Below are positions 1-64,000 of a stretch of DNA of 64,000 nucleotides, in pieces. The translations under genes were made by a program, and so were the position numbers. Every line of letters starts with the position of its first letter. Positions within the stretch are counted from its first letter, which is position 1. The notes beneath the pieces are model-generated. The model saw nothing but the letters and a program-made list of their open reading frames with translations, searched no databases and was not told where the DNA came from. The stretch lies in assembly GCF_003696365.1 (NCBI RefSeq), contig NZ_RFFM01000001.1, positions 682,001-746,000 of the forward strand, written 5' to 3'. This DNA is from Stutzerimonas zhaodongensis (GTDB lineage Bacteria > Pseudomonadota > Gammaproteobacteria > Pseudomonadales > Pseudomonadaceae).

Positions 1-590
1 TTGCCGCGCCGGATGGCTTCGGGCTGGTGGATTTCAGCCAGACGGTGCCCTTCTACTATCTCGCGCTGCTGTTTCTGGTTCTGGCGATATGGTTTGCCGG
101 GCGGCTGGCTCGCTCGCTACTGGGGCGTACCTTCATGGCGATCCGCAACGGCGATGCGCTGGCCCAATCACTGGGCATCGACCTGATGCGCAACAAGCTG
201 CTGGCCTTTGTCCTCTCGACCACCTATGCCGGTGTCGCCGGGGGTCTTTATGCCTCGATGATTCGCTTCATCGGCCCGGAGGAAGCCAACCCCAACCACA
301 CGTTCGACATGATCACCTACCTGCTGGTGGGCGGCTTCGGCACCTTGTTCGGGCCGCTGGCCGGTACCGTTGGGATCGTCTGGATCACCCAGTCGCTGCA
401 GTTCCTCGAGGACTACCGGATGATCATCTTCGGCCCGCTGATCGTGGTGCTGGTGATCTTTATGCCGCGTGGCGTGATCGGCACCTTCCTCGGCTGGAAG
501 TTGCGCAAGGACACCGCAGCAGCCCGGGCGAACGACCCGCGTGCCGCCACCAAGGTCACCCCAGGCAACGAGGTGAACAACAATGCTTAA
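1..590 (+). CDS. Branched-chain amino acid-type ABC transporter permease (LivM-like), 3' part
   Basis: Inner-membrane permease of a LivHMGF-type importer. The reading frame is open from base 3 and starts outside the window, so only about the last 195 residues are visible. They hold hydrophobic segments (FYYLALLFLVLAIWFAG and others) and the family motif RNGDALAQSLGID. This matches the conserved cytoplasmic loop of LivM that contacts the ATPases. The end overlaps the start of the next ATPase gene by 8 bases, so the genes are one operon. The substrate cannot be read from the permease; short-chain amides, urea or amino acids are all possible for this family. Confidence 0.9.
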   Translation, partial: AAPDGFGLVDFSQTVPFYYLALLFLVLAIWFAGRLARSLLGRTFMAIRNGDALAQSLGIDLMRNKLLAFVLSTTYAGVAGGLYASMIRFIGPEEANPNHTFDMITYLLVGGFGTLFGPLAGTVGIVWITQSLQFLEDYRMIIFGPLIVVLVIFMPRGVIGTFLGWKLRKDTAAARANDPRAATKVTPGNEVNNNA

Positions 591-1350
591 GGTCGAAAAC
601 CTCACCAAGATGTTCGGCGGGCTGGCGGCGGTGCACGACGTCAGCGTTGAGTTCGAAGCGCGCAAGATCAACGCCATCATCGGCCCGAACGGCGCCGGCA
701 AGAGCACCTTCTTCAACCTGATTTCCGGCGTGCACAAGCCGACCTCCGGTCGCATCCTGATCGACGGCCACGACGTTTCACGGATGCGTTGTGATCGTGT
801 GGCCCGGCTCGGCGTAGGCCGGACCTTTCAGACCACCCACCTGTTCGAGCAGGCCACCGTTCTGGACAACCTGATCGTCGGCCATCGGCTACGTACCCGA
901 TCCGGCCTCTGGGATGTGCTGATCAATTCCAAGCGTCTGCAACAGGAAGAGCGCGAATGCCGCGAGAAGGCCCGCGCCGCGTTGGATTTCGTCGGCCTGG
1001 CGCACTTGGAAAATCGTGTGGTGCTGGATATCTCTCAGGAGGAGCGCAAGCGCGTCGCCTTTGCCCTGGCCTTGGCCACCGAACCGAAGCTGGTGCTGCT
1101 CGACGAGCCGGCGGCAGGCGTCAATCCCGAGGAGACCGAAGGCCTTGCCGAGCTGATCCGCAAGATGCCCGAACACGGCCTGACGGTGTGCCTGATCGAA
1201 CACAAGATGGACATGATCATGGGCCTGGCGGACAAGATCATGGTGCTCAACTACGGCGAGAAGATCGCCGAAGGTACGCCGGCCGAGATCAAGGCTAACC
1301 CGGCTGTCATCGAAGCCTATCTGGGGAGTGACTACGATGCTGCAGCTTGA
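583..1350 (+). CDS. ABC transporter ATP-binding protein, LivG-like
   Basis: First cytoplasmic ATPase of the importer, 255 aa. Walker [10 protein letters not shown] is at residues 34-42, Walker B is [14 protein letters not shown], and the H-loop is LIEHKMD. The NPEET insertion after Walker B is typical of LivG. The signature region reads [11 protein letters not shown] and lacks the glycines of a canonical LSGGQ; the partner LivF carries a normal one. It starts with ATG inside the permease gene and overlaps the next ORF, so translation is probably coupled. Family assignment is secure; the substrate is not. Confidence 0.93.
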
Positions 1351-2044
1351 CCGGGTCGATGTCTGCTACGGCAGCTTCAAGGCGCTCACGCAGGTTTCCA
1401 TGACCGTCGGCGCCGGCGAACTGGTGGTGCTGCTTGGCGCCAACGGTGCCGGCAAGACCACCTTGTTCAACACCATCAGCGGGTTGCTCAAGCCAACCGC
1501 TGGCAGCATTACGCTGGAGGGCAAGCGCATCGACGGCCTCAAGCCTTCCGGCCTGGTTGCCGCTGGCGTTGTGCACTGCCCGGAAGGGCGCAAGCTGTTC
1601 CCGCAGATGTCCGTCTCGCAGAACCTCGCCCTCGGTGCCTATCTGCATCGCCGCGATGGCGAAGGCAACAAGCGCAACCTGAAGGAAGTGCTCGACCTGT
1701 TTCCCATCCTGCACGACAAACGCAACCAGCCGGCCGGTTCGCTGAGCGGTGGCCAGCAGCAGATGGTGGCGATCGGCCGAGCATTGATGAGCCGCCCGCG
1801 TCTGCTGATGCTCGACGAGCCCTCGCTCGGATTGGCGCCGCTGGTGGTCAACCAGATGTTCGAGGTGATCTCGCGCATCAACAAGTCCGGCACCAGTGTG
1901 TTGCTGGCCGAACAGAATGCCTTCGCGGCGCTGAAGATCGCCCATCGTGCCTATGTCATCGAGGGCGGCAGCCTGGTGATGGAAGGTGATCAGCAGGCCA
2001 TGCTGGGTAACGAAGCCGTGCGCAAAGCCTATATCGGCGCCTGA
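1337..2044 (+). CDS. ABC transporter ATP-binding protein, LivF-like
   Basis: Second ATPase of the same importer, 235 aa from the ATG at 1337. I prefer that ATG over the upstream GTG at 1328 because GGGGAG (1323-1328) sits 8 nt before it. Walker [10 protein letters not shown], signature [15 protein letters not shown] and Walker [14 protein letters not shown] are all canonical. LivF and LivG form the nucleotide-binding heterodimer under the LivH/LivM permeases. The gene begins inside the 3' end of the LivG-like gene and is followed 24 nt later by the binding protein. Confidence 0.93.
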
Positions 2045-2068
2045 ACAGTCATGACCCAGGAGATAACA

Positions 2069-3211
2069 ATGAAAACGCTCAAAGCGCTTGGACTGGCAAT
2101 CGCCGTCGCCTTTACTTCTTCACAGGTGTCCGCCGAGCAAACGCTCAACATCGGCTTTACCGGCCCGCTCAGCGGCGGCGCTGCGCTCTATGGCGAGAAC
2201 ACACTGTCCGGTCTGCGCATGGCTGTTGAGGATGCCAACAAGGCGGGCGGGCTCAAGATTGGCGGCGAGACCTACAAGGTCAATCTCATCAGCCTGGACG
2301 ACAAGTACTCGCCGAGCCAGGCGGCAACCAACGCCAAGCGCCTGGTGAAAGAGTCCAAAGCCGCTGCCGTGTTCGTCCCGCATACCGGCGGAGTGTTTGC
2401 ACTGCAGGATTTCAATGTCGCCGACAACTTCCTGATCATGGCCTATACCAGCGTCCCCTCGGTGACCGAGCAGGGCAATCCGCTGACCGTACGCATACCG
2501 CCTGAATTCACCGGCTACGTCGATGCCTTTTCCGACTACGCGCTCAAGCATTACGGCAAGAAACTCGGCATCGCAGGCGCGACCCACGAGTACGCCAAGA
2601 TCTGGACCAACATGATGACAAAGGCCTGGGAGGAGAAGGGCGGAGAGATCGTCGCCAGCAACCCCATGGACTACAACAAGTCGACCGATTTCTACACGGG
2701 TGTGAGCCGGGTAATTGCGTCCAATCCGGACGTGATGTTCGTCGGTGGTGCATCTGAACCCACCGGGCTGGTCATGCAGCAGGCCCGTCAGCTCGGATTT
2801 CCGGGCGCGTTCATCGTGATGGATCAGGCCAAACTGGACGAGATCGCCGCTGTCACTGGCGGTTTCGATCTGCTGGAAGGCGCTATCGGCGTGGTGCCGC
2901 TGTCCGAGTACCAGGGTGAAGAGGCGAAGGCTTTCGTCGAGCGCTACAAGCAGGCCCACGGCAAGGTGCCGGGCTCTGAAGCGGCTTATAACTACCTGGC
3001 CTTCCATGCGATGGCCAAGGCGATGGAACTGGCTGGCAGTACAGAGCCACAGCAGGTTCGCGACAAGATGGCCGAGGCGATCAGCACCATGGAACCTAAG
3101 TACAACCTTTACTCGATCCAGGGCATCACGGACGAAGGCGGCTTCATCACACCGACAACGATGTCGGTGGTGGAAGGCGGCAAGATCGTCAGCAAGCAAA
3201 TCGGCGAGTAA
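2069..3211 (+). CDS. Periplasmic amino acid/amide-binding protein of the LivK family
   Basis: Soluble receptor for the LivM/G/F-like importer, 380 aa from ATG 2069, with AGGAGA at 2058-2063 as ribosome site. An N-terminal signal peptide (KALGLAIAVAFTSSQVSA) is followed by the mature start EQTLNIGFTGPLSGGAA, typical of type 1 periplasmic binding proteins (Peripl_BP_6). The length fits LivK, AmiC or UrtA relatives. Its position last in the operon is common for this group. The ligand is not evident from sequence. An extended start at 2051 is possible but would spoil the signal peptide. Confidence 0.9.
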   Translation: MKTLKALGLAIAVAFTSSQVSAEQTLNIGFTGPLSGGAALYGENTLSGLRMAVEDANKAGGLKIGGETYKVNLISLDDKYSPSQAATNAKRLVKESKAAAVFVPHTGGVFALQDFNVADNFLIMAYTSVPSVTEQGNPLTVRIPPEFTGYVDAFSDYALKHYGKKLGIAGATHEYAKIWTNMMTKAWEEKGGEIVASNPMDYNKSTDFYTGVSRVIASNPDVMFVGGASEPTGLVMQQARQLGFPGAFIVMDQAKLDEIAAVTGGFDLLEGAIGVVPLSEYQGEEAKAFVERYKQAHGKVPGSEAAYNYLAFHAMAKAMELAGSTEPQQVRDKMAEAISTMEPKYNLYSIQGITDEGGFITPTTMSVVEGGKIVSKQIGE

Positions 3212-3417
3212 GACCGTCAGCGCAGACACTATGGCTTTCAGCGAGCGGGGCTAGACACGGTACGTCAAGCCTCAACGCCCTAATACCGCTTTGCTTTGCG
3301 CATCACTTTTGAGGTGGATGGAAGCGAATAAGCTGCATTTTGTGAGCTTTTATGATGCGATCTGTCTTGATTCGCATCAGCGGTATATCCGCCTGTCCGT
3401 ATTCGCCGGGTGGCGAC

Positions 3418-3444
3418 TCAAGCAGAGGGGAGGGCAGCCGTAAC
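3418..3444 (+). promoter_or_regulatory. Candidate sigma-28 (FliA) promoter of the chemoreceptor gene
   Basis: TCAAG at 3418-3422, then 14 nt, then GCCGTAAC at 3437-3444. This approximates the FliA pattern TAAAG-N14-GCCGATAA. It lies 35 nt before the preferred ATG at 3479, and chemoreceptor genes are frequent FliA targets. If real, it rules out translation from the further upstream start at 3410. This is a motif match by eye only. Confidence 0.45.
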
Positions 3445-3478
3445 GCTGCGTAACGTAGTTCCCCCGCGGAGTTGTAGC

Positions 3479-5473
3479 ATGCCCTTTCTTCCAACCCGAA
3501 TCGCCTCGCGCATGACGCTCGGCGTTATCTTCCTATTGATTCTTACCGCGCTGGCGATATACGCGGTCATGACCCTGGGCGGCAAACCCAAGCTGGTCGC
3601 CGCGGGTTCGGCGGCTGCCGAACAGTCAGCCAGTGCTCTGGCCCGCCAGCTGACGATCCAGCTCAGCCGAATCGAAGGCACTACCGCAGCCATGGCCCAT
3701 CTTGCGGAGACGATGCCAAACGATGAGCCTCTGGCGATGTCGGTTCTGCCGAACCTGATCGATGGCCAGGGTGACGTGGCCATTGCCGGAGGCGGGCTGT
3801 GGCCGGAACCCAATGCCTTTACGCCCGGTGTGGCGCGTCGCAGCTTCTTCTGGGCGCGTACCGACAATGGCGGGCTCGACTACTCGGACGACTACAACTC
3901 GTCGCAGACGCCCGCCTATCACGGGGAGTCCTGGTACAGCGGTGCGCGTTCGGCCGCCGCCGGGCGCTGCGTCTGGTCGGAAGGCTATCTTGACGCAGTC
4001 AGCGGCGTCGCAATGACCACTTGCAGCGTGCACTATAAACGCAGCGGCGCTTTCGCCGGCGTGGCCACGCTCGACCTGAAACTCGATGGCCTGGCCAACT
4101 TCCTCGATGCCAAGGGTGGCGTAACTGGCGGCTATGCGTTTGCCGTCGATCAGGCGGGCAACCTGCTGTTTTTTCCTGGCGTCAAGGCAAGCGGTGGCTT
4201 GCCGACCTTGGCGGACCGTGCCAGCGATCAACCCTGGCTGAAGCCAGTTGCCGCGGCGGTGGAAGCAGGGGGGGCGGGCAATGCATCGCTATATCTCCAG
4301 CACGATGGCGTGGTGGACGGGCCGGCCTACGTAACGCTGGTCACCATGGAGGGCACCGGCTGGCGGGTCGGCTTGGTCACTCCCGAGGCGAGCGTCGTCG
4401 GTCTCGCCCAGGAATTGACTCTGAAAATGGTATTGCTCCTGCTGCCGCTTCTGGGCGGGCTGTTGGGCGTGGCTTGGTTGGCGGGCAAGCGGTTGTTGGC
4501 GCAACTGGAGGAAACCACGGGCCAGATCGAGCGCCTCGGCCAGGGTGGCGGTCATGGTGATGCCCAGCTCGACGTTCGTCGCGCCGATGAACTGGGTGCC
4601 TTGCGCGGCGCGGTCAATCGCTACGCCGGCTCATTACGCGACATGCTGCGGCGTATCGCCGATGAGTCTGCCAGCCTCGAGCGGCAGGCCAATGAACTGG
4701 CGCGGCTGTCGATCGGCCTGGCTGATCGCGCCGAAGCTCAACGGCAGGACAACACCTTGCTGGCGACGGCCATTACGGAAATGTCGGCCAGCGCGGCGGA
4801 AGTCGCACAAAACACCACCGATTGTTCGGACACGGCTCGTCAGTCACTGTCGGCGGCCGAGCAAGGGCAGGGCCAGGTACAGCGCAACAGCGATGTGATC
4901 GGAGGGCTGGCTGGTGAAATCAATCATGCCGCTTCGGCCATCACTCAGTTGGGCTCGGACATCGAGCGGGTCGGTAGCGTACTGGACGTGATCAAGTCGA
5001 TTTCCGAGCAGACCAATCTGCTGGCCCTCAACGCTGCCATCGAAGCGGCTCGGGCTGGTGAGCAGGGCCGTGGTTTCGCGGTGGTTGCCGACGAGGTGCG
5101 AACCCTCGCGGGCCGCACTCAGAGTTCAGCCAATGAAATCCAGCAGATGATCACCCAATTGCGCCAGGCATCTGCCCAGGCAGTATCAACCATGCAGGCT
5201 GGCGCGCAGCGTACCCACGAAGCCGTGCAGCAGGCTGATAGCGTGGCGGGCACGCTCGGCAACACGGTTATCAGCTTCGACGATATCGTCCAGCGCGCCC
5301 AGCAGATCGCCGTGGCCGCGCAGGAGCAAAGCCATGTGACGCAGGAAATCAACGAGCTGGCCGTGCGTATCCATACGGCAAGCGAGGAGGGCGCCCGCGA
5401 TGCGGCCACGCTGCGCGAACTGGGCCAGGGCATGCAGGCCATATCGCAGCGGCTGGCTGGCATGAGTCGCTGA
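3479..5473 (+). CDS. Methyl-accepting chemotaxis protein with periplasmic sensor domain
   Basis: Membrane chemoreceptor, 664 aa from ATG 3479 (GCGGAG 7 nt upstream). TM1 is at about residues 12-34 ([18 protein letters not shown]). A roughly 290-residue periplasmic domain of Cache type follows, and TM2 is near residues 320-345 ([20 protein letters not shown]). Next come a HAMP-like linker and the cytoplasmic four-helix bundle. The strictly conserved hairpin tip [20 protein letters not shown] is present. No C-terminal CheR/CheB-tethering pentapeptide is seen. It sits between two ABC importers for nitrogen compounds, which hints at, but does not prove, a related ligand. Confidence 0.93.
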
Positions 5474-5530
5474 TCAGACAGGGCGCGTAATCCACGCGCT
5501 GCCCCTTGATTGCCTTTACGCCAAATGAAG

Positions 5531-5555
5531 AGCCCCGCCTGGCGCGGGGCTTTTT
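5531..5555 (+). terminator. Rho-independent terminator after the chemoreceptor gene
   Basis: Perfect 8-bp stem AGCCCCGC / GCGGGGCT with a 5-nt loop, followed by TTTTT. It lies 58 nt after the chemoreceptor stop, between convergent genes. The T run is only on the plus-strand side. Confidence 0.9.
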
Positions 5556-5588
5556 CGTGGCTGCTTACGGCGCGCCTGCCGCAGAGCG

Positions 5589-6287
5589 TCAGATCGCTAC
5601 CAGCCCACGCACACCTTCGGCTTCCATGGTCTCGCCGCGGCCCTGCTGAATGATTTCGCCGCGGCTCATCACCAGGTACTGGTCGGCCAGCTCCGCAGCG
5701 AAGTCGTAGAACTGTTCCACCAGCAGGATCGCCATGTCGCCGCGGGCGGCTAGTTTCTTGATGACCACGCCGATCTCCTTGATCACCGAAGGTTGGATGC
5801 CTTCGGTGGGTTCGTCGAGGATCAGCAGGCGCGGCTTGCTCGCCAGGGCGCGGCCGATGGCCAGCTGTTGCTGCTGGCCGCCGGAGAGGTCACCCCCACG
5901 GCGGTGCTTCATTTCCTTGAGCACCGGGAACAGCTCGTAGATGAACTCGGGTACTTCCTTGGCTTCCTTGGCACTGAAGCGGGACAAGCCCATCAGCAGA
6001 TTTTCCTCGACCGTCAGCCTGCCGAAAATCTCCCGCCCCTGGGGCACGTAAGCAATACCGGCGTGTACGCGCTGGTGGGGTTTGAAACCAGTGATCTGCT
6101 TGCCCTCCCAGTTCACCGCGCCTTCCTTGGCCGGAATCAAACCCATCAGGCATTTGAGCAGTGTGGTCTTGCCGACGCCGTTACGCCCGAGCAGGCAGGT
6201 GACTTCGCCGATCTTCGCGTCGAACGACAGGCCGCGGAGGATATGGCTGCCGCCGTAGTACTGATGCAGTTGCTGGACTTGCAGCAT
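5589..6287 (-). CDS. urtE: Urea ABC transporter ATP-binding subunit UrtE
   Basis: Second ATPase of the UrtABCDE urea importer, 232 aa from the ATG at 6287, preceded by GAAGGAGT. The start MLQVQQLHQYYGGSHILRG is the typical UrtE N-terminus. The longer in-frame extension to 6413 runs through an intergenic palindrome and is rejected. Walker A GRNGVGKTT, signature LSGGQQQQLAIGRAL and Walker B LLILDEPTEGIQP are present; the last is characteristic of UrtE. It is the last gene of urtABCDE on this strand. Confidence 0.95.
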   Translation of the reverse strand: MLQVQQLHQYYGGSHILRGLSFDAKIGEVTCLLGRNGVGKTTLLKCLMGLIPAKEGAVNWEGKQITGFKPHQRVHAGIAYVPQGREIFGRLTVEENLLMGLSRFSAKEAKEVPEFIYELFPVLKEMKHRRGGDLSGGQQQQLAIGRALASKPRLLILDEPTEGIQPSVIKEIGVVIKKLAARGDMAILLVEQFYDFAAELADQYLVMSRGEIIQQGRGETMEAEGVRGLVAI

Positions 6288-6305
6288 GTGCGACTCCTTC
6301 ACTTT

Positions 6306-6409
6306 GGTGGATAAGCCTCTGGCGTTATCCACCCTACGATTAGGTTTGCGTTGATGCGCTGGGACGTTCGGCGGGCGTAGGGTGGATGACGCTTCACCCA
6401 CCCTACGAA
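6306..6409. repeat. Double palindromic intergenic repeat (GTAGGGTGG family)
   Basis: Two adjacent inverted repeats lie between urtD and urtE. The first is GGTGGATAA...TTATCCACC with CCTACG after it (about 6306-6336). The second is CGTAGGGTGG...CCACCCTACG (about 6376-6409). The same core recurs near 10.2, 14.65, 25.68, 40.33 and 47.5 kb. This is a dispersed extragenic palindrome; being between operon genes it could form stem-loops in the urt mRNA. Confidence 0.8.
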
Positions 6410-6413
6410 TCAA

Positions 6414-7264
<851 letters not shown>

Positions 7265-7268
<4 letters not shown>

Positions 7269-8344
7269 TGTTCGCCCCTCCGGCGCAGCAATCCGATGAC
7301 GCCTTTCGGCAGGTACAGGGTGACGATGATGAACAGCGCGCCGAGGGCAAACAGCCAGTATTCAGGAAAGGCAACGGTGAACCAGCTCTTCATGCCGTTG
7401 ACGATCCCGGCACCGAGCAGCGGGCCGATCAGCGTGCCGCGCCCGCCGAGGGCGACCCAGACGGCGGCTTCGATGGATTGCGTCGGTGCCATTTCGCTGG
7501 GATTGATGATTCCCACCTGCGGTACGTAGAGCGCACCGGCCAGCCCGCAGAGCACCGCCGACAGTGTCCAGATGAACAGCTTGTAGCCACGGGGATCGTA
7601 GCCGCAGAACATCAGTCGGTTTTCCGCATCACGCAGCGCTGTGAGCACCCGGCCGAACTTGCTGCGCGCCAGCCGCCATCCAAGGAGGAGGCTGCCAACG
7701 AGCAGCGCGACGGTGGCGAGGAAAAGCGTAGCGCGGGTTGCCGGAGCCGAAATCGAGAAGCCGAGAATGGTCTTGAAGTCGGTGAAGCCGTTGTTGCCGC
7801 CAAAGCCGGTTTCGTTGCGAAAGAAGAGCAGCATGCCGGCGAAGGTCAGCGCCTGGGTCATGATCGAGAAGTAAACACCCTTGATCCGCGAGCGGAAGGC
7901 GAAGAAGCCGAACACGAAAGCCAGCAACCCTGGTGCCAGCACCACCAGGCACATCGCCCACAGGAAGCTGGAGGTGCCGTACCAGTACCAGGGCAGCTCG
8001 GTCCAGGCGAGAAAGCTCATGAATGCCGGCAGCCCGTCGCCGGCACTTTCACGCATCAGGTACATGCCCATGGCGTAGCCGCCGAGAGCGAAGAACAGAC
8101 CGTGGCCGAGGGACAACAAGCCCGCGTAGCCCCACACCAGATCCAGCGCCAGGGCGACGATCGCATAGCAGAGAATCTTGCCGACTAGCGTCAGTGTGTA
8201 GGCCGAAACGTGAAAGACATTGTCCGCGGGAAGCAGATGCAGCAGTGGCATCGCCAGCAGGATTGCGAGCACCAAGCCGAGGGCAACAGCGGTGACTTTC
8301 GGCCCAGCCTTCTGCGCAGCCGTTAGGGTAAGAGGCTGATTCAT
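7265..8344 (-). CDS. urtC: Urea ABC transporter permease UrtC
   Basis: Inner-membrane permease of the urea importer, 359 aa, LivM family. It has about eight to ten hydrophobic segments and the motifs DLVWGYAGLLSLGHGLFFALGGY near residue 70 and LTALRDAENRLMFCGYDP in the ATPase-contact loop. The C-terminus ends LPKGVIGLLRRRGEQ. It sits between urtB and urtD with a 4-base overlap to urtD. The gap of about 170 nt to urtB holds a REP-like palindrome. Confidence 0.95.
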
Positions 8345-8404
8345 ACGAGGCCGTCCTGACGATAATTGGTGGCGTATGCGCCGATTCCCGCGCTTGCTGC
8401 CTTT

Positions 8405-8428
8405 TGTAGGAGCCAGCTTGCTGGCGAT
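8405..8428. repeat. REP-like palindrome
   Basis: TTGTAGGAGCCAGCTTGCTGGCGA contains the perfect inverted repeat GCCAGC-TT-GCTGGC. It resembles Pseudomonas REP units of the GTAGGAGC type. It lies between urtB and urtC. Confidence 0.7.
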
Positions 8429-8513
8429 CCTGCGCGGTTGTGGGCTGGGGCGTTGATCACTAGCGAGAACTGGGCGCCCCTCATCGTTCCAGCGAAGGAG
8501 GGAAGGTAAGTCT

Positions 8514-10085
8514 TCAATCGATCACCCTCCCTTTCAGCGCGAACAACCCCTGAGGACGTTTCTGAATGAACAGGATGATCAGTGCGAGGATGAGGATCTT
8601 GCCCAGCACGGCGCCGATCTGCGGTTCGAGAATCTTATTGGCGATGCCGAGCCCGAAAGCAGCAAAGATGCTGCCGGCCAGCTGTCCGACCCCACCGAGC
8701 ACGACGACGAGGAAGGAATCGATGATGTAGCCCTGGCCGAGGTCCGGGCCGACGTTGCCGATCTGGCTCAGCGCAACACCGCCAAGCCCGGCGATGCCCG
8801 AGCCCAACCCGAAGGCCACCATGTCGATGCGCCCGGTGGGCACGCCGCAGCAGGCGGCCATGTTGCGGTTCTGCGTTACCGCACGCACGTTCAGGCCCAG
8901 GCGCGTCTTGTTCAGCAGCAGCCAGGTCAGCAGCACCACGAACAGCGCGAAGCCGATGATCACCATGCGGTTGTAGGGCAGCACGAGGTTGGGCAGCACC
9001 TGCAACCCACCGGAGAGCCAGCCGGGGTTGGCGACTTCCACGTTCTGCGCGCCGAACAGCACGCGCACCAGCTGGATCAGGATCAGGCTGATGCCCCAGG
9101 TCGCCAGCAGGGTTTCCAACGGGCGGCCGTAGAGATGGCGGATAACGGTGCGTTCGAGTGCCATGCCAATGGCTGCGGTGACGAAGAAGGCCACCGGCAG
9201 GGCTACCAATGGGTAGAACGCCAGTGCGTCCGGCATGAGGCGCGCCATCATCACTTGCACCATGTAGGTGGTGTAGGCCCCGAGCATCAGCATCTCGCCG
9301 TGGGCCATGTTGATCACGCCGAGCAGGCCAAAGGTGATCGCCAGCCCGAGGGCCGCGAGCAGGAGTATCGAGCCCAGCGACAGACCGCTGAAGGCCTGGC
9401 CGAGCAGTTCGCCGATCAAGAGCTTGCGCTTGACCTGCGCCAGGCTGGTTTCCGCCGCCTTGCGTACGCCTGCGTCGGTTTCCGCCTCGTCGGCGAGCAG
9501 GTTTTCCAGGCGGACCCGCGCCAGTGGAGCGCCGGTTTCGCCGAGCAGGCGAACGGCAGCCAGCCGTACGGCAGGATCCTCCACGCTTAGTTGCAGGTTG
9601 GCCAGCGCCAGAGTCAGGGCTTCGCTGACGGCCGGATCGTCCTCGGCTTCCAGGCGCTGCCCGAGCAGTTCGAGTTGCTCTGGTTGACCGCTGCGTTGCA
9701 GACGCTTGGCCGCGCTGAGGCGCTGTGACGGATCATCGGAGAACAGTTGGTGGCTGGCCAAGGCCGTATTGAGCAGGCCGCGCAGGCGGTTGTTCAGGCG
9801 CAGCTTCTTCGGGGTGCCGAGCGGCTCGGCGCTGCCTTCGAACGCGCGATAGGCACCGTTCTCTTCGATGAAGGGCGTCTTGTCATCGTCGATGGCCACA
9901 CGGTTTGCGCGCAGCGCTTCGATCAGCGGCAGCCGTTCGGGTGCGGGCGCGGCGGCCCAGCTTTCCAGCAGCTTGGCCTGTTTGGCCGGGCTGGCCTTGG
10001 CGTAGTCGGCTGCGTCTCCAGCCTGTGCCGCCCAGGGCAGCGCGAGCAGGAGCAGCAGCAATAATCGGTGCAGGGCAGTGTTCAT
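8514..10085 (-). CDS. urtB: Urea ABC transporter permease UrtB
   Basis: Inner-membrane permease of the urea importer, 523 aa from the ATG at 10085. A signal-like N-terminus (LLLLLLALPWAAQAG) is followed by a soluble, HEAT-like helical domain to about residue 225. The LivH-type permease domain begins at GLSLGSILLLAALGLAITF and includes GVINMAHGEMLMLGAY. This long N-terminal domain is usual for proteobacterial UrtB. It is the second gene of the operon, after urtA. Confidence 0.94.
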   Translation of the reverse strand: MNTALHRLLLLLLLALPWAAQAGDAADYAKASPAKQAKLLESWAAAPAPERLPLIEALRANRVAIDDDKTPFIEENGAYRAFEGSAEPLGTPKKLRLNNRLRGLLNTALASHQLFSDDPSQRLSAAKRLQRSGQPEQLELLGQRLEAEDDPAVSEALTLALANLQLSVEDPAVRLAAVRLLGETGAPLARVRLENLLADEAETDAGVRKAAETSLAQVKRKLLIGELLGQAFSGLSLGSILLLAALGLAITFGLLGVINMAHGEMLMLGAYTTYMVQVMMARLMPDALAFYPLVALPVAFFVTAAIGMALERTVIRHLYGRPLETLLATWGISLILIQLVRVLFGAQNVEVANPGWLSGGLQVLPNLVLPYNRMVIIGFALFVVLLTWLLLNKTRLGLNVRAVTQNRNMAACCGVPTGRIDMVAFGLGSGIAGLGGVALSQIGNVGPDLGQGYIIDSFLVVVLGGVGQLAGSIFAAFGLGIANKILEPQIGAVLGKILILALIILFIQKRPQGLFALKGRVID

Positions 10086-10198
10086 CAATGCATTCCCCAG
10101 AGGAGGTCGCGGGCTCTCTTGATGGAGCTAGTGACGGCTGCAGGCGGATGAGAAAAGCGTCATTCATCCGCCGTTGCAGCGTCGAAAGGTGGGCCGGT

Positions 10199-10271
10199 TG
10201 TAGGGTGGGCTTCAGCTCTCGAGGGCTGATGGCGGGCTAAAGCGCAACGCCGCCCGGCCCACCCTACGAAC
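10199..10271. repeat. GTAGGGTGG-family inverted repeat between urtA and urtB
   Basis: TAGGGTGGGC at the left end and GCCCACCCTACG at the right end form the arms of a stem of about 10 bp with a long inner part. It lies in the 200-nt gap between urtA and urtB. This position could allow mRNA processing that leaves more urtA than urtB message, which is common for binding-protein genes; that effect is inference. Confidence 0.65.
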
Positions 10272-10287
10272 GTGATGCGCGCGTCGA

Positions 10288-11556
10288 TCAGTTCGACTTC
10301 ACCGCGTGATCCGGCTTCTTGTCGTTACCCGGGATGTAGGGACTCCACGGCTGCGCGCGGACCGGGCTTTCGGTTTCCCAGACCACCGAGAACTGACCGT
10401 CGTCCTGGACTTCGCCGATCATCACCGGCTTGTGCAGGTGATGGTTCTTTTCGTCCATGGTGAGGGTGTAGCCGCTCGGCGCTTCGAAGGTCTGACCGGC
10501 GAGGGCATCGCGCACTTTGCCGACGTCGGTGGTGCCAGCCTTCTCGACCGCCTGCGCCCACATATGCAGGCCCACGTAGGTGGCTTCCATCGGGTCGTTG
10601 GTCACCGCCTTGTCGGCGCCCGGCAGGTTCTTGGCCTTCGCGTAGGCCTTCCACTTGCTGACGAAGGCTTCGTTTACCGGGTTTTCAACTGACTGAAAGT
10701 AGTTCCAGGCGGCCAGGTGGCCAACGAGCGGCTTGGTGTCAATGCCGCGCAGCTCTTCTTCACCGACCGAGAAGGCGACGACCGGAACGTCAGTAGCTTC
10801 CAGGCCCTGGTTGGCCAGCTCCTTGTAGAACGGGACGTTGGAGTCACCGTTGATGGTCGACACCACAGCCGTCTTGCCGCCGGCGGAGAACTTCTTGATG
10901 TTGGCTACGATGGTCTGGTAATCGCTGTGGCCGAACGGCGTGTAGACCTCTTCGATGCTCGATTCCGGCACGCCCTTGCTGATAAGGAAGGCGCGCAGGA
11001 TCTTGTTTGTGGTACGCGGGTAGACGTAATCGGTGCCGAGCAGGAAGAAGCGCTCGGCGCTGCCGCCGTCTTCGCTCATCAAGTATTCCACAGCCGGGAT
11101 GGCTTGCTGGTTTGGCGCCGCGCCGGTGTAGAAGACGTTGGGTGACAGCTCTTCACCTTCGTATTGCACCGGGTAGAACAGAAGGCCATCGAGCTCTTCA
11201 TAAACCGGCAGCACGGATTTGCGCGAGACGGACGTCCAGCAACCAAAGGTGACGGCGACCTTGTCCTGGGTCAGCAGCTGACGGCCTTTTTCAGCGAACA
11301 GCGGCCAGTTTGACGCCGGGTCGACGACCACCGGCTCGAGCTGCTTGCCGAGCACGCCGCCCTTGGCGTTGATCTCATCGATAGTCATCAGCGCCATGTC
11401 TTTCAGGGAAGTTTCCGAGATGGCCATGGTGCCGGACAGCGAATGCAGGATGCCGACCTTGATGGTTTCGGCGGCCTGCAGGGTGAACGGGAACAGACCG
11501 CTGAGCATCAGGGCACTGGCGGCGAGGGTGGACTTCAACAGAGGACGGCGTTTCAT
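10288..11556 (-). CDS. urtA: Urea ABC transporter substrate-binding protein UrtA
   Basis: Periplasmic urea receptor, 422 aa from ATG 11556 with AGGAG upstream. Signal peptide MKRRPLLKSTLAASALMLSG... is cleaved near LQA-AETIKVG. The mature start ETIKVGILHSLSGTMAISE and the segment FGCWTSVSRKSVLPVYEE are strongly conserved in UrtA. It is the first gene of urtABCDE, which supplies urea to a urease not encoded in this window. The ORF could extend to 11787, but that would run through the sigma-54-like promoter. Nitrogen-limitation control is suggested by the upstream sites. Confidence 0.96.
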   Translation of the reverse strand: MKRRPLLKSTLAASALMLSGLFPFTLQAAETIKVGILHSLSGTMAISETSLKDMALMTIDEINAKGGVLGKQLEPVVVDPASNWPLFAEKGRQLLTQDKVAVTFGCWTSVSRKSVLPVYEELDGLLFYPVQYEGEELSPNVFYTGAAPNQQAIPAVEYLMSEDGGSAERFFLLGTDYVYPRTTNKILRAFLISKGVPESSIEEVYTPFGHSDYQTIVANIKKFSAGGKTAVVSTINGDSNVPFYKELANQGLEATDVPVVAFSVGEEELRGIDTKPLVGHLAAWNYFQSVENPVNEAFVSKWKAYAKAKNLPGADKAVTNDPMEATYVGLHMWAQAVEKAGTTDVGKVRDALAGQTFEAPSGYTLTMDEKNHHLHKPVMIGEVQDDGQFSVVWETESPVRAQPWSPYIPGNDKKPDHAVKSN

Positions 11557-11623
11557 TGTGGGCGGCTCCTTGGCTGTCCATGCGCAACTGTGGGGTTGGT
11601 CCATCGGGACTGGGAGCGCTATC

Positions 11624-11639
11624 GCAGCATCCGTGCCAA
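11624..11639 (-). promoter_or_regulatory. Candidate sigma-54 promoter of urtABCDE
   Basis: Minus-strand reading TTGGCACGGATGCTGC matches the -24/-12 pattern TGGCAC-N5-TTGC with one mismatch (CTGC). The GG and GC dinucleotides are 12 nt apart, as required. Predicted initiation is near 11612, giving a leader of about 55 nt. Apart from this site and the NtrC-like site, I see nothing else in the 339-bp gap between urtA and the RluE gene. Confidence 0.6.
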
Positions 11640-11758
11640 TTTGGCGGTAAGCCTTCTGTTCCGATGCTTTGCGGCCATTTGTGGAAAAGTACGTTATCGG
11701 GGCGTGGGCGCGGCGTTGTCCGATAACGGTGCGCTTGGCAACGTCATGGCGCACCCGG

Positions 11759-11775
11759 TGCGCCTTTGTGGTGCC
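11759..11775. promoter_or_regulatory. Candidate NtrC binding site upstream of urtA
   Basis: TGCGCCTTTGTGGTGCC agrees with TGCACY-N4-TGGTGCA at all but two informative positions. It lies about 150 bp upstream of the predicted sigma-54 start, a normal enhancer distance. A perfect palindrome GGCGCACC-C-GGTGCGCC at 11748-11764 overlaps it. Confidence 0.5.
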
Positions 11776-11895
11776 GAACGCGATCATGGGTTATTCAGGC
11801 TGTTTTGGACCCGATCAAGTCGCTCCTTCACACCGGCCCTTGCCCGCTGGCAATGCCCGTCCTAGCATGGCCGGCCTGCAACCGAAGGCTTCCTC

Positions 11896-12525
11896 ATGCC
11901 TCGCACCTCACGCACCCGTCCACCACGCCCCACTGCAACGCGTTCACAACCGCGTCGGGTGGCCAAGGCGCCGCCGTCCGAGCCACGGCTTTTGTTGTTG
12001 AACAAACCTTTCGACGTGCTCACGCAATTCAACGATGCCGATGGCCGCGCGACCCTCAAGGACTTCGTTCAGGTGCCGGGCGTCTATCCGGCTGGGCGAT
12101 TGGATCGCGACAGCGAGGGGCTGTTGCTGCTGACCAATGACGGGCAGCTGCAAGCGCGGATCGCCGACCCCAAGCACAAGCTTGCGAAAACCTACTGGGT
12201 ACAGGTGGAGGGAGAGGTCAGCGCCGAACAGCTGCAGCGCTTGTGCGACGGAGTTGAGCTCAACGATGGGATGACGTTGCCGGCCGAAGCCCGGCAGCTC
12301 GATGAACCCGAACTCTGGCCGCGCAACCCTCCGGTACGGTTTCGCAAGTCGGTGCCGACCAGTTGGTTGGAGCTGGTCATTCGTGAAGGGCGCAATCGTC
12401 AGGTACGGCGCATGACCGCAGCGGTCGGGCTGCCGACGTTGCGGTTAGTGCGCGTGCAGATCGGGCCCTGGACATTGGACGGGCTGCAACCGGGGGAATG
12501 GCGAGAGGTGCCGGCGCGTTTGTGA
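11896..12525 (+). CDS. rluE: 23S rRNA pseudouridine synthase, RluE-like (RsuA family)
   Basis: Converts one uridine of 23S rRNA (U2457 in E. coli for RluE) to pseudouridine. 209 aa. A basic N-terminal tail of about 30 residues precedes [13 protein letters not shown]. The catalytic motif [18 protein letters not shown] carries the active-site Asp. [26 protein letters not shown] is the usual second conserved block, given here in two parts: [13 protein letters not shown] and GLPTLRLVR. It lacks the N-terminal S4 domain, as in RluE rather than RluB or RsuA. It converges on the DUF2788 gene. Confidence 0.9.
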
Positions 12526-12526
12526 G

Positions 12527-12574
12527 CGCCGGACCGCCGGATCGTCGGATCGTCGGGTCGCCGGACCGCCGGAT
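12527..12574. repeat. Six-copy 8-bp tandem repeat (CGYCGGRY)
   Basis: Units in order are cgccggac, cgccggat, cgtcggat, cgtcgggt, cgccggac, cgccggat. That is exactly 48 bp, filling the gap between the RluE stop and the stop of the convergent DUF2788 gene. It looks like a small minisatellite, able to form alternative hairpins. Confidence 0.85.
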
Positions 12575-12792
12575 TAGTGCGGAATGCCCTGGGTCACTTC
12601 AATGACATAGCCGATGATTGGCTTGGCGAGAAAAGCGAACAGGCATAGGCCCAAGCCGAGGAACAGGATCGCCGTGCCGAGGCGGCCGGCCTTGGACTTC
12701 TTGGCCAGGTCCCAGATGATGAAGGCCATGAACGCCATGAGCCCGCCGACAAGCACGATCATCATCCACTTTTCAAATACTTCGGGATCCAC
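12574..12792 (-). CDS. DUF2788 small membrane protein
   Basis: 72-aa protein with two predicted transmembrane helices: residues about 9-28 (WMMIVLVGGLMAFMAFIIWDL) and about 38-62 (GTAILFLGLGLCLFAFLAKP), quoted in short. The charged loop AKKSKAGR lies between them. Length and layout match the DUF2788 family of Pseudomonas; no function is known. The start ATG at 12792 has a weak upstream site. It is monocistronic and convergent with the pseudouridine synthase gene. Confidence 0.85.
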   Translation of the reverse strand: MDPEVFEKWMMIVLVGGLMAFMAFIIWDLAKKSKAGRLGTAILFLGLGLCLFAFLAKPIIGYVIEVTQGIPH

Positions 12793-12962
12793 GCGTTTCT
12801 CCTGACTGACATCGACGAATGCACACGGCAGGCCGCGCGCGCGAGGGCGCGCAGTATACGCCTGTCGCTAGGTGCAGCGGCCCCTCAGGGTTTGACGACT
12901 CAGTCGGCCAGGCGTTCGGCCATAATCTTGAGTGGCGGCTCTGTCCTGCGCTGCAGGGCTGA

Positions 12963-13361
12963 TCAGTAGTGGGATTTGATCACGTCGATGCCCTTATTGA
13001 GCACTGCGTTCCAGGCCTCAAGGTCCTGCTTTTCCAGCTGACGGTCATGCTGACCAATTGTCTTCAGCAGCGCGGCGGCCCACAGGTCATAGAGTTCCGG
13101 GCGGATATCGAGATGCGCGCGTGAATGACTCCTGCCGAGCGCCTGTAGTTTGGTATCCGGCATGCCGCGGGCAAACAGCACCAGATTCAGGATGCCTGCT
13201 CGCAGCAGATGTTTCTGCGCGGCCATATCGGTCTTGACGAACTTCTCCCGCACCGCTGGGGAGCTGGCGAGAAAGGACGCGTAGAAGTCATCGAAGAAAT
13301 CCGGGCTTGCGCAACAGCGGCCATAGCTTTGCATGACCCGATTGGTGTCTTTCATGGGCAT
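12963..13361 (-). CDS. Single-domain bacterial globin
   Basis: 132 aa, about the size of one globin fold. The segment PDFFDDFYASFLASSPAVREKF matches the A-C helices (quoted here as FFDDFYASFL and SPAVREKF). LGRSHSRAHLDIRPELYDLW resembles the F-helix region with candidate proximal histidines at SHS and AHL. No reductase domain is present, so it is not a flavohemoglobin. The role could be oxygen or nitric-oxide binding, but nothing nearby decides this. Start MPMKD has two close ATGs (13361 and 13355). Confidence 0.75.
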   Translation of the reverse strand: MPMKDTNRVMQSYGRCCASPDFFDDFYASFLASSPAVREKFVKTDMAAQKHLLRAGILNLVLFARGMPDTKLQALGRSHSRAHLDIRPELYDLWAAALLKTIGQHDRQLEKQDLEAWNAVLNKGIDVIKSHY

Positions 13362-13519
13362 TTCCTTTGCATTTTGCTCAATAGGGCTGCGCCCTGCTCA
13401 GGCTGGCGCGCAGTTGGCCGTACGCCTGGCCAGGTCGTGCCCACGCCTGGCGTACTGAGGGGGCGCGAATTATAGGCAATAACCCTTTTAAATGTATGGA
13501 TGCAAATGTGAGGGCTGTC

Positions 13520-13999
13520 TCAGGCCCGCAAGTGCTCGAGTGGCAGCTCCGTACTCGATGACACCTGGCGGAGCACGAAGCTCGAGCGCACGCTCGACAC
13601 CCCTTCGATACGCGTCAGAGTGCCGAGAAGGAAGGCCTGATAGTGCTCCATGTCCGGCACTACGACCTTGAGTTGGTAATCGGCATCCATCCCCGTTACC
13701 AGGCTGCATTCGAGCACTTCCGGGCATTTGCCGATCACCCCTTCGAAATGTTCGAAGCGCTCGGGCGTGTGACGGTCCATGCCGATGAGCACATAGGCGG
13801 TGAGGGTCAGGCCGAGCTTTTTGCGGTCCAGCAGTGCAACTTGGCGTGCGATATAGCCGTCGTCCTCGAGCTGTTTGACGCGACGGGAGCAGGGTGATGG
13901 CGACAGGCCGATGCGTTCGGCCAGCTCCTGATTTGAAATGCGTGCGTCGTGCTGCAGTTCTTGAAGGATGCGCAGATCGTAGCGGTCTAGTTTGCTCAT
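13520..13999 (-). CDS. Lrp/AsnC family transcriptional regulator
   Basis: 159 aa. The N-terminal helix-turn-helix (residues about 1-60) reads LDRYDLRILQELQHDARISN then ELAERIGLSPSPCSRRVKQL, closely matching Lrp/AsnC proteins. The C-terminal RAM/ligand domain contains LIGMDRHTPERFEHFEGV and TGMDADYQLKVVVPDMEHY. Members respond to amino acids and often regulate a neighbouring gene. Here the divergent side holds no clear ORF for over 1 kb, so the target is not obvious. Confidence 0.92.
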   Translation of the reverse strand: MSKLDRYDLRILQELQHDARISNQELAERIGLSPSPCSRRVKQLEDDGYIARQVALLDRKKLGLTLTAYVLIGMDRHTPERFEHFEGVIGKCPEVLECSLVTGMDADYQLKVVVPDMEHYQAFLLGTLTRIEGVSSVRSSFVLRQVSSSTELPLEHLRA

Positions 14000-14059
14000 T
14001 ACCGATGGCTCCCGTGTTCTGATTGCGAAGAATAATGATATGGCGTGAATTGATTGCGC

Positions 14060-14292
14060 AAGTGGTGGCTACATGAGCAATCTTCGCAAACATCTGTCGG
14101 TAGGTCGGGCGTAAGCTTTATTCAACTTCAGCCCCCGGCAGAAATGACACGGCACGCGATCCCCGCCGTGATCTCCGAAAGCCTTACCAAGGTCGACGGT
14201 CCGGGCCCCCGACGCTCACGAGGCGCCGCGAGAAGAAGCCGTTACCATCGGCCCAACGAATCGAAAAGACCACGCCCAGGCGTGGTCTTTTT
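14060..14292 (+). ncRNA. Possible non-coding transcript ending in a strong terminator
   Basis: The stretch divergent from the Lrp gene has no credible ORF but ends at an excellent terminator (14264-14292), so something is probably transcribed into it. The region contains CCCCGCC- and GGTCGACGGTCCGGGCCCC-type self-complementary segments. I do not recognise a known RNA family. Alternatively it is a decayed gene: a short frame from 14144 reads MTRHAIPAVISESLTKVDG, vaguely like an ABC ATPase start. The 5' end is a guess. Confidence 0.3.
14264..14292. terminator. Bidirectional Rho-independent terminator
   Basis: AAAAGACCACGCC and GGCGTGGTCTTTTT form a stem of about 9 GC-rich pairs flanked by A4 and T5, so it could act on both strands. 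No recognised gene ends here. Confidence 0.85.
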
Positions 14293-14358
14293 CGTTCTGG
14301 TGCTTGGTCTAGGTGCCGGGGTAATCCCTATTGCCGAGTCGGCTGATAGCTTGGTTTC

Positions 14359-15073
14359 GCCCTGCTGGGCGCCTCACTTTTTTCAAACGCCCGGACGGCC
14401 GGCCCCTCAAAAGTAAGCAAAAAGTCTTGCCCCTGCATCCGTCCCCGGCTGCGCCGGGGTTCCCTCGCTCCGGTGACGTTCCAGGGGCCCGCGGCGACGG
14501 GCCATCCATGGCCCAACGCCGCTCTCGCGGCATCCATGCCGCTCAACCCCTTCCACGCCACCTGCGCTCGGCCTCCTGAAAGGGGCGATTTGGCGGCGTC
14601 TGATGGCCCGTGCAACGAATTGGTTTTGCGAGCTTCAAGAGATCGTAGGGTGGGTAACGCGAAGCTTACCCACCGCTTTTGGTGGGCAATGTCCGATATC
14701 AATTGTTGGATCGATTGCGGTGGTAAATGCTTCGCAGTTTTCCACCGTACGAGATTTTCGTTTCCGTTCGGGACGTAAACAAAGCGTTTTTGAGTCGAGA
14801 TGCTTTTCCGGTTGTTCCGCGAACGAACCAGCAGACGACTCCGAACGCCTCATTCAGGAGGCCGAATGGAATCGCTGCGCAGAGGGGCGAGGGGCATGGA
14901 TGCCGCGAGAGCCGTGAAGGGCCAGGGATGGCCCTTGCGCGGCGACCCTCGGAGCAGCGATGGACTGAGGGAAGTCTCGCGAAGCGAGACCCGGATGCAG
15001 GGGCCAGCGTTTTTGCTTACTTTTTTGCCGGCCGGGTAGGTGCGTCTGGGAAAAGTGAGTCGCCCAGCAGGGC
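14359..15073. repeat. Large imperfect inverted repeat, non-coding
   Basis: The left arm (about 14359-14580) reads inward from GCCCTGCTGGGCG...CTCACTTTTTT, then AAAAGTAAGCAAAAA, GCCCCTGCATCCG, GGGCCATCCATGGCCC, CTCTCGCGGCATCCATGC and CGGCCTCCTGAA. The right arm (about 14850-15073) carries the same blocks in reverse complement: TTCAGGAGGCCG, GCATGGATGCCGCGAGAG, GGGATGGCCC, GGATGCAGGGGC, TTTTTGCTTACTTTTTT and AAAAGTGAGTCGCCCAGCAGGGC. About 270 bp of spacer contains a GTAGGGTGG palindrome (14644-14674). No transposase is present. The blocks resemble dispersed intergenic repeats of Pseudomonas. The whole 14000-15149 gap has no supportable protein gene. Confidence 0.8.
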
Positions 15074-15149
15074 AAATCCGGTGCTATCAGCGAGCGCTGT
15101 AATTGGCTAAGCACGAGGCCGGGCGCCTTACAGCGCGCTTTACGCAGCA

Positions 15150-16061
15150 TCACCCCTTCGGCTTCACCACCTCTAGGGGATCAGCATGCACCAGCACCTC
15201 AGCCCGAGGGTACTTGGTGTGAATCGCCGTCTCGACCTGTTCGCACAAAGCATGGGCCTCGATCAGAGGCAACTGGCCAGGCAGCTCAAGGTGCATCTGG
15301 ACGAACCAACGCGTCCCCGATACACGAGTACGCAGATCGTGACATCCGACCACGCCGGGAACGCCGCAGGCCAGCCGGCCCATGTCTTCGCTTACCTCGG
15401 GTGGCAACTCGGTATCCATCAGCACTGCGCCTGCTTCGCGAACGATGCTTAGCGCACTCCAGAAGATGTACACCGCGATGGCGATACCGAAGACCGCATC
15501 CAAGCGCTCCAGGCCATAGCCCGCAAGCACTAGTGCGACAAGGATGCTGCTGTTGAGCAGCAGGTCGGAGCGATAGTGCAGTGAATCGGCGCGTATCGCC
15601 GTGGAGCCTGTTTCACGCACCACATGGCGCTGATACATCAACAGCGCCACGGTCAGCGCCAGCGATATCAGCATGACGATGATGCCCAGCGTTGGTGCAC
15701 CTAGCGGTTGCGGGTGCAGCATGCGATCCACACCCTGGACGCAGACCAGGATCGCGCTGACGGAAATGAACGCGCCTTGGCCGAGTCCGGCCAGTGCTTC
15801 GGCCTTGCCATGGCCGTAGCGGTGATCGTCGTCGGCTGGGCGCAGCGAGTAATGCACCGCCAGGAGATTGAGTAACGAGGCGGCGCCGTCCAGCAGTGAG
15901 TCGGTAAGCCCGGCCAGCAGGCTGACCGAGCCACTCATCCACCAGGCCAGCGCCTTACATGCCGCCAGGGTAAGCGCGACCGCCAGCGCAAGCCGTGTGG
16001 CCCGGCGCATCAGCCGAGCGTGTTCGGTGCTGACGCCCTTGCGCTCGCGGGTGTGTTGCAT
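15150..16061 (-). CDS. Cation diffusion facilitator family metal efflux protein (FieF-like)
   Basis: 303-aa inner-membrane divalent metal/proton antiporter. About six transmembrane helices are followed by a cytoplasmic C-terminal domain from about residue 210 (PPEVSEDMGRLACGVPGVVG). The metal-site residues expected for FieF are visible as DSLLDGAAS in TM2 and HYRSD in TM5, and DHRYGHGKAEAL follows TM2. Likely substrates are Fe(II) or Zn(II). Its ATG overlaps the TGA of the upstream lipoprotein gene by one base, so the two are co-transcribed. Confidence 0.92.
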   Translation of the reverse strand: MQHTRERKGVSTEHARLMRRATRLALAVALTLAACKALAWWMSGSVSLLAGLTDSLLDGAASLLNLLAVHYSLRPADDDHRYGHGKAEALAGLGQGAFISVSAILVCVQGVDRMLHPQPLGAPTLGIIVMLISLALTVALLMYQRHVVRETGSTAIRADSLHYRSDLLLNSSILVALVLAGYGLERLDAVFGIAIAVYIFWSALSIVREAGAVLMDTELPPEVSEDMGRLACGVPGVVGCHDLRTRVSGTRWFVQMHLELPGQLPLIEAHALCEQVETAIHTKYPRAEVLVHADPLEVVKPKG

Positions 16062-16477
16062 CAGGCGGCCGGACGAAGTCCGAACGCGGCAAGCTGCTCG
16101 AGGCTGCCGTTATGCTGGATTAGGCGGGGATCATTGAACGGCAGGCTGCGACCGGTTTCCGCTTCGATGATTGCCTTGAGCTTGGCCTGATCGATTTCGC
16201 CATCGGCACCGATGGCTTCCTGCAGTTTTTCCGGAGCCATGGAGTAGCTGTTATCGGGCAGGTAGATCGCGCCCGTGGCGAAATCGATCCCAAACGCGAT
16301 AAGGCCCGGAATTACGTAGAACAGCAGGCCCACGGCATTCGCGACTGCAATGGCCGGGTCGATCTTGCCGTCGATCTGCCCACGGCGGTCGGGGTAGAAC
16401 AGCGTGCCACACGCTGTCAGTTGGGTGAACAGGGAGACGGCCAGCACGCCGCCGATGACACGGGAACGAGTACGCAT
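16061..16477 (-). CDS. Predicted lipoprotein of unknown function
   Basis: 138 aa from ATG 16477, preceded by a strong GGAGGTCC site. The N-terminus has a lipoprotein signal with lipobox LTAC at residues 20-23, so Cys23 is the predicted lipidated residue. A hydrophobic segment (AVGLLFYVIPGLIAFGIDFA) follows at about residues 48-68, and the C-terminal half is mixed polar helix. I do not recognise a named family. It is the first gene of a two-gene unit with the cation efflux gene. Confidence 0.8.
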   Translation of the reverse strand: MRTRSRVIGGVLAVSLFTQLTACGTLFYPDRRGQIDGKIDPAIAVANAVGLLFYVIPGLIAFGIDFATGAIYLPDNSYSMAPEKLQEAIGADGEIDQAKLKAIIEAETGRSLPFNDPRLIQHNGSLEQLAAFGLRPAA

Positions 16478-16655
16478 AAGGACCTCCGGAAAAAGTGGCG
16501 CAACTATACAAGGGCTGCGTGATGTTTTCCCGATATCAGACACTCCTGAGGTGCGCTCTGTTCGACGTCGTTGCGATGGCCGTGGCTCCGGCTCGGCTAG
16601 CCGCTGCGTGTGAGCCCGGTCCCGCTATAATCGCGACCCCGAAAGCGGAGCACCC

Positions 16656-19169
16656 ATGATTTCCCTGCCCATCGATGAAGCCCTGCCGGCGCTGCGCCAG
16701 TCGCTGCTAAACCGTGACGAAGCAGTGCTTGAAGCGCCGCCCGGCGCCGGCAAGACCACCCGCGTGCCGCTGGCGCTGCTGAACGAGCCGTGGCTCGCTG
16801 GGCATTCGATCCTGATGCTTGAGCCTCGTCGCCTTGCTGCCCGTGCGGCGGCCGAGCGACTGGCCAGCGAGCTGGGCGAAAAGGTCGGTGAAACCGTTGG
16901 CTATCGCATCCGGCTCGAAAGCAAGGTAGGACCGAACACCCGAATCGAGGTAGTCACCGAAGGCATTCTTGCGCGTCGCTTGCAGGACGATCCGGCGCTC
17001 GAAGGCGTTGGGTTGGTGATCTTCGATGAATTCCACGAGCGCAGCCTGGACGCCGACCTGGCGTTGGCGTTGACGCTCAATGCACGCCAGCTGCTGCGCG
17101 ATGAGCCGCTCAAACTTTTGTTGATGTCCGCCACCCTGGAGGGCGCGCGCCTGTCGAGCCTGCTGGATGACGCGCCGGTGGTGCGCAGCGAAGGACGCAT
17201 GTATCCGGTCGCGCAACGCTGGGGGCGGCCGTTTCAGGCGGGAGAGCGGATCGAGCCGAGGGTGGTGCAGACGGTACTGCAGGCGCTGGATGAAGAGCCT
17301 GGCAGCGTGCTGGTTTTCCTGCCGGGGCAGGCTGAAATCCGCCGCGTGAACGATGCCCTTGCCGAGCAACTGGCAGATCGACCCGAGGTATTGCTTTGCC
17401 CGCTGCACGGTGAACTGGAGCTGACCGCCCAGCGTGCGGCCATCGAGCTGGCGCCGGCGGGCAGGCGCAAGGTGGTGTTGGCGACCAACATCGCCGAGAC
17501 CAGCCTTACCATCGAAGGCGTGCGGGTGGTGGTCGATGCCGGGCTGGCGCGGGTGCCGCGGTTCGATCCCGGCAGCGGAATGACCCGGCTGGAAACCCGC
17601 CGCATCTCCCGTGCCTCTGCAACTCAGCGGGCAGGGCGTGCGGGGCGGCTGGAAGCCGGCGCCTGTTATCGGCTGTGGTCGGAAGACCAGCACGCACAAC
17701 TGGCCGCCTATGGCGACGCGGAAATCCTCCAGGCGGATCTGGCCGGAGTAGCGTTGCAGCTGGCGCGCTGGGGTGTCGGACCGGACGAGCTGGCCTGGCT
17801 GGACAAGCCGCCTGCCGCTGCGTACGCCCAGGCACAGGATCTGCTGCAGCGCCTCGGCGCGCTCGGTCGGACTGCTCGCGGTGACTGGCAATTGACCGCT
17901 CACGGCCAGGCCATGGCCGAACTGCCTGCTCATCCGCGTATCGCCCATCTGCTGCTGCGCGGTCATGCGCTGGGCCTCGCGCCGCTGGCGGCCGATCTCG
18001 CTGCACTGCTGGTGGAGCGCGATATCCAGCGCGGCGGCGCGGACATTTCGACCCGTCTCGGCCTGCTCGACGGCAGCGCGGGCCGGCATGCCGGTGCACA
18101 GCGGGTGCGCCAGCTGGCCCGGCAGTTTCGTGGCCTGCTGCGTGGGCCTTCGGGGCCGGCACCGGTTGATGCTTCCGATCATCGCTGGCACGGCGCGCTA
18201 CTGGCGTTCGCCTATCCCGACAGGATCGCCCGGCAGCGCCGTGATGGCGGCGGCGAATATCGCCTGGCCAACGGTCGGGCGGCTGTATTCGGCGAGCCGG
18301 ACGCCCTTATGAAAGAGGCTTGGCTGGTGATCGCGGAACTGGGCAGTCGTCAGGGCCAGCGCGAGGAGCGGATCTATCGCGCAGCGGCGCTGGACCCTGC
18401 ACTGTTCGAGAAGGAATTGGCCGAAATGGTCAGCCTGCGTGACGAGTTGGAATGGGACGAGCGCGAAGGCGTGCTGCGCGCCGAGCGGCAGCGGCGTGTT
18501 GGTGAGCTGATACTAAGCCGCGAGCCCTTACCCGGTCTGGATGACGAAGCGCGAGGCCGCGCGCTGCTCGCCCTGGTCCGACGCAAGGGGCTGGAACTGC
18601 TGCCCTGGACCCCGGAGCTGCGCCAGTGGCAGGCGCGTATCAGCCTTCTCAGAGCGCTCGATCTGGCCAGCGACGGTGCCAGCGATTGGCCGGACGTCAG
18701 CGATGAAGCCCTGTTGAAAAGACTTGAAGACTGGCTGCTGCCCTATCTCGGCAAGGTTACGCGCCTGTCCCACTTCGCTGGGCTCGACCTGCAGAGCATG
18801 CTCGCCACACTGTTGCCGTGGCCGTTACCCCAGCGCCTCGACGAGCAGGCACCGGTTGCCATCGCCGTACCCTCGGGGTCGCGGGTACGCCTCGATTACA
18901 GCGAATCACCACCGGTATTGGCGGTGCGCTTGCAGGAACTGTTCGGGCTGGCGGAAACGCCCCGCATCGCCGGCGGGCGTCAGGTGGTGAAGCTGCATCT
19001 GCTGTCACCCGCGCGCCGCCCGGTGCAGGTGACCCAGGACTTGGCCAGCTTCTGGGCGAATACCTACATCGATGTGAAGAAAGACCTCAAGGGTCGCTAC
19101 CCGAAGCATTACTGGCCGGACGACCCCCTGGTTGCCGAGCCGACTGCTCGGGTCAAACCTCGCAAATAG
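16656..19169 (+). CDS. hrpB: ATP-dependent RNA helicase HrpB
   Basis: 837-aa DEAH-type helicase. Motif I is PPGAGKTTRVPLALL (near residue 31), motif II is DEFHERSLDADLA, motif III is SATLEG, motif V is ATNIAETSLTIEGVR and motif VI is QRAGRAGRLEAG. These are followed by HA2/OB-like regions and the HrpB-specific C-terminal domain ending RYPKHYWPDDPLVAEPTAR. The C-terminal DVKKDLKGRYPKHYWPDDP block is diagnostic for HrpB. Length agrees with the family (about 810-840). Monocistronic; the cellular role is poorly defined. Confidence 0.95.
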   Translation: MISLPIDEALPALRQSLLNRDEAVLEAPPGAGKTTRVPLALLNEPWLAGHSILMLEPRRLAARAAAERLASELGEKVGETVGYRIRLESKVGPNTRIEVVTEGILARRLQDDPALEGVGLVIFDEFHERSLDADLALALTLNARQLLRDEPLKLLLMSATLEGARLSSLLDDAPVVRSEGRMYPVAQRWGRPFQAGERIEPRVVQTVLQALDEEPGSVLVFLPGQAEIRRVNDALAEQLADRPEVLLCPLHGELELTAQRAAIELAPAGRRKVVLATNIAETSLTIEGVRVVVDAGLARVPRFDPGSGMTRLETRRISRASATQRAGRAGRLEAGACYRLWSEDQHAQLAAYGDAEILQADLAGVALQLARWGVGPDELAWLDKPPAAAYAQAQDLLQRLGALGRTARGDWQLTAHGQAMAELPAHPRIAHLLLRGHALGLAPLAADLAALLVERDIQRGGADISTRLGLLDGSAGRHAGAQRVRQLARQFRGLLRGPSGPAPVDASDHRWHGALLAFAYPDRIARQRRDGGGEYRLANGRAAVFGEPDALMKEAWLVIAELGSRQGQREERIYRAAALDPALFEKELAEMVSLRDELEWDEREGVLRAERQRRVGELILSREPLPGLDDEARGRALLALVRRKGLELLPWTPELRQWQARISLLRALDLASDGASDWPDVSDEALLKRLEDWLLPYLGKVTRLSHFAGLDLQSMLATLLPWPLPQRLDEQAPVAIAVPSGSRVRLDYSESPPVLAVRLQELFGLAETPRIAGGRQVVKLHLLSPARRPVQVTQDLASFWANTYIDVKKDLKGRYPKHYWPDDPLVAEPTARVKPRK

Positions 19170-19211
19170 GCATGTCGGGCGCGACTGACGCGGCTCTTCA
19201 AGCGCTTCGGA

Positions 19212-19967
19212 TCAGTCCGGGGATGACCGATACAGGTGCGTCGTGTCCACGTTGTACAGCGCCGAATCAGCAAACGCCTCGGCCGTCAGCACTCGGCCGA
19301 CGAGGATCAACGCCGTACGGCGAAAGCCCTTCTCGCTTACCTTGGCTTCGATGTCGGCCAGGGTACCTGTCACCCAATCCTGATCGGGCCAGCTGGCGCG
19401 GTGCACCACGGCAATCGGGCAATCCAGGCCGTAATGCGGCAACAGCTCGGCGACGATGCGGGACAGGTGCTGAACGCCAAGATGAATCGCCATGGTCGCG
19501 CCGTGGCGGGCCAGGTCGTGCAGTTCTTCACCGGGGGGCATATCCGACTTGGTGGCGTAACGCGTCAGGATCAGCGTCTGGGAAACCTGCGGCAGCGTCA
19601 GTTCGACGTCCAGAAGCGCGGCGCAGGCGGCCGTCGCGGTGACGCCCGGAACGATCTGGAAGGCGATGCCAAGCCTCCGCAGGTGGCGGATCTGCTCACC
19701 GATGGCGCCATACAGAGACGGGTCGCCGGAATGCACCCGCGCTACGTCCTGACCCTTGGCATCGGCCTGCCGGATCAGCTCGATGATCTCGTCCAGATGC
19801 AGCTCGGCGGTGTTGATCACCTGCTCGGCGCCATGACCTTCGAGTACGGCGGCCGGGACCAGCGAGCCGGCGTAGAGGATGACCGGGCAACTGCGCACCA
19901 GACGCTGCCCTTTGACGGTGATCAGTTCCGGATCGCCCGGGCCGGCGCCGATGAAATAGACGGTCAT
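19212..19967 (-). CDS. cobM: Precorrin-4 C11-methyltransferase
   Basis: Methylates precorrin-4 at C-11 to give precorrin-5 in the aerobic cobalamin pathway. 251 aa from ATG 19967 with GGAG upstream; the start [20 protein letters not shown] is the SAM-dependent tetrapyrrole methylase signature. RVHSGDPSLYGAIGEQ and VPGVTATAACAALLDVELT support CobM/CbiF rather than CobI or CobJ. It lies 11 nt downstream of cobE on the same strand and is divergent from cobW. Confidence 0.95.
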   Translation of the reverse strand: MTVYFIGAGPGDPELITVKGQRLVRSCPVILYAGSLVPAAVLEGHGAEQVINTAELHLDEIIELIRQADAKGQDVARVHSGDPSLYGAIGEQIRHLRRLGIAFQIVPGVTATAACAALLDVELTLPQVSQTLILTRYATKSDMPPGEELHDLARHGATMAIHLGVQHLSRIVAELLPHYGLDCPIAVVHRASWPDQDWVTGTLADIEAKVSEKGFRRTALILVGRVLTAEAFADSALYNVDTTHLYRSSPD

Positions 19968-19978
19968 GCAAACTCCAA

Positions 19979-20437
19979 TCAGGAAAGGCGGGTGACGGCG
20001 ATCGCGCACGTTGCGTTGGCGGAGCGCAGCTTTCTGCACAGCAACCTGGCTTTGCCGTCACTCAGGGATTCAGCCTGTGCCAGAGCGCTGGCCTCGGCGA
20101 GTCCGGCGCTGCCAGTTAGCAGCTTGCTGAGCGGCGAGGCCTCGCTGAGCGCCGCATCATACGGCGCGAGCTCTGCAGCTGACAGCAAGGCCAGGGGCAA
20201 CTGCAGGTGCGCTGCCAGCTCGTGCAGGCCTGGCTCGTCCGTTTTGCGCTCACTGCTGGCAAGGCAGCTGAGCGCTGCGATCGCCAATCCATGCTCCCTC
20301 AATGCGCGATGCAGAAGCGCCTCGAGTTCGATCCGGCTGCAGCCCCTGCGGCACCCGAGGCCCGCGACGTACAACTGCGCACCCGACGCTGCAGAGGCAT
20401 CGGGCGCGGACGAATCTTTGGCGGTTTGGAGGGGCAT
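19979..20437 (-). CDS. cobE: Cobalamin biosynthesis protein CobE (CbiG C-terminal domain homologue)
   Basis: 152 aa. The core LYVAGLGCRRGCSRIELEALL is the CobE/CbiG C-terminal signature (YVAGLGCRRGCS), and CLASSERKTDEPGLHELAAH follows. The function of CobE is not firmly settled; in CbiG the homologous domain helps open the C20 lactone. I chose ATG 20437 (GG-rich site upstream) because an extension upstream would cross the divergent regulatory region. It pairs with cobM. The missing N-terminal CbiG part is found fused to CobJ at 29-31 kb. Confidence 0.85.
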   Translation of the reverse strand: MPLQTAKDSSAPDASAASGAQLYVAGLGCRRGCSRIELEALLHRALREHGLAIAALSCLASSERKTDEPGLHELAAHLQLPLALLSAAELAPYDAALSEASPLSKLLTGSAGLAEASALAQAESLSDGKARLLCRKLRSANATCAIAVTRLS

Positions 20438-20567
20438 GGCGCTCAGTCGTAAGGACCGTAGCCGAACACGGTCAGGCATCAAGGGGGCGCAAGGACACCA
20501 CGAAGCTTTTCCCGAGGTCAACCGTGGCGATTGACCCGCTCCAAGGCTCTGCGTAGCCTTCACGGGT

Positions 20568-20757
20568 CGAGGTTCTCTGGCGCTGCCAGAGCTAAGAGGG
20601 AACACGGAAAGCCGTGGCTGCCCCCGCAACTGTAAATGACTGACCCTTGGGTGCGCCGCGTAGCTGGCGCGCCAGCCACTGCAACTGACGCGGGAAGGCG
20701 AGGGTAATGGCAGGCGCGCCACGCGTTGCCCGGTCGTGAGCCAGGAGACCTGCCTCG
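20568..20757 (+). promoter_or_regulatory. Cobalamin (AdoCbl) riboswitch upstream of cobW-cobN
   Basis: The B12 box AGCCAGGAGACCTGCC is at 20739-20754. The conserved internal elements AAGAGGGAA and CTGCCCCCGCAACTGTAAA are in order before it. The closing P1 helix pairs CGAGG (20568-20572) with CCTCG (20753-20757). The ATG of cobW is about 108 nt downstream. No clear terminator follows, so translational control is plausible. This element and the divergent cobE promoter fill the 428-bp cobE-cobW gap. Confidence 0.95.
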
Positions 20758-20865
20758 CTACACATTGACAACCGGGCGGGGTGCTCCGGTGGTGCTTGTT
20801 GGCGCACGTCGCCAAGTAGTGTCCGCCTGCCTGCTCATCTATTTCTCGATGCTTGCAGGGCCACG

Positions 20866-21921
20866 ATGAAAACCCTCTCCAAACTTCCCGTCACTATCGT
20901 TACCGGCTTTCTCGGCGCCGGCAAAACCACCTTGCTGCGCCATATGCTGGGCAATGCCGAAGGGCGTCGTATCGCCGTGATCGTCAACGAGTTCGGCGAG
21001 CTGGGCATCGATGGCGAAATTCTCAAGCAGTGCTCCATCGGCTGTAGCGAAGAGGAGGCCAACGGCCGCGTCTTCGAGCTGGCCAATGGCTGCCTCTGCT
21101 GCACGGTGCAGGAAGAGTTCTTCCCGGTGATGCGTGAACTGGTGGCGCGCCGTGGCGACCTTGACCATATCCTCATCGAAACCTCGGGCCTGGCGCTGCC
21201 CAAGCCGCTGGTGCAGGCCTTCAACTGGCCGGAAATCCGTAACGCCTGCACCGTGGATGCGGTGATCACCGTCGTCGACAGCCCGGCGGTGGCCGCCGGC
21301 ACCTTTGCCGCATTCCCCGATCAGGTCGATGCCCAGCGCAAGCTCGATCCCAATCTCGATCACGAATCGCCTCTGCATGAGCTGTTCGCCGATCAGCTGG
21401 CCAGCGCCGATCTGGTCATCCTCAACAAGGCCGACCTGCTGTCGCCAGAGGCATTGGCAGCGGTGCGGGCCGAGGTGGCCGAGGAGCTGCCCGAGGGGGT
21501 CAAAGTCATCGAGGCGCACGGCGGCGAGCTGCCGCTGAACGTGCTGCTGGGCCTGGATTGCGAAACCGAACTGCACATCGAAGGGCGCAAGACCCATCAC
21601 GATCAGGAAGACCATGAAGAGCACGATCACGAAGCCTTCGATTCTTTCTCGGTCGAGTTGCCGCAGGCCGCTGAAGACAGGCTGCTGCAGGCGTTGAAAG
21701 ACGCGGTGGTCAAGCACGGCATCCTGCGCATCAAGGGCTTCGCTGCAATTCCAGGCAAGCCTATGCGCCTGCTGCTGCAAGGCGTGGGGCAGCGTTTCGA
21801 CAAGCACTTCGACCGCCCCTGGCAGGCCGGTGAAGTGCGTACCACCCGGCTGGTCATCATCGGCCAGTCGCTTGACCCAGCAGCGATAGACGCCGAACTG
21901 AACGCGGCACTGGCGGGCTGA
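20866..21921 (+). CDS. cobW: CobW-family metallochaperone GTPase
   Basis: 351-aa G3E GTPase thought to deliver cobalt to the CobN chelatase. Walker A GFLGAGKTTLLRHML is at about residues 13-27. The metal-binding CXCC motif appears as NGCLCCTVQEE near residue 78, and NKADLL is the guanine-specificity motif. A His/Asp/Glu-rich stretch (HHDQEDHEEHDHEAFD) near residue 244 may bind metal. The C-terminal CobW_C domain ends with the TTRLVIIGQSLD block. It is six bases upstream of cobN and under a B12 riboswitch. Confidence 0.95.
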   Translation: MKTLSKLPVTIVTGFLGAGKTTLLRHMLGNAEGRRIAVIVNEFGELGIDGEILKQCSIGCSEEEANGRVFELANGCLCCTVQEEFFPVMRELVARRGDLDHILIETSGLALPKPLVQAFNWPEIRNACTVDAVITVVDSPAVAAGTFAAFPDQVDAQRKLDPNLDHESPLHELFADQLASADLVILNKADLLSPEALAAVRAEVAEELPEGVKVIEAHGGELPLNVLLGLDCETELHIEGRKTHHDQEDHEEHDHEAFDSFSVELPQAAEDRLLQALKDAVVKHGILRIKGFAAIPGKPMRLLLQGVGQRFDKHFDRPWQAGEVRTTRLVIIGQSLDPAAIDAELNAALAG

Positions 21922-21927
21922 CCGGCC

Positions 21928-24900
21928 GTGCATCTGCTGCGCACCCAGCCCGGCCAGCAACTGCCGGCCGACAGCATTGCCGACCTGGGCCAGACGCCTG
22001 GAGACATCGTCGTGCTGTGCACGGGTGACTCGCATCTGTCGTTGCTGGCCGAGGTGGCCGGCCAGCTGCCTGAGGATTACCCCAGCCTGCGGCTGGCGAG
22101 CCCGGCCCAATTGGGCAACAACGCGTCGATAGACTTCTATGTCGAGCAGGTCCTGCAGCACGCCAAGGTCATCCTGATTTCCGTTCACGGTGGCGTCAGT
22201 TACTGGCGCTACGGCATTGAACGGCTGGTGGAGCTGGGCCAGCGCGGCGCCAAGATCATCATGGTGCCGGGCGATGACAGCCCTGATCCTGAGTTGAGCG
22301 AGCTCGGCAACGTGCCGGCCGAGGATAGCCATCGGTTGTGGCAGTTCCTGCGCCAGGGTGGCATCGACAACGCGCGCCAGTTCTACCACTGCATCGCCAG
22401 TCGCTGGTTGGGCCGAAACTATGCCTGGCACGAACCCGAGGCGCTGGCGCGGGTGGCGATCTATCACCCCCATCAGTCATCCGCGTCCTTGGATGATTGG
22501 CAGCGCGACTGGCGAGTGGACGCATCGGTGGTTGGGCTGATCTTCTATCGCACGCAGGTTCAGGCGGCGAATACGGCCTTCATCGACACCTTCTGTGAGC
22601 GGTTGACGGCTCAGGGCCTTAACCCCTTGCCTATCGCCGTGGCCAGCCTGAAGGAGGCGGCTTGCCTCACGCAGGTCGAGGCCTGGCTGGAGCAGAGCGG
22701 CGCTGCGGTGATCATCAATACGACAGGCTTCGCCCAGTCCAGCCCGGACGCTCCAAACCTGCGGCCCTTCCGTCTGGACATCCCGGTGCTGCAAGCCATC
22801 TGCGCCCTGGATAACCACGAACAATGGCTGGCCAACGCTCAGGGCCTGGGGTCGCGAGACCTGGCGATGCATATCGTGCTGCCGGAGCTGGACGGCCGAC
22901 TGATTACCCGGCCTATCAGTTTCAAGGGCCTGGCCTGGCGCAGCGAACGCAGCCAGAGCGACGTGATCTGCTACCAACCGCATCTGCCAGGCATGGACCA
23001 TGTCGCCGAGCTTGCGCAGCGGTGGGCTTGCCTTGCGCGGTTACCTAACGGCGACAAGCGAGTCGCGCTCATCCTGGCCAACTATCCCACCCGTGACGGC
23101 CGCATCGGCAACGGGGTCGGGCTTGATACGCCGGCCGCTGCGCTGAACATCCTTCGCGCACTGCAGGCGCAGGGATACCCGGTGGCCGATCTGCCCGAGA
23201 GCGGCACGGCGCTGATCCATGAGCTACTCGGCGGCGTTACCAACGACCTCGATAACCTCGATTTGCGGCCCTGTGCCCAGAGCCTGACTCTGCAGGAGTA
23301 CCAGGCGTTCTTCGGTGGGCTACCAGTTGCCAACCAGCAGGCGGTGATCGATCGCTGGGGCACGCCCGAGCAGGACCCGATGTTTCGTTCTGGTCGGCTG
23401 ATGATCGCCGGGCTGCGTTTCGGCTCGACCTTCGTTGGCATACAACCGGCGCGTGGTTATCAGCTCGACGCGGCCGCCATGTATCACGACCCCGATCTGG
23501 TACCGCCGCACGGCTACCTCGCGTTCTATGGCTGGCTGCGCATGCGCTACACCGCTGATGCGGTGATCCACGTCGGCAAGCACGGCAACCTCGAATGGTT
23601 GCCGGGCAAGAGCGTTGGGCTGTCCGACTGCTGCTGGCCGGACGTGGTGCTCGGCCCGCTGCCGAATATCTATCCCTTCATCGTCAACGATCCGGGCGAA
23701 GGGGCCCAGGCCAAGCGGCGTACCCAGGCGGTGATCATCGACCACCTGATGCCGCCACTCACGCGCGCCGAAAGTTATGGCCCGCTGCGTGACATCGAGC
23801 GCCTGGCCGACGAGTACTACGAAGCCAGTCAGCTCGACTTGCGGCGCGCGTCCGAGCTGCGCAGCGAGATCCTTGTGCTGGTGCGCGAGGCCAATCTGGA
23901 CCGCGAGCTGGGGCTGCAACTGAGCGACGATCCCAACAGTTGGCTGCCGCAGCTCGATGCCTATCTCTGCGATCTGAAGGAATCCCAGATACGCGATGGG
24001 TTGCACGTCTTCGGCGAGTCTCCCAGCGGACAACTGCGGCGTGACACCCTGCTTGCGCTGCTGCGCATTCCCCGAGGCAACGGGATAGGGGCCAACGCCA
24101 GCCTGTTGCGGGCACTGGCCGATGATCTGGGATTGGATTTCGACCCCATCAACTGTGACATGGCCGCGCCCTGGCTGGGGCCGCGGCCCGAGGTGCTACA
24201 GCGCTGCGATGCCAGCCTCTGGCGCACCCATGGCGACTCCCGGGAGCGGCTGGAGATGCTTGCGCTGGGGCTTATCGACAGCGAGTCGCAGGGCTTCGGA
24301 CCGGCCAGCAGCGAAGTGATCGAGCAGCTGCGTGGGCAGGTCGCGCCAATGCTGGACAGTTGCGGCGAGGAAGAAATGGCGGGCCTGCTGGCGGCTTTGC
24401 AGGGCCGCTTCGTGCCGGCTGGCCCCAGCGGTGCGCCGAGCCGTGGTCGCCTCGATGTGCTGCCGACAGGCCGCAATTTTTTCACCGTCGACGTGCGCAA
24501 CCTGCCCACGCCGACCGCCTGGCGCATTGGAGTGCAAGCCACCGAGCGCCTGCTCGAACGGCATATGCAGGACCATGGCGACTACCTGCGGCAACTCGGA
24601 CTGTCGATGTGGGGCACCGCGACCATGCGAACCGGCGGCGATGACATGGCGCAGGCCATGGCGTTGCTCGGCGTGCGGCCGGTCTGGCAGCCAGGGAGCG
24701 GCCGGCTGGAACGTTTCGAGATCGTGCCGCTGGAAGAACTGGGTCGGCCACGGGTGGACGTCACGTTGCGAGTGTCCGGCTTCTTCCGCGATGCCTTCGC
24801 CAACCTGATTCGCATCTTCGACGAAGCGGTGCAAGCGGTGGCCGATCTCGATGAGCCGGAGGACATGAATCCGCTGTCCGCGCGGGTCTGGCGTGAATCC

Positions 24901-25659
24901 CTCGAGCTTGAGGACGGCGGTCTGGACGAGGCACAAGCGCGGCGTCAGGCCGGCTGGCGCATCTTCGGGTCGATGCCCGGTGCCTACGGTGCGGGGGTGC
25001 AGAACGTCATCGAAGACCGCCGCTGGCAGAGCCGCGAGGACCTGGCTGAGGTCTACCTGAACTGGGGCGGCTATGCCTATGGCAAGGACGACGAAGGCGT
25101 GCCGGCGCGGGCGCGTTTCGCCGAGCGGCTGCAACAGGTACAGGCGGTGCTGCAGAATCAGGACAACCGCGAACACGACATTCTCGATTCCAACGACTAC
25201 TACCAGTTTCAGGGCGGCATGCTGGCCGCCGCCGAAACCCTGCGCAGCGGATCGGTGGCGAGCTACCACGGCGACAATAGTCAGCCGGACAACCCGAAAA
25301 TCCGCAGCCTGAAAGAAGAGTTGGGCAGGGTGGTGCGTTCCCGCGCGGCCAACCCCAAGTGGATCGCCGGCATGAAGCGGCACGGCTACAAGGGCGCCTT
25401 CGAACTGGCGGCCACGGTGGATTACCTGTTCGCCTTCGATGCCACCACCGGGCTGATCGATGATCACCAGTACGCGCTGCTGGCCGATGCCTATGCGCTG
25501 GACCGAGATACCCGGGAGTTCATCCAGCTACACAACCCCGAGGCCCTGCAGGACATCCTCGAACGCCTGCTGGAAGCCCAGCAACGTGGGCTCTGGGAGG
25601 AGCCCGGCGAGTATCAGGAAGCGCTGGAAAATCTGCTGATCGATAGCGAGGAGTCATGA
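21928..25659 (+). CDS. cobN: Cobaltochelatase large subunit CobN
   Basis: Large subunit of the ATP-dependent cobalt chelatase that inserts Co(II) into hydrogenobyrinic acid a,c-diamide. 1243 aa with a GTG start (VHLLRTQPGQQ), 6 nt after cobW. Conserved blocks include VIHVGKHGNLEWLPGKSVGL, IYPFIVNDPGEGAQAKRRTQ and GTATMRTGGDDMAQAMALLG. Length fits CobN (about 1250) better than ChlH. Downstream genes encode ChlI- and ChlD-type subunits rather than CobS/CobT, as in other pseudomonads. Confidence 0.97.
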   Translation: MHLLRTQPGQQLPADSIADLGQTPGDIVVLCTGDSHLSLLAEVAGQLPEDYPSLRLASPAQLGNNASIDFYVEQVLQHAKVILISVHGGVSYWRYGIERLVELGQRGAKIIMVPGDDSPDPELSELGNVPAEDSHRLWQFLRQGGIDNARQFYHCIASRWLGRNYAWHEPEALARVAIYHPHQSSASLDDWQRDWRVDASVVGLIFYRTQVQAANTAFIDTFCERLTAQGLNPLPIAVASLKEAACLTQVEAWLEQSGAAVIINTTGFAQSSPDAPNLRPFRLDIPVLQAICALDNHEQWLANAQGLGSRDLAMHIVLPELDGRLITRPISFKGLAWRSERSQSDVICYQPHLPGMDHVAELAQRWACLARLPNGDKRVALILANYPTRDGRIGNGVGLDTPAAALNILRALQAQGYPVADLPESGTALIHELLGGVTNDLDNLDLRPCAQSLTLQEYQAFFGGLPVANQQAVIDRWGTPEQDPMFRSGRLMIAGLRFGSTFVGIQPARGYQLDAAAMYHDPDLVPPHGYLAFYGWLRMRYTADAVIHVGKHGNLEWLPGKSVGLSDCCWPDVVLGPLPNIYPFIVNDPGEGAQAKRRTQAVIIDHLMPPLTRAESYGPLRDIERLADEYYEASQLDLRRASELRSEILVLVREANLDRELGLQLSDDPNSWLPQLDAYLCDLKESQIRDGLHVFGESPSGQLRRDTLLALLRIPRGNGIGANASLLRALADDLGLDFDPINCDMAAPWLGPRPEVLQRCDASLWRTHGDSRERLEMLALGLIDSESQGFGPASSEVIEQLRGQVAPMLDSCGEEEMAGLLAALQGRFVPAGPSGAPSRGRLDVLPTGRNFFTVDVRNLPTPTAWRIGVQATERLLERHMQDHGDYLRQLGLSMWGTATMRTGGDDMAQAMALLGVRPVWQPGSGRLERFEIVPLEELGRPRVDVTLRVSGFFRDAFANLIRIFDEAVQAVADLDEPEDMNPLSARVWRESLELEDGGLDEAQARRQAGWRIFGSMPGAYGAGVQNVIEDRRWQSREDLAEVYLNWGGYAYGKDDEGVPARARFAERLQQVQAVLQNQDNREHDILDSNDYYQFQGGMLAAAETLRSGSVASYHGDNSQPDNPKIRSLKEELGRVVRSRAANPKWIAGMKRHGYKGAFELAATVDYLFAFDATTGLIDDHQYALLADAYALDRDTREFIQLHNPEALQDILERLLEAQQRGLWEEPGEYQEALENLLIDSEES

Positions 25660-25675
25660 GCGAGCGCCTTTCCTC

Positions 25676-25690
25676 CATCCCACCCTACGT
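25676..25690. repeat. Solo GTAGGGTGG half-repeat
   Basis: ATCCCACCCTACGTA, a single arm of the dispersed palindrome, lies in the 60-nt gap between cobN and the ATPase gene. Confidence 0.5.
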
Positions 25691-25719
25691 ACCGCTTTGT
25701 GCCTCTACGGATGCCTGCC

Positions 25720-26733
25720 ATGCCCGATAGCCATTTCCCCCTCGCCGCCGTGGTCGGAGCCGATGACCTCAAGCTGGCCCTTTGTCTGGCAGCAATCGAT
25801 CCCGCGATTGGCGGTGTGTTGATCGAAGGCCCTCGCGGCATGGCCAAATCGACCCTGGCGCGAGGGCTGGCGGACCTGCTGCCAAGCGGCCAGTTCGTCA
25901 CCTTGCCGTTGGGTGCCAGTGAAGAACGCATCGTGGGCTCGTTGGATCTCGATGCAGCTCTGGGTGAAGGGCGCGCCGAGTTCTCGCCGGGCTTGTTGGC
26001 CAAGGCCGATGGCGGCGTGCTCTATGTCGACGAGGTCAACCTGCTGCCGGATCACCTGGTCGACCTGTTGCTCGATGCGGCGGCCAGCGGCATCAACCAT
26101 GTGGAGCGGGACGGCGTTTCCCATCGGCACCCATCGCGCTTCGTGCTCATCGGCACCATGAACAGCGAGGAGGGCGAACTGCGGCCGCAGTTGCTCGACC
26201 GTTTTGGCTTCAACGTTGCGCTGGACGCGCGGCCACAGCCTGCACAGCGGACGGAAATCGTTCTCCGTCGGCTGAATTTCGATGCCGATCCGCAGCGCTT
26301 TCTATCCTCTTGGTCGGAAGAGCAGGGGGCGCTGCGGGCGCGCTGCCAGGAAGCGCGCGCCCAGCTGCGCGATATTCCGTTGGACGAGGCAGCACTGGAG
26401 CAAATCAGTCAGCGTTGCTTTGCCGCCGAGGTCGATGGGTTGCGAGCTGATCTGGTCTGGTTGCGAGCTGCTCGCGCCCATGCGGCCTGGCGTGGCTCGG
26501 TACGGATCGAGGCCGAGGACATCGATGCGGTGGCCGATTTTGTTCTGCGTCATCGGCAGCAGCAGGCAACGCCGCCTTTACCGCCGCAGCAGCAGCCACA
26601 GCAGCCTCAAGCCAAGGAAGACACCAGCGCTGGTCAGAATGATCAGGGCGCTGGCGACTGGGGGCAGCTGCCGGCCCAGGTTCAACCTGTGGGTGCTCGG
26701 CGTGAACCGCCTCGCTGGTCAAAAAAGCCCTGA
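25720..26733 (+). CDS. chlI: Mg/Co chelatase ATPase subunit (ChlI/BchI-like); short product of a frameshift gene
   Basis: AAA+ subunit that drives metal insertion by CobN, 337 aa from ATG 25720 (25711 or GTG 25699 are possible). Walker A appears as EGPRGMAKSTLARGLA, a GxxGxAKS form typical of ChlI/BchI. LYVDEVNLLPDHLVDLLLDA is Walker B, and GTMNSEEGELRPQLLDRFGF is the sensor region. After residue about 285 it has a Pro/Gln-rich acidic linker (PPLPPQQQPQQPQ) ending GDWGQLPAQ, which is normally the middle of ChlD, not the end of ChlI. The ORF stops three bases after an A_AAA_AAG heptamer. Confidence 0.92.
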   Translation: MPDSHFPLAAVVGADDLKLALCLAAIDPAIGGVLIEGPRGMAKSTLARGLADLLPSGQFVTLPLGASEERIVGSLDLDAALGEGRAEFSPGLLAKADGGVLYVDEVNLLPDHLVDLLLDAAASGINHVERDGVSHRHPSRFVLIGTMNSEEGELRPQLLDRFGFNVALDARPQPAQRTEIVLRRLNFDADPQRFLSSWSEEQGALRARCQEARAQLRDIPLDEAALEQISQRCFAAEVDGLRADLVWLRAARAHAAWRGSVRIEAEDIDAVADFVLRHRQQQATPPLPPQQQPQQPQAKEDTSAGQNDQGAGDWGQLPAQVQPVGARREPPRWSKKP

Positions 26734-26767
26734 GCATCCGCCCACGCAGCGCCTCCGGCGCGGATGC
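26721..26767 (+). other. Programmed -1 ribosomal frameshift signal joining ATPase and VWA ORFs
   Basis: The heptamer A_AAA_AAG occupies 26721-26727, with frame-0 codons TCA AAA AAG CCC TGA. A stem GCATCCGC (26734-26741) / GCGGATGC (26760-26767) is perfect over 8 bp, and its 18-nt loop can form an inner GCC/GGC helix. The spacer from heptamer to stem is 6 nt. A -1 slip enters the frame GCC CTG AGC ATC..., open without a stop to 27413. Programmed frameshifting in chlD-type genes has been reported; assigning it here is inference from sequence. Confidence 0.85.
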
Positions 26768-26786
26768 ACGAGCAGCACCGGGTAGC

Positions 26787-27413
26787 GTGAATGGAGGGCG
26801 GCATGGCGCCAGTCGCGGCGGCGTGTCTGGGCGGATCGACTGGGCCGCGACCTTTATGCTCAACGGCCTGCCGCAGCGCCGCGCTGACCTCGTCATGAGG
26901 CCGCGCAGTCGGCGGGCGGGTGAAGTGTGGTTGGTGATCGTCGATGCCTCGGGCTCGACCCGTCGCCACGGTGCGCTGAGCAAGGCGAAAGGGCTGCTCG
27001 GCGAGGTGTTCGAGCAGGCCCGGCGGCAACGAGTGCGGCTGGCGCTTTTGCGGGCCAACGGCAAGCAAGCCGACTGGGTTTGGCCAGGTCACAAGGTGAC
27101 CGGTGTGCAGCAACAATGGCTGGCTGATCTCGGCGCAGGTGGCGGCACGCCGCTATTGGATGCCTTGCAGCAGGCGGCAGCATGGCAGCGTCGTCGGCAG
27201 CAACTCAAGCCCGCCGAGCAGCATCGACTGCTGGTCCTCACGGACGGCCGCTTGCGTGAGTCGACAGCTCTGGAACCGAGTCTTTGCCCGGCTGTGCTGG
27301 TAGACATCGAGAGCGCACCGATCCGCCTGGGCCGTGCACGGAAACTGGCCGAAGAACTGGGCGCGGAGTATCAGCACATCGACACGCTCGCGACCCTGAA
27401 CAACCCTGTTTAA
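26787..27413 (+). CDS. chlD: VWA-domain part of ChlD-like chelatase subunit, probably translated by frameshift from the ATPase ORF
   Basis: Von Willebrand A domain of the ChlD/BchD type. The MIDAS motif VDASGSTRRHGALSKAKG is near residue 52, and GAGGGTPLLDAL and LLVLTDGRL follow. GRIDWAATFMLNGLPQRR before it is the conserved ChlD junction. The only upstream start is a GTG at 26787 without a ribosome site. The frame is open back to 26727, exactly where a -1 slip from the ATPase ORF would land. The fused product would be about 564 aa (336 + 228), the normal size of ChlD. Independent translation is the alternative. Confidence 0.85.
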   Translation: MNGGRHGASRGGVSGRIDWAATFMLNGLPQRRADLVMRPRSRRAGEVWLVIVDASGSTRRHGALSKAKGLLGEVFEQARRQRVRLALLRANGKQADWVWPGHKVTGVQQQWLADLGAGGGTPLLDALQQAAAWQRRRQQLKPAEQHRLLVLTDGRLRESTALEPSLCPAVLVDIESAPIRLGRARKLAEELGAEYQHIDTLATLNNPV

Positions 27414-27447
27414 ACGACCAACCTTTAGCGCAATGGAGCCAGAACCT

Positions 27448-28218
27448 GTGAAAACACTACTGATCATCGGCATTGGCGCAGGCGATCCCGATTTTCTGAC
27501 GGTCCAGGCGATCAAGGCGTTGAACCGTGTCGACGTGTTTTTCCTGATGGACAAGGGCGCCTCGAAGGACTCGCTCATCCACCTGCGCAAGCATATCTGC
27601 GAGCGCTTCATCGACACGCCGGGGTATCGCTTCGTCGAGGCCGAATGCCCCGAGCGCGTGCGAGGTGTCGCCGACTACCGGGCCAGCGTTGTCGACCTCA
27701 ATCAGGACAAACAGCGGGTGTTCGAGCAGATGGTCCACCGTGAGCTGGCCGATGGTGAGGTGGGCGGCTTTCTGGTCTGGGGTGATCCTGCGCTGTATGA
27801 CAGCACGCTGCGCATCGTCGAGGACATCGTGCAAGCCAGTCCGGAGCCCATCACCTACGAGGTGATCCCCGGCATCACCAGCCTGCAGGCGCTGGCTGCC
27901 AGGCACAAAGTCTGCTTCAACAGCATCGGTCAGGCCTTTCAGGTCATGCCGGCCCGGCGATTGGCCGAGGGCTTTCCTGACGGGCTGGATAGCGTACTGG
28001 TGATGCTCGATGCGCGGGATACCTACTGCCTGTTCGTCGATCAGGAGATGGACATCTATTGGGGCGCATACGTGGGCACCGCGGATGAGGTGCTGATTGC
28101 AGGAAAGGTCGGTGAGGTGGCGGAGCAGATCCGCAGTACCCGCGCCGCGCTGCGCGAGCGACATGGCTGGATGATGGACAGCTACTTGCTACGTCGCCGC
28201 AGCGCTGACGAAGACTGA
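27448..28218 (+). CDS. cobF: Precorrin-6A synthase (deacetylating)
   Basis: Methylates precorrin-5 at C-1 and releases acetate to give precorrin-6A; specific to the aerobic pathway. 256 aa from GTG 27448, chosen because GGAG lies 9 nt upstream; ATG 27433 would contain that site. IIGIGAGDPDFLTVQAIKAL is the methylase signature, and VFFLMDKGASKDSLIHLRK and VWGDPALYDSTLRI are CobF-typical. It follows the chelatase subunits by 34 nt and ends this plus-strand operon. Confidence 0.95.
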   Translation: MKTLLIIGIGAGDPDFLTVQAIKALNRVDVFFLMDKGASKDSLIHLRKHICERFIDTPGYRFVEAECPERVRGVADYRASVVDLNQDKQRVFEQMVHRELADGEVGGFLVWGDPALYDSTLRIVEDIVQASPEPITYEVIPGITSLQALAARHKVCFNSIGQAFQVMPARRLAEGFPDGLDSVLVMLDARDTYCLFVDQEMDIYWGAYVGTADEVLIAGKVGEVAEQIRSTRAALRERHGWMMDSYLLRRRSADED

Positions 28219-28241
28219 TCGTCAGCGCTGGCGTGGCCTGA

Positions 28242-28892
28242 TCAGGCGGTCGCGAGGGTTTTGACGGTGGTGAACCGGCTGATCAGCGGGTTATCTGCAA
28301 AGCGTTTGAGCGTGCGGACAACCAGGCAGGTGAACAACGGCTCGAGCAGCACAAGCGGCAGGTAGGAAACGGCGAACATCGCCCAATTCTGCAGAGGCGT
28401 GGGTTCGTTACCCAGCGACAGCCAGAAGCCGACCATCAGCACCACGCCGCCGTAAAAGGCTGCGTCGAACTTGACCACTTCGGCCCAGCGAATCACGCGC
28501 CCGCCTTGGGCGAAGAAGTGCCGGCCGAGCAGGCCATGGGCGGCGATCAGCGGCAGGATCAGCGACAGCGAGTTGACCGCCAGGTGCACCAGATCGGACG
28601 GCTCGAACAGCAGCCCTTGCAGCAGCAGGCCAATAGCGAATCCGAACAGCGTCGGCACGAAGCCGAATATCACATAGACAGCCGACGCACCCACGAAATG
28701 CAGTTCCGAGGCGCCGACCGGCATGTGAAAGACCTCCATGAAGATGGAGAAGAACAACGCGGCGAGCAGGGTCTTGACCCAGATGTCGGGGCGCCACATC
28801 AGCTTGGGCAGGAACACGGCCAATGTTGAAACGGCTGCGGCGTTGGCAAAGACGATTTTTGCGGCGTTGAGTACGCCAGGTTCGATATGCAT
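28242..28892 (-). CDS. CbiM-like energy-coupling factor cobalt/nickel permease
   Basis: 216-aa membrane protein with about six helices. The N-terminus MHIEPGVLNAAK, with His2 for metal coordination, and the block FHMPVGASELHFVGAS are the CbiM/NikM S-component signatures. Its likely role is cobalt uptake for corrin synthesis. No CbiN, CbiQ or CbiO partner is adjacent, so it may work alone or with remote partners. A B12 riboswitch lies directly upstream. It converges on cobF, with 23 nt between the stops. Confidence 0.85.
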   Translation of the reverse strand: MHIEPGVLNAAKIVFANAAAVSTLAVFLPKLMWRPDIWVKTLLAALFFSIFMEVFHMPVGASELHFVGASAVYVIFGFVPTLFGFAIGLLLQGLLFEPSDLVHLAVNSLSLILPLIAAHGLLGRHFFAQGGRVIRWAEVVKFDAAFYGGVVLMVGFWLSLGNEPTPLQNWAMFAVSYLPLVLLEPLFTCLVVRTLKRFADNPLISRFTTVKTLATA

Positions 28893-28940
28893 CGTTCTCC
28901 CTCCGAGGGATGCGGGTTAAAGGCGCCGGGATCGGCACGC

Positions 28941-29114
28941 TGATGGCAGGTCTCCTGGCTCACGGGTCAATGTGCACCTGCGTCTTCCCAGCCGATCAGG
29001 CCAGTGACTTCATTTGCAGGTGAACTCGCCGTTCACAGTTGCGGGGGCAGCGCAGGAGTAGCCCGTGGGCGTACCTGCTTCCCTCTTGCCTCTGCCTTTG
29101 GGGCAGAACCATCA
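28941..29114 (-). promoter_or_regulatory. Cobalamin riboswitch upstream of the CbiM-like gene
   Basis: On the minus strand the B12 box AGCCAGGAGACCTGCC is at 28960-28945. AAGAGGGAA and GCTGCCCCCGCAACTGTGA come before it in order. P1 is formed by TGATGG (29114-29109) and CCATCA (28946-28941). The element is about 50 nt before the start codon. It lies between the end of cobJ and the permease gene, so it could also act on read-through from cobGHIJ. Confidence 0.95.
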
Positions 29115-29172
29115 AGCGTCGCTAGGGTAGTGGGTTTATCGGCTTTCGGCACGTCTAAAACGAGGTTTCCGT

Positions 29173-30843
29173 TTAATCGGCAGGGTAACTTCTGGGGGTA
29201 TAGACCCAGTCGCCACCATCCTGCTTGGCAAACCGGCAGGTCTGCGACGAGCCGATGATGACCAGCGTGCGCATGTCCACCTGTTCGGGCGTGAGGTCGC
29301 CAAGCGTGGTGACAGTCAGGGCTTCGGATGGGCGACCGATGTCGCGGCCAAGCACAACCAGTGTTTCCGGTGTGCGGTAATGGCGAAGTAATTCCAGCGC
29401 CCGCCCGAGCTGCCAGGGCCGCGCCTTGGAAATGGGATTGTAGAAGGCCATGACAAGATCGGCCGCAGCGGCGTGTTCCAGACGCTTCTCGATCAGCGTC
29501 CAGGGTTTGAGATTGTCCGATAGCGAGAGCATGCAGAAGTCGTGACCCAGCGGCGCGCCGGCTTTGGCGGCGGTGGCCAGCGCCGCCGATACGCCTGGCA
29601 GCACCTGCAGATCCACGGCGTGCCAGCGGGGGTCGCTTGATGCGTGCAGCGCTTCCAGTACCGCGGCGGCCATGGCAAACACACCGGGGTCGCCGGACGA
29701 TATCACCACAACCCGGCGACCGCTGGCGGCCAGCTCGAAGGCATGGGCTGCACGCTGCAGCTCCTCGCGGTTGTCGCTGCTGTGGCTGACCTGGCCTGGC
29801 CTGAGCGGGCCGGCCATCTTTATGTATGTCTCGTAACCGAGCAGGTCTTGCGCCTCGTCCAGCGCTTGGCGCGCCGCAGGCACCATGAATTCGGGAGCGC
29901 CCGGTCCGAGGCCAATCACCGTCAGCGAGCCGCGGGGCTGACCGATCTGCTTGATGTCGATCGGCTCATCTGCGAGCAATAGCCGTGCGCGCTGGCTGCG
30001 ACTGTGCTGCGCCGGCAATTGCGTGGTGTCGTCGCTGTAGCGGATCGGCAGGCCAAGCTGGCTGGCCACGTGTTGCAGCTCGGTGCTGGACATGAGGTGG
30101 AGCGGTGCGATCAGGCAGGCAAGGCTGTGCGGCGAAAAGCTGGATTCATCGATCAGCTGCTGAACCTCGGTATCCAGTTCCGGGCCAACGCGTTCGACAT
30201 GAATCGCGATCAGCCTGGGGTGGATGCTCAGGGTGCACGCATCGTCCTGCCGGAGCGGGCTGACGGATACCCGGTGTTGCGCTTGCGGGTCGAGCGGCAG
30301 GCTGAGTTCATCCAGCCAGGGCGCCGGACCTTCGACGCGCACAGGCGCACCAGCCAGCAAGTCGCTGACGAACCGCTTGCCTTGCTCCAGATCCGCCAGC
30401 ACGTAACCGGGCGGCGGGGAGAGCAGGCAAGCGCCGAAGCGCAGCTCGCCGCTGGTGGTGATGGCCGGGCTGACCTCCAGTGCGGCGGCGATCTCCCGGG
30501 CCATCCGATTTACGCCTGCCAGGCCGCCGAGCAAGGGCACCACTGCGCTGCCATCCTCACCAACCACCAGTACCGGGGGCTCGTTGTCCTTGTCGCCCAG
30601 TACTGGGGCCAGACTGCGGATCACAATCCCCGTCGCGCACAGCGCGATGATCGGCGTGTTGGCTCGATACAGATCGCGCAGATGCTCGCCAAAGTTATCG
30701 TACGGCCTGTCGGCTTCGACAGCGCGTCCGCTCAGCCCATGAACCTGTGCTCCCGGATAGACGCGCTGTATCCGTCTGGCGGTGTCGAGGGCGGAGGCGC
30801 CAAGTACGACGATGGCGGGTGCGGTAGTTGCGAGGCCGGGCAT
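29173..30843 (-). CDS. cobJ: CbiG (N-terminal/central) - precorrin-3B C17-methyltransferase fusion
   Basis: 556 aa. Residues about 1-310 are CbiG-like: DNFGEHLRDLYRANTPIIAL, CATGIVIRSLAPVLGDK and VPLLGGLAGVNRMAREIA. Residues about 315-556 are CobJ: LTVIGLGPGAPEFMVPAARQ, SSGDPGVFAMAAAVLEAL and LVMAFYNPISKARPWQLG. CobJ methylates C-17 and contracts the ring, converting precorrin-3B to precorrin-4. CbiG belongs mechanistically to the anaerobic route, and its C-terminal domain is separate here as cobE. The gene is 43 nt downstream of cobI and is the last gene of cobGHIJ. Confidence 0.93.
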   Translation of the reverse strand: MPGLATTAPAIVVLGASALDTARRIQRVYPGAQVHGLSGRAVEADRPYDNFGEHLRDLYRANTPIIALCATGIVIRSLAPVLGDKDNEPPVLVVGEDGSAVVPLLGGLAGVNRMAREIAAALEVSPAITTSGELRFGACLLSPPPGYVLADLEQGKRFVSDLLAGAPVRVEGPAPWLDELSLPLDPQAQHRVSVSPLRQDDACTLSIHPRLIAIHVERVGPELDTEVQQLIDESSFSPHSLACLIAPLHLMSSTELQHVASQLGLPIRYSDDTTQLPAQHSRSQRARLLLADEPIDIKQIGQPRGSLTVIGLGPGAPEFMVPAARQALDEAQDLLGYETYIKMAGPLRPGQVSHSSDNREELQRAAHAFELAASGRRVVVISSGDPGVFAMAAAVLEALHASSDPRWHAVDLQVLPGVSAALATAAKAGAPLGHDFCMLSLSDNLKPWTLIEKRLEHAAAADLVMAFYNPISKARPWQLGRALELLRHYRTPETLVVLGRDIGRPSEALTVTTLGDLTPEQVDMRTLVIIGSSQTCRFAKQDGGDWVYTPRSYPAD

Positions 30844-30886
30844 AGGGCATCCGAGAGTCGGGTGGAACAGGGGAATAATCGTAGCT

Positions 30887-31636
30887 TCAGCCGCGCCATT
30901 TCTCGCCGGGAACGAGGATCATCGAGAAGTAAGGAGACGACATCGGCTCCACCTCATCCAGCGGAACGATCTTCTGGTTGGCCATGGTGGCGCGTTCGAC
31001 GTAGTGCGCGCGTTTCTCGAGTCCCAGCTCCTGCAGTACGCGGCGGACCTTTTCGAAGTTGCGCCCGAGCTTCATTACCACGGCCGCCTCTGCGTCACGC
31101 AGCCTTTGTTTGAGTTCCGCCTCCGGCAGCACGCCGGACAGCACGGACAGGCTCTGGTTGCGGTAAACCAAAGGCGTGCCGAGCACCGAGGTGCAGCCCA
31201 GCATCGAGCAGACGCCCGGCACGACCTCGACCGGGTAGTCCGCAGCCAGGCGGTCGTGCAGGTACATGTAGGAGCCGTAGAAGAACGGGTCGCCCTCGCA
31301 TATCACGGCCACGTCTCGCCCGGCGTCGAGCTCGGCGGCAATCTGAACCGCGCAGGTGTCGTAGAAGTCCGCGATCACATCCTCGTAGGAGAGCGGCGGC
31401 GCGAGCTTTTCGGTGGTAACTGGATAAACCAGCGGCATGCGCTGCTGCTGGTCGGTCAAGTGCTGCTCGATGATGCCGAAGGCGTTGCCGCCGTGGCCCT
31501 TGCTGGCTTTCGCCTTGGCCACGAAATAGCCGACAACCGCCGCGCTTTGCAGCAGGCGCAGGGCCTTCAGGGTGATCAGTTCCGGATCACCCGGACCTAC
31601 ACCCAGCCCGATCAGCCTTCCTTTGCCGTCCATCAT
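30887..31636 (-). CDS. cobI: Precorrin-2 C20-methyltransferase
   Basis: Transfers a methyl group to C-20 of precorrin-2. 249 aa. The N-terminus [20 protein letters not shown] is the methylase signature. [20 protein letters not shown] and [20 protein letters not shown] are CobI/CbiL type. Two consecutive ATGs (31636 and 31633) overlap the cobH stop in ATGATG. GGAGGTGG lies 4 nt before the first and 7 nt before the second, so the second may be the true start. Confidence 0.95.
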
Positions 31637-32259
31637 TCCACCTCCGTGGCGAGGGCGTTGACCGCAGCCACCGCCATCGCACTGCCGCCGCGCCGGCCGC
31701 GAACCACTACATAGGGTACGCCGCGGCTGTCCGCTGCCAGCGCTTCCTTGGATTCCGCCGCGCCAATGAAGCCGACCGGCATGCCGATGATGAGTGCAGG
31801 TTTTGGCGCGCCGGCATCGAGCATTTCCAGCAGGTAGAACAGCGCGGTCGGCGCGTTGCCGATCACCACCACGCTGCCCTCCATATGCTCACGCCAGTGC
31901 TCCAGCGCTGCCGCAGAGCGTGTATTGCCGAGCGCCTGAGCCAGGTCCGGCACGCCATCGTCATGGAGGGTGCAGATGACCCGGTTGTTCTTCGGCAAGC
32001 GTGGCCGGGTGATGCCTTCGGCCACCATCCGTGCATCGCAGAGGATCGGCGCGCCGGCGTGCAGGGCGGCACGGCCGGCCGCCCCGGCGCCTGGAGAAAA
32101 GGCGAGCTCACTGACGATGTCCACCATCCCGCAGGCGTGGATTACTCGCACCGCGAGCTTTTCCATATCGGCTGGGATGGCGCTGAGGTCGGCCTCTGCC
32201 CGAATGGTGGCGAAGGAGCGCCGGTAGATTTCCTGACCGTCGCGGATGTAATCAAGCAT
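31633..32259 (-). CDS. cobH: Precorrin-8X methylmutase
   Basis: Moves the C-11 methyl group to C-12, turning precorrin-8X into hydrogenobyrinate. 208 aa. Starts [33 protein letters not shown] carries the catalytic His, and [19 protein letters not shown] and [17 protein letters not shown] are family blocks. The start overlaps the end of cobG by 8 bases and the end overlaps cobI, so translation is coupled. Confidence 0.96.
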
Positions 32260-33574
32260 GGGTGCGTCCCGTTGCGTGGTGCTGGGCGAGCCAGGCGCCC
32301 GCTTCGTCGATATTCATGGGTGGTGCCAGTGGTTGGCCGAAACCGGCCACATTCGCGGCGCGCTCGTAGAGCTGATAGAGGCCGTCACCGACTGCAAGCA
32401 GTGTGAACGGCGCGACATGCGCAGCCGCGCAGGATCGCGAGCAGCCGCTGAGGTGAACCTGAGGGTGCGCGTCGTGTTGTTGCAGGCAGGCCGCCAACGC
32501 CAGAGCGTCGTGCTTGGTGTCGGCTAGCCCGCGCGCGCAGCCGGCAGAACCGGTGCAGGCAATCAGGTTGGGCAGGGGAGCGGCTCTGTTGGTGAGCAGC
32601 CCGACTTGCGTGAGGGCTGCGAGTACGTTGTCCGCCTCGTGGATCTGCACATTTGGAATCAGTAGACCCTGCCAGGGCGTAAGCCGCAGGCTGCCATCTG
32701 CATGCCGCTGCGCCAGTTCGGCAACGGCGCCAAGTTGTTCGGCGCTGATCCGCCCCAGCGGCGCGCTGGCCGCGACCATCGCGAGCTCTGCCTGGCGTTG
32801 CGCGATGATGCCAATCGGCGGGGCAGCGGCAGGGATTTGGCGTTGGCATTCAACCGCTACGGGTGAAATTGCGAATGGCAGGCGCGCCTGAACCCGTCGC
32901 ACCAGTTCATCGGCCGGGATGCATTCGAGCAGCTGACGCATGCGGCTCTGCTCAGGGACGGCGCACTCCAGAAAGGTCAGCAGGATCGCTTCGACCAGCT
33001 GTACGGCGTTCGCAGCGGCAACCATGCCCAGCGGTTTGTCGGTCGGGCAGCCGGCCAGGCCGAATATCAACTGCGGGGCGCCGGGGAGGGCGCGTAACCA
33101 GAGGTCGTGAGGGTGTTCGAGCATGCATAGGCTCTCACCACCATCGAGCTGGATGGCGAACTTGGCGGACAGGACGTGCAGCGCGGAATTGTTTTGCAAG
33201 AGCGCCAGGAGTGCGTCGGCCAGTGGCCGGGTATCCATGTGCTGCTGAGGGTCCAGGCCGGCCGCGGGGCTGAGCATGAGATTGCGCACATCGTCGGCAT
33301 CGAGCACCGACGGGCCGAGGTTCGCTTCCAGCAATGAGCGGATCAGCTCTTGCTCGGATTCGGCACGTACACCACGGATCTGCAGATTGCTGCGGTTGGT
33401 CAGCTCGAGCACACCGCTGGCGAAACGCTGCGCCGCCTCGGCGATCGCGCGCGCCTGACTCGCGGCAAGAACGCCGCCCGGCAACTTGACTCGGCAGATG
33501 CCGCCGTCCAGCGCCTGCACGATGCGCAGCAGGCCAGGGCAAGCGCTTGGGCGAGGAACGGGCAGTTCAGTCAT
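32252..33574 (-). CDS. cobG: Precorrin-3B synthase CobG
   Basis: Oxygen-dependent monooxygenase of the sulfite/nitrite-reductase fold that makes precorrin-3B, marking the aerobic pathway. 440 aa from ATG 33574 (33583 is possible). RPSACPGLLRIVQALDGGIC is the N-terminal block; FASGVLELTNRSNLQIRGV matches the NIR/SIR ferredoxin-like half. Near the C-terminus ACTGSAGCARGLADTK and LSGCSRSCA supply the four cysteines for the 4Fe-4S/siroheme-type site. First gene of the riboswitch-controlled cobGHIJ operon. Confidence 0.94.
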   Translation of the reverse strand: MTELPVPRPSACPGLLRIVQALDGGICRVKLPGGVLAASQARAIAEAAQRFASGVLELTNRSNLQIRGVRAESEQELIRSLLEANLGPSVLDADDVRNLMLSPAAGLDPQQHMDTRPLADALLALLQNNSALHVLSAKFAIQLDGGESLCMLEHPHDLWLRALPGAPQLIFGLAGCPTDKPLGMVAAANAVQLVEAILLTFLECAVPEQSRMRQLLECIPADELVRRVQARLPFAISPVAVECQRQIPAAAPPIGIIAQRQAELAMVAASAPLGRISAEQLGAVAELAQRHADGSLRLTPWQGLLIPNVQIHEADNVLAALTQVGLLTNRAAPLPNLIACTGSAGCARGLADTKHDALALAACLQQHDAHPQVHLSGCSRSCAAAHVAPFTLLAVGDGLYQLYERAANVAGFGQPLAPPMNIDEAGAWLAQHHATGRTHA

Positions 33575-33696
33575 GGGATGCATGGTCGCGCACGGTGCAC
33601 CTGTAACCAAAAGACGCGGCGACCAGACCGGGAGAGTTCGTTGAACTCAGTTGGCATCGGTACACCCCGCCCGATGTTGGCACTCGCGACCAGCGT

Positions 33697-33870
33697 CGTC
33701 GGCAGGTCTCCTGGCTGACAGGTCTTCATCATCCGCGGCCTTCCCGGTTTCCCAGTGGCGTGTATGCGGAGGATTCGCTGTTTACAGTTGCGGGGGCAGC
33801 TCGGTCACGATCATCAGATCGCTCCGTATTCCCTCTTAGGCCCTTGGCGTGGTCGCGGCGGGCACCGACG
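33697..33870 (-). promoter_or_regulatory. Cobalamin riboswitch upstream of cobGHIJ
   Basis: On the minus strand the B12 box AGCCAGGAGACCTGCC lies at 33716-33701. AAGAGGGAATACGG and GCTGCCCCCGCAACTGTAAA come before it in order. P1 is CGTCGG (near 33870) with CCGACG (33702-33697). About 120 nt separate it from the cobG start. The rest of the 381-bp gap to cobL holds the promoters of this operon and of divergent cobL; I see no other gene in it. Confidence 0.95.
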
Positions 33871-33955
33871 AAGGCGCTATTATGCCCGCTTTGCCGGACG
33901 ACGCGACAGCCAAGCCTGTCCCGACGAAGGCTTGGCATTGTGATGGAGAGGCGGG

Positions 33956-35161
33956 ATGACGCCCTGGTTGACGGTGGTGGGGATCGGCGAAGACGGCTGG
34001 GCCGGGCTCGGCGAAGCGGCTCGGCAGGCTCTCGGTGAGGCAACACGCATCATCGGCGGTGATCGGCAGCTGGCGCTGTTGCCCGATCACCTGCAGGGCC
34101 TGGGAGAGTGCTGGCCGAAGCCGTTCAGCCTGGAACCGGTGCTTTCAGGTCGCGGGTCGCCTTTATGCGTGCTGGCAAGTGGAGACCCCATGTTCTATGG
34201 CATTGGCGCCACGCTCGCGCGGCAGTTGGATGCACATGAGATGCGGGTGTTCTCAGCGCCGTCGTCAGTCTCGTTGGGCGCGGCACGTCTTGGCTGGGAG
34301 CTGCAGGAAACGGAGGTGCTATCCCTGGTTGCCAGACCGCTCGCGGCACTGAGCGCCAAAATATCTCCTGGTGTGCGGCTGCTGATCCTCAGCAACGACG
34401 GAACCAGCCCCACTCAGGTGGCGCAATTGCTGACGAATCGGGGCTTTGGCGCGAGCCGTCTGACCGCGCTTGAGCATCTGGGCGGCGCCAGGGAACGGCG
34501 GCTGGATTGCCTTGCAGCGGACTGGTCATTCGATGTGATTGCCGATCTGAATCTGTTGGCTGTTGAATGCGTAGCGGACTCGAATGCCCAGCGCCTGCCG
34601 CTCACACCCGGTCTTGCCGATCAGCTCTATAGACACGACGGCCAACTGACCAAGCGGGACGTCCGCGCGCTGACCTTGGCTCGGCTCGCACCCATGCCGG
34701 GCGAGTTGCTTTGGGACGTCGGCGCCGGTTGCGGTTCCATTGGCATCGAATGGATGCGTGCGCATGCCAGTTGCCGGGCGATCGCGGTGGAGGCCGATGC
34801 AGGGCGTCAGGCCCATATCGAACACAACCGCGACGCGCTGGGCGTTCCAGCGTTGCGTCTGGTGGCAGGCCGGGCGCCGGAGGCACTGGCAGGCCTTCCC
34901 GAGCCGGATGCGATCTTCATCGGCGGCGGCGTTACGGTTCCGGGCGTGATGGAGCAATGCTGGGCCAGCCTTAAACCGGGCGGGCGGTTGCTGGCCAATG
35001 CGGTGACCTTGCAGAGCGAGGCGCTGCTGATGAGCTGGCGTGAACGCATCGGCGGCGAGCTGACGAGGATATCCGTGGCGCATGCGCAGCCGCTGGGCGG
35101 TTTCGATACCTGGCGTGGAGCGTTGCCGATCACGCTGTTGCAGGTCGAGAAGCCGCGATGA
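33956..35161 (+). CDS. cobL: Precorrin-6Y C5,15-methyltransferase (decarboxylating)
   Basis: Bifunctional enzyme that methylates C-5 and C-15 of precorrin-6Y and decarboxylates the C-12 acetate, giving precorrin-8X. 401 aa. The N-terminal tetrapyrrole methylase half (CbiE) has [20 protein letters not shown] and [16 protein letters not shown]. The C-terminal class I SAM half (CbiT), from about residue 220, has [28 protein letters not shown] site precedes the ATG. It overlaps cobK by 4 bases and is divergent from cobG. Confidence 0.95.
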
Positions 35162-35895
35162 CCCGCATCCTCCTGCTCGGCGGCACGGGCGATGCCTTGC
35201 GTCTTGCTCGCGGCCTTGGCTCCTCGCATGTTTACAGTCTGGCCGGTCTGGGACGCGTGCCCGGCGACCTCCAGTGCCAGGTCCGCGTAGGCGGTTTTGG
35301 CGGTGCGCAGGGGCTGGCTGCCTTCATCGCGGCGGAACGTATCGAGCTGCTGGTCGATGCCACGCACCCCTACGCGGCGCAGATCAGCGCCAATGCAGCA
35401 ATCGCGGCGGAACAGGCGGGAATTCCATGCTGGGCGTTACGCCGCCCGGCCTGGCAAGCAGGCGAGGGGGACAATTGGCACGAGGTGAACGACTGGGCTG
35501 AGCTGATCGGCGCCCTGGGCGATTTCCAGCGACCGTTTTTCACGCTCGGCCGCGAGCCGCTGGCGCACCTGCACGAAATTCCTGAACACCAACACTGGAC
35601 AGTTCGTTGCCTGGACGCACAGGCATCGACTGACCGAGCCGAAATTATCGGCGACCGCGGTCCGTTCGACCTTGAGGCCGAGCGGCAGCTGTTCGACCGG
35701 CTGAATTGCGATGTGCTCGTCAGCAAGAACAGCGGCGGCGACTCCACCGAACCCAAACTGCAGGTGGCTCGTGAGCGGGGCCTGCCGGTCCTGCTCCTGC
35801 GTCGCCCGTTGCTACCGGCGGTGAGCCGGGAATTCGCACGCCGTGATGAACTGTTTTCGGCGCTCAAAACCGTCGGCGTCGATTCCAGCGCCTGA
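35158..35895 (+). CDS. cobK: Precorrin-6A reductase
   Basis: NADPH-dependent reduction of precorrin-6A to precorrin-6Y. 245 aa. [16 protein letters not shown] is the N-terminal nucleotide-binding glycine motif; [16 protein letters not shown] and [20 protein letters not shown] are CobK/CbiJ signatures. It starts in the ATGA overlap with cobL, so the two form a unit. A 53-nt gap separates it from the 2Fe-2S protein gene. Confidence 0.95.
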
Positions 35896-35948
35896 TCGCT
35901 CGCCTTCGCCCGTCGCTGCTATGCTGCGCGCCGCTAAGGAGAGAGCCA

Positions 35949-36665
35949 ATGACTACCGCTGATTCACCCTACGCCCGCGTCCTGTTCGTCGGTCCCGACC
36001 TGTCTGAAGGCTCGTTCGCCGAAGTATTCCGTGCACGTCTGGCTGCTTTGCGCGACGAACAAGCGCTGCGGGACGTGATCGATACAGGCTCAGGCTACGA
36101 ACCGCTGTGGAATGCGGTCAGTGAAAGCGGTCGGCCACTCTTGGTGATCGACCTCGAGCCGCAATCGAGCAGCGCTCATCTTGACTGGCTGCGTAGCGAA
36201 CTCGTGCAGCTCGAAGGCGCTGAGCAAATCTTCGTGGCCAGTGCAATTGGCACCGCCGAGGCGCTGCCCGTCGAAGCGGCCTGCGCCTTGATAGACCGAC
36301 CGGAGTTGCACCTGCCGTGCACCGACGTCGCACCGCTTCCAGATGTGCACGCCTGGTCGAAGATTCCCCTGCATGAGCACCGCGTGCTGCTATGCAATGG
36401 CCCGCGTTGCACACGTCGCGGTGCCTTGCCGCTGTGGAAGGGGCTAAGGGAAAAGCTCAAGGCTGCCGGCAAGCTCGAATGCGCCGGTGGCGTCCACATC
36501 ACTCGGACGCAGTGCCAGTTCCCCTGCGATCAGGGCCCGACGCTGAGCGTCTATCCGGCCGGCAAGTGGTACCGGGTTCGCAACGAGGCGGAGGTGACAC
36601 GGTTGGTCGACGAGTTGTTCGTTGCCCGGCGCGAGGTGCCCGAAATGCTGATGCCGGATCAGTAA
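35949..36665 (+). CDS. Thioredoxin-like 2Fe-2S ferredoxin-domain protein
   Basis: 238 aa. The first 130 residues look like a CbiX/chelatase-type or unassigned alpha/beta domain (YARVLFVGPDLSEGSFAEVF). The C-terminal part is a thioredoxin-like [2Fe-2S] domain with the cysteines CNGPRC (near residue 149) and CQFPC (near residue 190). GGVHITRTQCQFPCDQGPTL and WYRVRNEAEVTRLVDEL are typical of that fold. Its place 53 nt after cobK on the same strand suggests a link to corrin synthesis, perhaps electron supply; that is inference. AAGGAGAG precedes the ATG. Confidence 0.75.
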   Translation: MTTADSPYARVLFVGPDLSEGSFAEVFRARLAALRDEQALRDVIDTGSGYEPLWNAVSESGRPLLVIDLEPQSSSAHLDWLRSELVQLEGAEQIFVASAIGTAEALPVEAACALIDRPELHLPCTDVAPLPDVHAWSKIPLHEHRVLLCNGPRCTRRGALPLWKGLREKLKAAGKLECAGGVHITRTQCQFPCDQGPTLSVYPAGKWYRVRNEAEVTRLVDELFVARREVPEMLMPDQ

Positions 36666-36691
36666 GCAGGTGAGTTTCCTCGCGCCTGCGG

Positions 36692-37438
36692 CTATTGCTC
36701 TGGCAGATCGAGGTCTTCACCGGCTGCTGCCATTTCGGCATAGGCCCGATCCAGCGCATCGACCACGGCCTGACTGTCGTCCATGTGACGCGAGACGATG
36801 AATCGAATGGCCACCTTGTGCATCTGGATATACGGCAGTGGGCCCAACCCGAGACGCGCCAGCGTCTGGTTGACCGGTGCCTCGTAATCGAGCAGGTAAT
36901 CAGCGCGGCGGTGCTTGAGCATCTCCAGCGCCGAGGCGTGCGTGGCAGTGCGATGCAGGCGTATCTCCAACGCCGGGTCGCGCAGCATCTGATTCACCTG
37001 TGGCCAGTAGTTGTAGCCACCAATGATGATGACGCCACGCTTGCGCAGGCTGTCTGGCACCGTGGGCGACGGCGTGTCGGGTCGGTGATACAGGTTGAGG
37101 TTGATTCGGGCGAGTGTCTCACGCCCTTCCAGGGTGTCGGCTTGCAGTTCCGGTTTGCCGGGCGCTCCCGGCCAGAGATCGATAGTGCCGTTCTGCAGCG
37201 CTGCGTACAGTCGCGCGCTCGGCAACCCGCGAAACGACGCTTGATAACCCGCCTGTTCGATCACCCGGCGGGTGAGATCTACCAGCGGCCCCTGTGCTTG
37301 GCCCTGAGGATCACTGTAGATCGCTGGCGGAAAATCGTAAAAGCCGACCGTCAGTGTTCTTGCAGGCTCCGTCTCGGTTGTGGCCATGCAGGGTCCAGCC
37401 AGAGTCGCTGCAATCAGTATCCAGAATAATGACTTCAA
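36692..37438 (-). CDS. Periplasmic solute-binding protein, family 3-like
   Basis: 248 aa. A signal peptide (LFWILIAATLAGPCMA) is followed by RTLTVGFYDFPPAIYSDPQG, the usual opening of type 2 periplasmic binding proteins (SBP_bac_3). LVDLTRRVIEQAGYQASF and DYLLDYEAPVNQTLARLGL support it. The predicted start codon is TTG at 37438. No ABC permease or ATPase gene is beside it, so it may be an orphan binding protein. The gene is on the opposite strand to the cob genes and faces the ferredoxin gene. Confidence 0.8.
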   Translation of the reverse strand: MKSLFWILIAATLAGPCMATTETEPARTLTVGFYDFPPAIYSDPQGQAQGPLVDLTRRVIEQAGYQASFRGLPSARLYAALQNGTIDLWPGAPGKPELQADTLEGRETLARINLNLYHRPDTPSPTVPDSLRKRGVIIIGGYNYWPQVNQMLRDPALEIRLHRTATHASALEMLKHRRADYLLDYEAPVNQTLARLGLGPLPYIQMHKVAIRFIVSRHMDDSQAVVDALDRAYAEMAAAGEDLDLPEQ

Positions 37439-37640
37439 GGTAATTCACTGCCCCTTGCGGTTGACGCTCTAGCAGCATGGTCGCCCGGCGAGCGGCTGTC
37501 CAGATTGGTGCATGCAACAACGCCTTCGGCCGAGCGGACCCAGCCACACGCGACGGACCGGTAATGGGCTGGCTATGCTGAAGCCAGAGCGGTGCCGCGC
37601 GTTGATGGTGCGGTAGCCGGGATTAATCATGGAGAGGTCT

Positions 37641-38483
37641 ATGTATCGCAAGGTATTCACCAACAAGGTGTTCGACCGCAAGGTGGTGTTGATTACCGGC
37701 GGCTGCGCCGGGATCGGCCGTGCGCTTGCTGAACGAATGGCCCAGGCAGGTGCGCGCGTGGTGATCTTCGATCTCGATCAGAACGCCATCGACGGGCTGG
37801 TGCAGCATCTGGTCGATCACCACAATGCCGATGCCCTCGGCCTGCGTTGCGATGTTTCGGACGTGGCTGCCGTGCAGCAGGCGGTGGCCCTGGTGGTTGA
37901 GCGCTTCGGCGGGATCGACGTGCTGATCAACAACGCCGGCATCACTCATCGCAGCCGTGTCGCCGAGACCAGCCTGGCGGTGTTCGAAAGGATCATGGCA
38001 GTCAACTTCTACGGGGCGCTGCATTGCACCCAGGCTGCGCTGCCGAGCCTCGTCGCCCGCAATGGGCAGATCATCGTGCTCAGCTCGCTTTCGCAGTACG
38101 CGCCGGTGCCTGACCGTGGCGCCTACAACGCCAGCAAGCATGCCCTGCACGGACTTTTCGAGACCCTGCGCACCGAGCTCGCCGATACAGATGTCAATGT
38201 GATGCTGGTGTGTCCGGGCTATACCGCGACCGATCTGCGCAAGAACGTACTGGTCGGTGACGGTTCGACCGCCCCGCAGCCGGCGCTGGCCGTAGGGCGA
38301 GTGGCCTCGCCGCAGGACGTGGCTGAATCGATCTATCAGGGCGCTTTGAAAAGGCGTCAGTTACTGGTGTTGTCCAATCTCGACTGGCGTGCTCGGCTGG
38401 TTGCGCGCTGTTTTCCGCGGGCTTTCGAGCACCTGCTGCTCCCACGGCTGGCAGGTGCTCGAAACACGCAGGGCACTGGCTAG
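37641..38483 (+). CDS. Short-chain dehydrogenase/reductase family oxidoreductase
   Basis: 280 aa from ATG 37641, with GGAGAGG just upstream; ATG 37629 would add four residues. The Rossmann motif LITGGCAGIGRALAERMA binds NAD(P). NNAGITHRSR is the structural motif, and the catalytic residues are Ser (LSSLSQYAP) and YNASK. The last about 60 residues (DWRARLVARCFPRAFEHLL) are membrane-associated in related proteins. The substrate is unknown. Monocistronic, with divergent neighbours. Confidence 0.9.
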   Translation: MYRKVFTNKVFDRKVVLITGGCAGIGRALAERMAQAGARVVIFDLDQNAIDGLVQHLVDHHNADALGLRCDVSDVAAVQQAVALVVERFGGIDVLINNAGITHRSRVAETSLAVFERIMAVNFYGALHCTQAALPSLVARNGQIIVLSSLSQYAPVPDRGAYNASKHALHGLFETLRTELADTDVNVMLVCPGYTATDLRKNVLVGDGSTAPQPALAVGRVASPQDVAESIYQGALKRRQLLVLSNLDWRARLVARCFPRAFEHLLLPRLAGARNTQGTG

Positions 38484-38495
38484 GCTGTAGGGGCG

Positions 38496-38930
38496 TCAGC
38501 GCGGCGGCGCCCCGTCGTAGAGGCGCTGCATCAGTTCGATGTCCCAATAGGCGGCTTCGATCTTGTGGCCATCGAGGTCGCGGACGAAGCAGCCGTAATA
38601 AGGTTCGCCATACTCTTCCCGTGGCCCTGGAGCACCTTCATCGGTAGCCCCAGCGGCAAGGGCCGCGCGATGAAAGGCATCGACTGACGCCTTGTCCGCT
38701 GCGAAGAAGCCGATATGAGTACCGTTGCCTACATTGGCCGGTTTGCCGTCGATTGGCGTCTGCAACCAGAACTCTGGATATTCACGGCCCCAGGCGATAG
38801 CGCCTGGATGCGCCATGATGCGCTTGCAGCCAAGAGTGGCGAGCGCCTGGTCATAGAAGGCAGCAGCCTCATCGAAGCGGTTGCTGCCCAGGGAGACATG
38901 GGAAAGTATGCTGGGATTCTGATCTGTCAT
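38496..38930 (-). CDS. VOC-family (glyoxalase/dioxygenase fold) protein
   Basis: 144 aa from ATG 38930. SHVSLGSNRFDEAAAFYDQA opens a typical VOC module and YYGCFVRDLDGHKIEAAYW closes it. His and Glu residues in these blocks are the expected metal ligands. The substrate is not predictable; relatives include glutathione-dependent enzymes and proteins of unknown role. It converges with the SDR gene. Confidence 0.88.
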   Translation of the reverse strand: MTDQNPSILSHVSLGSNRFDEAAAFYDQALATLGCKRIMAHPGAIAWGREYPEFWLQTPIDGKPANVGNGTHIGFFAADKASVDAFHRAALAAGATDEGAPGPREEYGEPYYGCFVRDLDGHKIEAAYWDIELMQRLYDGAPPR

Positions 38931-38997
38931 GAGAGGGCCTCCGCAAAGGGTGGAGCCCAAGCCTAGACTGGCAGAGCGACATTTGCCGCGTGCATCC

Positions 38998-39678
38998 TCA
39001 ACTTTGCTCGTCGCGCGCGATCATTGGCGGACTGCAGAGCATGAAGCAGCGGAACAGCACCACGGTTGCCAGCAGTTGCACCACGCCGACGACGCTGTCC
39101 ACCAGTACAGCGACAGGGCCCGGCGCGTTTTCGCCGGCCCACAGTTGTGCTGCGATCCAGGCCTCCAGAAGCCACAAGGGCAGCAGCACCGCCATGATGC
39201 AACCGAGCACGAGCAGGAAGTGACCACGGGTTTCGAGAAAGCTCTGTTTCAAGGCCGCCAGCGGGCTCAGGCCGCGCAGCACGAGCAGGTACTCGGCAAA
39301 TGCGATCTTGACCATTACCCAGAGGCCGGGCAGCACGAACAGCGAAGCGCCGAGCATGATCAGCAGGGTGCCGAGCCCGGCCAGCACGGCCATCGTCGGC
39401 CACAGTGGCAATGCGCGCTTCATTACTTCGCGCAGCGGCGGCGCATAGCCACGGCTGCGCGCGTCGAGAAACAGGATCAGCGCTGCGATGTACAGCGGGT
39501 AGAAGACCAGTCCGATCAGCAGTTCCTGCGCCGGCATGACGTCCTTGCCGAACAGGTGGCTGACGGCCAGACGTGTGCAGCTCTCTAGCACGATCAGCGG
39601 CAGGCAGAGGCGCACGATGGAGGCCAGGTTACGTGAGTAGAAAAACCAGGCGTCTCGGAGGATGGTCAGGACATTCAT
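38998..39678 (-). CDS. YciC-family (UPF0259) inner-membrane protein
   Basis: 226 aa with about six hydrophobic helices. It starts MNVLTILRDAWFFYSRNL, like YciC proteins. PGLWVMVKIAFAEYLLVLRG and SPLAALKQSFLETRGHF fit the conserved middle region. Function is unknown; YciC has no characterised activity. Monocistronic. Confidence 0.8.
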   Translation of the reverse strand: MNVLTILRDAWFFYSRNLASIVRLCLPLIVLESCTRLAVSHLFGKDVMPAQELLIGLVFYPLYIAALILFLDARSRGYAPPLREVMKRALPLWPTMAVLAGLGTLLIMLGASLFVLPGLWVMVKIAFAEYLLVLRGLSPLAALKQSFLETRGHFLLVLGCIMAVLLPLWLLEAWIAAQLWAGENAPGPVAVLVDSVVGVVQLLATVVLFRCFMLCSPPMIARDEQS

Positions 39679-39793
39679 CGCAATGCAGATAACTCTTGAA
39701 AACAGGCGCGCACTTTAGCCCAAGCCGCCGGTCGGCGACATGCGTGCCATTGCCGTCCATACTGAGCGGCCATTCCTCCGCTCAGGTCATCGC

Positions 39794-40267
39794 GTGAAGA
39801 AGATCGCCTTGTTTGCCGACGTGCAGAACCTCTACTACACGGTGCGCCAGGCTCACGGCTGCCATTTCAACTATTCCGCGCTTTGGGCTGAGCTCAGCGA
39901 GCGCGGCGAGATCGTCGAGGCGTATGCCTACGCAATCGACCGAGGCGACGCCAAGCAGCAGCAGTTCCAGCAGATCCTGCGCAACCTTGGTTTCACGGTG
40001 AAGCTCAAGCCTTACATCCAGCGCAGCGACGGCTCAGCCAAGGGCGACTGGGACGTGGGAATCACCATCGACGTGCTGGATGTGGTGCCGCGTGTCGATG
40101 AAGTGGTGCTGGCCTCGGGCGACGGCGATTTCGACTTGCTGCTCGATCGCGTGCGTGCCGGTGGTGTTGACGCGACAGCCTATGGCGCGCCGGGCCTGAC
40201 GGCCAACTCGCTGATTCGTGCCGCCACTCGCTACGTGCCCATCGAGGGCAAGCTGCTTCTGCGATAG
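39794..40267 (+). CDS. NYN-domain (LabA/DUF88) putative nuclease
   Basis: 157 aa from GTG 39794; the longer ORF from 39740 has an unlikely leader. KKIALFADVQNLYYTVRQ contains the N-terminal acidic residue and Asn of the PIN-like NYN fold. KGDWDVGITIDVLDVV and VVLASGDGDFDLLLDRVRA hold the other conserved aspartates. Proteins of this family are predicted Mg-dependent RNases. No partner gene is nearby. Confidence 0.88.
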   Translation: MKKIALFADVQNLYYTVRQAHGCHFNYSALWAELSERGEIVEAYAYAIDRGDAKQQQFQQILRNLGFTVKLKPYIQRSDGSAKGDWDVGITIDVLDVVPRVDEVVLASGDGDFDLLLDRVRAGGVDATAYGAPGLTANSLIRAATRYVPIEGKLLLR

Positions 40268-40325
40268 CGCCTTGGCCCATCTCTCCTGGGGCTGCCGGTG
40301 GCGCATGTCCCATTCTGCGGCGAAC

Positions 40326-40356
40326 GGTGGATGTAGAAAGCGACATCCACCCTACG
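40326..40356. repeat. GTAGGGTGG-family palindrome upstream of the RhlE gene
   Basis: GGTGGATGT...ACATCCACC with CCTACG following. It forms a 9-bp stem in the gap between the NYN gene and the RhlE gene. Confidence 0.75.
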
Positions 40357-40420
40357 CTCAGCTTCCAGCGTCCTTTGCGAGTAAACTGCGCACCTCGTTT
40401 TCGTACTCCCGGTTTTCGCC

Positions 40421-41746
40421 ATGACCTTCGCCTCACTCGGCCTGATCGACCAGCTGCTGCTCACCCTCGAATCGCTCGATTACACCCAGCCGACGCCGGT
40501 TCAGGCCAAGGCCATCCCCGCCGTGCTCAAGGGCCGCGACCTTATGGCTGCGGCGCAGACCGGCACTGGCAAGACGGCCGGTTTCGCGTTGCCGTTGCTG
40601 CAACGTCTGTTGCATGAAGGGCCGCAAGTGACGAGCAATTCAGTCCGGGCGCTGGTGCTGGTGCCGACCCGTGAGCTGGCAGAGCAGGTGCATGAGAGCT
40701 TCAGAACCTACGGTCAAGACCTGCCGCTGCGCACCTATGCGGTTTACGGCGGCGTCAGCATCAACCCGCAGATGATGGCGCTGCGTAAAGGCATCGACGT
40801 ACTGGTGGCAACGCCGGGCCGCCTGCTCGACCTGTATCGCCAGAACGCAGTTAAGTTCGGCCAGGTGCAAGCGCTGGTGCTGGATGAGGCCGATCGGATG
40901 CTGGACCTCGGATTTTCCGAAGAGCTGGACGCGCTGTTCAGCGCCCTGCCTAAGAAGCGCCAGACCCTGCTGTTTTCCGCGACCTTCTCCGACGCGATCC
41001 GGCAGATGGCGCAGAAGCTGCTGCGCGACCCGCTGTCCATCGAAGTCAGCCCGCGCAATGCTGCCGCCAAGACGGTGAAGCAGTGGCTGGTGCCGGTGGA
41101 CAAGAAGCGCAAGTCCGAGCTGTTCCTGCACCTTCTGGTGGAAAAGCGCTGGGGGCAGGTGCTGGTGTTCGTCAAGACGCGCAAGGGCGTCGACCAGCTG
41201 GTAGAGGAGCTGCAGGCACAGGGAATATCCAGCGATGCGATCCACGGCGACAAGCCGCAGGCGTCACGGTTGCGGGCGCTGGAGCGCTTCAAGGCTGGAG
41301 AAGTGCAGGTGCTGGTGGCGACTGACGTGGCGGCGCGTGGTCTGGACATCCATGACCTGCCGCAGGTGGTCAACTTCGACCTGCCCACCGTCGCCGAAGA
41401 TTACGTGCACCGCATTGGACGTACCGGCCGCGCCGGCGCGACAGGCGAGGCGGTGTCGCTGGTCGCCGCTGATGAAGTGGATCAGCTGGCCGCCATCGAA
41501 ACCCTGATTCAGCAGGTTCTGCCGCGACACGACGAGCCAGGGTTCGTGCCCGATCACCGCGTCCCGACCACCCAGCCCGGCGGGCAGATCATCAAGAAGC
41601 CCAAGAAGCCGAAAAAACCCAAGGACGGCGCGAGCAAAGGCCGTGTCCATCTGGGCAACTGGTTCGATGAAAGCGAAAAGCCCAACGCCAAGCCTATTCG
41701 CAAGGTTCCGAGCCTGGGCGGCGGCAAGCCCGCGAAGAAGCGCTAG
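40421..41746 (+). CDS. rhlE: DEAD-box RNA helicase RhlE-like
   Basis: 441 aa. The Q motif is FASLGLIDQLL...YTQPTPVQAKAIP. Motif I is AAQTGTGKTAGFALPLLQ, motif II is VLDEADRMLDLGF, motif III is SAT and motif VI is HRIGRTGRAG. The C-terminal tail from residue about 385 is basic and Lys/Pro-rich (KKPKKPKKPKDGASKG), as in RhlE. It probably remodels RNA in ribosome assembly or mRNA decay. It converges with the flavoprotein gene, and the two ORFs overlap by 4 bases. Confidence 0.92.
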   Translation: MTFASLGLIDQLLLTLESLDYTQPTPVQAKAIPAVLKGRDLMAAAQTGTGKTAGFALPLLQRLLHEGPQVTSNSVRALVLVPTRELAEQVHESFRTYGQDLPLRTYAVYGGVSINPQMMALRKGIDVLVATPGRLLDLYRQNAVKFGQVQALVLDEADRMLDLGFSEELDALFSALPKKRQTLLFSATFSDAIRQMAQKLLRDPLSIEVSPRNAAAKTVKQWLVPVDKKRKSELFLHLLVEKRWGQVLVFVKTRKGVDQLVEELQAQGISSDAIHGDKPQASRLRALERFKAGEVQVLVATDVAARGLDIHDLPQVVNFDLPTVAEDYVHRIGRTGRAGATGEAVSLVAADEVDQLAAIETLIQQVLPRHDEPGFVPDHRVPTTQPGGQIIKKPKKPKKPKDGASKGRVHLGNWFDESEKPNAKPIRKVPSLGGGKPAKKR

Positions 41747-42975
41747 CGCCCAGCTAACCAGCGCAACATGCCCTGTGCGGCTTCGCGGCCGCTGGCGAAA
41801 CAGGCCGTCAGCAGATAGCCGCCGGTTGGTGCTTCCCAGTCGAGCATTTCACCTGCGCAGAACACGCCGGGCATCTGGCGTAGCATCAGGGCTTCGTCCA
41901 ATGCTTCGAAAGGCACACCGCCCGCGCTGCTGATGGCTTCATCCAGCGGGCGAGGGCGGACCAGGGGGATGGGCAGCGCTTTCAAGGCGCTCGCCAGGCG
42001 CTGCGGGTCATCGAATGCATCCGTCGGGCTCAGCTCCCTCAGCAGCCCAGCCTTTACGCCGTCTAGGCTGAGCTGGCGCTTGAGGTGCTTGGCCATCGAT
42101 TGCGACCCACGCGGTTTGCTCAGGGCCCGTATGACTTTGTCCAACGAGTGGTCGGGTAGCAGGTCCAGCATGACGGTGGCGCTGCCGTCATGCTCGATAG
42201 CCTGGCGGATCTCGGCAGAAAGCGCATACACCAGGCTGCCTTCGATACCGCTGGCGGTCACCACGAACTCGCCCTTGCGCGGCGGATTGCCTGCGAGAGC
42301 GAGACTGACGGTTTTAAGCGGAGCGCCAGCGAATTTCTGCTGCAAGTGCTGGCTCCAGCTCGCCACCTCGAAGCCGCAGTTTGCTGGCCGCAACGGGCTG
42401 ATAGCGATGCCCTGTTCCTCCAGCAGCGAAACCCAGGCGCCGTCCGATCCCAGGCGTGCCCAGCTGCCGCCTCCAAGAGCGAGCAGCACGGCATCGGCGG
42501 CGATGCTGATTTCGCCGTCCGGACTGTCCAGGCGCATGCTGCCGTCGGCGTTCCAGCCCAGCCAGCGGTGACGCGTATGAATGCGCACGCCGTTATCACG
42601 TAACCGCCGCAGCCAGGCCCGCAGCAATGGTGCGGCTTTCATGTCGGTGGGGAAGACGCGGCCGGAGCTGCCGACGAATGTGTCGATACCCAGGCCGTGA
42701 ATCCAGTCGCGTAGTGCTTGCGGGGTGAAACTTTCCAGCAGTGGGCGGATGTCGGGTGCGCGTTCGCGGTAACGCGTGACGAACGGCTCGAAGGCTTCGG
42801 AGTGGGTGATGTTCATCCCGCCCACGCCAGCCAGCAGGAATTTGCGCCCTACCGAGGGCATGGCGTCATACAGGTCGACCGCAACGCCGGCCTTGCTTGC
42901 AACTTCGGCGGCCATTAGCCCAGCGGGGCCGCCGCCGATGATGGCAATACGAGCAGGTGTGGAGGGGGTCGGCAT
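41743..42975 (-). CDS. FAD-dependent oxidoreductase, HI0933/BaiN-like flavoprotein
   Basis: 410 aa. The N-terminal FAD-binding motif is IAIIGGGPAGLMAAEVASKA. The block GRKFLLAGVGGMNITHSE is typical of HI0933-like flavoproteins, and FCAGEMLDWEAPTGGYLLTA is the C-terminal FAD motif. The reaction is unknown for most members. It is on the minus strand and overlaps the rhlE stop by 4 bases in a tail-to-tail arrangement. Confidence 0.88.
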   Translation of the reverse strand: MPTPSTPARIAIIGGGPAGLMAAEVASKAGVAVDLYDAMPSVGRKFLLAGVGGMNITHSEAFEPFVTRYRERAPDIRPLLESFTPQALRDWIHGLGIDTFVGSSGRVFPTDMKAAPLLRAWLRRLRDNGVRIHTRHRWLGWNADGSMRLDSPDGEISIAADAVLLALGGGSWARLGSDGAWVSLLEEQGIAISPLRPANCGFEVASWSQHLQQKFAGAPLKTVSLALAGNPPRKGEFVVTASGIEGSLVYALSAEIRQAIEHDGSATVMLDLLPDHSLDKVIRALSKPRGSQSMAKHLKRQLSLDGVKAGLLRELSPTDAFDDPQRLASALKALPIPLVRPRPLDEAISSAGGVPFEALDEALMLRQMPGVFCAGEMLDWEAPTGGYLLTACFASGREAAQGMLRWLAGR

Positions 42976-43090
42976 GGGTCCGGACGCCTGGCTGAAAGGC
43001 CGGCATTCTAACGGTTCATCGGGTAGGGGGGCATTGCGATTTGGGTGCAGCGGGATTGGAGAGGGCGTGACGTGGTGGAAAAGATGAAAA

Positions 43091-43117
43091 GCCCCGGCGC
43101 ATGGAGCGCCGGGGTTG
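43091..43117 (-). terminator. Rho-independent terminator after the membrane/coiled-coil gene
   Basis: The minus strand reads AACCCCGGCGCTCCATGCGC then CGGGGCTTTTC. The stem CCCCGGCGC/GCGCCGGGG is perfect over 9 bp and is followed by TTTT. It lies 8 nt after the stop codon. Confidence 0.9.
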
Positions 43118-43124
43118 GTGAGGC

Positions 43125-44129
43125 TTAAACCGCGTCGTTCTGCTTGGGCTGACGGCGATAGCCGAACATGCCCGCAAAGCCTGCAACTGCACCGGTGATC
43201 AGCATCATGATCAGCAGTGCCCAGCTGGCTTGCGATACACGTTTGGCAGCTTGGTCAGCAATTTCACGGGCTTTTTGCTCAGCTTGAGCCTGCAGCTCCT
43301 TGAACTTGACGTACGCCTCCTGATACTGCTGTTCGATCTCGGTCGCCATTTGCTCAGCTTCCTGCTGGCTCATGTTGCCGCGCTCCTGGATCAGGTTGAC
43401 CATGGCTTCGCGGTCAGCAGCGTTCAAGGTTTCCTCGCCTCTCTCCTTGATGTGATCGAAGAGTGCAGAGAGTTGCTCGTCAGCCTGTTCAGGATTCTGT
43501 TTGGTCTGCTCAGCGCGATTTTGCGCTTGTTGCTGAACCTGTTCGGCGTCTTGCTCAAGGTTTTCAGGGGCAAGTTCGGGTTTGCCGGTCTGACGCAGCG
43601 CCTGCTTGACCTCGGCCTGGATATCGCTCAGGTCCAGATCGATGTCGGCCTCATTGACCTGCTCTTTGATTTCGCCGCCTATGGCAGGTGCCATCGAAGC
43701 GACGCTTGAGCCAACGGCCTGTACGGTCGAGCCTGCCATGCTGGCCGCGCCCGAGACTGCCGAACCTACCAGGCTTGCAATCAAGTACACCGTAACCAGT
43801 GTAGTGACCGCCCAAACCAGCAGGCCGTGCAGCATGCCGTGACGGGGCGCCATGCGGCCGGCGACATAACCGCCGATGGCGAGCGAGATGACCCCAGCAA
43901 GCACCATCCAGATGATTGCACCCATTCCCAGACCGGCGACTGGATTATGTTCCGTTGCGGGATCGATCGTGGAGGCGCCTATGGCTGTGCCCAGCAAGTG
44001 CAACAGCAACGAAACTACGAGTGCCAGTGCAATGCCGGCGAATACGGCACTCCATGATGCGTGTGGGAAATAGCGGTTGCGGACGCTTTGATAAGCAATA
44101 GTGTCGCGGTCGGCTTCGAGCATCATCAT
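43125..44129 (-). CDS. Hypothetical membrane protein with central coiled-coil
   Basis: 334 aa, function not recognised. Three to four transmembrane helices lie in residues about 25-125 (SAVFAGIALALVVSLLLHLL, MVLAGVISLAIGGYVAGRMA, LVWAVTTLVTVYLIASLVG). They are followed by a long Glu/Gln-rich helical region (residues about 150-295) that should form a coiled coil, and a final transmembrane helix (WALLIMMLITGAVAGFAGMF). The N-terminal part resembles small membrane proteins annotated as YrzE/TIGR04086-like. The topology suggests an envelope anchor with a large soluble loop. Monocistronic, with its own terminator. Confidence 0.75.
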   Translation of the reverse strand: MMMLEADRDTIAYQSVRNRYFPHASWSAVFAGIALALVVSLLLHLLGTAIGASTIDPATEHNPVAGLGMGAIIWMVLAGVISLAIGGYVAGRMAPRHGMLHGLLVWAVTTLVTVYLIASLVGSAVSGAASMAGSTVQAVGSSVASMAPAIGGEIKEQVNEADIDLDLSDIQAEVKQALRQTGKPELAPENLEQDAEQVQQQAQNRAEQTKQNPEQADEQLSALFDHIKERGEETLNAADREAMVNLIQERGNMSQQEAEQMATEIEQQYQEAYVKFKELQAQAEQKAREIADQAAKRVSQASWALLIMMLITGAVAGFAGMFGYRRQPKQNDAV

Positions 44130-44263
44130 TCCTAGTCGTTATATGACGAGTGCTCGCTACAGCGCGGAAATGTGCTGTACAGGTCTCCCATACATAGAGT
44201 TAAGGGCATTAACCCCTATCTAAGTTCCGCGCAATCTGAATTGGTATGACCAGTGGTGCTCCG

Positions 44264-45184
44264 TCAGCGCAGGCCGTAGCGTTTCCAGGCGTCGTCGGCG
44301 CTGAAATGCAATTGTGCATGCCGGCGAGCGAGCAGGGCGCGGTCCTTGTCGTAACCGCCGCCAATCACGCCTACCACCGGGATATCCCTTCCCAGGCAGT
44401 GATCGATCACCGCCGTGTCCCGCATGGCCAGGCCTTCATTGCTCAGATTCAGCAGGCCCAGTGCATCGTCCCGGTGGACGTCCACGCCGGCGTCGTAAAT
44501 CACCAGGTCTGGCTGATACAGCGGCAGCAGGTAGCTGAGGGTGTCATCGACGACTTTGAGGTATTCGGCGTCGCCCATGCCGGGCGGCAAGCCGATGTCC
44601 CAGTCGCTGCGGGCCTTGCGTGCGGGAAAGTTTTTCTCGCAATGCAGCGAGACCGTCACCGCGTCGGCGGTATCTTCGAGAATTCGTGCCGTGCCGTCGC
44701 CCTGGTGAACATCGCAGTCGAAGATCAACACACGCCCGACACGACCACTTTCCAACAGCGACAGGGCGATGATTGCCAGGTCATTGAAGATGCAGAACCC
44801 CGAGGCGTGGTCATGATGGGCATGGTGGGTGCCGCCCGCCAGGTGGCAGGCCAGCCCGTGCTGCAATGCCAGCTCAGCGGCGAGCAGGGACCCACCCACT
44901 GCACGAACCGTGCGCTGGGCCAGTTCCGGGCTCCAGGGCAGGCCGAGGCGCCGCAACTCCTCGCGACTCATGTCGCCGCAGCAGTATCGTTCGACATAAT
45001 GGCGATCATGTGCGAGTGCCAGGATATCGGCTGAACACAATTCAGGGCGTAATAACGCCTGGTCGGTGGTCAGGCCGCGCTCGACAAGATGGTCACGCAG
45101 CAGCCGGAACTTCTCCATCGGGAAGCGATGGCCAGGCGGCAACTGAGGGCTGTAATCGTCATGGAATACCAGCGGCAGGGACAT
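44264..45184 (-). CDS. Histone deacetylase-family zinc amidohydrolase
   Basis: 306 aa, class I/IV HDAC-like deacetylase fold. GGTHHAHHDHASGFCIFNDL holds the catalytic His pair. FDCDVHQGDGTARI and YDAGVDVHRDDALG carry the Asp-His-Asp zinc ligands. Substrates of bacterial members are acetylated small molecules or proteins; the specific one is unknown. The start MSLPLVFHDDYSP at 45184 is typical. It is divergent from the acetyltransferase gene with a 67-nt gap. Confidence 0.92.
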   Translation of the reverse strand: MSLPLVFHDDYSPQLPPGHRFPMEKFRLLRDHLVERGLTTDQALLRPELCSADILALAHDRHYVERYCCGDMSREELRRLGLPWSPELAQRTVRAVGGSLLAAELALQHGLACHLAGGTHHAHHDHASGFCIFNDLAIIALSLLESGRVGRVLIFDCDVHQGDGTARILEDTADAVTVSLHCEKNFPARKARSDWDIGLPPGMGDAEYLKVVDDTLSYLLPLYQPDLVIYDAGVDVHRDDALGLLNLSNEGLAMRDTAVIDHCLGRDIPVVGVIGGGYDKDRALLARRHAQLHFSADDAWKRYGLR

Positions 45185-45251
45185 CGATTGGCGCCTGAGG
45201 AGATCAGCAGCCAGTATGCAGAGCAGGTATTTCTCTCTTCAAGGAAACCGT

Positions 45252-45827
45252 ATGGGCAAACCGATGGAACGCATCGAACTGGACACGCCGCGTCTACGCC
45301 TACGTGCGTGGCGTGACTCGGATCTGGACCCGCTGGCAGAACTCTGCGCTGACCCGCTGGTGATGCGCTATTTTCCCGGATTGCTCTCGCGCGATGATTG
45401 CGCAGCAGCAATGGCCCGTTGCCGGATTCACTTCGCGCGATACGGATTTGGCTTTTGGGCCCTGGAACTCAAGGAGAACGGGCGCCTGATCGGATTGGCC
45501 GGCTTGGCCTGGAGTCGCTTGCAGTTGCCGTTCTGCCCAGCGGTGGAGGTCGGCTGGCGGCTCGCTCACGAGCATTGGGGCCAGGGCCTTGCCAAAGAGG
45601 CGGCAGAGGCGTCTCTGGCATGCGCGTTCGACCGGTTGCAGCTAGCGGAAGTAGTGGCTTACACCGCCGCAGTGAATGAGCCTTCGCTGGGTTTGATGGA
45701 GGCGCTGGGCATGCAACACGAGCCGGCGGATGACTTCGAGCATCCGCATATCTCCGCCGGGCATCCGTTACGCCCCCACAGGCTGTACCGGATCACGAGG
45801 GACGTCTGGGCCGACATTCGTCGATAA
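45252..45827 (+). CDS. GNAT-family N-acetyltransferase (RimJ/RimL-like)
   Basis: 191 aa from ATG 45252, with AAGGAAA upstream; 45264 is possible. IELDTPRLRLRAWRDSDLDP is the usual start of RimJ/RimL-like enzymes. The acetyl-CoA-binding region is VEVGWRLAHEHWGQGLAKEA, and MEALGMQ follows. The substrate is unknown. It is divergent from the HDAC-like gene, an acetylase/deacetylase pair by position only. Confidence 0.88.
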   Translation: MGKPMERIELDTPRLRLRAWRDSDLDPLAELCADPLVMRYFPGLLSRDDCAAAMARCRIHFARYGFGFWALELKENGRLIGLAGLAWSRLQLPFCPAVEVGWRLAHEHWGQGLAKEAAEASLACAFDRLQLAEVVAYTAAVNEPSLGLMEALGMQHEPADDFEHPHISAGHPLRPHRLYRITRDVWADIRR

Positions 45828-45909
45828 GCGCAACCAGTGGAGCGGTCATGGCGGAATCCGTAACATTGCGCACCTGCCCCGTGCCCGTAATTCATAAAGG
45901 AACAAAACC

Positions 45910-46779
45910 ATGAGCGACACCCTAGACACGCTGGTCAACCTGCTGTCGCTGGAGCGAATAGAAGAGAACCTGTTCCGCGGTGCCAGTCAGGATCTGGGGT
46001 TTCCGCAGCTGTTCGGCGGCCAGGTGGTCGGCCAGGCGCTGTCAGCTGCCAGCCAGACTGTCGCGCCTGAGCGGCATGTGCATTCCATGCATGGCTACTT
46101 CCTACGGCCAGGAGACTCCCATCAGCCGGTGGTCTATGACGTGGATCGGGTACGCGATGGCGGCAGTTTCACCACTCGTCGGGTCAGTGCGATCCAGAAA
46201 GGTCAGACCATCTTCACCTGCAGCGCCTCGTTTCAGGCCGATGAGACGGGCTTCGAGCATCAGTTGCCGATGCCAGAAGTGGTTGGGCCGGAGAATCTGC
46301 TCAGCGAGTGGGAACTGTTGCACAAGTTGACGCCGCTGGTGCCTGCACGGGTCGCGGAAAAGCTCCGCCGGCCCAAGCCCATCGAGATCCGGCCGGTGAC
46401 CTTGCAGGACCCGATAAACCCCCAGCCGATCGAGCCGATCCGGCATATCTGGTTCCGCGCCGACGGCTCGCTGCCGGATAACCCTGCACTGCATAAATAC
46501 CTGGTCGCCTACGCATCGGACTTCAGCTTCATCGGGACTGCGCTGCAGCCGCATGGTGTCAGCTCCTGGAGCAAGTTCATCCAGCTGGCGAGCCTTGACC
46601 ATGCCATCTGGTTTCACCGCGAAGTGCGTGCGGACGAGTGGCTGCTTTACTCGATGGACAGCCCCTGGGCAGGCAATGCGCGCGGATTCGCGCGTGGCAG
46701 CATCTTCAACCGCGCCGGTCAGTTGGTCGCCTCGGTCGCGCAGGAAGGGCTGATTCGCGTGCGTGAGGACTGGAAGTGA
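45910..46779 (+). CDS. tesB: Acyl-CoA thioesterase II
   Basis: Hydrolyses acyl-CoA to free acid and CoA. 289 aa with two hot-dog domains. FRGASQDLGFPQLFGGQVVG is the N-terminal block. The C-terminal half has DFSFIGTALQPHG and SLDHAIWFHREVRADEWLLY, containing the Asp/Thr/Gln-type catalytic site region of TesB. The GTG of the HAD gene overlaps its stop, so the two are co-translated. AAAGGAAC precedes the ATG. Confidence 0.95.
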   Translation: MSDTLDTLVNLLSLERIEENLFRGASQDLGFPQLFGGQVVGQALSAASQTVAPERHVHSMHGYFLRPGDSHQPVVYDVDRVRDGGSFTTRRVSAIQKGQTIFTCSASFQADETGFEHQLPMPEVVGPENLLSEWELLHKLTPLVPARVAEKLRRPKPIEIRPVTLQDPINPQPIEPIRHIWFRADGSLPDNPALHKYLVAYASDFSFIGTALQPHGVSSWSKFIQLASLDHAIWFHREVRADEWLLYSMDSPWAGNARGFARGSIFNRAGQLVASVAQEGLIRVREDWK

Positions 46780-47366
46780 GCCTGGCGCAGGCGCGGCATT
46801 GGGTGTTCGATATGGACGGCACCCTGACGCTGGCGGTGCACGATTTTCCGGCGATCAAGCGCGCGCTGGACATTCCCGAAGAGGACGACATCCTCCACCA
46901 TCTTGCCGCGCTGCCGGCTGACGAAGCCGCCAGCAAACGCGCCTGGCTACTCGAACATGAGCGGGAGCTTGCCTACGCCGCTAGCCCGGCACCGGGTGCG
47001 CGCGAGCTTCTGCATGCGTTGCGTGATCGGGGATGCCGCCTCGGCGTATTGACTCGCAATGCGCATGAGCTGGCGCTGGTGACACTGCAGGCGGTGGGGA
47101 TGGGCGACTGCTTCGCCAGCGAAGACATCCTCGGGCGAGACGAAGCGCCGCCAAAACCCGATCCCGGTGGCTTGCTGCATCTCGCTCAGAAATGGGGTGT
47201 CGAGCCGCAGGAACTGGTGATGGTGGGTGATTTCCGATTTGACCTGGAATGTGCCAGTGCCGCCGGTGCGCGCGGAGTGCTGGTCAATCTTCCGGAGAAT
47301 CCCTGGCCGGAACTGACCGAGCTGCATGCGCGCGATTGTGCCGAGCTGCTGCGGTCGTTGAGCTGA
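46776..47366 (+). CDS. HAD-superfamily hydrolase (phosphatase-like)
   Basis: 196 aa with a GTG start in the GTGA overlap with tesB. Motif I is FDMDGTLTLAVHDF, with the nucleophilic Asp and the acid/base Asp two residues on. Motif II is LGVLTRNAHE, the motif III Lys is in PPKPDPGG, and motif IV is MVGDFRFDLECASAAGA. It has a small cap, as in subclass IA. The substrate is unknown, possibly phosphoglycolate-like. Confidence 0.9.
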   Translation: MSLAQARHWVFDMDGTLTLAVHDFPAIKRALDIPEEDDILHHLAALPADEAASKRAWLLEHERELAYAASPAPGARELLHALRDRGCRLGVLTRNAHELALVTLQAVGMGDCFASEDILGRDEAPPKPDPGGLLHLAQKWGVEPQELVMVGDFRFDLECASAAGARGVLVNLPENPWPELTELHARDCAELLRSLS

Positions 47367-47392
47367 GGCGTGTGGTTTCGGAAGCCAGGTTC

Positions 47393-47583
47393 AGCTTCGA
47401 TGGGTATCGCAGGCTCAACCAGTCCTACGGATAAGTCCGCTGCACGTCGTAGCGTGGCTTCGTAGGGTGGATACCGCGTCATCGATCCACCGAGCGTTGG
47501 CACCGGTGGATGAAAAGAGCGCCATCCACCCTACGGATCGGCTCACTACGTCGTAGGATGGCGTTGAGCGGAGCGATACCCAT
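47393..47583. repeat. Cluster of GTAGGGTGG-family palindromes
   Basis: The gap between the HAD gene and the thioredoxin gene is filled by repeat arms. A degenerate arm GATGGGTATCGC...CCTACG is at 47399-47430. CGTAGGGTGG starts at 47461, with ATCCACC near 47484. GGTGGATG...CATCCACCCTACG spans 47505-47535, and CGTAGGATGG...GCGATACCCA spans 47551-47581. This is the densest array of the family in the window. Confidence 0.8.
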
Positions 47584-47598
47584 TGATTCATCTGGGGA

Positions 47599-48468
47599 TC
47601 AATACAGCGCCTGGTACAGCTTGCGGCGGTAGGTGGTGACCAGCGGGTGGTCGCTGCCTAGGAGGTCGAATACCTGCAACAACGTTTTGTGCGGCAGGCC
47701 TTCGGCGTAACCGCGATTGCGTACGAAGAGCTTCAACAGCCCATCCAACGCGGCTTCGTGTTGCTGGCGCGCCAGTTGCTGGATGGCCAGCTGATAAGCT
47801 GCTTCATCGTCGTCGGCGTTCTGGGCGAGGCGGCTTTTGAGATCGGCGACTTCAGGCAAATCCTTGGCTTGGCGAAGAAAAGTCAGCTGCGCACGGGCGC
47901 CGGCCAGCGCCTGCTTGTGCTCGTCCCCCTTCACCGCATTGAGCACAGCTTCGGCTTCGCCCAGTTCGCCACGCTCGGCCAGGCAGCGCGCATAAAGAAT
48001 CAGCGCTGCAGCGTTTTCGTTATCCTCGGTCAGCAACTGCTTGAGCAGGTTCTCCGCGTCACCGATACGGCCTTCGGCGAACATTGCCTGTGCAGACTCC
48101 AGCAGATCGGCTTCAGGCTCGGCGGGTGCCTGTACATGCGGTGCCAGCATCGCGCGTATCGCGGATTCGGGCTGAGCACCGGCGAAACCGTCCACCGGTT
48201 GGCCATCTTTGAACAGCACGACGGTTGGTAGGCTGCGAACGCCGAAACGGGCGACCACATCTTGCTCGACATCGCAGTTGACCTTCGCCAGCACCAACTC
48301 GCCCTGGTACTCCTCGGTGATCTTCGCTAGCAGCGGCATCAACGCCTTGCACGGCGCGCACCATTCGGCCCAGAAGTCCACGAGCACCGGTTTGTGAAAG
48401 GAGTTTTCCAGCACCAGTTGCTCAAAGTTGGCACCGGTCACGTCGAAGATGTAGGGGGTCTGGCTCAT
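47599..48468 (-). CDS. cnoX: Thioredoxin-domain co-chaperone, CnoX/YbbN-like
   Basis: 289 aa. The N-terminal thioredoxin domain (residues about 1-110) has VDFWAEWCAPCKALMPLL with an intact CAPC redox pair; E. coli CnoX lacks the first Cys. The C-terminal part is a TPR-like helical domain (ESAQAMFAEGRIGDAENLLK, ALILYARCLAERGELGEAEA). CnoX-type proteins hold misfolded proteins and protect cysteines during oxidative stress, working with GroEL. Monocistronic. Confidence 0.9.
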   Translation of the reverse strand: MSQTPYIFDVTGANFEQLVLENSFHKPVLVDFWAEWCAPCKALMPLLAKITEEYQGELVLAKVNCDVEQDVVARFGVRSLPTVVLFKDGQPVDGFAGAQPESAIRAMLAPHVQAPAEPEADLLESAQAMFAEGRIGDAENLLKQLLTEDNENAAALILYARCLAERGELGEAEAVLNAVKGDEHKQALAGARAQLTFLRQAKDLPEVADLKSRLAQNADDDEAAYQLAIQQLARQQHEAALDGLLKLFVRNRGYAEGLPHKTLLQVFDLLGSDHPLVTTYRRKLYQALY

Positions 48469-48551
48469 CGGAGGTCTCGGAATCTGCGCGTGCGAAATGA
48501 GGCGAGCATGTTAAGTGGGGGCGGGCCGAAGCGGAAGCAAGGCCGTAATGG

Positions 48552-49085
48552 TCAGCCGCTCGTAGCCGCTAGGGGCCAGTGCACCAGTTCATCGTAGCGT
48601 ACGCCCGATTCGGTATTTTCCGAGCGGAACAGGCCGTAGCCATTCACGCGCCATTCGAATGCTTCCGACGCGAAGTGCGGCTGATGCATAACGGCCTCGC
48701 GTGCCAGCGTCACGTGCGGCAGAAAAGGCCGCGAGTCTGGAACCATACCCAGGGAAGACAGGCCTGTACGCAAATTGTCGACCAGTTGGAGTAAAGGGGG
48801 TGGGGGTAAGCCTGGCGTCAGGCACAGGAAGCCATTGCCAATCGTCTGCACCTGATCCAGGCGCAGGTAGAAGCTGGTGCCGCGCAGTTGATCGCCTAGA
48901 TCCTTGAAACCGTCTAGCGCTGTCGTGGGCTGGCTGCCGAGAAACGCCAAGGTCAGATGCAGGTTGTCTTTGGCTACAGGTCTGCCGGCCAGCGGCAGGC
49001 TGTCGCGCCAGCTGCAGATATTGTCCGCCAATGCAGGCGGGCAGCCCAGGGCGAAGAACAGGCGCAGAGGTTTCTCGCTGGCCAT
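48552..49085 (-). CDS. thpR: RNA 2',3'-cyclic phosphodiesterase (2H family)
   Basis: 177 aa from ATG 49085, with GGAGGAG upstream. Two HxTx motifs define the 2H phosphoesterase site: NLHLTLAFLG near residue 38 and FLPHVTLARE near residue 120. RLFFALGCPP is the typical start. ThpR opens RNA 2',3'-cyclic phosphates and was formerly called 2'-5' RNA ligase. The methyltransferase gene upstream is on the same strand, 44 nt away. Confidence 0.92.
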   Translation of the reverse strand: MASEKPLRLFFALGCPPALADNICSWRDSLPLAGRPVAKDNLHLTLAFLGSQPTTALDGFKDLGDQLRGTSFYLRLDQVQTIGNGFLCLTPGLPPPPLLQLVDNLRTGLSSLGMVPDSRPFLPHVTLAREAVMHQPHFASEAFEWRVNGYGLFRSENTESGVRYDELVHWPLAATSG

Positions 49086-49129
49086 GGTGTGCTCCTCCTT
49101 TCTCGGCATGACTGCTGCTTGCGGTAGGT

Positions 49130-49813
49130 TCAGCCGACTATCGTCGACTCGGCGGCCGCGCGGCGGTCAGCCTGGTAGAGGCTTACACGCCGAAATTCTG
49201 CAGGCTCGGCCAGATCCGGCCAGGTGCAGGCGTCGAGCACATCCAGGCGTTCGTACAAGGGGTGCTGAAAGTCACGGACGCGGGAATCGGCGACCAGCGC
49301 AACCTGACCACGGGTGAGGAACTGATCCAGCAAAGGGAGATTTTCGCGGTCATAGAGCACGTCCGCGACGATGATCAGGTCGTAGCGATCTGCTTCAGCG
49401 AAGAAGTCCTGCGAATAGCAGAGCTGCACACCATTCAGCTCGGCATTGGCGCGACAGGCGGCCAAGGCCAGCGGGTCAAGGTCACAGGCCACCACTTCGA
49501 CAGCCCCAGCCTTCGCTGCGGCGATAGCGGCAACGCCCGATCCAGACCCGAAGTCCAGTACGCGTTTGCCGCGGACCCATTCGGGATTCGCCGCCAGCCA
49601 ACGCGCAAGCACCAGCCCACTCGCCCAGCAGAAGCACCAGTAAGGAGGGGCATGGAGGATCCGTCGGGTTTCCTCGGGGCTGAAAGCGCGTTCCATGTTG
49701 GCGGCATCGATCAGCCACAGGCGTACATCGGTATCGGGCAGCGATTCGACGCACAGCCGCGCATCACCCAGCAGGTCAGTCAGCGCTGCCTGCAATTCAG
49801 CCGGTGGCGTCAA
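49130..49813 (-). CDS. Class I SAM-dependent methyltransferase (ETFB/protein-lysine type)
   Basis: 227 aa. Motif I is VLDFGSGSGVAAIAAAKAGA, and motif II follows as VVACDLDPLALAACRANAEL. The downstream DLIIVADVLYDRENLPLL matches the NDUFAF/ETFB-lysine methyltransferase type. PPYWCFCWASGLVLARWLA before motif I also fits. The start codon is TTG in the TTGA overlap with the lipoprotein gene upstream, indicating coupled translation. Confidence 0.85.
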   Translation of the reverse strand: MTPPAELQAALTDLLGDARLCVESLPDTDVRLWLIDAANMERAFSPEETRRILHAPPYWCFCWASGLVLARWLAANPEWVRGKRVLDFGSGSGVAAIAAAKAGAVEVVACDLDPLALAACRANAELNGVQLCYSQDFFAEADRYDLIIVADVLYDRENLPLLDQFLTRGQVALVADSRVRDFQHPLYERLDVLDACTWPDLAEPAEFRRVSLYQADRRAAAESTIVG

Positions 49814-50238
49814 GGTGCTGGCACCAGACGCAACGGGCCCAGCGACTGAGTGGCCGAGCTGGTGATATCGACGGCAGGCAGGCTCATGATCAACTGACCT
49901 GAACGCGTTACCCGCCCGCGTAGTTCAACCTTCTGTTCCTTGGGAAACTCCTCGGCGTTGAACTTGAGGATGAAGGGCAGATCGCTGCCTCGGCCTTGCA
50001 ACTGCACATTGCTGAGCAGGCGGTCAGGCTGGTCACGGCGATTGACTTCGAGCAGGGCCAACTCGACCTCACTGTCGGCTGGCACACCGATCAGGCTGCC
50101 GTGCAGCTCGTGCATCAGCGTCGTTTCCTGCGGCAGCTCCTCGAATGTCACGGGTGCAGTCGGGCGCTGGGTCTGCTCACTGGAGCAGCCAAACAGCATC
50201 ACTATCAAAGCAGGCAGAACAAGTGGGCGTAACTGCAC
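49810..50238 (-). CDS. YbaY-family lipoprotein
   Basis: 142 aa with a GTG start. The signal PLVLPALIVMLFGC has lipobox LFGC and predicted lipidated Cys18. The remainder, about 100 residues, reads as beta-rich: HELHGSLIGVPADSEVELAL, PFILKFNAEEFPKEQKVELR. This matches the YbaY/YscW fold of periplasmic lipoproteins. Function is unknown. Co-translated with the methyltransferase gene. Confidence 0.82.
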   Translation of the reverse strand: MQLRPLVLPALIVMLFGCSSEQTQRPTAPVTFEELPQETTLMHELHGSLIGVPADSEVELALLEVNRRDQPDRLLSNVQLQGRGSDLPFILKFNAEEFPKEQKVELRGRVTRSGQLIMSLPAVDITSSATQSLGPLRLVPAP

Positions 50239-50352
50239 GGAGAACTCCAGAACGTGGCGTTAATGCGCGCCTGTATAGCAACAATCCGCCCGATTTGTCT
50301 TGCCGGCGGGATGCGCTACCATGGCCCTCCCGACGTCTGACAGCTCTGACCC

Positions 50353-50820
50353 ATGCATTGTCCCTTCTGTGGTGCACATGACACCAAAGTCATCGACTCG
50401 CGCCTCGTAGCCGAGGGCGATCAGGTGCGTCGCCGCCGTGAGTGCCTCGCCTGTGGCGAGCGTTTCACCACTTTCGAAACGGCCGAACTGGTCATGCCGC
50501 GGCTGATCAAGCAGGACGGCAGCCGTCAGCCGTTCGATGAAGAGAAATTGCGCGCCGGCATGCAGCGTGCGCTGGAAAAAAGACCGGTCAGCGTCGAGCG
50601 GCTGGAAGAAGCCATCGCCCATATCAAACATCGACTGCGCGCAACCGGCGAGCGCGAGATCAAGTCGCGCGTGCTCGGCGAGCTGGTGATGGTCGAGCTG
50701 CAGAAGCTCGACGAAGTTGCCTATATCCGCTTTGCCTCGGTCTATCGACGTTTTCAGGATCTGAATGAATTCCGCGAGGAAATCGAACGCCTGTCACGCG
50801 AGCCTGTAAAAACCGAATGA
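50353..50820 (+). CDS. nrdR: Transcriptional repressor NrdR
   Basis: Represses ribonucleotide reductase genes in response to (d)ATP. 155 aa. The zinc ribbon has [19 protein letters not shown] with CPFC and [12 protein letters not shown] with CLAC. The ATP-cone domain begins [20 protein letters not shown]. Length and sequence are standard for NrdR. The TGA overlaps the ribD ATG, so the two are co-translated, the usual Pseudomonas arrangement. Confidence 0.97.
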
Positions 50821-51926
50821 GCACCACAGACCACGCGTGGATGGCCCTGGCGCTGCAGCTTGCTCGCAAAGGGCTGTACTCCACGCATCCCAATCCGCGG
50901 GTGGGCTGCGTCATCGTCAAGGATGGCGAGCTTGTCGGCGAGGGCTGGCATGCGCGCACAGGCGAGCCACATGCCGAAGTCCATGCGTTGCGCCAGGCGG
51001 GCGAGCGCGCCCGCGGTGCGACTGCTTACGTCACCCTTGAGCCCTGCAGCCACCATGGGCGCACGCCACCTTGCGCCGAAGCCCTGGTCAACGCCGGCGT
51101 CGCTCGTGTCGTCGCAGCCATGCAGGACCCCAATCCCCAAGTAGCCGGGCGGGGCCTCGAGCGCTTGCGCAGCGCCGGGATCGAGGTTTCAAGTGGAGTG
51201 CTGGAGACTGATGCCCGAGCGCTGAATGTCGGCTTCATCAAACGCATGGAGTCCGGCCTGCCTTATTTGCGGGCCAAGCTCGCCATGAGCCTGGATGGCC
51301 GTACCGCCATGGCCAGCGGTGAAAGCCAGTGGATTACCGGGGCCGCGGCCCGTTCCGAGGTCCAGCGGCTGCGTGCGCAATCGAGCTTGGTGTTGACTGG
51401 CGCCGATACGGTGCTGATGGACAATGCCAGGCTGACCGTCCGAGCGGCAGAGTTAGGGCTCGATGAGGAGATGACCGCGCTGGCCATGCAGCGTCCTCCG
51501 TTGCGGGTGCTGGTGGACGGGCAGCTGCGCGTGCCGTTGGACACGCCGTTCTTCCAGGCAGGCCCCGCGCTGGTGGCGAGCACTCGATCTGATCAGGCTG
51601 AAACTTATCGGGCAGCGGGACACGAATTACTGACTTTGGTGGGTGATGCGGGGCACGTGGATCTTCTGGCGCTGCTACGCGAGCTCGGGGTCCGTGGCGC
51701 CAACGAGGTTCTGCTCGAGGCAGGGCCACGTCTGGCAGGCGCCTTTGCAGCATTGGGTTTGATCGATGAGTACCAGTTGTTCGTTGCCGCCAATTTCCTG
51801 GGTTCTGCGGCTCGACCGCTGCTGGATCTGCCACTGGAGCGCATGAGCGAAGCGCGAGAACTGCAGATCAAGGACATCCGGGCCGTTGGCGACGACTGGA
51901 AAGTCATCGCCGTGCCGGCGAGCTGA
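50817..51926 (+). CDS. ribD: Riboflavin biosynthesis deaminase/reductase RibD
   Basis: Bifunctional diaminohydroxyphosphoribosylaminopyrimidine deaminase and 5-amino-6-(5-phosphoribosylamino)uracil reductase. 369 aa. The N-terminal zinc deaminase has [14 protein letters not shown] with the HAE motif, and [19 protein letters not shown] with the PC..C cysteines. The reductase half starts near residue 145 ([20 protein letters not shown]). It overlaps nrdR by 4 bases. The other rib genes begin about 2 kb downstream after two reverse-strand genes. Confidence 0.96.
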
Positions 51927-51941
51927 CACACGATCCCGCCG

Positions 51942-52448
51942 TTATTCGATGCCAACTTGCTGGTCATATAGCGCGAATCCGCGCGCCTGATAGTTCTGTA
52001 GGGCGCTCGGGTGGTCGAGGGTGCAGGTGTGGACCCAGACGCGCCGGGTCCCCGGCCACTCCCAGGCACTGGTGATCGCATGGCTCAGCAGGCCACCGCC
52101 AAACCCTCGGCCAAAGAAAGCGCTTTCCAGCCCGAAATAAAGTATCTCGACGTCCTCACCGTTACGGCGCAGTTCGTAATAGCCGGCAATGGCGCCGCGG
52201 TGGTAGGCCACCCAAGTGCGAAGATCGGGGTTTTCAATTTCCTGCCGCCAGGCTTCGTCAGATTGTTGAAGTCGCTCGATCCATTGCCATGGGCCACCAA
52301 TCAGCTGGTAGAGAAACTGGTTGAAGCGGAACTGCTTGATCTCGCATTCGCTGATCAGCAAGTCCTGCGGCACTGGCTTGGGCCGAAGCTGCGAAGGCGA
52401 GGTCATCTCAAGAAAATACGTCACCGTTTGCTCAGTCAATGCGATCAC
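51942..52448 (-). CDS. GNAT-family N-acetyltransferase
   Basis: 168 aa. GAIAGYYELRRNGEDVEIL and FFGRGFGGGLLSHAITSAWE form the acetyl-CoA-binding core, and SALQNYQARGFALYDQQ is the C-terminal signature. The start is uncertain: GTG 52448 has a poor ribosome site, and a TTG at 52439 or ATG further in is possible. The substrate is unknown. It lies on the strand opposite to the riboflavin genes and shares this insertion with the dioxygenase-like gene. Confidence 0.82.
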   Translation of the reverse strand: MIALTEQTVTYFLEMTSPSQLRPKPVPQDLLISECEIKQFRFNQFLYQLIGGPWQWIERLQQSDEAWRQEIENPDLRTWVAYHRGAIAGYYELRRNGEDVEILYFGLESAFFGRGFGGGLLSHAITSAWEWPGTRRVWVHTCTLDHPSALQNYQARGFALYDQQVGIE

Positions 52449-52543
52449 CTTGTCGGTCTGTCCAGGGCTTCACAGCATAAGCGATGGAAACGTAATCGCT
52501 GAGCGCCGGTCGAGTGCGCGCTCAGCTCATGCCAAACGAGCGA

Positions 52544-53311
52544 TCAGTTAACCGGGCGCAGTCCATTGTGATCCAGCTTGGCACGGCGCTTGTTGGCCCC
52601 CAACAGGAACCGCGCAACAGTGCTTTCATAGTGCGGGTTGCCGAAGTGGAACAGCACGGTAGCGCGCAGCATTGCCGGGTCGCACACATCGTTGGCGTGC
52701 AGGCTCCGGTAGCCTGAAAACAGATAGAGGTTGCCGGGTTCCAGCTTCAGCCGGATCGGCTTTAGCCAGCCGCGGCGCACTGCGAATGCAGTCAGCTTTT
52801 GGCTTGCGGAGTTGTGCAGCACGGCTTTCTGGATCACGTTGCGCAACGCATTGAAGCGCACCCGGCGCACGTTGGGAAAGATGATCAGATCGCCGCAGTG
52901 TTCGCCCTCGGTTGGAATGAACAGAGGCAGCAGCGCGGTGACCGCCGTCGCGTCAAAGTGATAGAAGTGCGATTGCTTGAGCCCGCTCCGGCCTTGCAAA
53001 CAGCGGATCACCGGGAAGATCTGCTCAGTTGGCGCAGCGTCTCGCCCAGCCTGCCGTCTGTATAGCTCTGCAAGCATGTCCTTGAACGGAACCGAAAGCG
53101 CCATCGCGCTTGCAATACTGCCGTTCAGAGCCTCTATGCCGTGTATGGCGAAATATTCGCCTTCATGCCTGGCGGCCTGCTCTTCGATGAAGGCGCGGGC
53201 CAGGCTCAGCTCTTCTTGTGAAATATAGTTTTCGATGACCGTATAGCCGTTGCGGTCGATCTCGGCAGCCTGGGCCGCCATCATGTTTTCCGTAGCCGTA
53301 ACCCCTGACAT
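52544..53311 (-). CDS. Phytanoyl-CoA dioxygenase-like protein
   Basis: 255 aa from ATG 53311, with GAGGG 6 nt upstream. NGYTVIENYISQEELSLARA is the usual N-terminal block of PhyH-like Fe(II)/2-oxoglutarate oxygenases. QSHFYHFDATAVTALLPLF gives the HxD iron ligands. LEPGNLYLFSGYRSLHAND carries a distal His. The substrate is unknown. The upstream in-frame extension to 53848 crosses the region in front of the FMN riboswitch on the other strand and is rejected. Confidence 0.75.
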   Translation of the reverse strand: MSGVTATENMMAAQAAEIDRNGYTVIENYISQEELSLARAFIEEQAARHEGEYFAIHGIEALNGSIASAMALSVPFKDMLAELYRRQAGRDAAPTEQIFPVIRCLQGRSGLKQSHFYHFDATAVTALLPLFIPTEGEHCGDLIIFPNVRRVRFNALRNVIQKAVLHNSASQKLTAFAVRRGWLKPIRLKLEPGNLYLFSGYRSLHANDVCDPAMLRATVLFHFGNPHYESTVARFLLGANKRRAKLDHNGLRPVN

Positions 53312-53635
53312 ACCCATCCCTCGTGGCACATATGAAGGTCCGGAGCGTTCTTCCTGATCGTGTCCTTTGTGCTGCGCGTTGGGATCGCAAAAATGCGAGC
53401 AGATCCTGGCTCGGCGTGTCGGTACGAAGTGCGGGAGCGACGTTCCATCCTGATCGTCTTGCAGACGCAAAGGCACAGTGAGCACCTTTTGCGATGGGTA
53501 TGGACAAACAAGCGCAGCGGTAGTTGCGTGGCGTGTTAAATAATGTTTCAGAAAGCGCTCAAGGTTCGAACGGTCGTTTGCCGGCTGCAGAATAAGCGCA
53601 TCTATGGTAAAAACTGCGCCGGGCCTTAAAGGGTC

Positions 53636-53777
53636 CACGTTCTCAGGGCGGGGTGCGATTCCCCACCGGCGGTAATGGCAGTTTTCCTTGCCTAGCCCGC
53701 GAGCGCTTGTCTTCGACAAGGTCAGCAGACCCGGTGTGATTCCGGGGCCGACGGTATAGTCCGGATGAGAGAGAGCG
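53636..53777 (+). promoter_or_regulatory. FMN riboswitch (RFN element) upstream of ribE
   Basis: All RFN boxes are present in order: TTCTCAGGGCGGGGTGCGAT, TCCCCACCGGCGGTAAT, AGCCCGCGAGCGC, GACCCGGTGTGATTCCGGGG and CCGACGGTATAGTCCGGATG followed by AGAGAGA. It ends about 123 nt before the riboflavin synthase ATG. The 588-bp gap also contains an AT-rich stretch near 53535-53560 (GTGTTAAATAATG), a possible promoter; otherwise I see nothing. Confidence 0.97.
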
Positions 53778-53899
53778 GGATGCCTCGACGGGCGCCATTC
53801 GTGCGCGCGTCTACTCCCTATCGATCTGCAGCGCCCTGTTTTATCCAAAACAGGAGTTCGTCATATGCATCGTTTCAACTGCCTTCCACGGGAGGCCGC

Positions 53900-54568
53900 A
53901 TGTTCACAGGCATAATCGAATCTATCGGCACAATTCGTGCGATGACGCCAAAGGGTGGTGATGTCCGCGTACTGGTCGAGACCGGCAAACTGGACCTTGC
54001 CGACGTAAAGCTCGGCGACAGCATCGCAGTTAACGGCGTCTGCCTGACCGCGGTCGAGCTGCCGGGCAATGGCTTCTGGGCCGATGTCAGCCGCGAGACG
54101 TTGGCCCGCACGGCCTTCATCGATCTAAAGGCCGGCAGTCGAGTCAATCTCGAGAAAGCCCTGACGCCGACCAGCCGCCTCGGCGGGCACCTGGTTAGCG
54201 GTCACGTCGATGGCGTGGGTGAAGTGGTATCGCGCGAGGAGAATGCCCGCGCCGTTCAGTTCCGCATCCGCGCACCCCGCGAGCTGGCCAAGTACATCGC
54301 GCTCAAGGGTTCGATCACGGTCGATGGCACGAGCCTGACGGTCAATGCTGTCAACGGTGCGGAGTTCGAGCTCACCATCGTCCCGCACACGTTGGCCGAA
54401 ACCATCATGGTCGACTATCGCCCCGGGCGGCAGGTGAATCTGGAAGTGGATCTGCTGGCGCGCTACCTGGAGCGCCTGCTGATGGGCGACAAGGCTGCTG
54501 AACCGAATGCCTCCGGTCTGACCGAAAGCTTTCTGGCCGAAAACGGCTACCTGAACCCGGCTCGGTAA
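53900..54568 (+). CDS. ribE: Riboflavin synthase alpha subunit
   Basis: Makes riboflavin from two 6,7-dimethyl-8-ribityllumazine molecules. 222 aa from ATG 53900 with GGAGG upstream. It starts MFTGIIESIGTI, the catalytic N-terminus. The two lumazine-binding repeats are visible as DSIAVNGVCLTA near residue 42 and TVDGTSLTVNAVN near residue 140. SRLGGHLVSGHVDGVGEV is the inter-repeat block. First gene after the FMN riboswitch. Confidence 0.97.
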   Translation: MFTGIIESIGTIRAMTPKGGDVRVLVETGKLDLADVKLGDSIAVNGVCLTAVELPGNGFWADVSRETLARTAFIDLKAGSRVNLEKALTPTSRLGGHLVSGHVDGVGEVVSREENARAVQFRIRAPRELAKYIALKGSITVDGTSLTVNAVNGAEFELTIVPHTLAETIMVDYRPGRQVNLEVDLLARYLERLLMGDKAAEPNASGLTESFLAENGYLNPAR

Positions 54569-54588
54569 AGAATAGAAGGATTGGCCAA

Positions 54589-55668
54589 ATGGCTCTGAAC
54601 ACCGCTGAAGAACTGATCGAAGACATCCGCGCTGGCAAGATGGTCATCCTCATGGATGATGAAGACCGCGAGAACGAGGGCGACATCATCGTCGCCTCCG
54701 AATGCGTGACCGCCGAGCACATCAACTTCATGGCCCGTTTCGCTCGTGGCCTGATCTGCATGCCGATGACACGCGAGCGCTGCGAAACCCTGCAACTGCC
54801 GCTTATGGCGCCGCGCAACGGCTCCGGTTTCGGCACCAAGTTCACCGTGTCCATCGAAGCTGCGGTGGGCGTGACCACCGGCATCTCCGCCGCTGACCGA
54901 GCCCGTACCGTGCGGGCTGCGGTGGCAAAGAATGCGGTAGCAGACGATATCGTCAGTCCAGGACACATCTTCCCGCTCATGGCGCAACCAGGCGGCGTCC
55001 TGGCGCGCGCCGGGCACACCGAGGCGGCCTGCGATCTGGCGCGCATGGGGGGCTTCGAACCATCCGGCGTGATCTGCGAAATCATGAATGACGACGGCAC
55101 CATGGCACGTCGTCCAGAGCTCGAGCTGTTCGCCGAACAGCACGGGCTGAAGATCGGCACCATCGCCGACCTTATCCATTACCGCATGATCCACGAGCGC
55201 ACGGTCGAACGTGTTTCCGAGCAGCCGCTGGAAACCGAGTTGGGTCAGTTCAAGTTGGTCACCTACCGCGACGGTGTGGAAGACACCGTGCACATGGCCC
55301 TGACCCGCGGCGAGATATCACCAGAAGAACCGACGCTGGTTCGCGTCCATAACATGGAGCCGCTGCGTGACCTGCTGATGGTCACGGTTCCGGGACGCTG
55401 GAGCTTGCGGGCTGCAATGAGCGAGGTGGCGAAGGCGGGAAGCGGCGTGGTTCTTTTGCTGGGCAACCCTCTGACCGGGCCGCAGCTGCTGGCCCAGCTC
55501 AACCGCCAGCATTCGCCAAGCCCCGCCACCTACAGCACGGTCGGTGCCGGTTCGCAGATTCTTCGCGACCTCGGCGTGCGCAAGATGCGCCTGATGAGTT
55601 CGCCGATGAAGTTCAACGCGATATCCGGCTTTGACCTGGAAGTTGTAGAATACCTGCCCGCCGAATAA
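54589..55668 (+). CDS. ribBA: 3,4-Dihydroxy-2-butanone-4-phosphate synthase with a degenerate GTP cyclohydrolase II-like domain
   Basis: 359 aa. The N-terminal RibB domain (residues about 1-200) has MVILMDDEDRENEGDII with the active-site acidic loop, and ATPQGGVLARAGHTEAACDLARM-type residues are read here as GGVLARAGHTEAACDLARM. The C-terminal part resembles GTP cyclohydrolase II in fold but lacks the zinc-binding CLTGD...CDCG cysteines. The stretch at that place is ALTRGEISPEEPTLVRVHN. It therefore probably makes only dihydroxybutanone phosphate, and RibA at 59.1 kb supplies the cyclohydrolase. It is 20 nt after ribE. Confidence 0.93.
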   Translation: MALNTAEELIEDIRAGKMVILMDDEDRENEGDIIVASECVTAEHINFMARFARGLICMPMTRERCETLQLPLMAPRNGSGFGTKFTVSIEAAVGVTTGISAADRARTVRAAVAKNAVADDIVSPGHIFPLMAQPGGVLARAGHTEAACDLARMGGFEPSGVICEIMNDDGTMARRPELELFAEQHGLKIGTIADLIHYRMIHERTVERVSEQPLETELGQFKLVTYRDGVEDTVHMALTRGEISPEEPTLVRVHNMEPLRDLLMVTVPGRWSLRAAMSEVAKAGSGVVLLLGNPLTGPQLLAQLNRQHSPSPATYSTVGAGSQILRDLGVRKMRLMSSPMKFNAISGFDLEVVEYLPAE

Positions 55669-55678
55669 GTGATGCCAG

Positions 55679-55712
55679 GGCGCCGCGACGAAACGCGGCG
55701 CCTTCGTTCTTT
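55679..55712 (+). terminator. Terminator-like hairpin between ribBA and ribH
   Basis: GGCGCCGCG (55679-55687) and CGCGGCGCC (55694-55702) form a perfect 9-bp stem with loop ACGAAA, followed by TTCGTTCTTT. The T run is interrupted, so it may only attenuate. It sits 21 nt before the ribH start. Confidence 0.7.
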
Positions 55713-55732
55713 AAAGAGATGAGAAACCACCT

Positions 55733-56209
55733 ATGACACTGAAGACCATCGAAGGTACCTTCATCGCCCCGCAGGGCAAGTTCGCCCTGGTCGTTGGCCG
55801 CTTCAACAGCTTCGTTGTCGAAAGCCTGGTCAGCGGCGCCGTCGATGCGCTGGTGCGCCACGGTATTCCGGAAGACGCCATCACCATCATCCGTGCGCCA
55901 GGTGCCTTCGAGATTCCGCTGGTCGCGCAAAAAGTCGCACAGCAAGGCGAGTACGACGCCATCATCGCTCTGGGCGCAGTCATCCGTGGCGGCACGCCGC
56001 ATTTCGAATACGTCGCTGGCGAATGCACCAAGGGCCTGTCGCAGGTCTCCATGGAATTCGGCGTACCGGTTGCCTTCGGCGTTCTGACGGTCGATTCCAT
56101 CGAACAGGCCATCGAGCGCTCCGGCACCAAGGCCGGCAACAAAGGCGCCGAAGCTGCTCTTTCCGCGCTTGAGATGGTGAGTCTGCTGGCGCAGCTGGAG
56201 GCCAAGTGA
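55733..56209 (+). CDS. ribH: 6,7-Dimethyl-8-ribityllumazine synthase
   Basis: 158 aa. Condenses the RibD product with dihydroxybutanone phosphate. [20 protein letters not shown] is the N-terminal substrate-loop block, [16 protein letters not shown] is the middle block, and [20 protein letters not shown] carries the active-site residues. Length is standard. It overlaps nusB by 4 bases (GTGA). Confidence 0.97.
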
Positions 56210-56691
56210 GCCTTAATCACGACGACAGCCAGGACGCACCACAGCCCAAGGCCAAGGGCAAGATTGCGACGCGCCGTGTGGCGCGCAGTCTGGCCATGCA
56301 GGCCCTGTATCAGTGGCATATGGCAGGCCAGAGCCTGAACGAGATCGAGGCGCAGTTTCGCGTCGACAACGATTTCTCCGGCGTCGACGGCAACTACTTC
56401 CATGAACTGCTGACCGGCGTGGCGCGCGCCAAGACCGAAGTCGATGGCGCCATCGTGCCGCATCTCGATCGTCCGCTCGAAGAACTCGACCCTGTTGAAC
56501 TGGCGGTACTGCGCCTGTCCACCTACGAGCTGATGCATCGCATCGACGTGCCGTATCGGGTGGTGATCAACGAGGGCATTGAGCTTGCGAAGGTCTTCGG
56601 CGCTACTGACGGGCACAAGTTCGTCAATGGCGTACTGGACAAGCTGGCCCCCAGCCTTCGCAGTGCCGAGGTCGGCGCGCACAAGCGCTGA
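56206..56691 (+). CDS. nusB: Transcription antitermination factor NusB
   Basis: 161 aa with a GTG start overlapping the ribH stop. [20 protein letters not shown] is the N-terminal helix block, and [20 protein letters not shown] the C-terminal conserved block. NusB binds boxA in rRNA leaders with S10 (NusE). The ribH-nusB-thiL order is conserved in gammaproteobacteria. Confidence 0.96.
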
Positions 56692-56705
56692 GCCTGATCT
56701 GCCTG

Positions 56706-57665
56706 ATGGGTGAGTTCGAGCTGATCCGCCAGTACTTCGCCGCCGCCGCTTGTGCCAGGGCTGGCGGCGATGTCGTTTTGGGTATCGGTGATGACTGCGC
56801 CTTGCTTGCCGTTCCGCCCGGTGAACAGCTGGCTATCTCCACCGACTCTCTGACGGTCGGGGTGCACTTCCCTGACCGATGCGATCCCTATCTGCTCGGC
56901 CAGCGCGCATTAGCCGTTTCCACCAGTGATCTCGCCGGCATGGGCGCCACGCCAATCGGTTTTACCCTGGCGCTGACGCTTCCCTCTGTCGATCCCGACT
57001 GGCTGGCCGAGTTTACCCGCGGCCTCGAAACGATGGCGGCTGGCTGCGCGATGCGCCTGATTGGCGGTGACACCACGCGCGGCCCGTTGAGCATGACCCT
57101 GACGGTATTCGGTCGTCTGCCGGCCGGCGCGGCCCTGCTGCGCAGCGGTGCGCGGCCGGGTGACCTGCTCTGTGTCGGCGGTGCGCTGGGCGATGCGGCC
57201 GGCGCGCTGCCAATCGTGCTGGGCGAACGTCCAGCCGATAGCGCTCAGGCGTCGGCTCTGCTGCGACGCTATTGGTCACCGCAGCCCCAGCTTGCGCTGG
57301 GCCAGGCCTTGCGTGGCAGGGCCACCGCGGCGCTGGATATTTCCGATGGATTGCTGGCCGATTGCGCGCATATTGCGGGCGCCTCGGGTGTCGCGCTGCA
57401 GATCGAGCAGGCCCGGCTGCCGTTTTCTGATGCACTGCTGGCTGTCGCGGGCGCCGAGCGGGCGCTGCAACACGCGCTGGCAGGCGGTGACGACTACCTG
57501 CTGGCGTTCACGCTTCCATCTGCGGAGTTGCCTTCGCTGCTTGACGAGGGGTGGCCGGTCCATGTGATTGGCAGGGTCAGCGCGGGCGATGGCGTTCAGT
57601 TGCTCGATTCGAACGGCTCCGCAGTGACGGTCAGTCATCGAGGCTTCAACCACTTCAAGACCTGA
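56706..57665 (+). CDS. thiL: Thiamine-monophosphate kinase
   Basis: 319 aa. Phosphorylates thiamine monophosphate to the pyrophosphate. GEFELIRQYFAAAA is the usual start, GIGDDCALLAVPPGEQLAIS holds the Mg/ATP-binding aspartates, and LGQRALAVSTSDLAGMGATP and GGDTTRGPLSMTLTVFG are family motifs. It is 14 nt downstream of nusB and likely in the same operon. The ATG at 56706 has only a weak ribosome site. Confidence 0.95.
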   Translation: MGEFELIRQYFAAAACARAGGDVVLGIGDDCALLAVPPGEQLAISTDSLTVGVHFPDRCDPYLLGQRALAVSTSDLAGMGATPIGFTLALTLPSVDPDWLAEFTRGLETMAAGCAMRLIGGDTTRGPLSMTLTVFGRLPAGAALLRSGARPGDLLCVGGALGDAAGALPIVLGERPADSAQASALLRRYWSPQPQLALGQALRGRATAALDISDGLLADCAHIAGASGVALQIEQARLPFSDALLAVAGAERALQHALAGGDDYLLAFTLPSAELPSLLDEGWPVHVIGRVSAGDGVQLLDSNGSAVTVSHRGFNHFKT

Positions 57666-57704
57666 GCGGCGCACGCCGTTCGGCCAGACTAAAAGGAACA
57701 CCCT

Positions 57705-58205
57705 TTGAGCGACTCCATGCAGCCTGCCACTCAAACCGTGCCCGTGTCGGTATGGAGCAATCCTTGGCACAACCTGGCTTTTGGTTTCGGCTCGGGCACT
57801 CTGCCGAAAGCGCCGGGCACCTGGGGTTCTCTGGTAGCGCTGGCATTCGTGCCGTTGCTGCAGATGCTGTCAGGTTGGGCTTATGGTGTCGTGATCATTG
57901 CGAGCATGCTGTTCGGCATCTGGCTCTGCGGCAAGGTGGCCGAGGACCTCGGGGTGCATGACCATGAAGGAATCGTCTGGGACGAGTTCGCTGGAATCTG
58001 GATCACCTTCTGGCTGGTGCCTGCGGGCTGGTACTGGCTGCTGCTTGGTTTCGTCGTGTTCCGGATACTCGACATCTTCAAACCATGGCCGATCTGTTGG
58101 GTCGACCGCCACGTTCATGGTGGGTTGGGGATCATGCTGGACGACATCCTTGCCGGCTTTGCGGCCTGTGGTCTGATGCACCTGATGGTCTTGTGGCTGG
58201 GATAA
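57705..58205 (+). CDS. pgpA: Phosphatidylglycerophosphatase A
   Basis: 166 aa. Dephosphorylates phosphatidylglycerophosphate in the inner membrane. I read TTG 57705 as start, since AAAAGGAA lies about 7 nt upstream; ATG 57717 is further. The conserved block FGSGTLPKAPGTWGSLVALA begins near residue 25, and GIVWDEFAGIWIT holds the acidic catalytic residues. Three or four hydrophobic helices follow. It lies in the nusB-thiL-pgpA order. Confidence 0.94.
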   Translation: MSDSMQPATQTVPVSVWSNPWHNLAFGFGSGTLPKAPGTWGSLVALAFVPLLQMLSGWAYGVVIIASMLFGIWLCGKVAEDLGVHDHEGIVWDEFAGIWITFWLVPAGWYWLLLGFVVFRILDIFKPWPICWVDRHVHGGLGIMLDDILAGFAACGLMHLMVLWLG

Positions 58206-58314
58206 CGCGGATGTCAGGCAATCAGAGGGCTCCGGCTGTGCGGCTGATCGCTGTATGCACCCTGGCGCTCATGGAAGAATGCCGACCTATTCCGTTCCAA
58301 GGAAGCCGCCGCTG

Positions 58315-58962
58315 ATGCGCTCCGTTGTCTTGCTGCTTGCCTGCGCTCTTTCGCTTGTCTCATTTGCTCTTACGGCAGCCCCTCGCGTGCAAGTGGTCGG
58401 TCTTTTTCCAGGCGCAGTGGTGATGAATGTCGATGGTCAACGCAAGCTGGTGCGTGTCGGTCAGGCAGGGCCTGGTGGTGTCGAAGTCGTCAGCGCTGAC
58501 GGGACGGGTGCGGTGCTGCGTGTCGAAGGAGTCGAGCGGCGCTATGGGCTAAGCCGCGAGCTGAGCGTCGGCTTTGCCGAGCCGGAGCGGCGACAGGTAA
58601 GCATTGCTCAGGGACAGGGTGGCCACTATTGGGTGGCAGGCTCGATCAATGGTCAACCGGTGCAATTCCTCGTCGATACGGGCGCTACCTCGGTAGCCAT
58701 CAACGAAAATCAGGCGCGGCGGCTGGGGATTGATTTCCGGGTCGATGGTCGGCAAATCGTCGTTGGTACCGCAAGCGGCACGGCCAAGGCTTGGCGCGTC
58801 AATCTCAATAGCGTAAAGGTCGGCGCGATCGATGTACTGGGTGTCGAAGCCGTCGTTGTGGAAGGAGGCTCACCCACTGACGCCTTGCTTGGCATGAGTT
58901 TTCTGAGTCGAGTCAGCTGGCGGGAAGATCAGGGCGTATTGAAGCTCGAATCGAAACTCTAG
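58315..58962 (+). CDS. Retropepsin-like aspartic protease-family protein
   Basis: 215 aa from ATG 58315, with a signal peptide (SVVLLLACALSLVSFALTAA). The mature N-terminal part (about 85 residues) is of unknown type. From about residue 100 the clan AA fold appears, with the catalytic motif VQFLVDTGATSVAIN. The C-terminal DALLGMSFLSRVSWRED is the second conserved block. It is probably a periplasmic or membrane-bound protease-like protein of the TIGR02281 type. Monocistronic; function unproven. Confidence 0.85.
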   Translation: MRSVVLLLACALSLVSFALTAAPRVQVVGLFPGAVVMNVDGQRKLVRVGQAGPGGVEVVSADGTGAVLRVEGVERRYGLSRELSVGFAEPERRQVSIAQGQGGHYWVAGSINGQPVQFLVDTGATSVAINENQARRLGIDFRVDGRQIVVGTASGTAKAWRVNLNSVKVGAIDVLGVEAVVVEGGSPTDALLGMSFLSRVSWREDQGVLKLESKL

Positions 58963-59117
58963 CGCGCAGCCTCGAAGATTTGCTATCGATGCTTAATACG
59001 CCTCGCATGCACGATGGGAGTGGGAGGAGGGGGCTGCGCTTGCTGCTTCAACCTTGACGCTCCACTGACGTAACTGCTGTTACAATATCCGCTTTTCCGC
59101 CTTCTGGAGTCTCTCCG

Positions 59118-59735
59118 GTGTCTGTCGTGTTCGTCGCCGCTTCCAAACTGCCGACACCCTTCGGCGTGTTCACCATGCATGGTTTTCTCGATCAGGACAC
59201 GGGCAAGGAGCATGTCGTACTGACCTTGGGCGATGTCGCGGACGGCAAGCCTGTGCTCGGGCGCCTGCACTCCGAGTGTCTGACGGGCGATGCCCTGTTC
59301 AGCCTGCGCTGTGATTGCGGTTTTCAGCTGGAGGCGGCACTGCGGGCGATCTCCGAAGAAGGTCGTGGCGCGTTGCTCTACCTGCGACAGGAAGGTCGCG
59401 GCATTGGCCTGTTGAACAAGATACGCGCCTATGAGCTGCAGGATGCTGGCGCTGACACCGTCGAAGCCAACGAGCGTCTCGGCTTTGCACCGGATATGCG
59501 TGATTATGCGATCTGCCTGCCGATGCTCGAGCACCTCGGGATCGCCGAAATCAAGCTGATGACCAACAATCCGCGTAAGGTCAAGGCGTTGCAGGGGTTT
59601 GGCATCCGTGTGGCTGCACGTATGCCGCTGGAAATCGCTCATAACCCGCATAACGAAAAGTACCTGGCCACCAAGGCCGGTAAGCTCGGTCATATGCTCG
59701 GCGAGATTCACCAGGGCGAAGCCGAGCAGTCGTGA
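59118..59735 (+). CDS. ribA: GTP cyclohydrolase II
   Basis: Opens GTP to 2,5-diamino-6-ribosylamino-4(3H)-pyrimidinone 5'-phosphate, the first committed riboflavin step. 205 aa with a GTG start and GGAG upstream. [20 protein letters not shown] carries the three zinc cysteines. [20 protein letters not shown] and [19 protein letters not shown] are GCHII blocks. It is separate from the FMN riboswitch cluster but complements the degenerate domain in RibBA. It overlaps the next gene by 4 bases. Confidence 0.97.
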
Positions 59736-60151
59736 GCCGCACAGCTGCTCGCCGTCAGCTGTCGCGGGACGGCTTGTTGATGCTGCTGTTGATCCTCGTG
59801 CCAGTGCTTGCGAGCAGCCAACTCCCCAGGGTGACCGGCAGCCTTTCCGACGGTCTTGCCTTCCCGCTGTTTTTTGCAGGCTTGGCACTGCTTTTTCTCA
59901 GCCTGCCTCGCTTCACTGCCTATAAACACGCGCTTATCGATACCGAGAAGTCCTTCGACAGTGATGCGGAGCCTGCTGCATGGACCGCACTCCGCCTTGT
60001 CCGCTTGCGTGCTCTGCGTGTAGCCGGATTGCCCGCCTGGGTCGCCGCGCTCGGCGCACCGCTGGGGCTGGAGCCGGTCGGCCAGCTGTTATTGGTGTGC
60101 GGCAGCCTGACCCTGCTCTTGCTCTACCGCGTCCCTCGTCAGCTGCAGTGA
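59732..60151 (+). CDS. Small hydrophobic protein of unknown function
   Basis: 139 aa with a GTG start in the GTGA overlap with ribA. Four hydrophobic segments are likely: [57 protein letters not shown] and [20 protein letters not shown] do not recognise the family. Its stop TGA shares one base with the btuF ATG, so it is co-translated between ribA and btuF. Confidence 0.75.
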
Positions 60152-60951
60152 TGCGCACGCTCCTGCTCTGTCTCGCACTGCTTGCTGCGCCACTGCTCGC
60201 CGCGTCCGAGCGAGTCGTCAGCCTGGCGCCCTCGCTTAGCGAAATCATGCTGGAGCTGGACGCTGTGGATCTGCTGGTCGGCGTACTGGACGGTGGCGAG
60301 CGGCCCGCACCGCTCGTTCACATTCCCTCGGTCGGCCGTATCGGCCAGCTGGAAATGGAAAGCCTGCTCGCGTTACAGCCAACGCTGGTGTTGCTCTGGC
60401 CGGATAGCATCACTCGCGCGCAGCGAGACCAGATTGCGCAGTTCGGCATACAGGTGCTCGTGGTTCAGCCTGAATCCCTGGCGCAACTGGGTGACCAGTT
60501 CGCCCTGATCGGTAAGCGGGTCGGGCGCGAAGAGCAGGGGCTCAGGCTTGAGCGTGAGTTCGGGCGGGGCCTGGATCAGTTGCGACGTCAGTTCCATCGC
60601 GAACAGCCGCTGTCGGTGTTCTACCAGATATGGAATCGGCCGTTGTACACGCTCGGCGGGCGACAGATCATCAGTGACGCCATCGAGGTGTGCGGCGGAC
60701 GCAATGTCTTCGCCGATCTCCAGTTGCCAGCACCTCAGGTCAGCGTGGAGTCGGTGCTATCCCGCAATCCTGAAGCGATTCTGGCTGGCAGCGGTGCGCA
60801 ACTGGCCGAGTGGAAAGCCTGGCCGCAACTCGCTGCGGTACGTAATGGCTATCTGTGGGAAGTCCCGGACAAAGGATTGGAGCGCCCGAGCTTCCAGATG
60901 CTTGGCGCAATCGGGAAGCTCTGCGAGGTGATGGCGCAGGCTGCGCCCTGA
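60151..60951 (+). CDS. btuF: Cobalamin-binding periplasmic protein BtuF-like
   Basis: 266 aa from ATG 60151; the ORF extends upstream, but that part lies in the previous gene. A signal peptide (RTLLLCLALLAAPLLAA) is followed by SERVVSLAPSLSEIMLELDA, typical of helical-backbone binding proteins. YQIWNRPLYTLGGRQIISDA, DAIEVCGGRNVFADL and RPSFQMLGAIGKLCEVM fit BtuF. Ligand assignment rests on its position beside btuB and on BtuF-like sequence. The permease and ATPase btuCD are not in the window. Confidence 0.9.
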   Translation: MRTLLLCLALLAAPLLAASERVVSLAPSLSEIMLELDAVDLLVGVLDGGERPAPLVHIPSVGRIGQLEMESLLALQPTLVLLWPDSITRAQRDQIAQFGIQVLVVQPESLAQLGDQFALIGKRVGREEQGLRLEREFGRGLDQLRRQFHREQPLSVFYQIWNRPLYTLGGRQIISDAIEVCGGRNVFADLQLPAPQVSVESVLSRNPEAILAGSGAQLAEWKAWPQLAAVRNGYLWEVPDKGLERPSFQMLGAIGKLCEVMAQAAP

Positions 60952-60970
60952 ATGCGCGCGCCCCTGCGGC

Positions 60971-62845
60971 TTAAAGTGCTGGCGTCCAGGTGACGGCGAT
61001 TAGCCCTGCGCGGCCCTGCTCGCGGTATCCGTAGACGCTGTCCATGTCGCCAAAGGTGCGCTGATACTGTGCCTGGTGATAATCCTTATCCAGCACATTC
61101 TCCAGCTTTGCTTCCCAGCGTAGTTCGGGGCTGGCCCGCCAGCTGGTGCGCAGGTCCAGCACCGCGTAACCCGGAATCGTACTGCGCTCGGACTGAAAAC
61201 TCGCATTGAATCCGCTGTCGTCGAAACGCTGGCTGAAAGCTTGCCAGGTCGCCCCGAAGCCAAAGTCGCCAAACTGACGATCCAAGTCCAGGCTCAGCGT
61301 GCGCTTGGCGCGGCGCTGCAGCACACGACCACTGTCCCGGTCGCGCGGGTCAATGATGCTGACCCCTAGATTGGTCTGCCATCCCAGCAGCTCTTGGGCC
61401 ACGCTAGCCTCGAAACCGTTGATTCGGGCGTGGTTGACGTTCTCCATCTGGCGTCCACCCCAAGCAATCATGTCATCTACGTCGGTGCGATAAACCGAGG
61501 CTTCAAAATGGGTACCGCTTAAATCGGCGCGCCACTGTAGCTCGTAGGTCTTCGAAGTTTCCGGCTTCAGGTCCGGATTGGGCCCCCAGGCCGGCGGCGC
61601 GTAGAGGTCGGTGAAGGTGGGCGCACGAAAGCCTTCCCCATAACTCAGTATCCAGCGCTGCCACTGGCCTACCGGCAGGCTGAACGCTGCGTTCCAGCTC
61701 TTATGTCTGCCAAATTGCTCGTTGTCGTCATGGCGCAGGCCCAGCTCTGTGCCGAAACGTTCTCCCTGATAGCTGTGCTGGGCAAAGAAGGCCATGTTGT
61801 CGCGGCTATCTTCCTGATAGGCCGTGGTGGCGTTCAGACGATCTTCGTACCAGTCGGTGCCGAGCGCCAGCTGGTGTTGTTCGGTAAGTGATATGTGGTT
61901 GATCCAGGCTGCAGAGTGCCGGGTGGTTTCCAGCAGGCCGTCATTGAAGGCGGACCCGACCGCGCGGTTGCGGTCAAAGCTACGCCCCAGCTCCAGGCGA
62001 CTGTTCCATGTCTCGTTCAGCTGCCCGTCTAGATAGCCGCTGTAGCTACTGACCCGAAACTCGTCACGAGGAGAGCCTGGAGCAAATTCGTAAGCATCAT
62101 CGTATTCGTTCTTGCCACGCTGGTCGTTCAGGCTCAGGCCCGCCTTCCAGTCGGCTTCGAACTGATGGTCGAGCTTCAGGTGCAAAGCTTTGGTGCGCTG
62201 CCCATCCTCATCGCGGTCGGCGCCAATGTTGTCACGGGTGATATCGAAGCCTTCGCGTTCGTCGAGGCTGGCACCGAGGTGCACGCGGGTCTTCTCGGTG
62301 CCTCCAGACAGGCTCAAGCTGCGCTGAAAGTTCTGTTCGCTGCCGGCGGCCAGTCGTACTTCAGGATTCAATCCCGGCTCACCGCTACGCGTGAAAATCT
62401 GGATGACGCCACCGATGGCGTCGGCTCCGTAAAGTGATGAGCGCGGCCCGCGGATGACCTCGATACGCTCAACGCTGTCGATGGCCAGATAGTCGAGGCG
62501 GGTGAAGCCGCTAGTTGCCGAGGATATGCGCTGGCCGTCCAGCAAGACCAGGGTTTGTGCCGTGCCGGTGCCTCGCAGTGATAACGAGGGCAGACCACCG
62601 GCGCTGCTAACAAGCACGCCAGGAACCCGTCGCAGCAGCTCAGGCAGACTGCGGGCCTGCAGGCGCTCGATATCAGCGCGAGTAAATACCGTGTTGGCGG
62701 CGGTGGCCTGTGCACGTGGTTCTGCTTGGCGCGCCGAGGTGACGAGCATGTTTGGCAATTGATAGCTGTCACTCAGTTTCGTATCGGCATATGCCTGGGT
62801 GGCCGGCAGCAGTGCAACGGCGATGGCAAGACGGGACAGTTTCAT
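60971..62845 (-). CDS. btuB: TonB-dependent vitamin B12 receptor BtuB
   Basis: 624 aa from ATG 62845 (a TTG lies 9 nt upstream). A signal peptide (KLSRLAIAVALLPATQAYA) is followed by a TonB-box-like stretch (NMLVTSAR). The plug domain has RRVPGVLVSSAGGLPSLSLR and LVLLDGQRISS and IEVIRGPRSSLYGADAIGG. A 22-strand barrel follows and ends GLIAVTWTPAL. It imports corrinoids across the outer membrane with TonB. A B12 riboswitch precedes it by 109 nt. It converges with btuF. Confidence 0.94.
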   Translation of the reverse strand: MKLSRLAIAVALLPATQAYADTKLSDSYQLPNMLVTSARQAEPRAQATAANTVFTRADIERLQARSLPELLRRVPGVLVSSAGGLPSLSLRGTGTAQTLVLLDGQRISSATSGFTRLDYLAIDSVERIEVIRGPRSSLYGADAIGGVIQIFTRSGEPGLNPEVRLAAGSEQNFQRSLSLSGGTEKTRVHLGASLDEREGFDITRDNIGADRDEDGQRTKALHLKLDHQFEADWKAGLSLNDQRGKNEYDDAYEFAPGSPRDEFRVSSYSGYLDGQLNETWNSRLELGRSFDRNRAVGSAFNDGLLETTRHSAAWINHISLTEQHQLALGTDWYEDRLNATTAYQEDSRDNMAFFAQHSYQGERFGTELGLRHDDNEQFGRHKSWNAAFSLPVGQWQRWILSYGEGFRAPTFTDLYAPPAWGPNPDLKPETSKTYELQWRADLSGTHFEASVYRTDVDDMIAWGGRQMENVNHARINGFEASVAQELLGWQTNLGVSIIDPRDRDSGRVLQRRAKRTLSLDLDRQFGDFGFGATWQAFSQRFDDSGFNASFQSERSTIPGYAVLDLRTSWRASPELRWEAKLENVLDKDYHQAQYQRTFGDMDSVYGYREQGRAGLIAVTWTPAL

Positions 62846-62953
62846 CAGGTTCAATCCTCAAAAGATCGTACTTTTGAGGAGGGCAGAAACAAGCGCGGGG
62901 ACTGGCGGGCAGCAGCGCTTGACGGTGCTGCCCTCCGCAACACCAGTCGAATC

Positions 62954-63126
62954 CGCGAGGCCGGTCTCCGGACTCTCGACGCGCATCACGCTCACCTTCC
63001 CATGCCGTAGCACAGTGGCGTTCGAGCGGACGGCGATCCTACGGATCGCGGTCGATTACCGTTGCGGGGGCAGCGCCGGCCTTGCTCATGGAGCGCACCG
63101 GCTTCCCGTTTAATGCAGACCTCGCG
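62954..63126 (-). promoter_or_regulatory. Cobalamin riboswitch (variant B12 box) upstream of btuB
   Basis: The minus strand reads GAGAGTCCGGAGACCGGCCT at the B12 box, a common variant of AGCCAGGAGACCTGCC. GCTGCCCCCGCAACGGTAA comes before it. P1 pairs CGCGAGG with CCTCGCG (62954-62960 with 63120-63126). The element fills part of the 505-bp btuB-dxs gap. Between 63127 and 63350 I see nothing certain beyond the promoter expected for btuB. Confidence 0.92.
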
Positions 63127-63350
63127 GTCGTGCACACCTTGGCGGATAAGAAAATCGCGCGAACCTTACGGGCTGCGTGGGTGAAAGACAAGCAAAGCGC
63201 TTGGCGGCCGGATGTCGCAGGGCGCGCGTAGCGTAGTGTCCGCGTGTAGCGTGTTAGGCAGCTCGGCAACTACGGGAGGCCTGACGCGTAGCCGGTTGTG
63301 CTGGCTACCGCAGTGCTACAGGCGCGGGTTGCCGTCCGCGCCTGCGCTGA

Positions 63351-64000
63351 TCAGAGCGCGGCCAGTCTGGTGCGGATCGCCGACTCGATACCTGCTGCAT
63401 CGAGACCGCATTCCTTGAGCATCTCGCTGGGTTTGGCGTGCTCGACGTAGTAGTCCGGCAGACCCAGATGCAGGATTGGCTTCTGTAGGTTGTTCGCGGC
63501 GAGGAATTCGCCCACCGCACTGCCAGCGCCGCCCATGATGCTGTTCTCTTCAATGGTCACAAGCAGCTCATGGCCGTCGGCCATCTGGCGCACCAGCGCT
63601 TCATCCAGCGGTTTGACGAAGCGCATGTCGACCACGGTGGCATCTAGCGAGTCGGCAACCTGTAGGGCTTCGGTCAGCTGCACGCCGAAAACCAGGAGGG
63701 CGACCTTGCTGCCCTGGCGGCGGACCACGCCCTTGCCGATTTCCAGGGGCTCTAGGCCGGGTTCGATGGTGGCATTCGGGCCGGTACCGCGCGGATAGCG
63801 CACTGCCGCCGGGCCTTGGAAGTGATAACCGGTGGTGAGCATACGGCGCATTTCGTTTTCGTCGCTCGGCGTCATCACCAGCATGCCGGGGACGCAGCGC
63901 AGATACGATAGGTCGAAACTGCCCGCATGAGTCGGGCCGTCTTCGCCGACCAGCCCTGCGCGGTCGATGGCGAAGAGCACATCGAGGTTCTGCACCGCCA
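63351..64000 (-). CDS. dxs: 1-Deoxy-D-xylulose-5-phosphate synthase, C-terminal part
   Basis: Thiamine-diphosphate enzyme of the MEP isoprenoid pathway; only the last about 215 residues are in the window, the gene continuing beyond 64000. [20 protein letters not shown] and [20 protein letters not shown] are the DXS central-domain signatures. The C-terminal transketolase domain reads [19 protein letters not shown] and [20 protein letters not shown]. The gene has a normal 3' end and shows no sign of damage. Confidence 0.95.

Follow-up and report, generated by a model that had tools for sequence, protein, structure and literature searches.

The stretch of DNA analysed here, 64,000 nucleotides of the genome of Stutzerimonas zhaodongensis and referred to throughout as 'the window', contains a cluster of vitamin B12 genes. 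A cobalamin riboswitch is followed on the plus strand by cobW, by cobN, by a gene that appears to be read in two frames, and finally by cobF (Table 1). Beyond cobF, on the opposite strand, lie further genes of the aerobic B12 pathway (cobJ-type, cobI, cobH-type and cobG). With CobN, CobF, CobW and a cobalamin riboswitch nearby, the locus most likely specifies a cobalt chelatase rather than a magnesium chelatase. The surroundings include several other elements. The window holds four cobalamin riboswitches (20553-20771 on the plus strand; 28928-29128, 33684-33884 and 62942-63157 on the minus strand) and one FMN riboswitch (53635-53780, plus strand). A CbiM-like cobalt transporter protein (28242-28892, minus strand), which scores under the cut-off of each of the seven families listed, is encoded directly downstream of a cobalamin riboswitch, and in a single ORF (29173-30843, minus strand) a CbiG-like N-terminal part is fused to a CobJ methyltransferase.

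Table 1. Features of the B12 cluster and of the putative frameshift gene (positions in the window)
Feature	Position	Strand	Basis or remark
Cobalamin riboswitch upstream of cobW	20553..20771	+	Rfam RF00174, 91.1 bits
cobW	20866..21921	+	TIGR02475, 538.5 bits (cut-off 332)
cobN, large cobalt chelatase subunit	21928..25659	+	TIGR02257, 1688.7 bits (cut-off 822)
Whole putative frameshift gene, predicted 564-aa trans-frame product	25720..27413	+	Translation; family scoring of the fused product
0-frame ORF, AAA+ ATPase (ChlI-like small subunit, 337 aa), Pro/Gln-rich linker included	25720..26733	+	ORF; Pfam, NCBIfam and structure matches
Slippery heptamer A_AAA_AAG, -1 phase	26721..26727	+	Window letters; 207/209 analysable relatives
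0-frame stop TGA, one codon past the heptamer	26731..26733	+	Stop there in 209/209 analysable loci
Hairpin directly after the stop	26734..26767 (arms 26734-26741, 26760-26767)	+	Inverted repeat, alignment, covariation, window comparison
-1 frame, VWA domain, MIDAS motif DASGS	26727..27413	+	C-terminal half of ChlD-like medium subunit; 228 codons + stop
cobF	27433..28218	+	TIGR02434, 328.6 bits (cut-off 195.8)

Read from the ATG at 25720 (GTG 25699 and ATG 25711 are other possible starts of the ATPase ORF), the 0 frame yields a protein of 337 aa with a computed mass of 36.5 kDa, and passage into the -1 frame would yield one of 564 aa and 61.1 kDa. The ATPase ORF matches the Pfam families AAA_5, AAA_lid_2 and Mg_chelatase, and its best matches among solved structures are ChlI/BchI. 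The NCBIfam models that fit the 0-frame product best are TIGR02442 and TIGR02030, both under their cut-offs (for TIGR02030, BchI-ChlI, 324.3 bits against 466.95). The fused product scores best with TIGR02442, putative cobaltochelatase, at 480.5 bits against a cut-off of 779.45, and is likewise under the curated cut-offs of TIGR02031 and TIGR02030. Its predicted architecture is that of ChlD and the medium subunits: an AAA+ domain, a Pro-rich linker, and a VWA domain with a MIDAS motif. Among 207 loci from the family, described below, the AAA+ part invariably carries the Walker B sequence VLYVDE together with a Walker A sequence, GPRGMAKS or GPRGTAKS, and the MIDAS motif is present in the VWA part of 206. 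The P-loop, with Ala before Lys, is GPRGMAKS in 200 of the 207 relatives, the remaining 7 having GPRGTAKS; in the window it lies within 25720-26733.

The two frames meet at a run of six A (26721-26726) followed by G (26727), which in the 0 frame is read TCA AAA AAG CCC TGA. The hairpin that follows has a 5' arm, GCATCCGC, that is the perfect reverse complement of the 3' arm, GCGGATGC (8 bp), and a spacer of 6 nt separates it from the heptamer. From the junction the -1 frame remains open as far as 27413, into the VWA domain with its MIDAS motif. A preliminary description, made from the letters of the window, had set out this junction, the two product sizes (337 and about 564 aa), the linker within the ATPase ORF and a stop-free continuation at -1 into the VWA ORF; translated anew and re-read for heptamer, stop, repeat and spacer, the region agrees with it throughout, and at the junction base for base. 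We rejected the notion that the heptamer is unusual by itself: AAAAAAG occurs 4 times in the window, against 2.46 expected. Nor does folding of the single sequence give the window's hairpin excess stability (z = +1.17; folding is as good or better in 175 of 200 shuffles). The heptamer count being ordinary and the hairpin no stabler than shuffled sequence, the case rests on comparison. What is above chance at this junction is its position and conservation, and not the heptamer or single-sequence folding alone.

For that comparison we used a sample of 398 genomes of the Pseudomonadaceae, in which VWA matches at E<=1e-6 occur in 285, 14 of them weak and 271 strong (E<=1e-30). Junctions were requested from 212 of the 271 strong-match genomes, and 209 were analysable; two genomes in which the junction is cut by contig ends (G079 and G180) were left out, as was G290, and L005-L013 are repeats of other loci. 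A_AAA_AAG precedes the 0-frame stop by one codon, and the VWA ORF is at -1, in 207 of the 209 loci; the VWA ORF is at -1 to a ChlI-like AAA+ ORF in 208. These counts refer to loci related by descent and not to independent events. The same arrangement was present in 132 of 132 junctions covered by a first pass. The two exceptions are L228, which has A_AAA_AAA, also at -1, and L229, which has CAAAAAG and a disrupted frame. L229 (genome G383), the sole analysable locus without a slippery heptamer, comes from a genome in which CobN gives two matches; the cluster there may be decaying, or its assembly may be error-prone. Within the genus, the VWA part was found in 11 of 56 genomes, and every one of the 11 has a single codon between AAAAAAG and the 0-frame stop, with the VWA ORF at -1, at VWA identities down to 29-34%. 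The nearest named relatives by VWA identity are S. kunmingensis (97%) and S. stutzeri A563/77 (83%).

Our tables of codons, starts, motifs and hairpins cover the 207 loci preselected for heptamer and stop, so both are invariant there, and the unselected figures are those over 209. Of these 207, 205 have precisely six A in the run, and two (L024 and L030) have eight. Elsewhere in the same genes, AAA accounts for 694 of 2168 Lys codons; the junction stays AAA AAG. The preliminary description had asked whether heptamer and stem are conserved while the flanks vary, and this is what the alignment displays: a heptamer kept in 207 of 209 loci and a covarying stem, amid flanking positions that are variable. 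One locus, L156 (genome G288), has a -1 frame that leaves the family pattern soon after the linker, as if the VWA part carried an insertion.

The stop codon is kept as well. It occurs one codon after the heptamer in all 209 loci, as TGA, TAG or TAA (128, 75 and 4, respectively, in the 207 heptamer loci), and the -1 frame reads across it mostly as CTG AGC, CTA GGC or TTA GGC, or CTA AGC. A G-ending first codon before a G-starting second one would turn the stop into TGG and open the 0 frame, a combination found in none of the 209 loci. In 75 of the 207 loci the -1 codon at the stop is a rare A-ending one (CTA in 59, TTA in 12 and GTA in 4); CTA and TTA together make up 355 of the 6525 Leu codons in the VWA part of these loci. 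Because the 0-frame stop is kept, and in these 75 loci by way of rare A-ending codons, the pattern suggests that production of the predicted short product matters, with the reservation that loci related to one another do not count as separate cases.

Conservation extends to the hairpin. Our alignment (A2) comprises 129 of the 157 distinct junctions; the most divergent hairpins are omitted from it, and two rows, L014 and L015, look misaligned. A stem of 10 pairs is formed in 92.3% of its cells, versus at most 58% for slid versions of the same stem. With shuffled partners 89.9% of cells are still paired, which means that conserved letters account for much of the figure, but not one of 500 shuffles reaches 92.3%. 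The cells changed on both sides of the stem number 26, against a shuffle mean of 5.2, and 5 pairs show double-sided change, against 2.5 in shuffles (9 of 500 as high). RNAalifold recovers the outer six pairs from the aligned junctions unaided; many rows fail to form the innermost pairs (e.g. column pair 22-42 in 48 of 129). A helix of at least 6 pairs, no more than 4 nt from the stop, is predicted in 203 of the 207 loci, compared with 3582 of 11004 control windows (33%) from the same genes, and the mean folding energy is -20.3 kcal/mol at junctions and -12.1 kcal/mol in control windows, which were not matched to the junctions in G+C content. Both loci with eight A are among the 4 that have no strong predicted helix. 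Since both belong to the genus of the window and look alike, the longer run and the missing helix may represent one event. Upstream of the heptamer, the window contains no 6-base Shine–Dalgarno-like 5' stimulator, and a dnaX-like stimulator was rejected for it on this account. Such an element occurs in 23 of the 207 relatives (GAGGTG in 22, AGGAGG in 1), mostly in similar sequences.

Out-of-frame ORFs are what indel errors typically yield, and a base missing from the assembly, or a true mutation in a pseudogene, might have split a normal chlD at this point. An arrangement common to 207 of 209 loci of different genomes, with the stop in all 209 and the MIDAS motif in 206 of 207, argues strongly against this, and we regard its probability as negligible. 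That the run and the hairpin serve antisense transcription, on the minus strand, as an intrinsic terminator seems hardly more credible. A terminator-like site is indeed called there (26744-26731, minus strand), but 4 such sites in the region compare with 4.3 expected in shuffles, for which reason this candidate was set aside; the U run is, besides, set apart from the conserved stem by the spacer, and a terminator would leave the reading phase and the kept stop codon unexplained.

Two further explanations carry somewhat more weight, and both are very improbable. The VWA part could be a gene of its own, initiated independently or by coupling at GTG 26787 or another codon, with the six A incidental. 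Azotobacter's copy is annotated in RefSeq as two genes, GTG 26787 is the first ATG, GTG or TTG in the VWA frame past the upstream stop and begins an ORF to 27413, and among the 206 loci with a recognisable MIDAS motif, on which all our start counts are based, 171 have at least one such codon before the VWA core. The other 35, however, lack all three codons in the -1 frame ahead of the core; an ATG is available in 35, and a start of any kind preceded by a Shine–Dalgarno-like 4-mer in 27. No canonical start is conserved across the 206, in keeping with the earlier remark that the VWA ORF has no convincing start. The first residues of the -1 frame, K, K and L, lie upstream of any VWA start in the window and show no variation among the 9 sequences aligned, and 207 of 209 loci keep the heptamer in phase. 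Transcriptional slippage at the A run, by which a base would be added to some of the mRNAs and the frames joined, is slightly less probable again. The junction is a homopolymer, and longer runs occur in relatives (A8 in L024 and L030, 2 of 207; A10 in L239). Transcriptional slippage needs neither a conserved G, nor a reading phase, nor a hairpin, all of which are superfluous to it and all of which are found here. The run is exactly six in 205 of 207 loci, below the length (n > 7) given for transcriptional slippage in PMC3711429.

Programmed -1 frameshifting at A_AAA_AAG, by which this chlD-type gene would produce two predicted subunits of a cobalt chelatase, is in our estimate the correct reading with a probability of about 0.92. 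The preliminary description had proposed such frameshifting for a chelatase gene, and the family-wide comparison of heptamer and stem lends support to it. A single reading start would serve both subunits. Part of the ribosomes would read AAA AAG CCC TGA, stop, and release the 337-aa AAA+ small subunit (ChlI-like). Others, held by the hairpin, would slip back one base, the two lysine codons re-pairing as AAA AAA, and would go on to complete the 564-aa medium subunit (ChlD-like). Together with CobN, the two subunits would insert cobalt, in a ratio to each other set by the frameshift rate. One gene could thus supply two subunits, their ratio fixed by the recoding signal, and annotation as two genes, as in Azotobacter, would hide the medium subunit. 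More tentatively, and on balance we doubt it, the junction might be a compact tuned module (slippery run, obligatory 0-frame stop one codon on, hairpin abutting the stop) in which lineages set the proportion of the subunits by balancing the length of the run against the strength of the hairpin and by gaining a Shine–Dalgarno-like element. The hairpin might also respond to metal, a speculation raised in PMC5009743.

Mechanism, gene and signal are already known, and in print for Pseudomonas, so the value of the present work is that of a larger comparative test. Frameshift chelatase genes of Pseudomonas, known as fs-chlD, are reportedly the subject of a 2020 article by Antonov in Mol Biol Evol. 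The magnesium chelatase cluster of Antonov (2013; PMC3711429) comprises 23 genes with -1 frameshifts from six genera, Pseudomonas included; three of its members, tested as reporter cassettes in E. coli, shifted frame at rates of 63, 40 and 10%, and the cassettes had runs of 7, 9 and 11 A, none of them six. Atkins (2016; PMC5009743) describes strong purifying selection on A_AAA_AAR, in Pseudomonas among others, and Kuznetsov (2022; PMC9227772) gives Pseudomonas aeruginosa as an example of an fs-chlD genome. The precedent is therefore closer than in the preliminary description, which had referred to chlD-type frameshifting in general. What we add is the counting of junctions in 209 loci, the persistence of the 0-frame stop and the covariation of the stem, which supplies exact changes for a reporter test.

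As in the fs-chlD genes of Pseudomonas described in these sources, the window has an A_AAA_AAR site, AAA+ and VWA ORFs in -1 relation, and a predicted structure downstream. The P. protegens stem printed in PMC5009743, with arms GCATCCGCC...GGCGGATGC, is of the same hairpin sequence type as the window's. Unlike them, the present copy belongs to a Stutzerimonas genome, and where PMC5009743 calls the sequence of the structure 'not strongly conserved', the outer stem here is strongly conserved in most aligned junctions. E. coli dnaX shares the heptamer A_AAA_AAG, the downstream hairpin and the production of two proteins from one gene (PMC3711429), but it is an unrelated gene in which the shift leads to the shorter product rather than the longer, and the Shine–Dalgarno-like stimulator of dnaX-type cassettes is missing from the window. 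In CobS/CobT and ChlI/ChlD, as in the products predicted here, the small subunit is AAA+ and the medium subunit AAA+ plus VWA; those pairs have separate genes, whereas one gene is predicted for both here.

Genomes with fs-chlD are further alike, in the published accounts, in having cobN and no separate gene for the small subunit, and the window's genome conforms to this. Its matches to TIGR02030 are the frameshift gene (in two stretches) and three weak ones of 29.6, 25.5 and 20 bits, so that the frameshift gene is its sole strong ChlI-like match. Across the family, CobN exceeds its cut-off in 273 of the 398 genomes and is present in 271 of the 271 with a strong VWA match. CobN genomes without a strong VWA match are G103 (70% complete), G202 (CobN near a contig end, VWA match weak), and G059 and G174, which have the only two CobN matches at E ~1e-160 rather than <1e-290. 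Among the candidates scored, 5 per genome, ChlI was found at E<=1e-110 in none of the 398, a threshold at which the Synechococcus control is still detected. In the 56 congeneric genomes CobT is not found at E<=1e-10, nor does any CobS match exceed its cut-off; weaker CobS matches of ~133 bits occur in 4.

Outside the family the picture is more varied. A survey of the class (Gammaproteobacteria, 369 genomes) gave 19 matches besides the window's own genome. The -1 arrangement with an A run at the junction was present in five, two of which read AAAAAAG CCC TGA; eight are in-frame fusions whose junctions have no stretch of six or more A nearby; another is disrupted, and in the remaining five similarity to the ATPase is weak or absent. 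The outside-family locus L239 has a run of ten A. It might be supposed that absence of ChlI goes with frameshifting and its presence with in-frame fusion. This rule did not hold outside the family: no separate ChlI was found at E<=1e-40 in 8 of 8 in-frame genomes (L237, L238, L240-L242 and L245-L247), and one of the five frameshift genomes outside the family, G718, has a second, strong ChlI match. Because these eight in-frame genomes have no separate ChlI at that threshold, a separate small subunit is not obviously required everywhere. In Azotobacter chroococcum, the two genes of RefSeq are an 'AAA family ATPase' and a 'VWA domain-containing protein', the latter begun at a CTG upstream of the heptamer. 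A plasmid of this species bears the cluster cobN, ATPase, VWA, cobF with the same signal (L256, 3501-3578).
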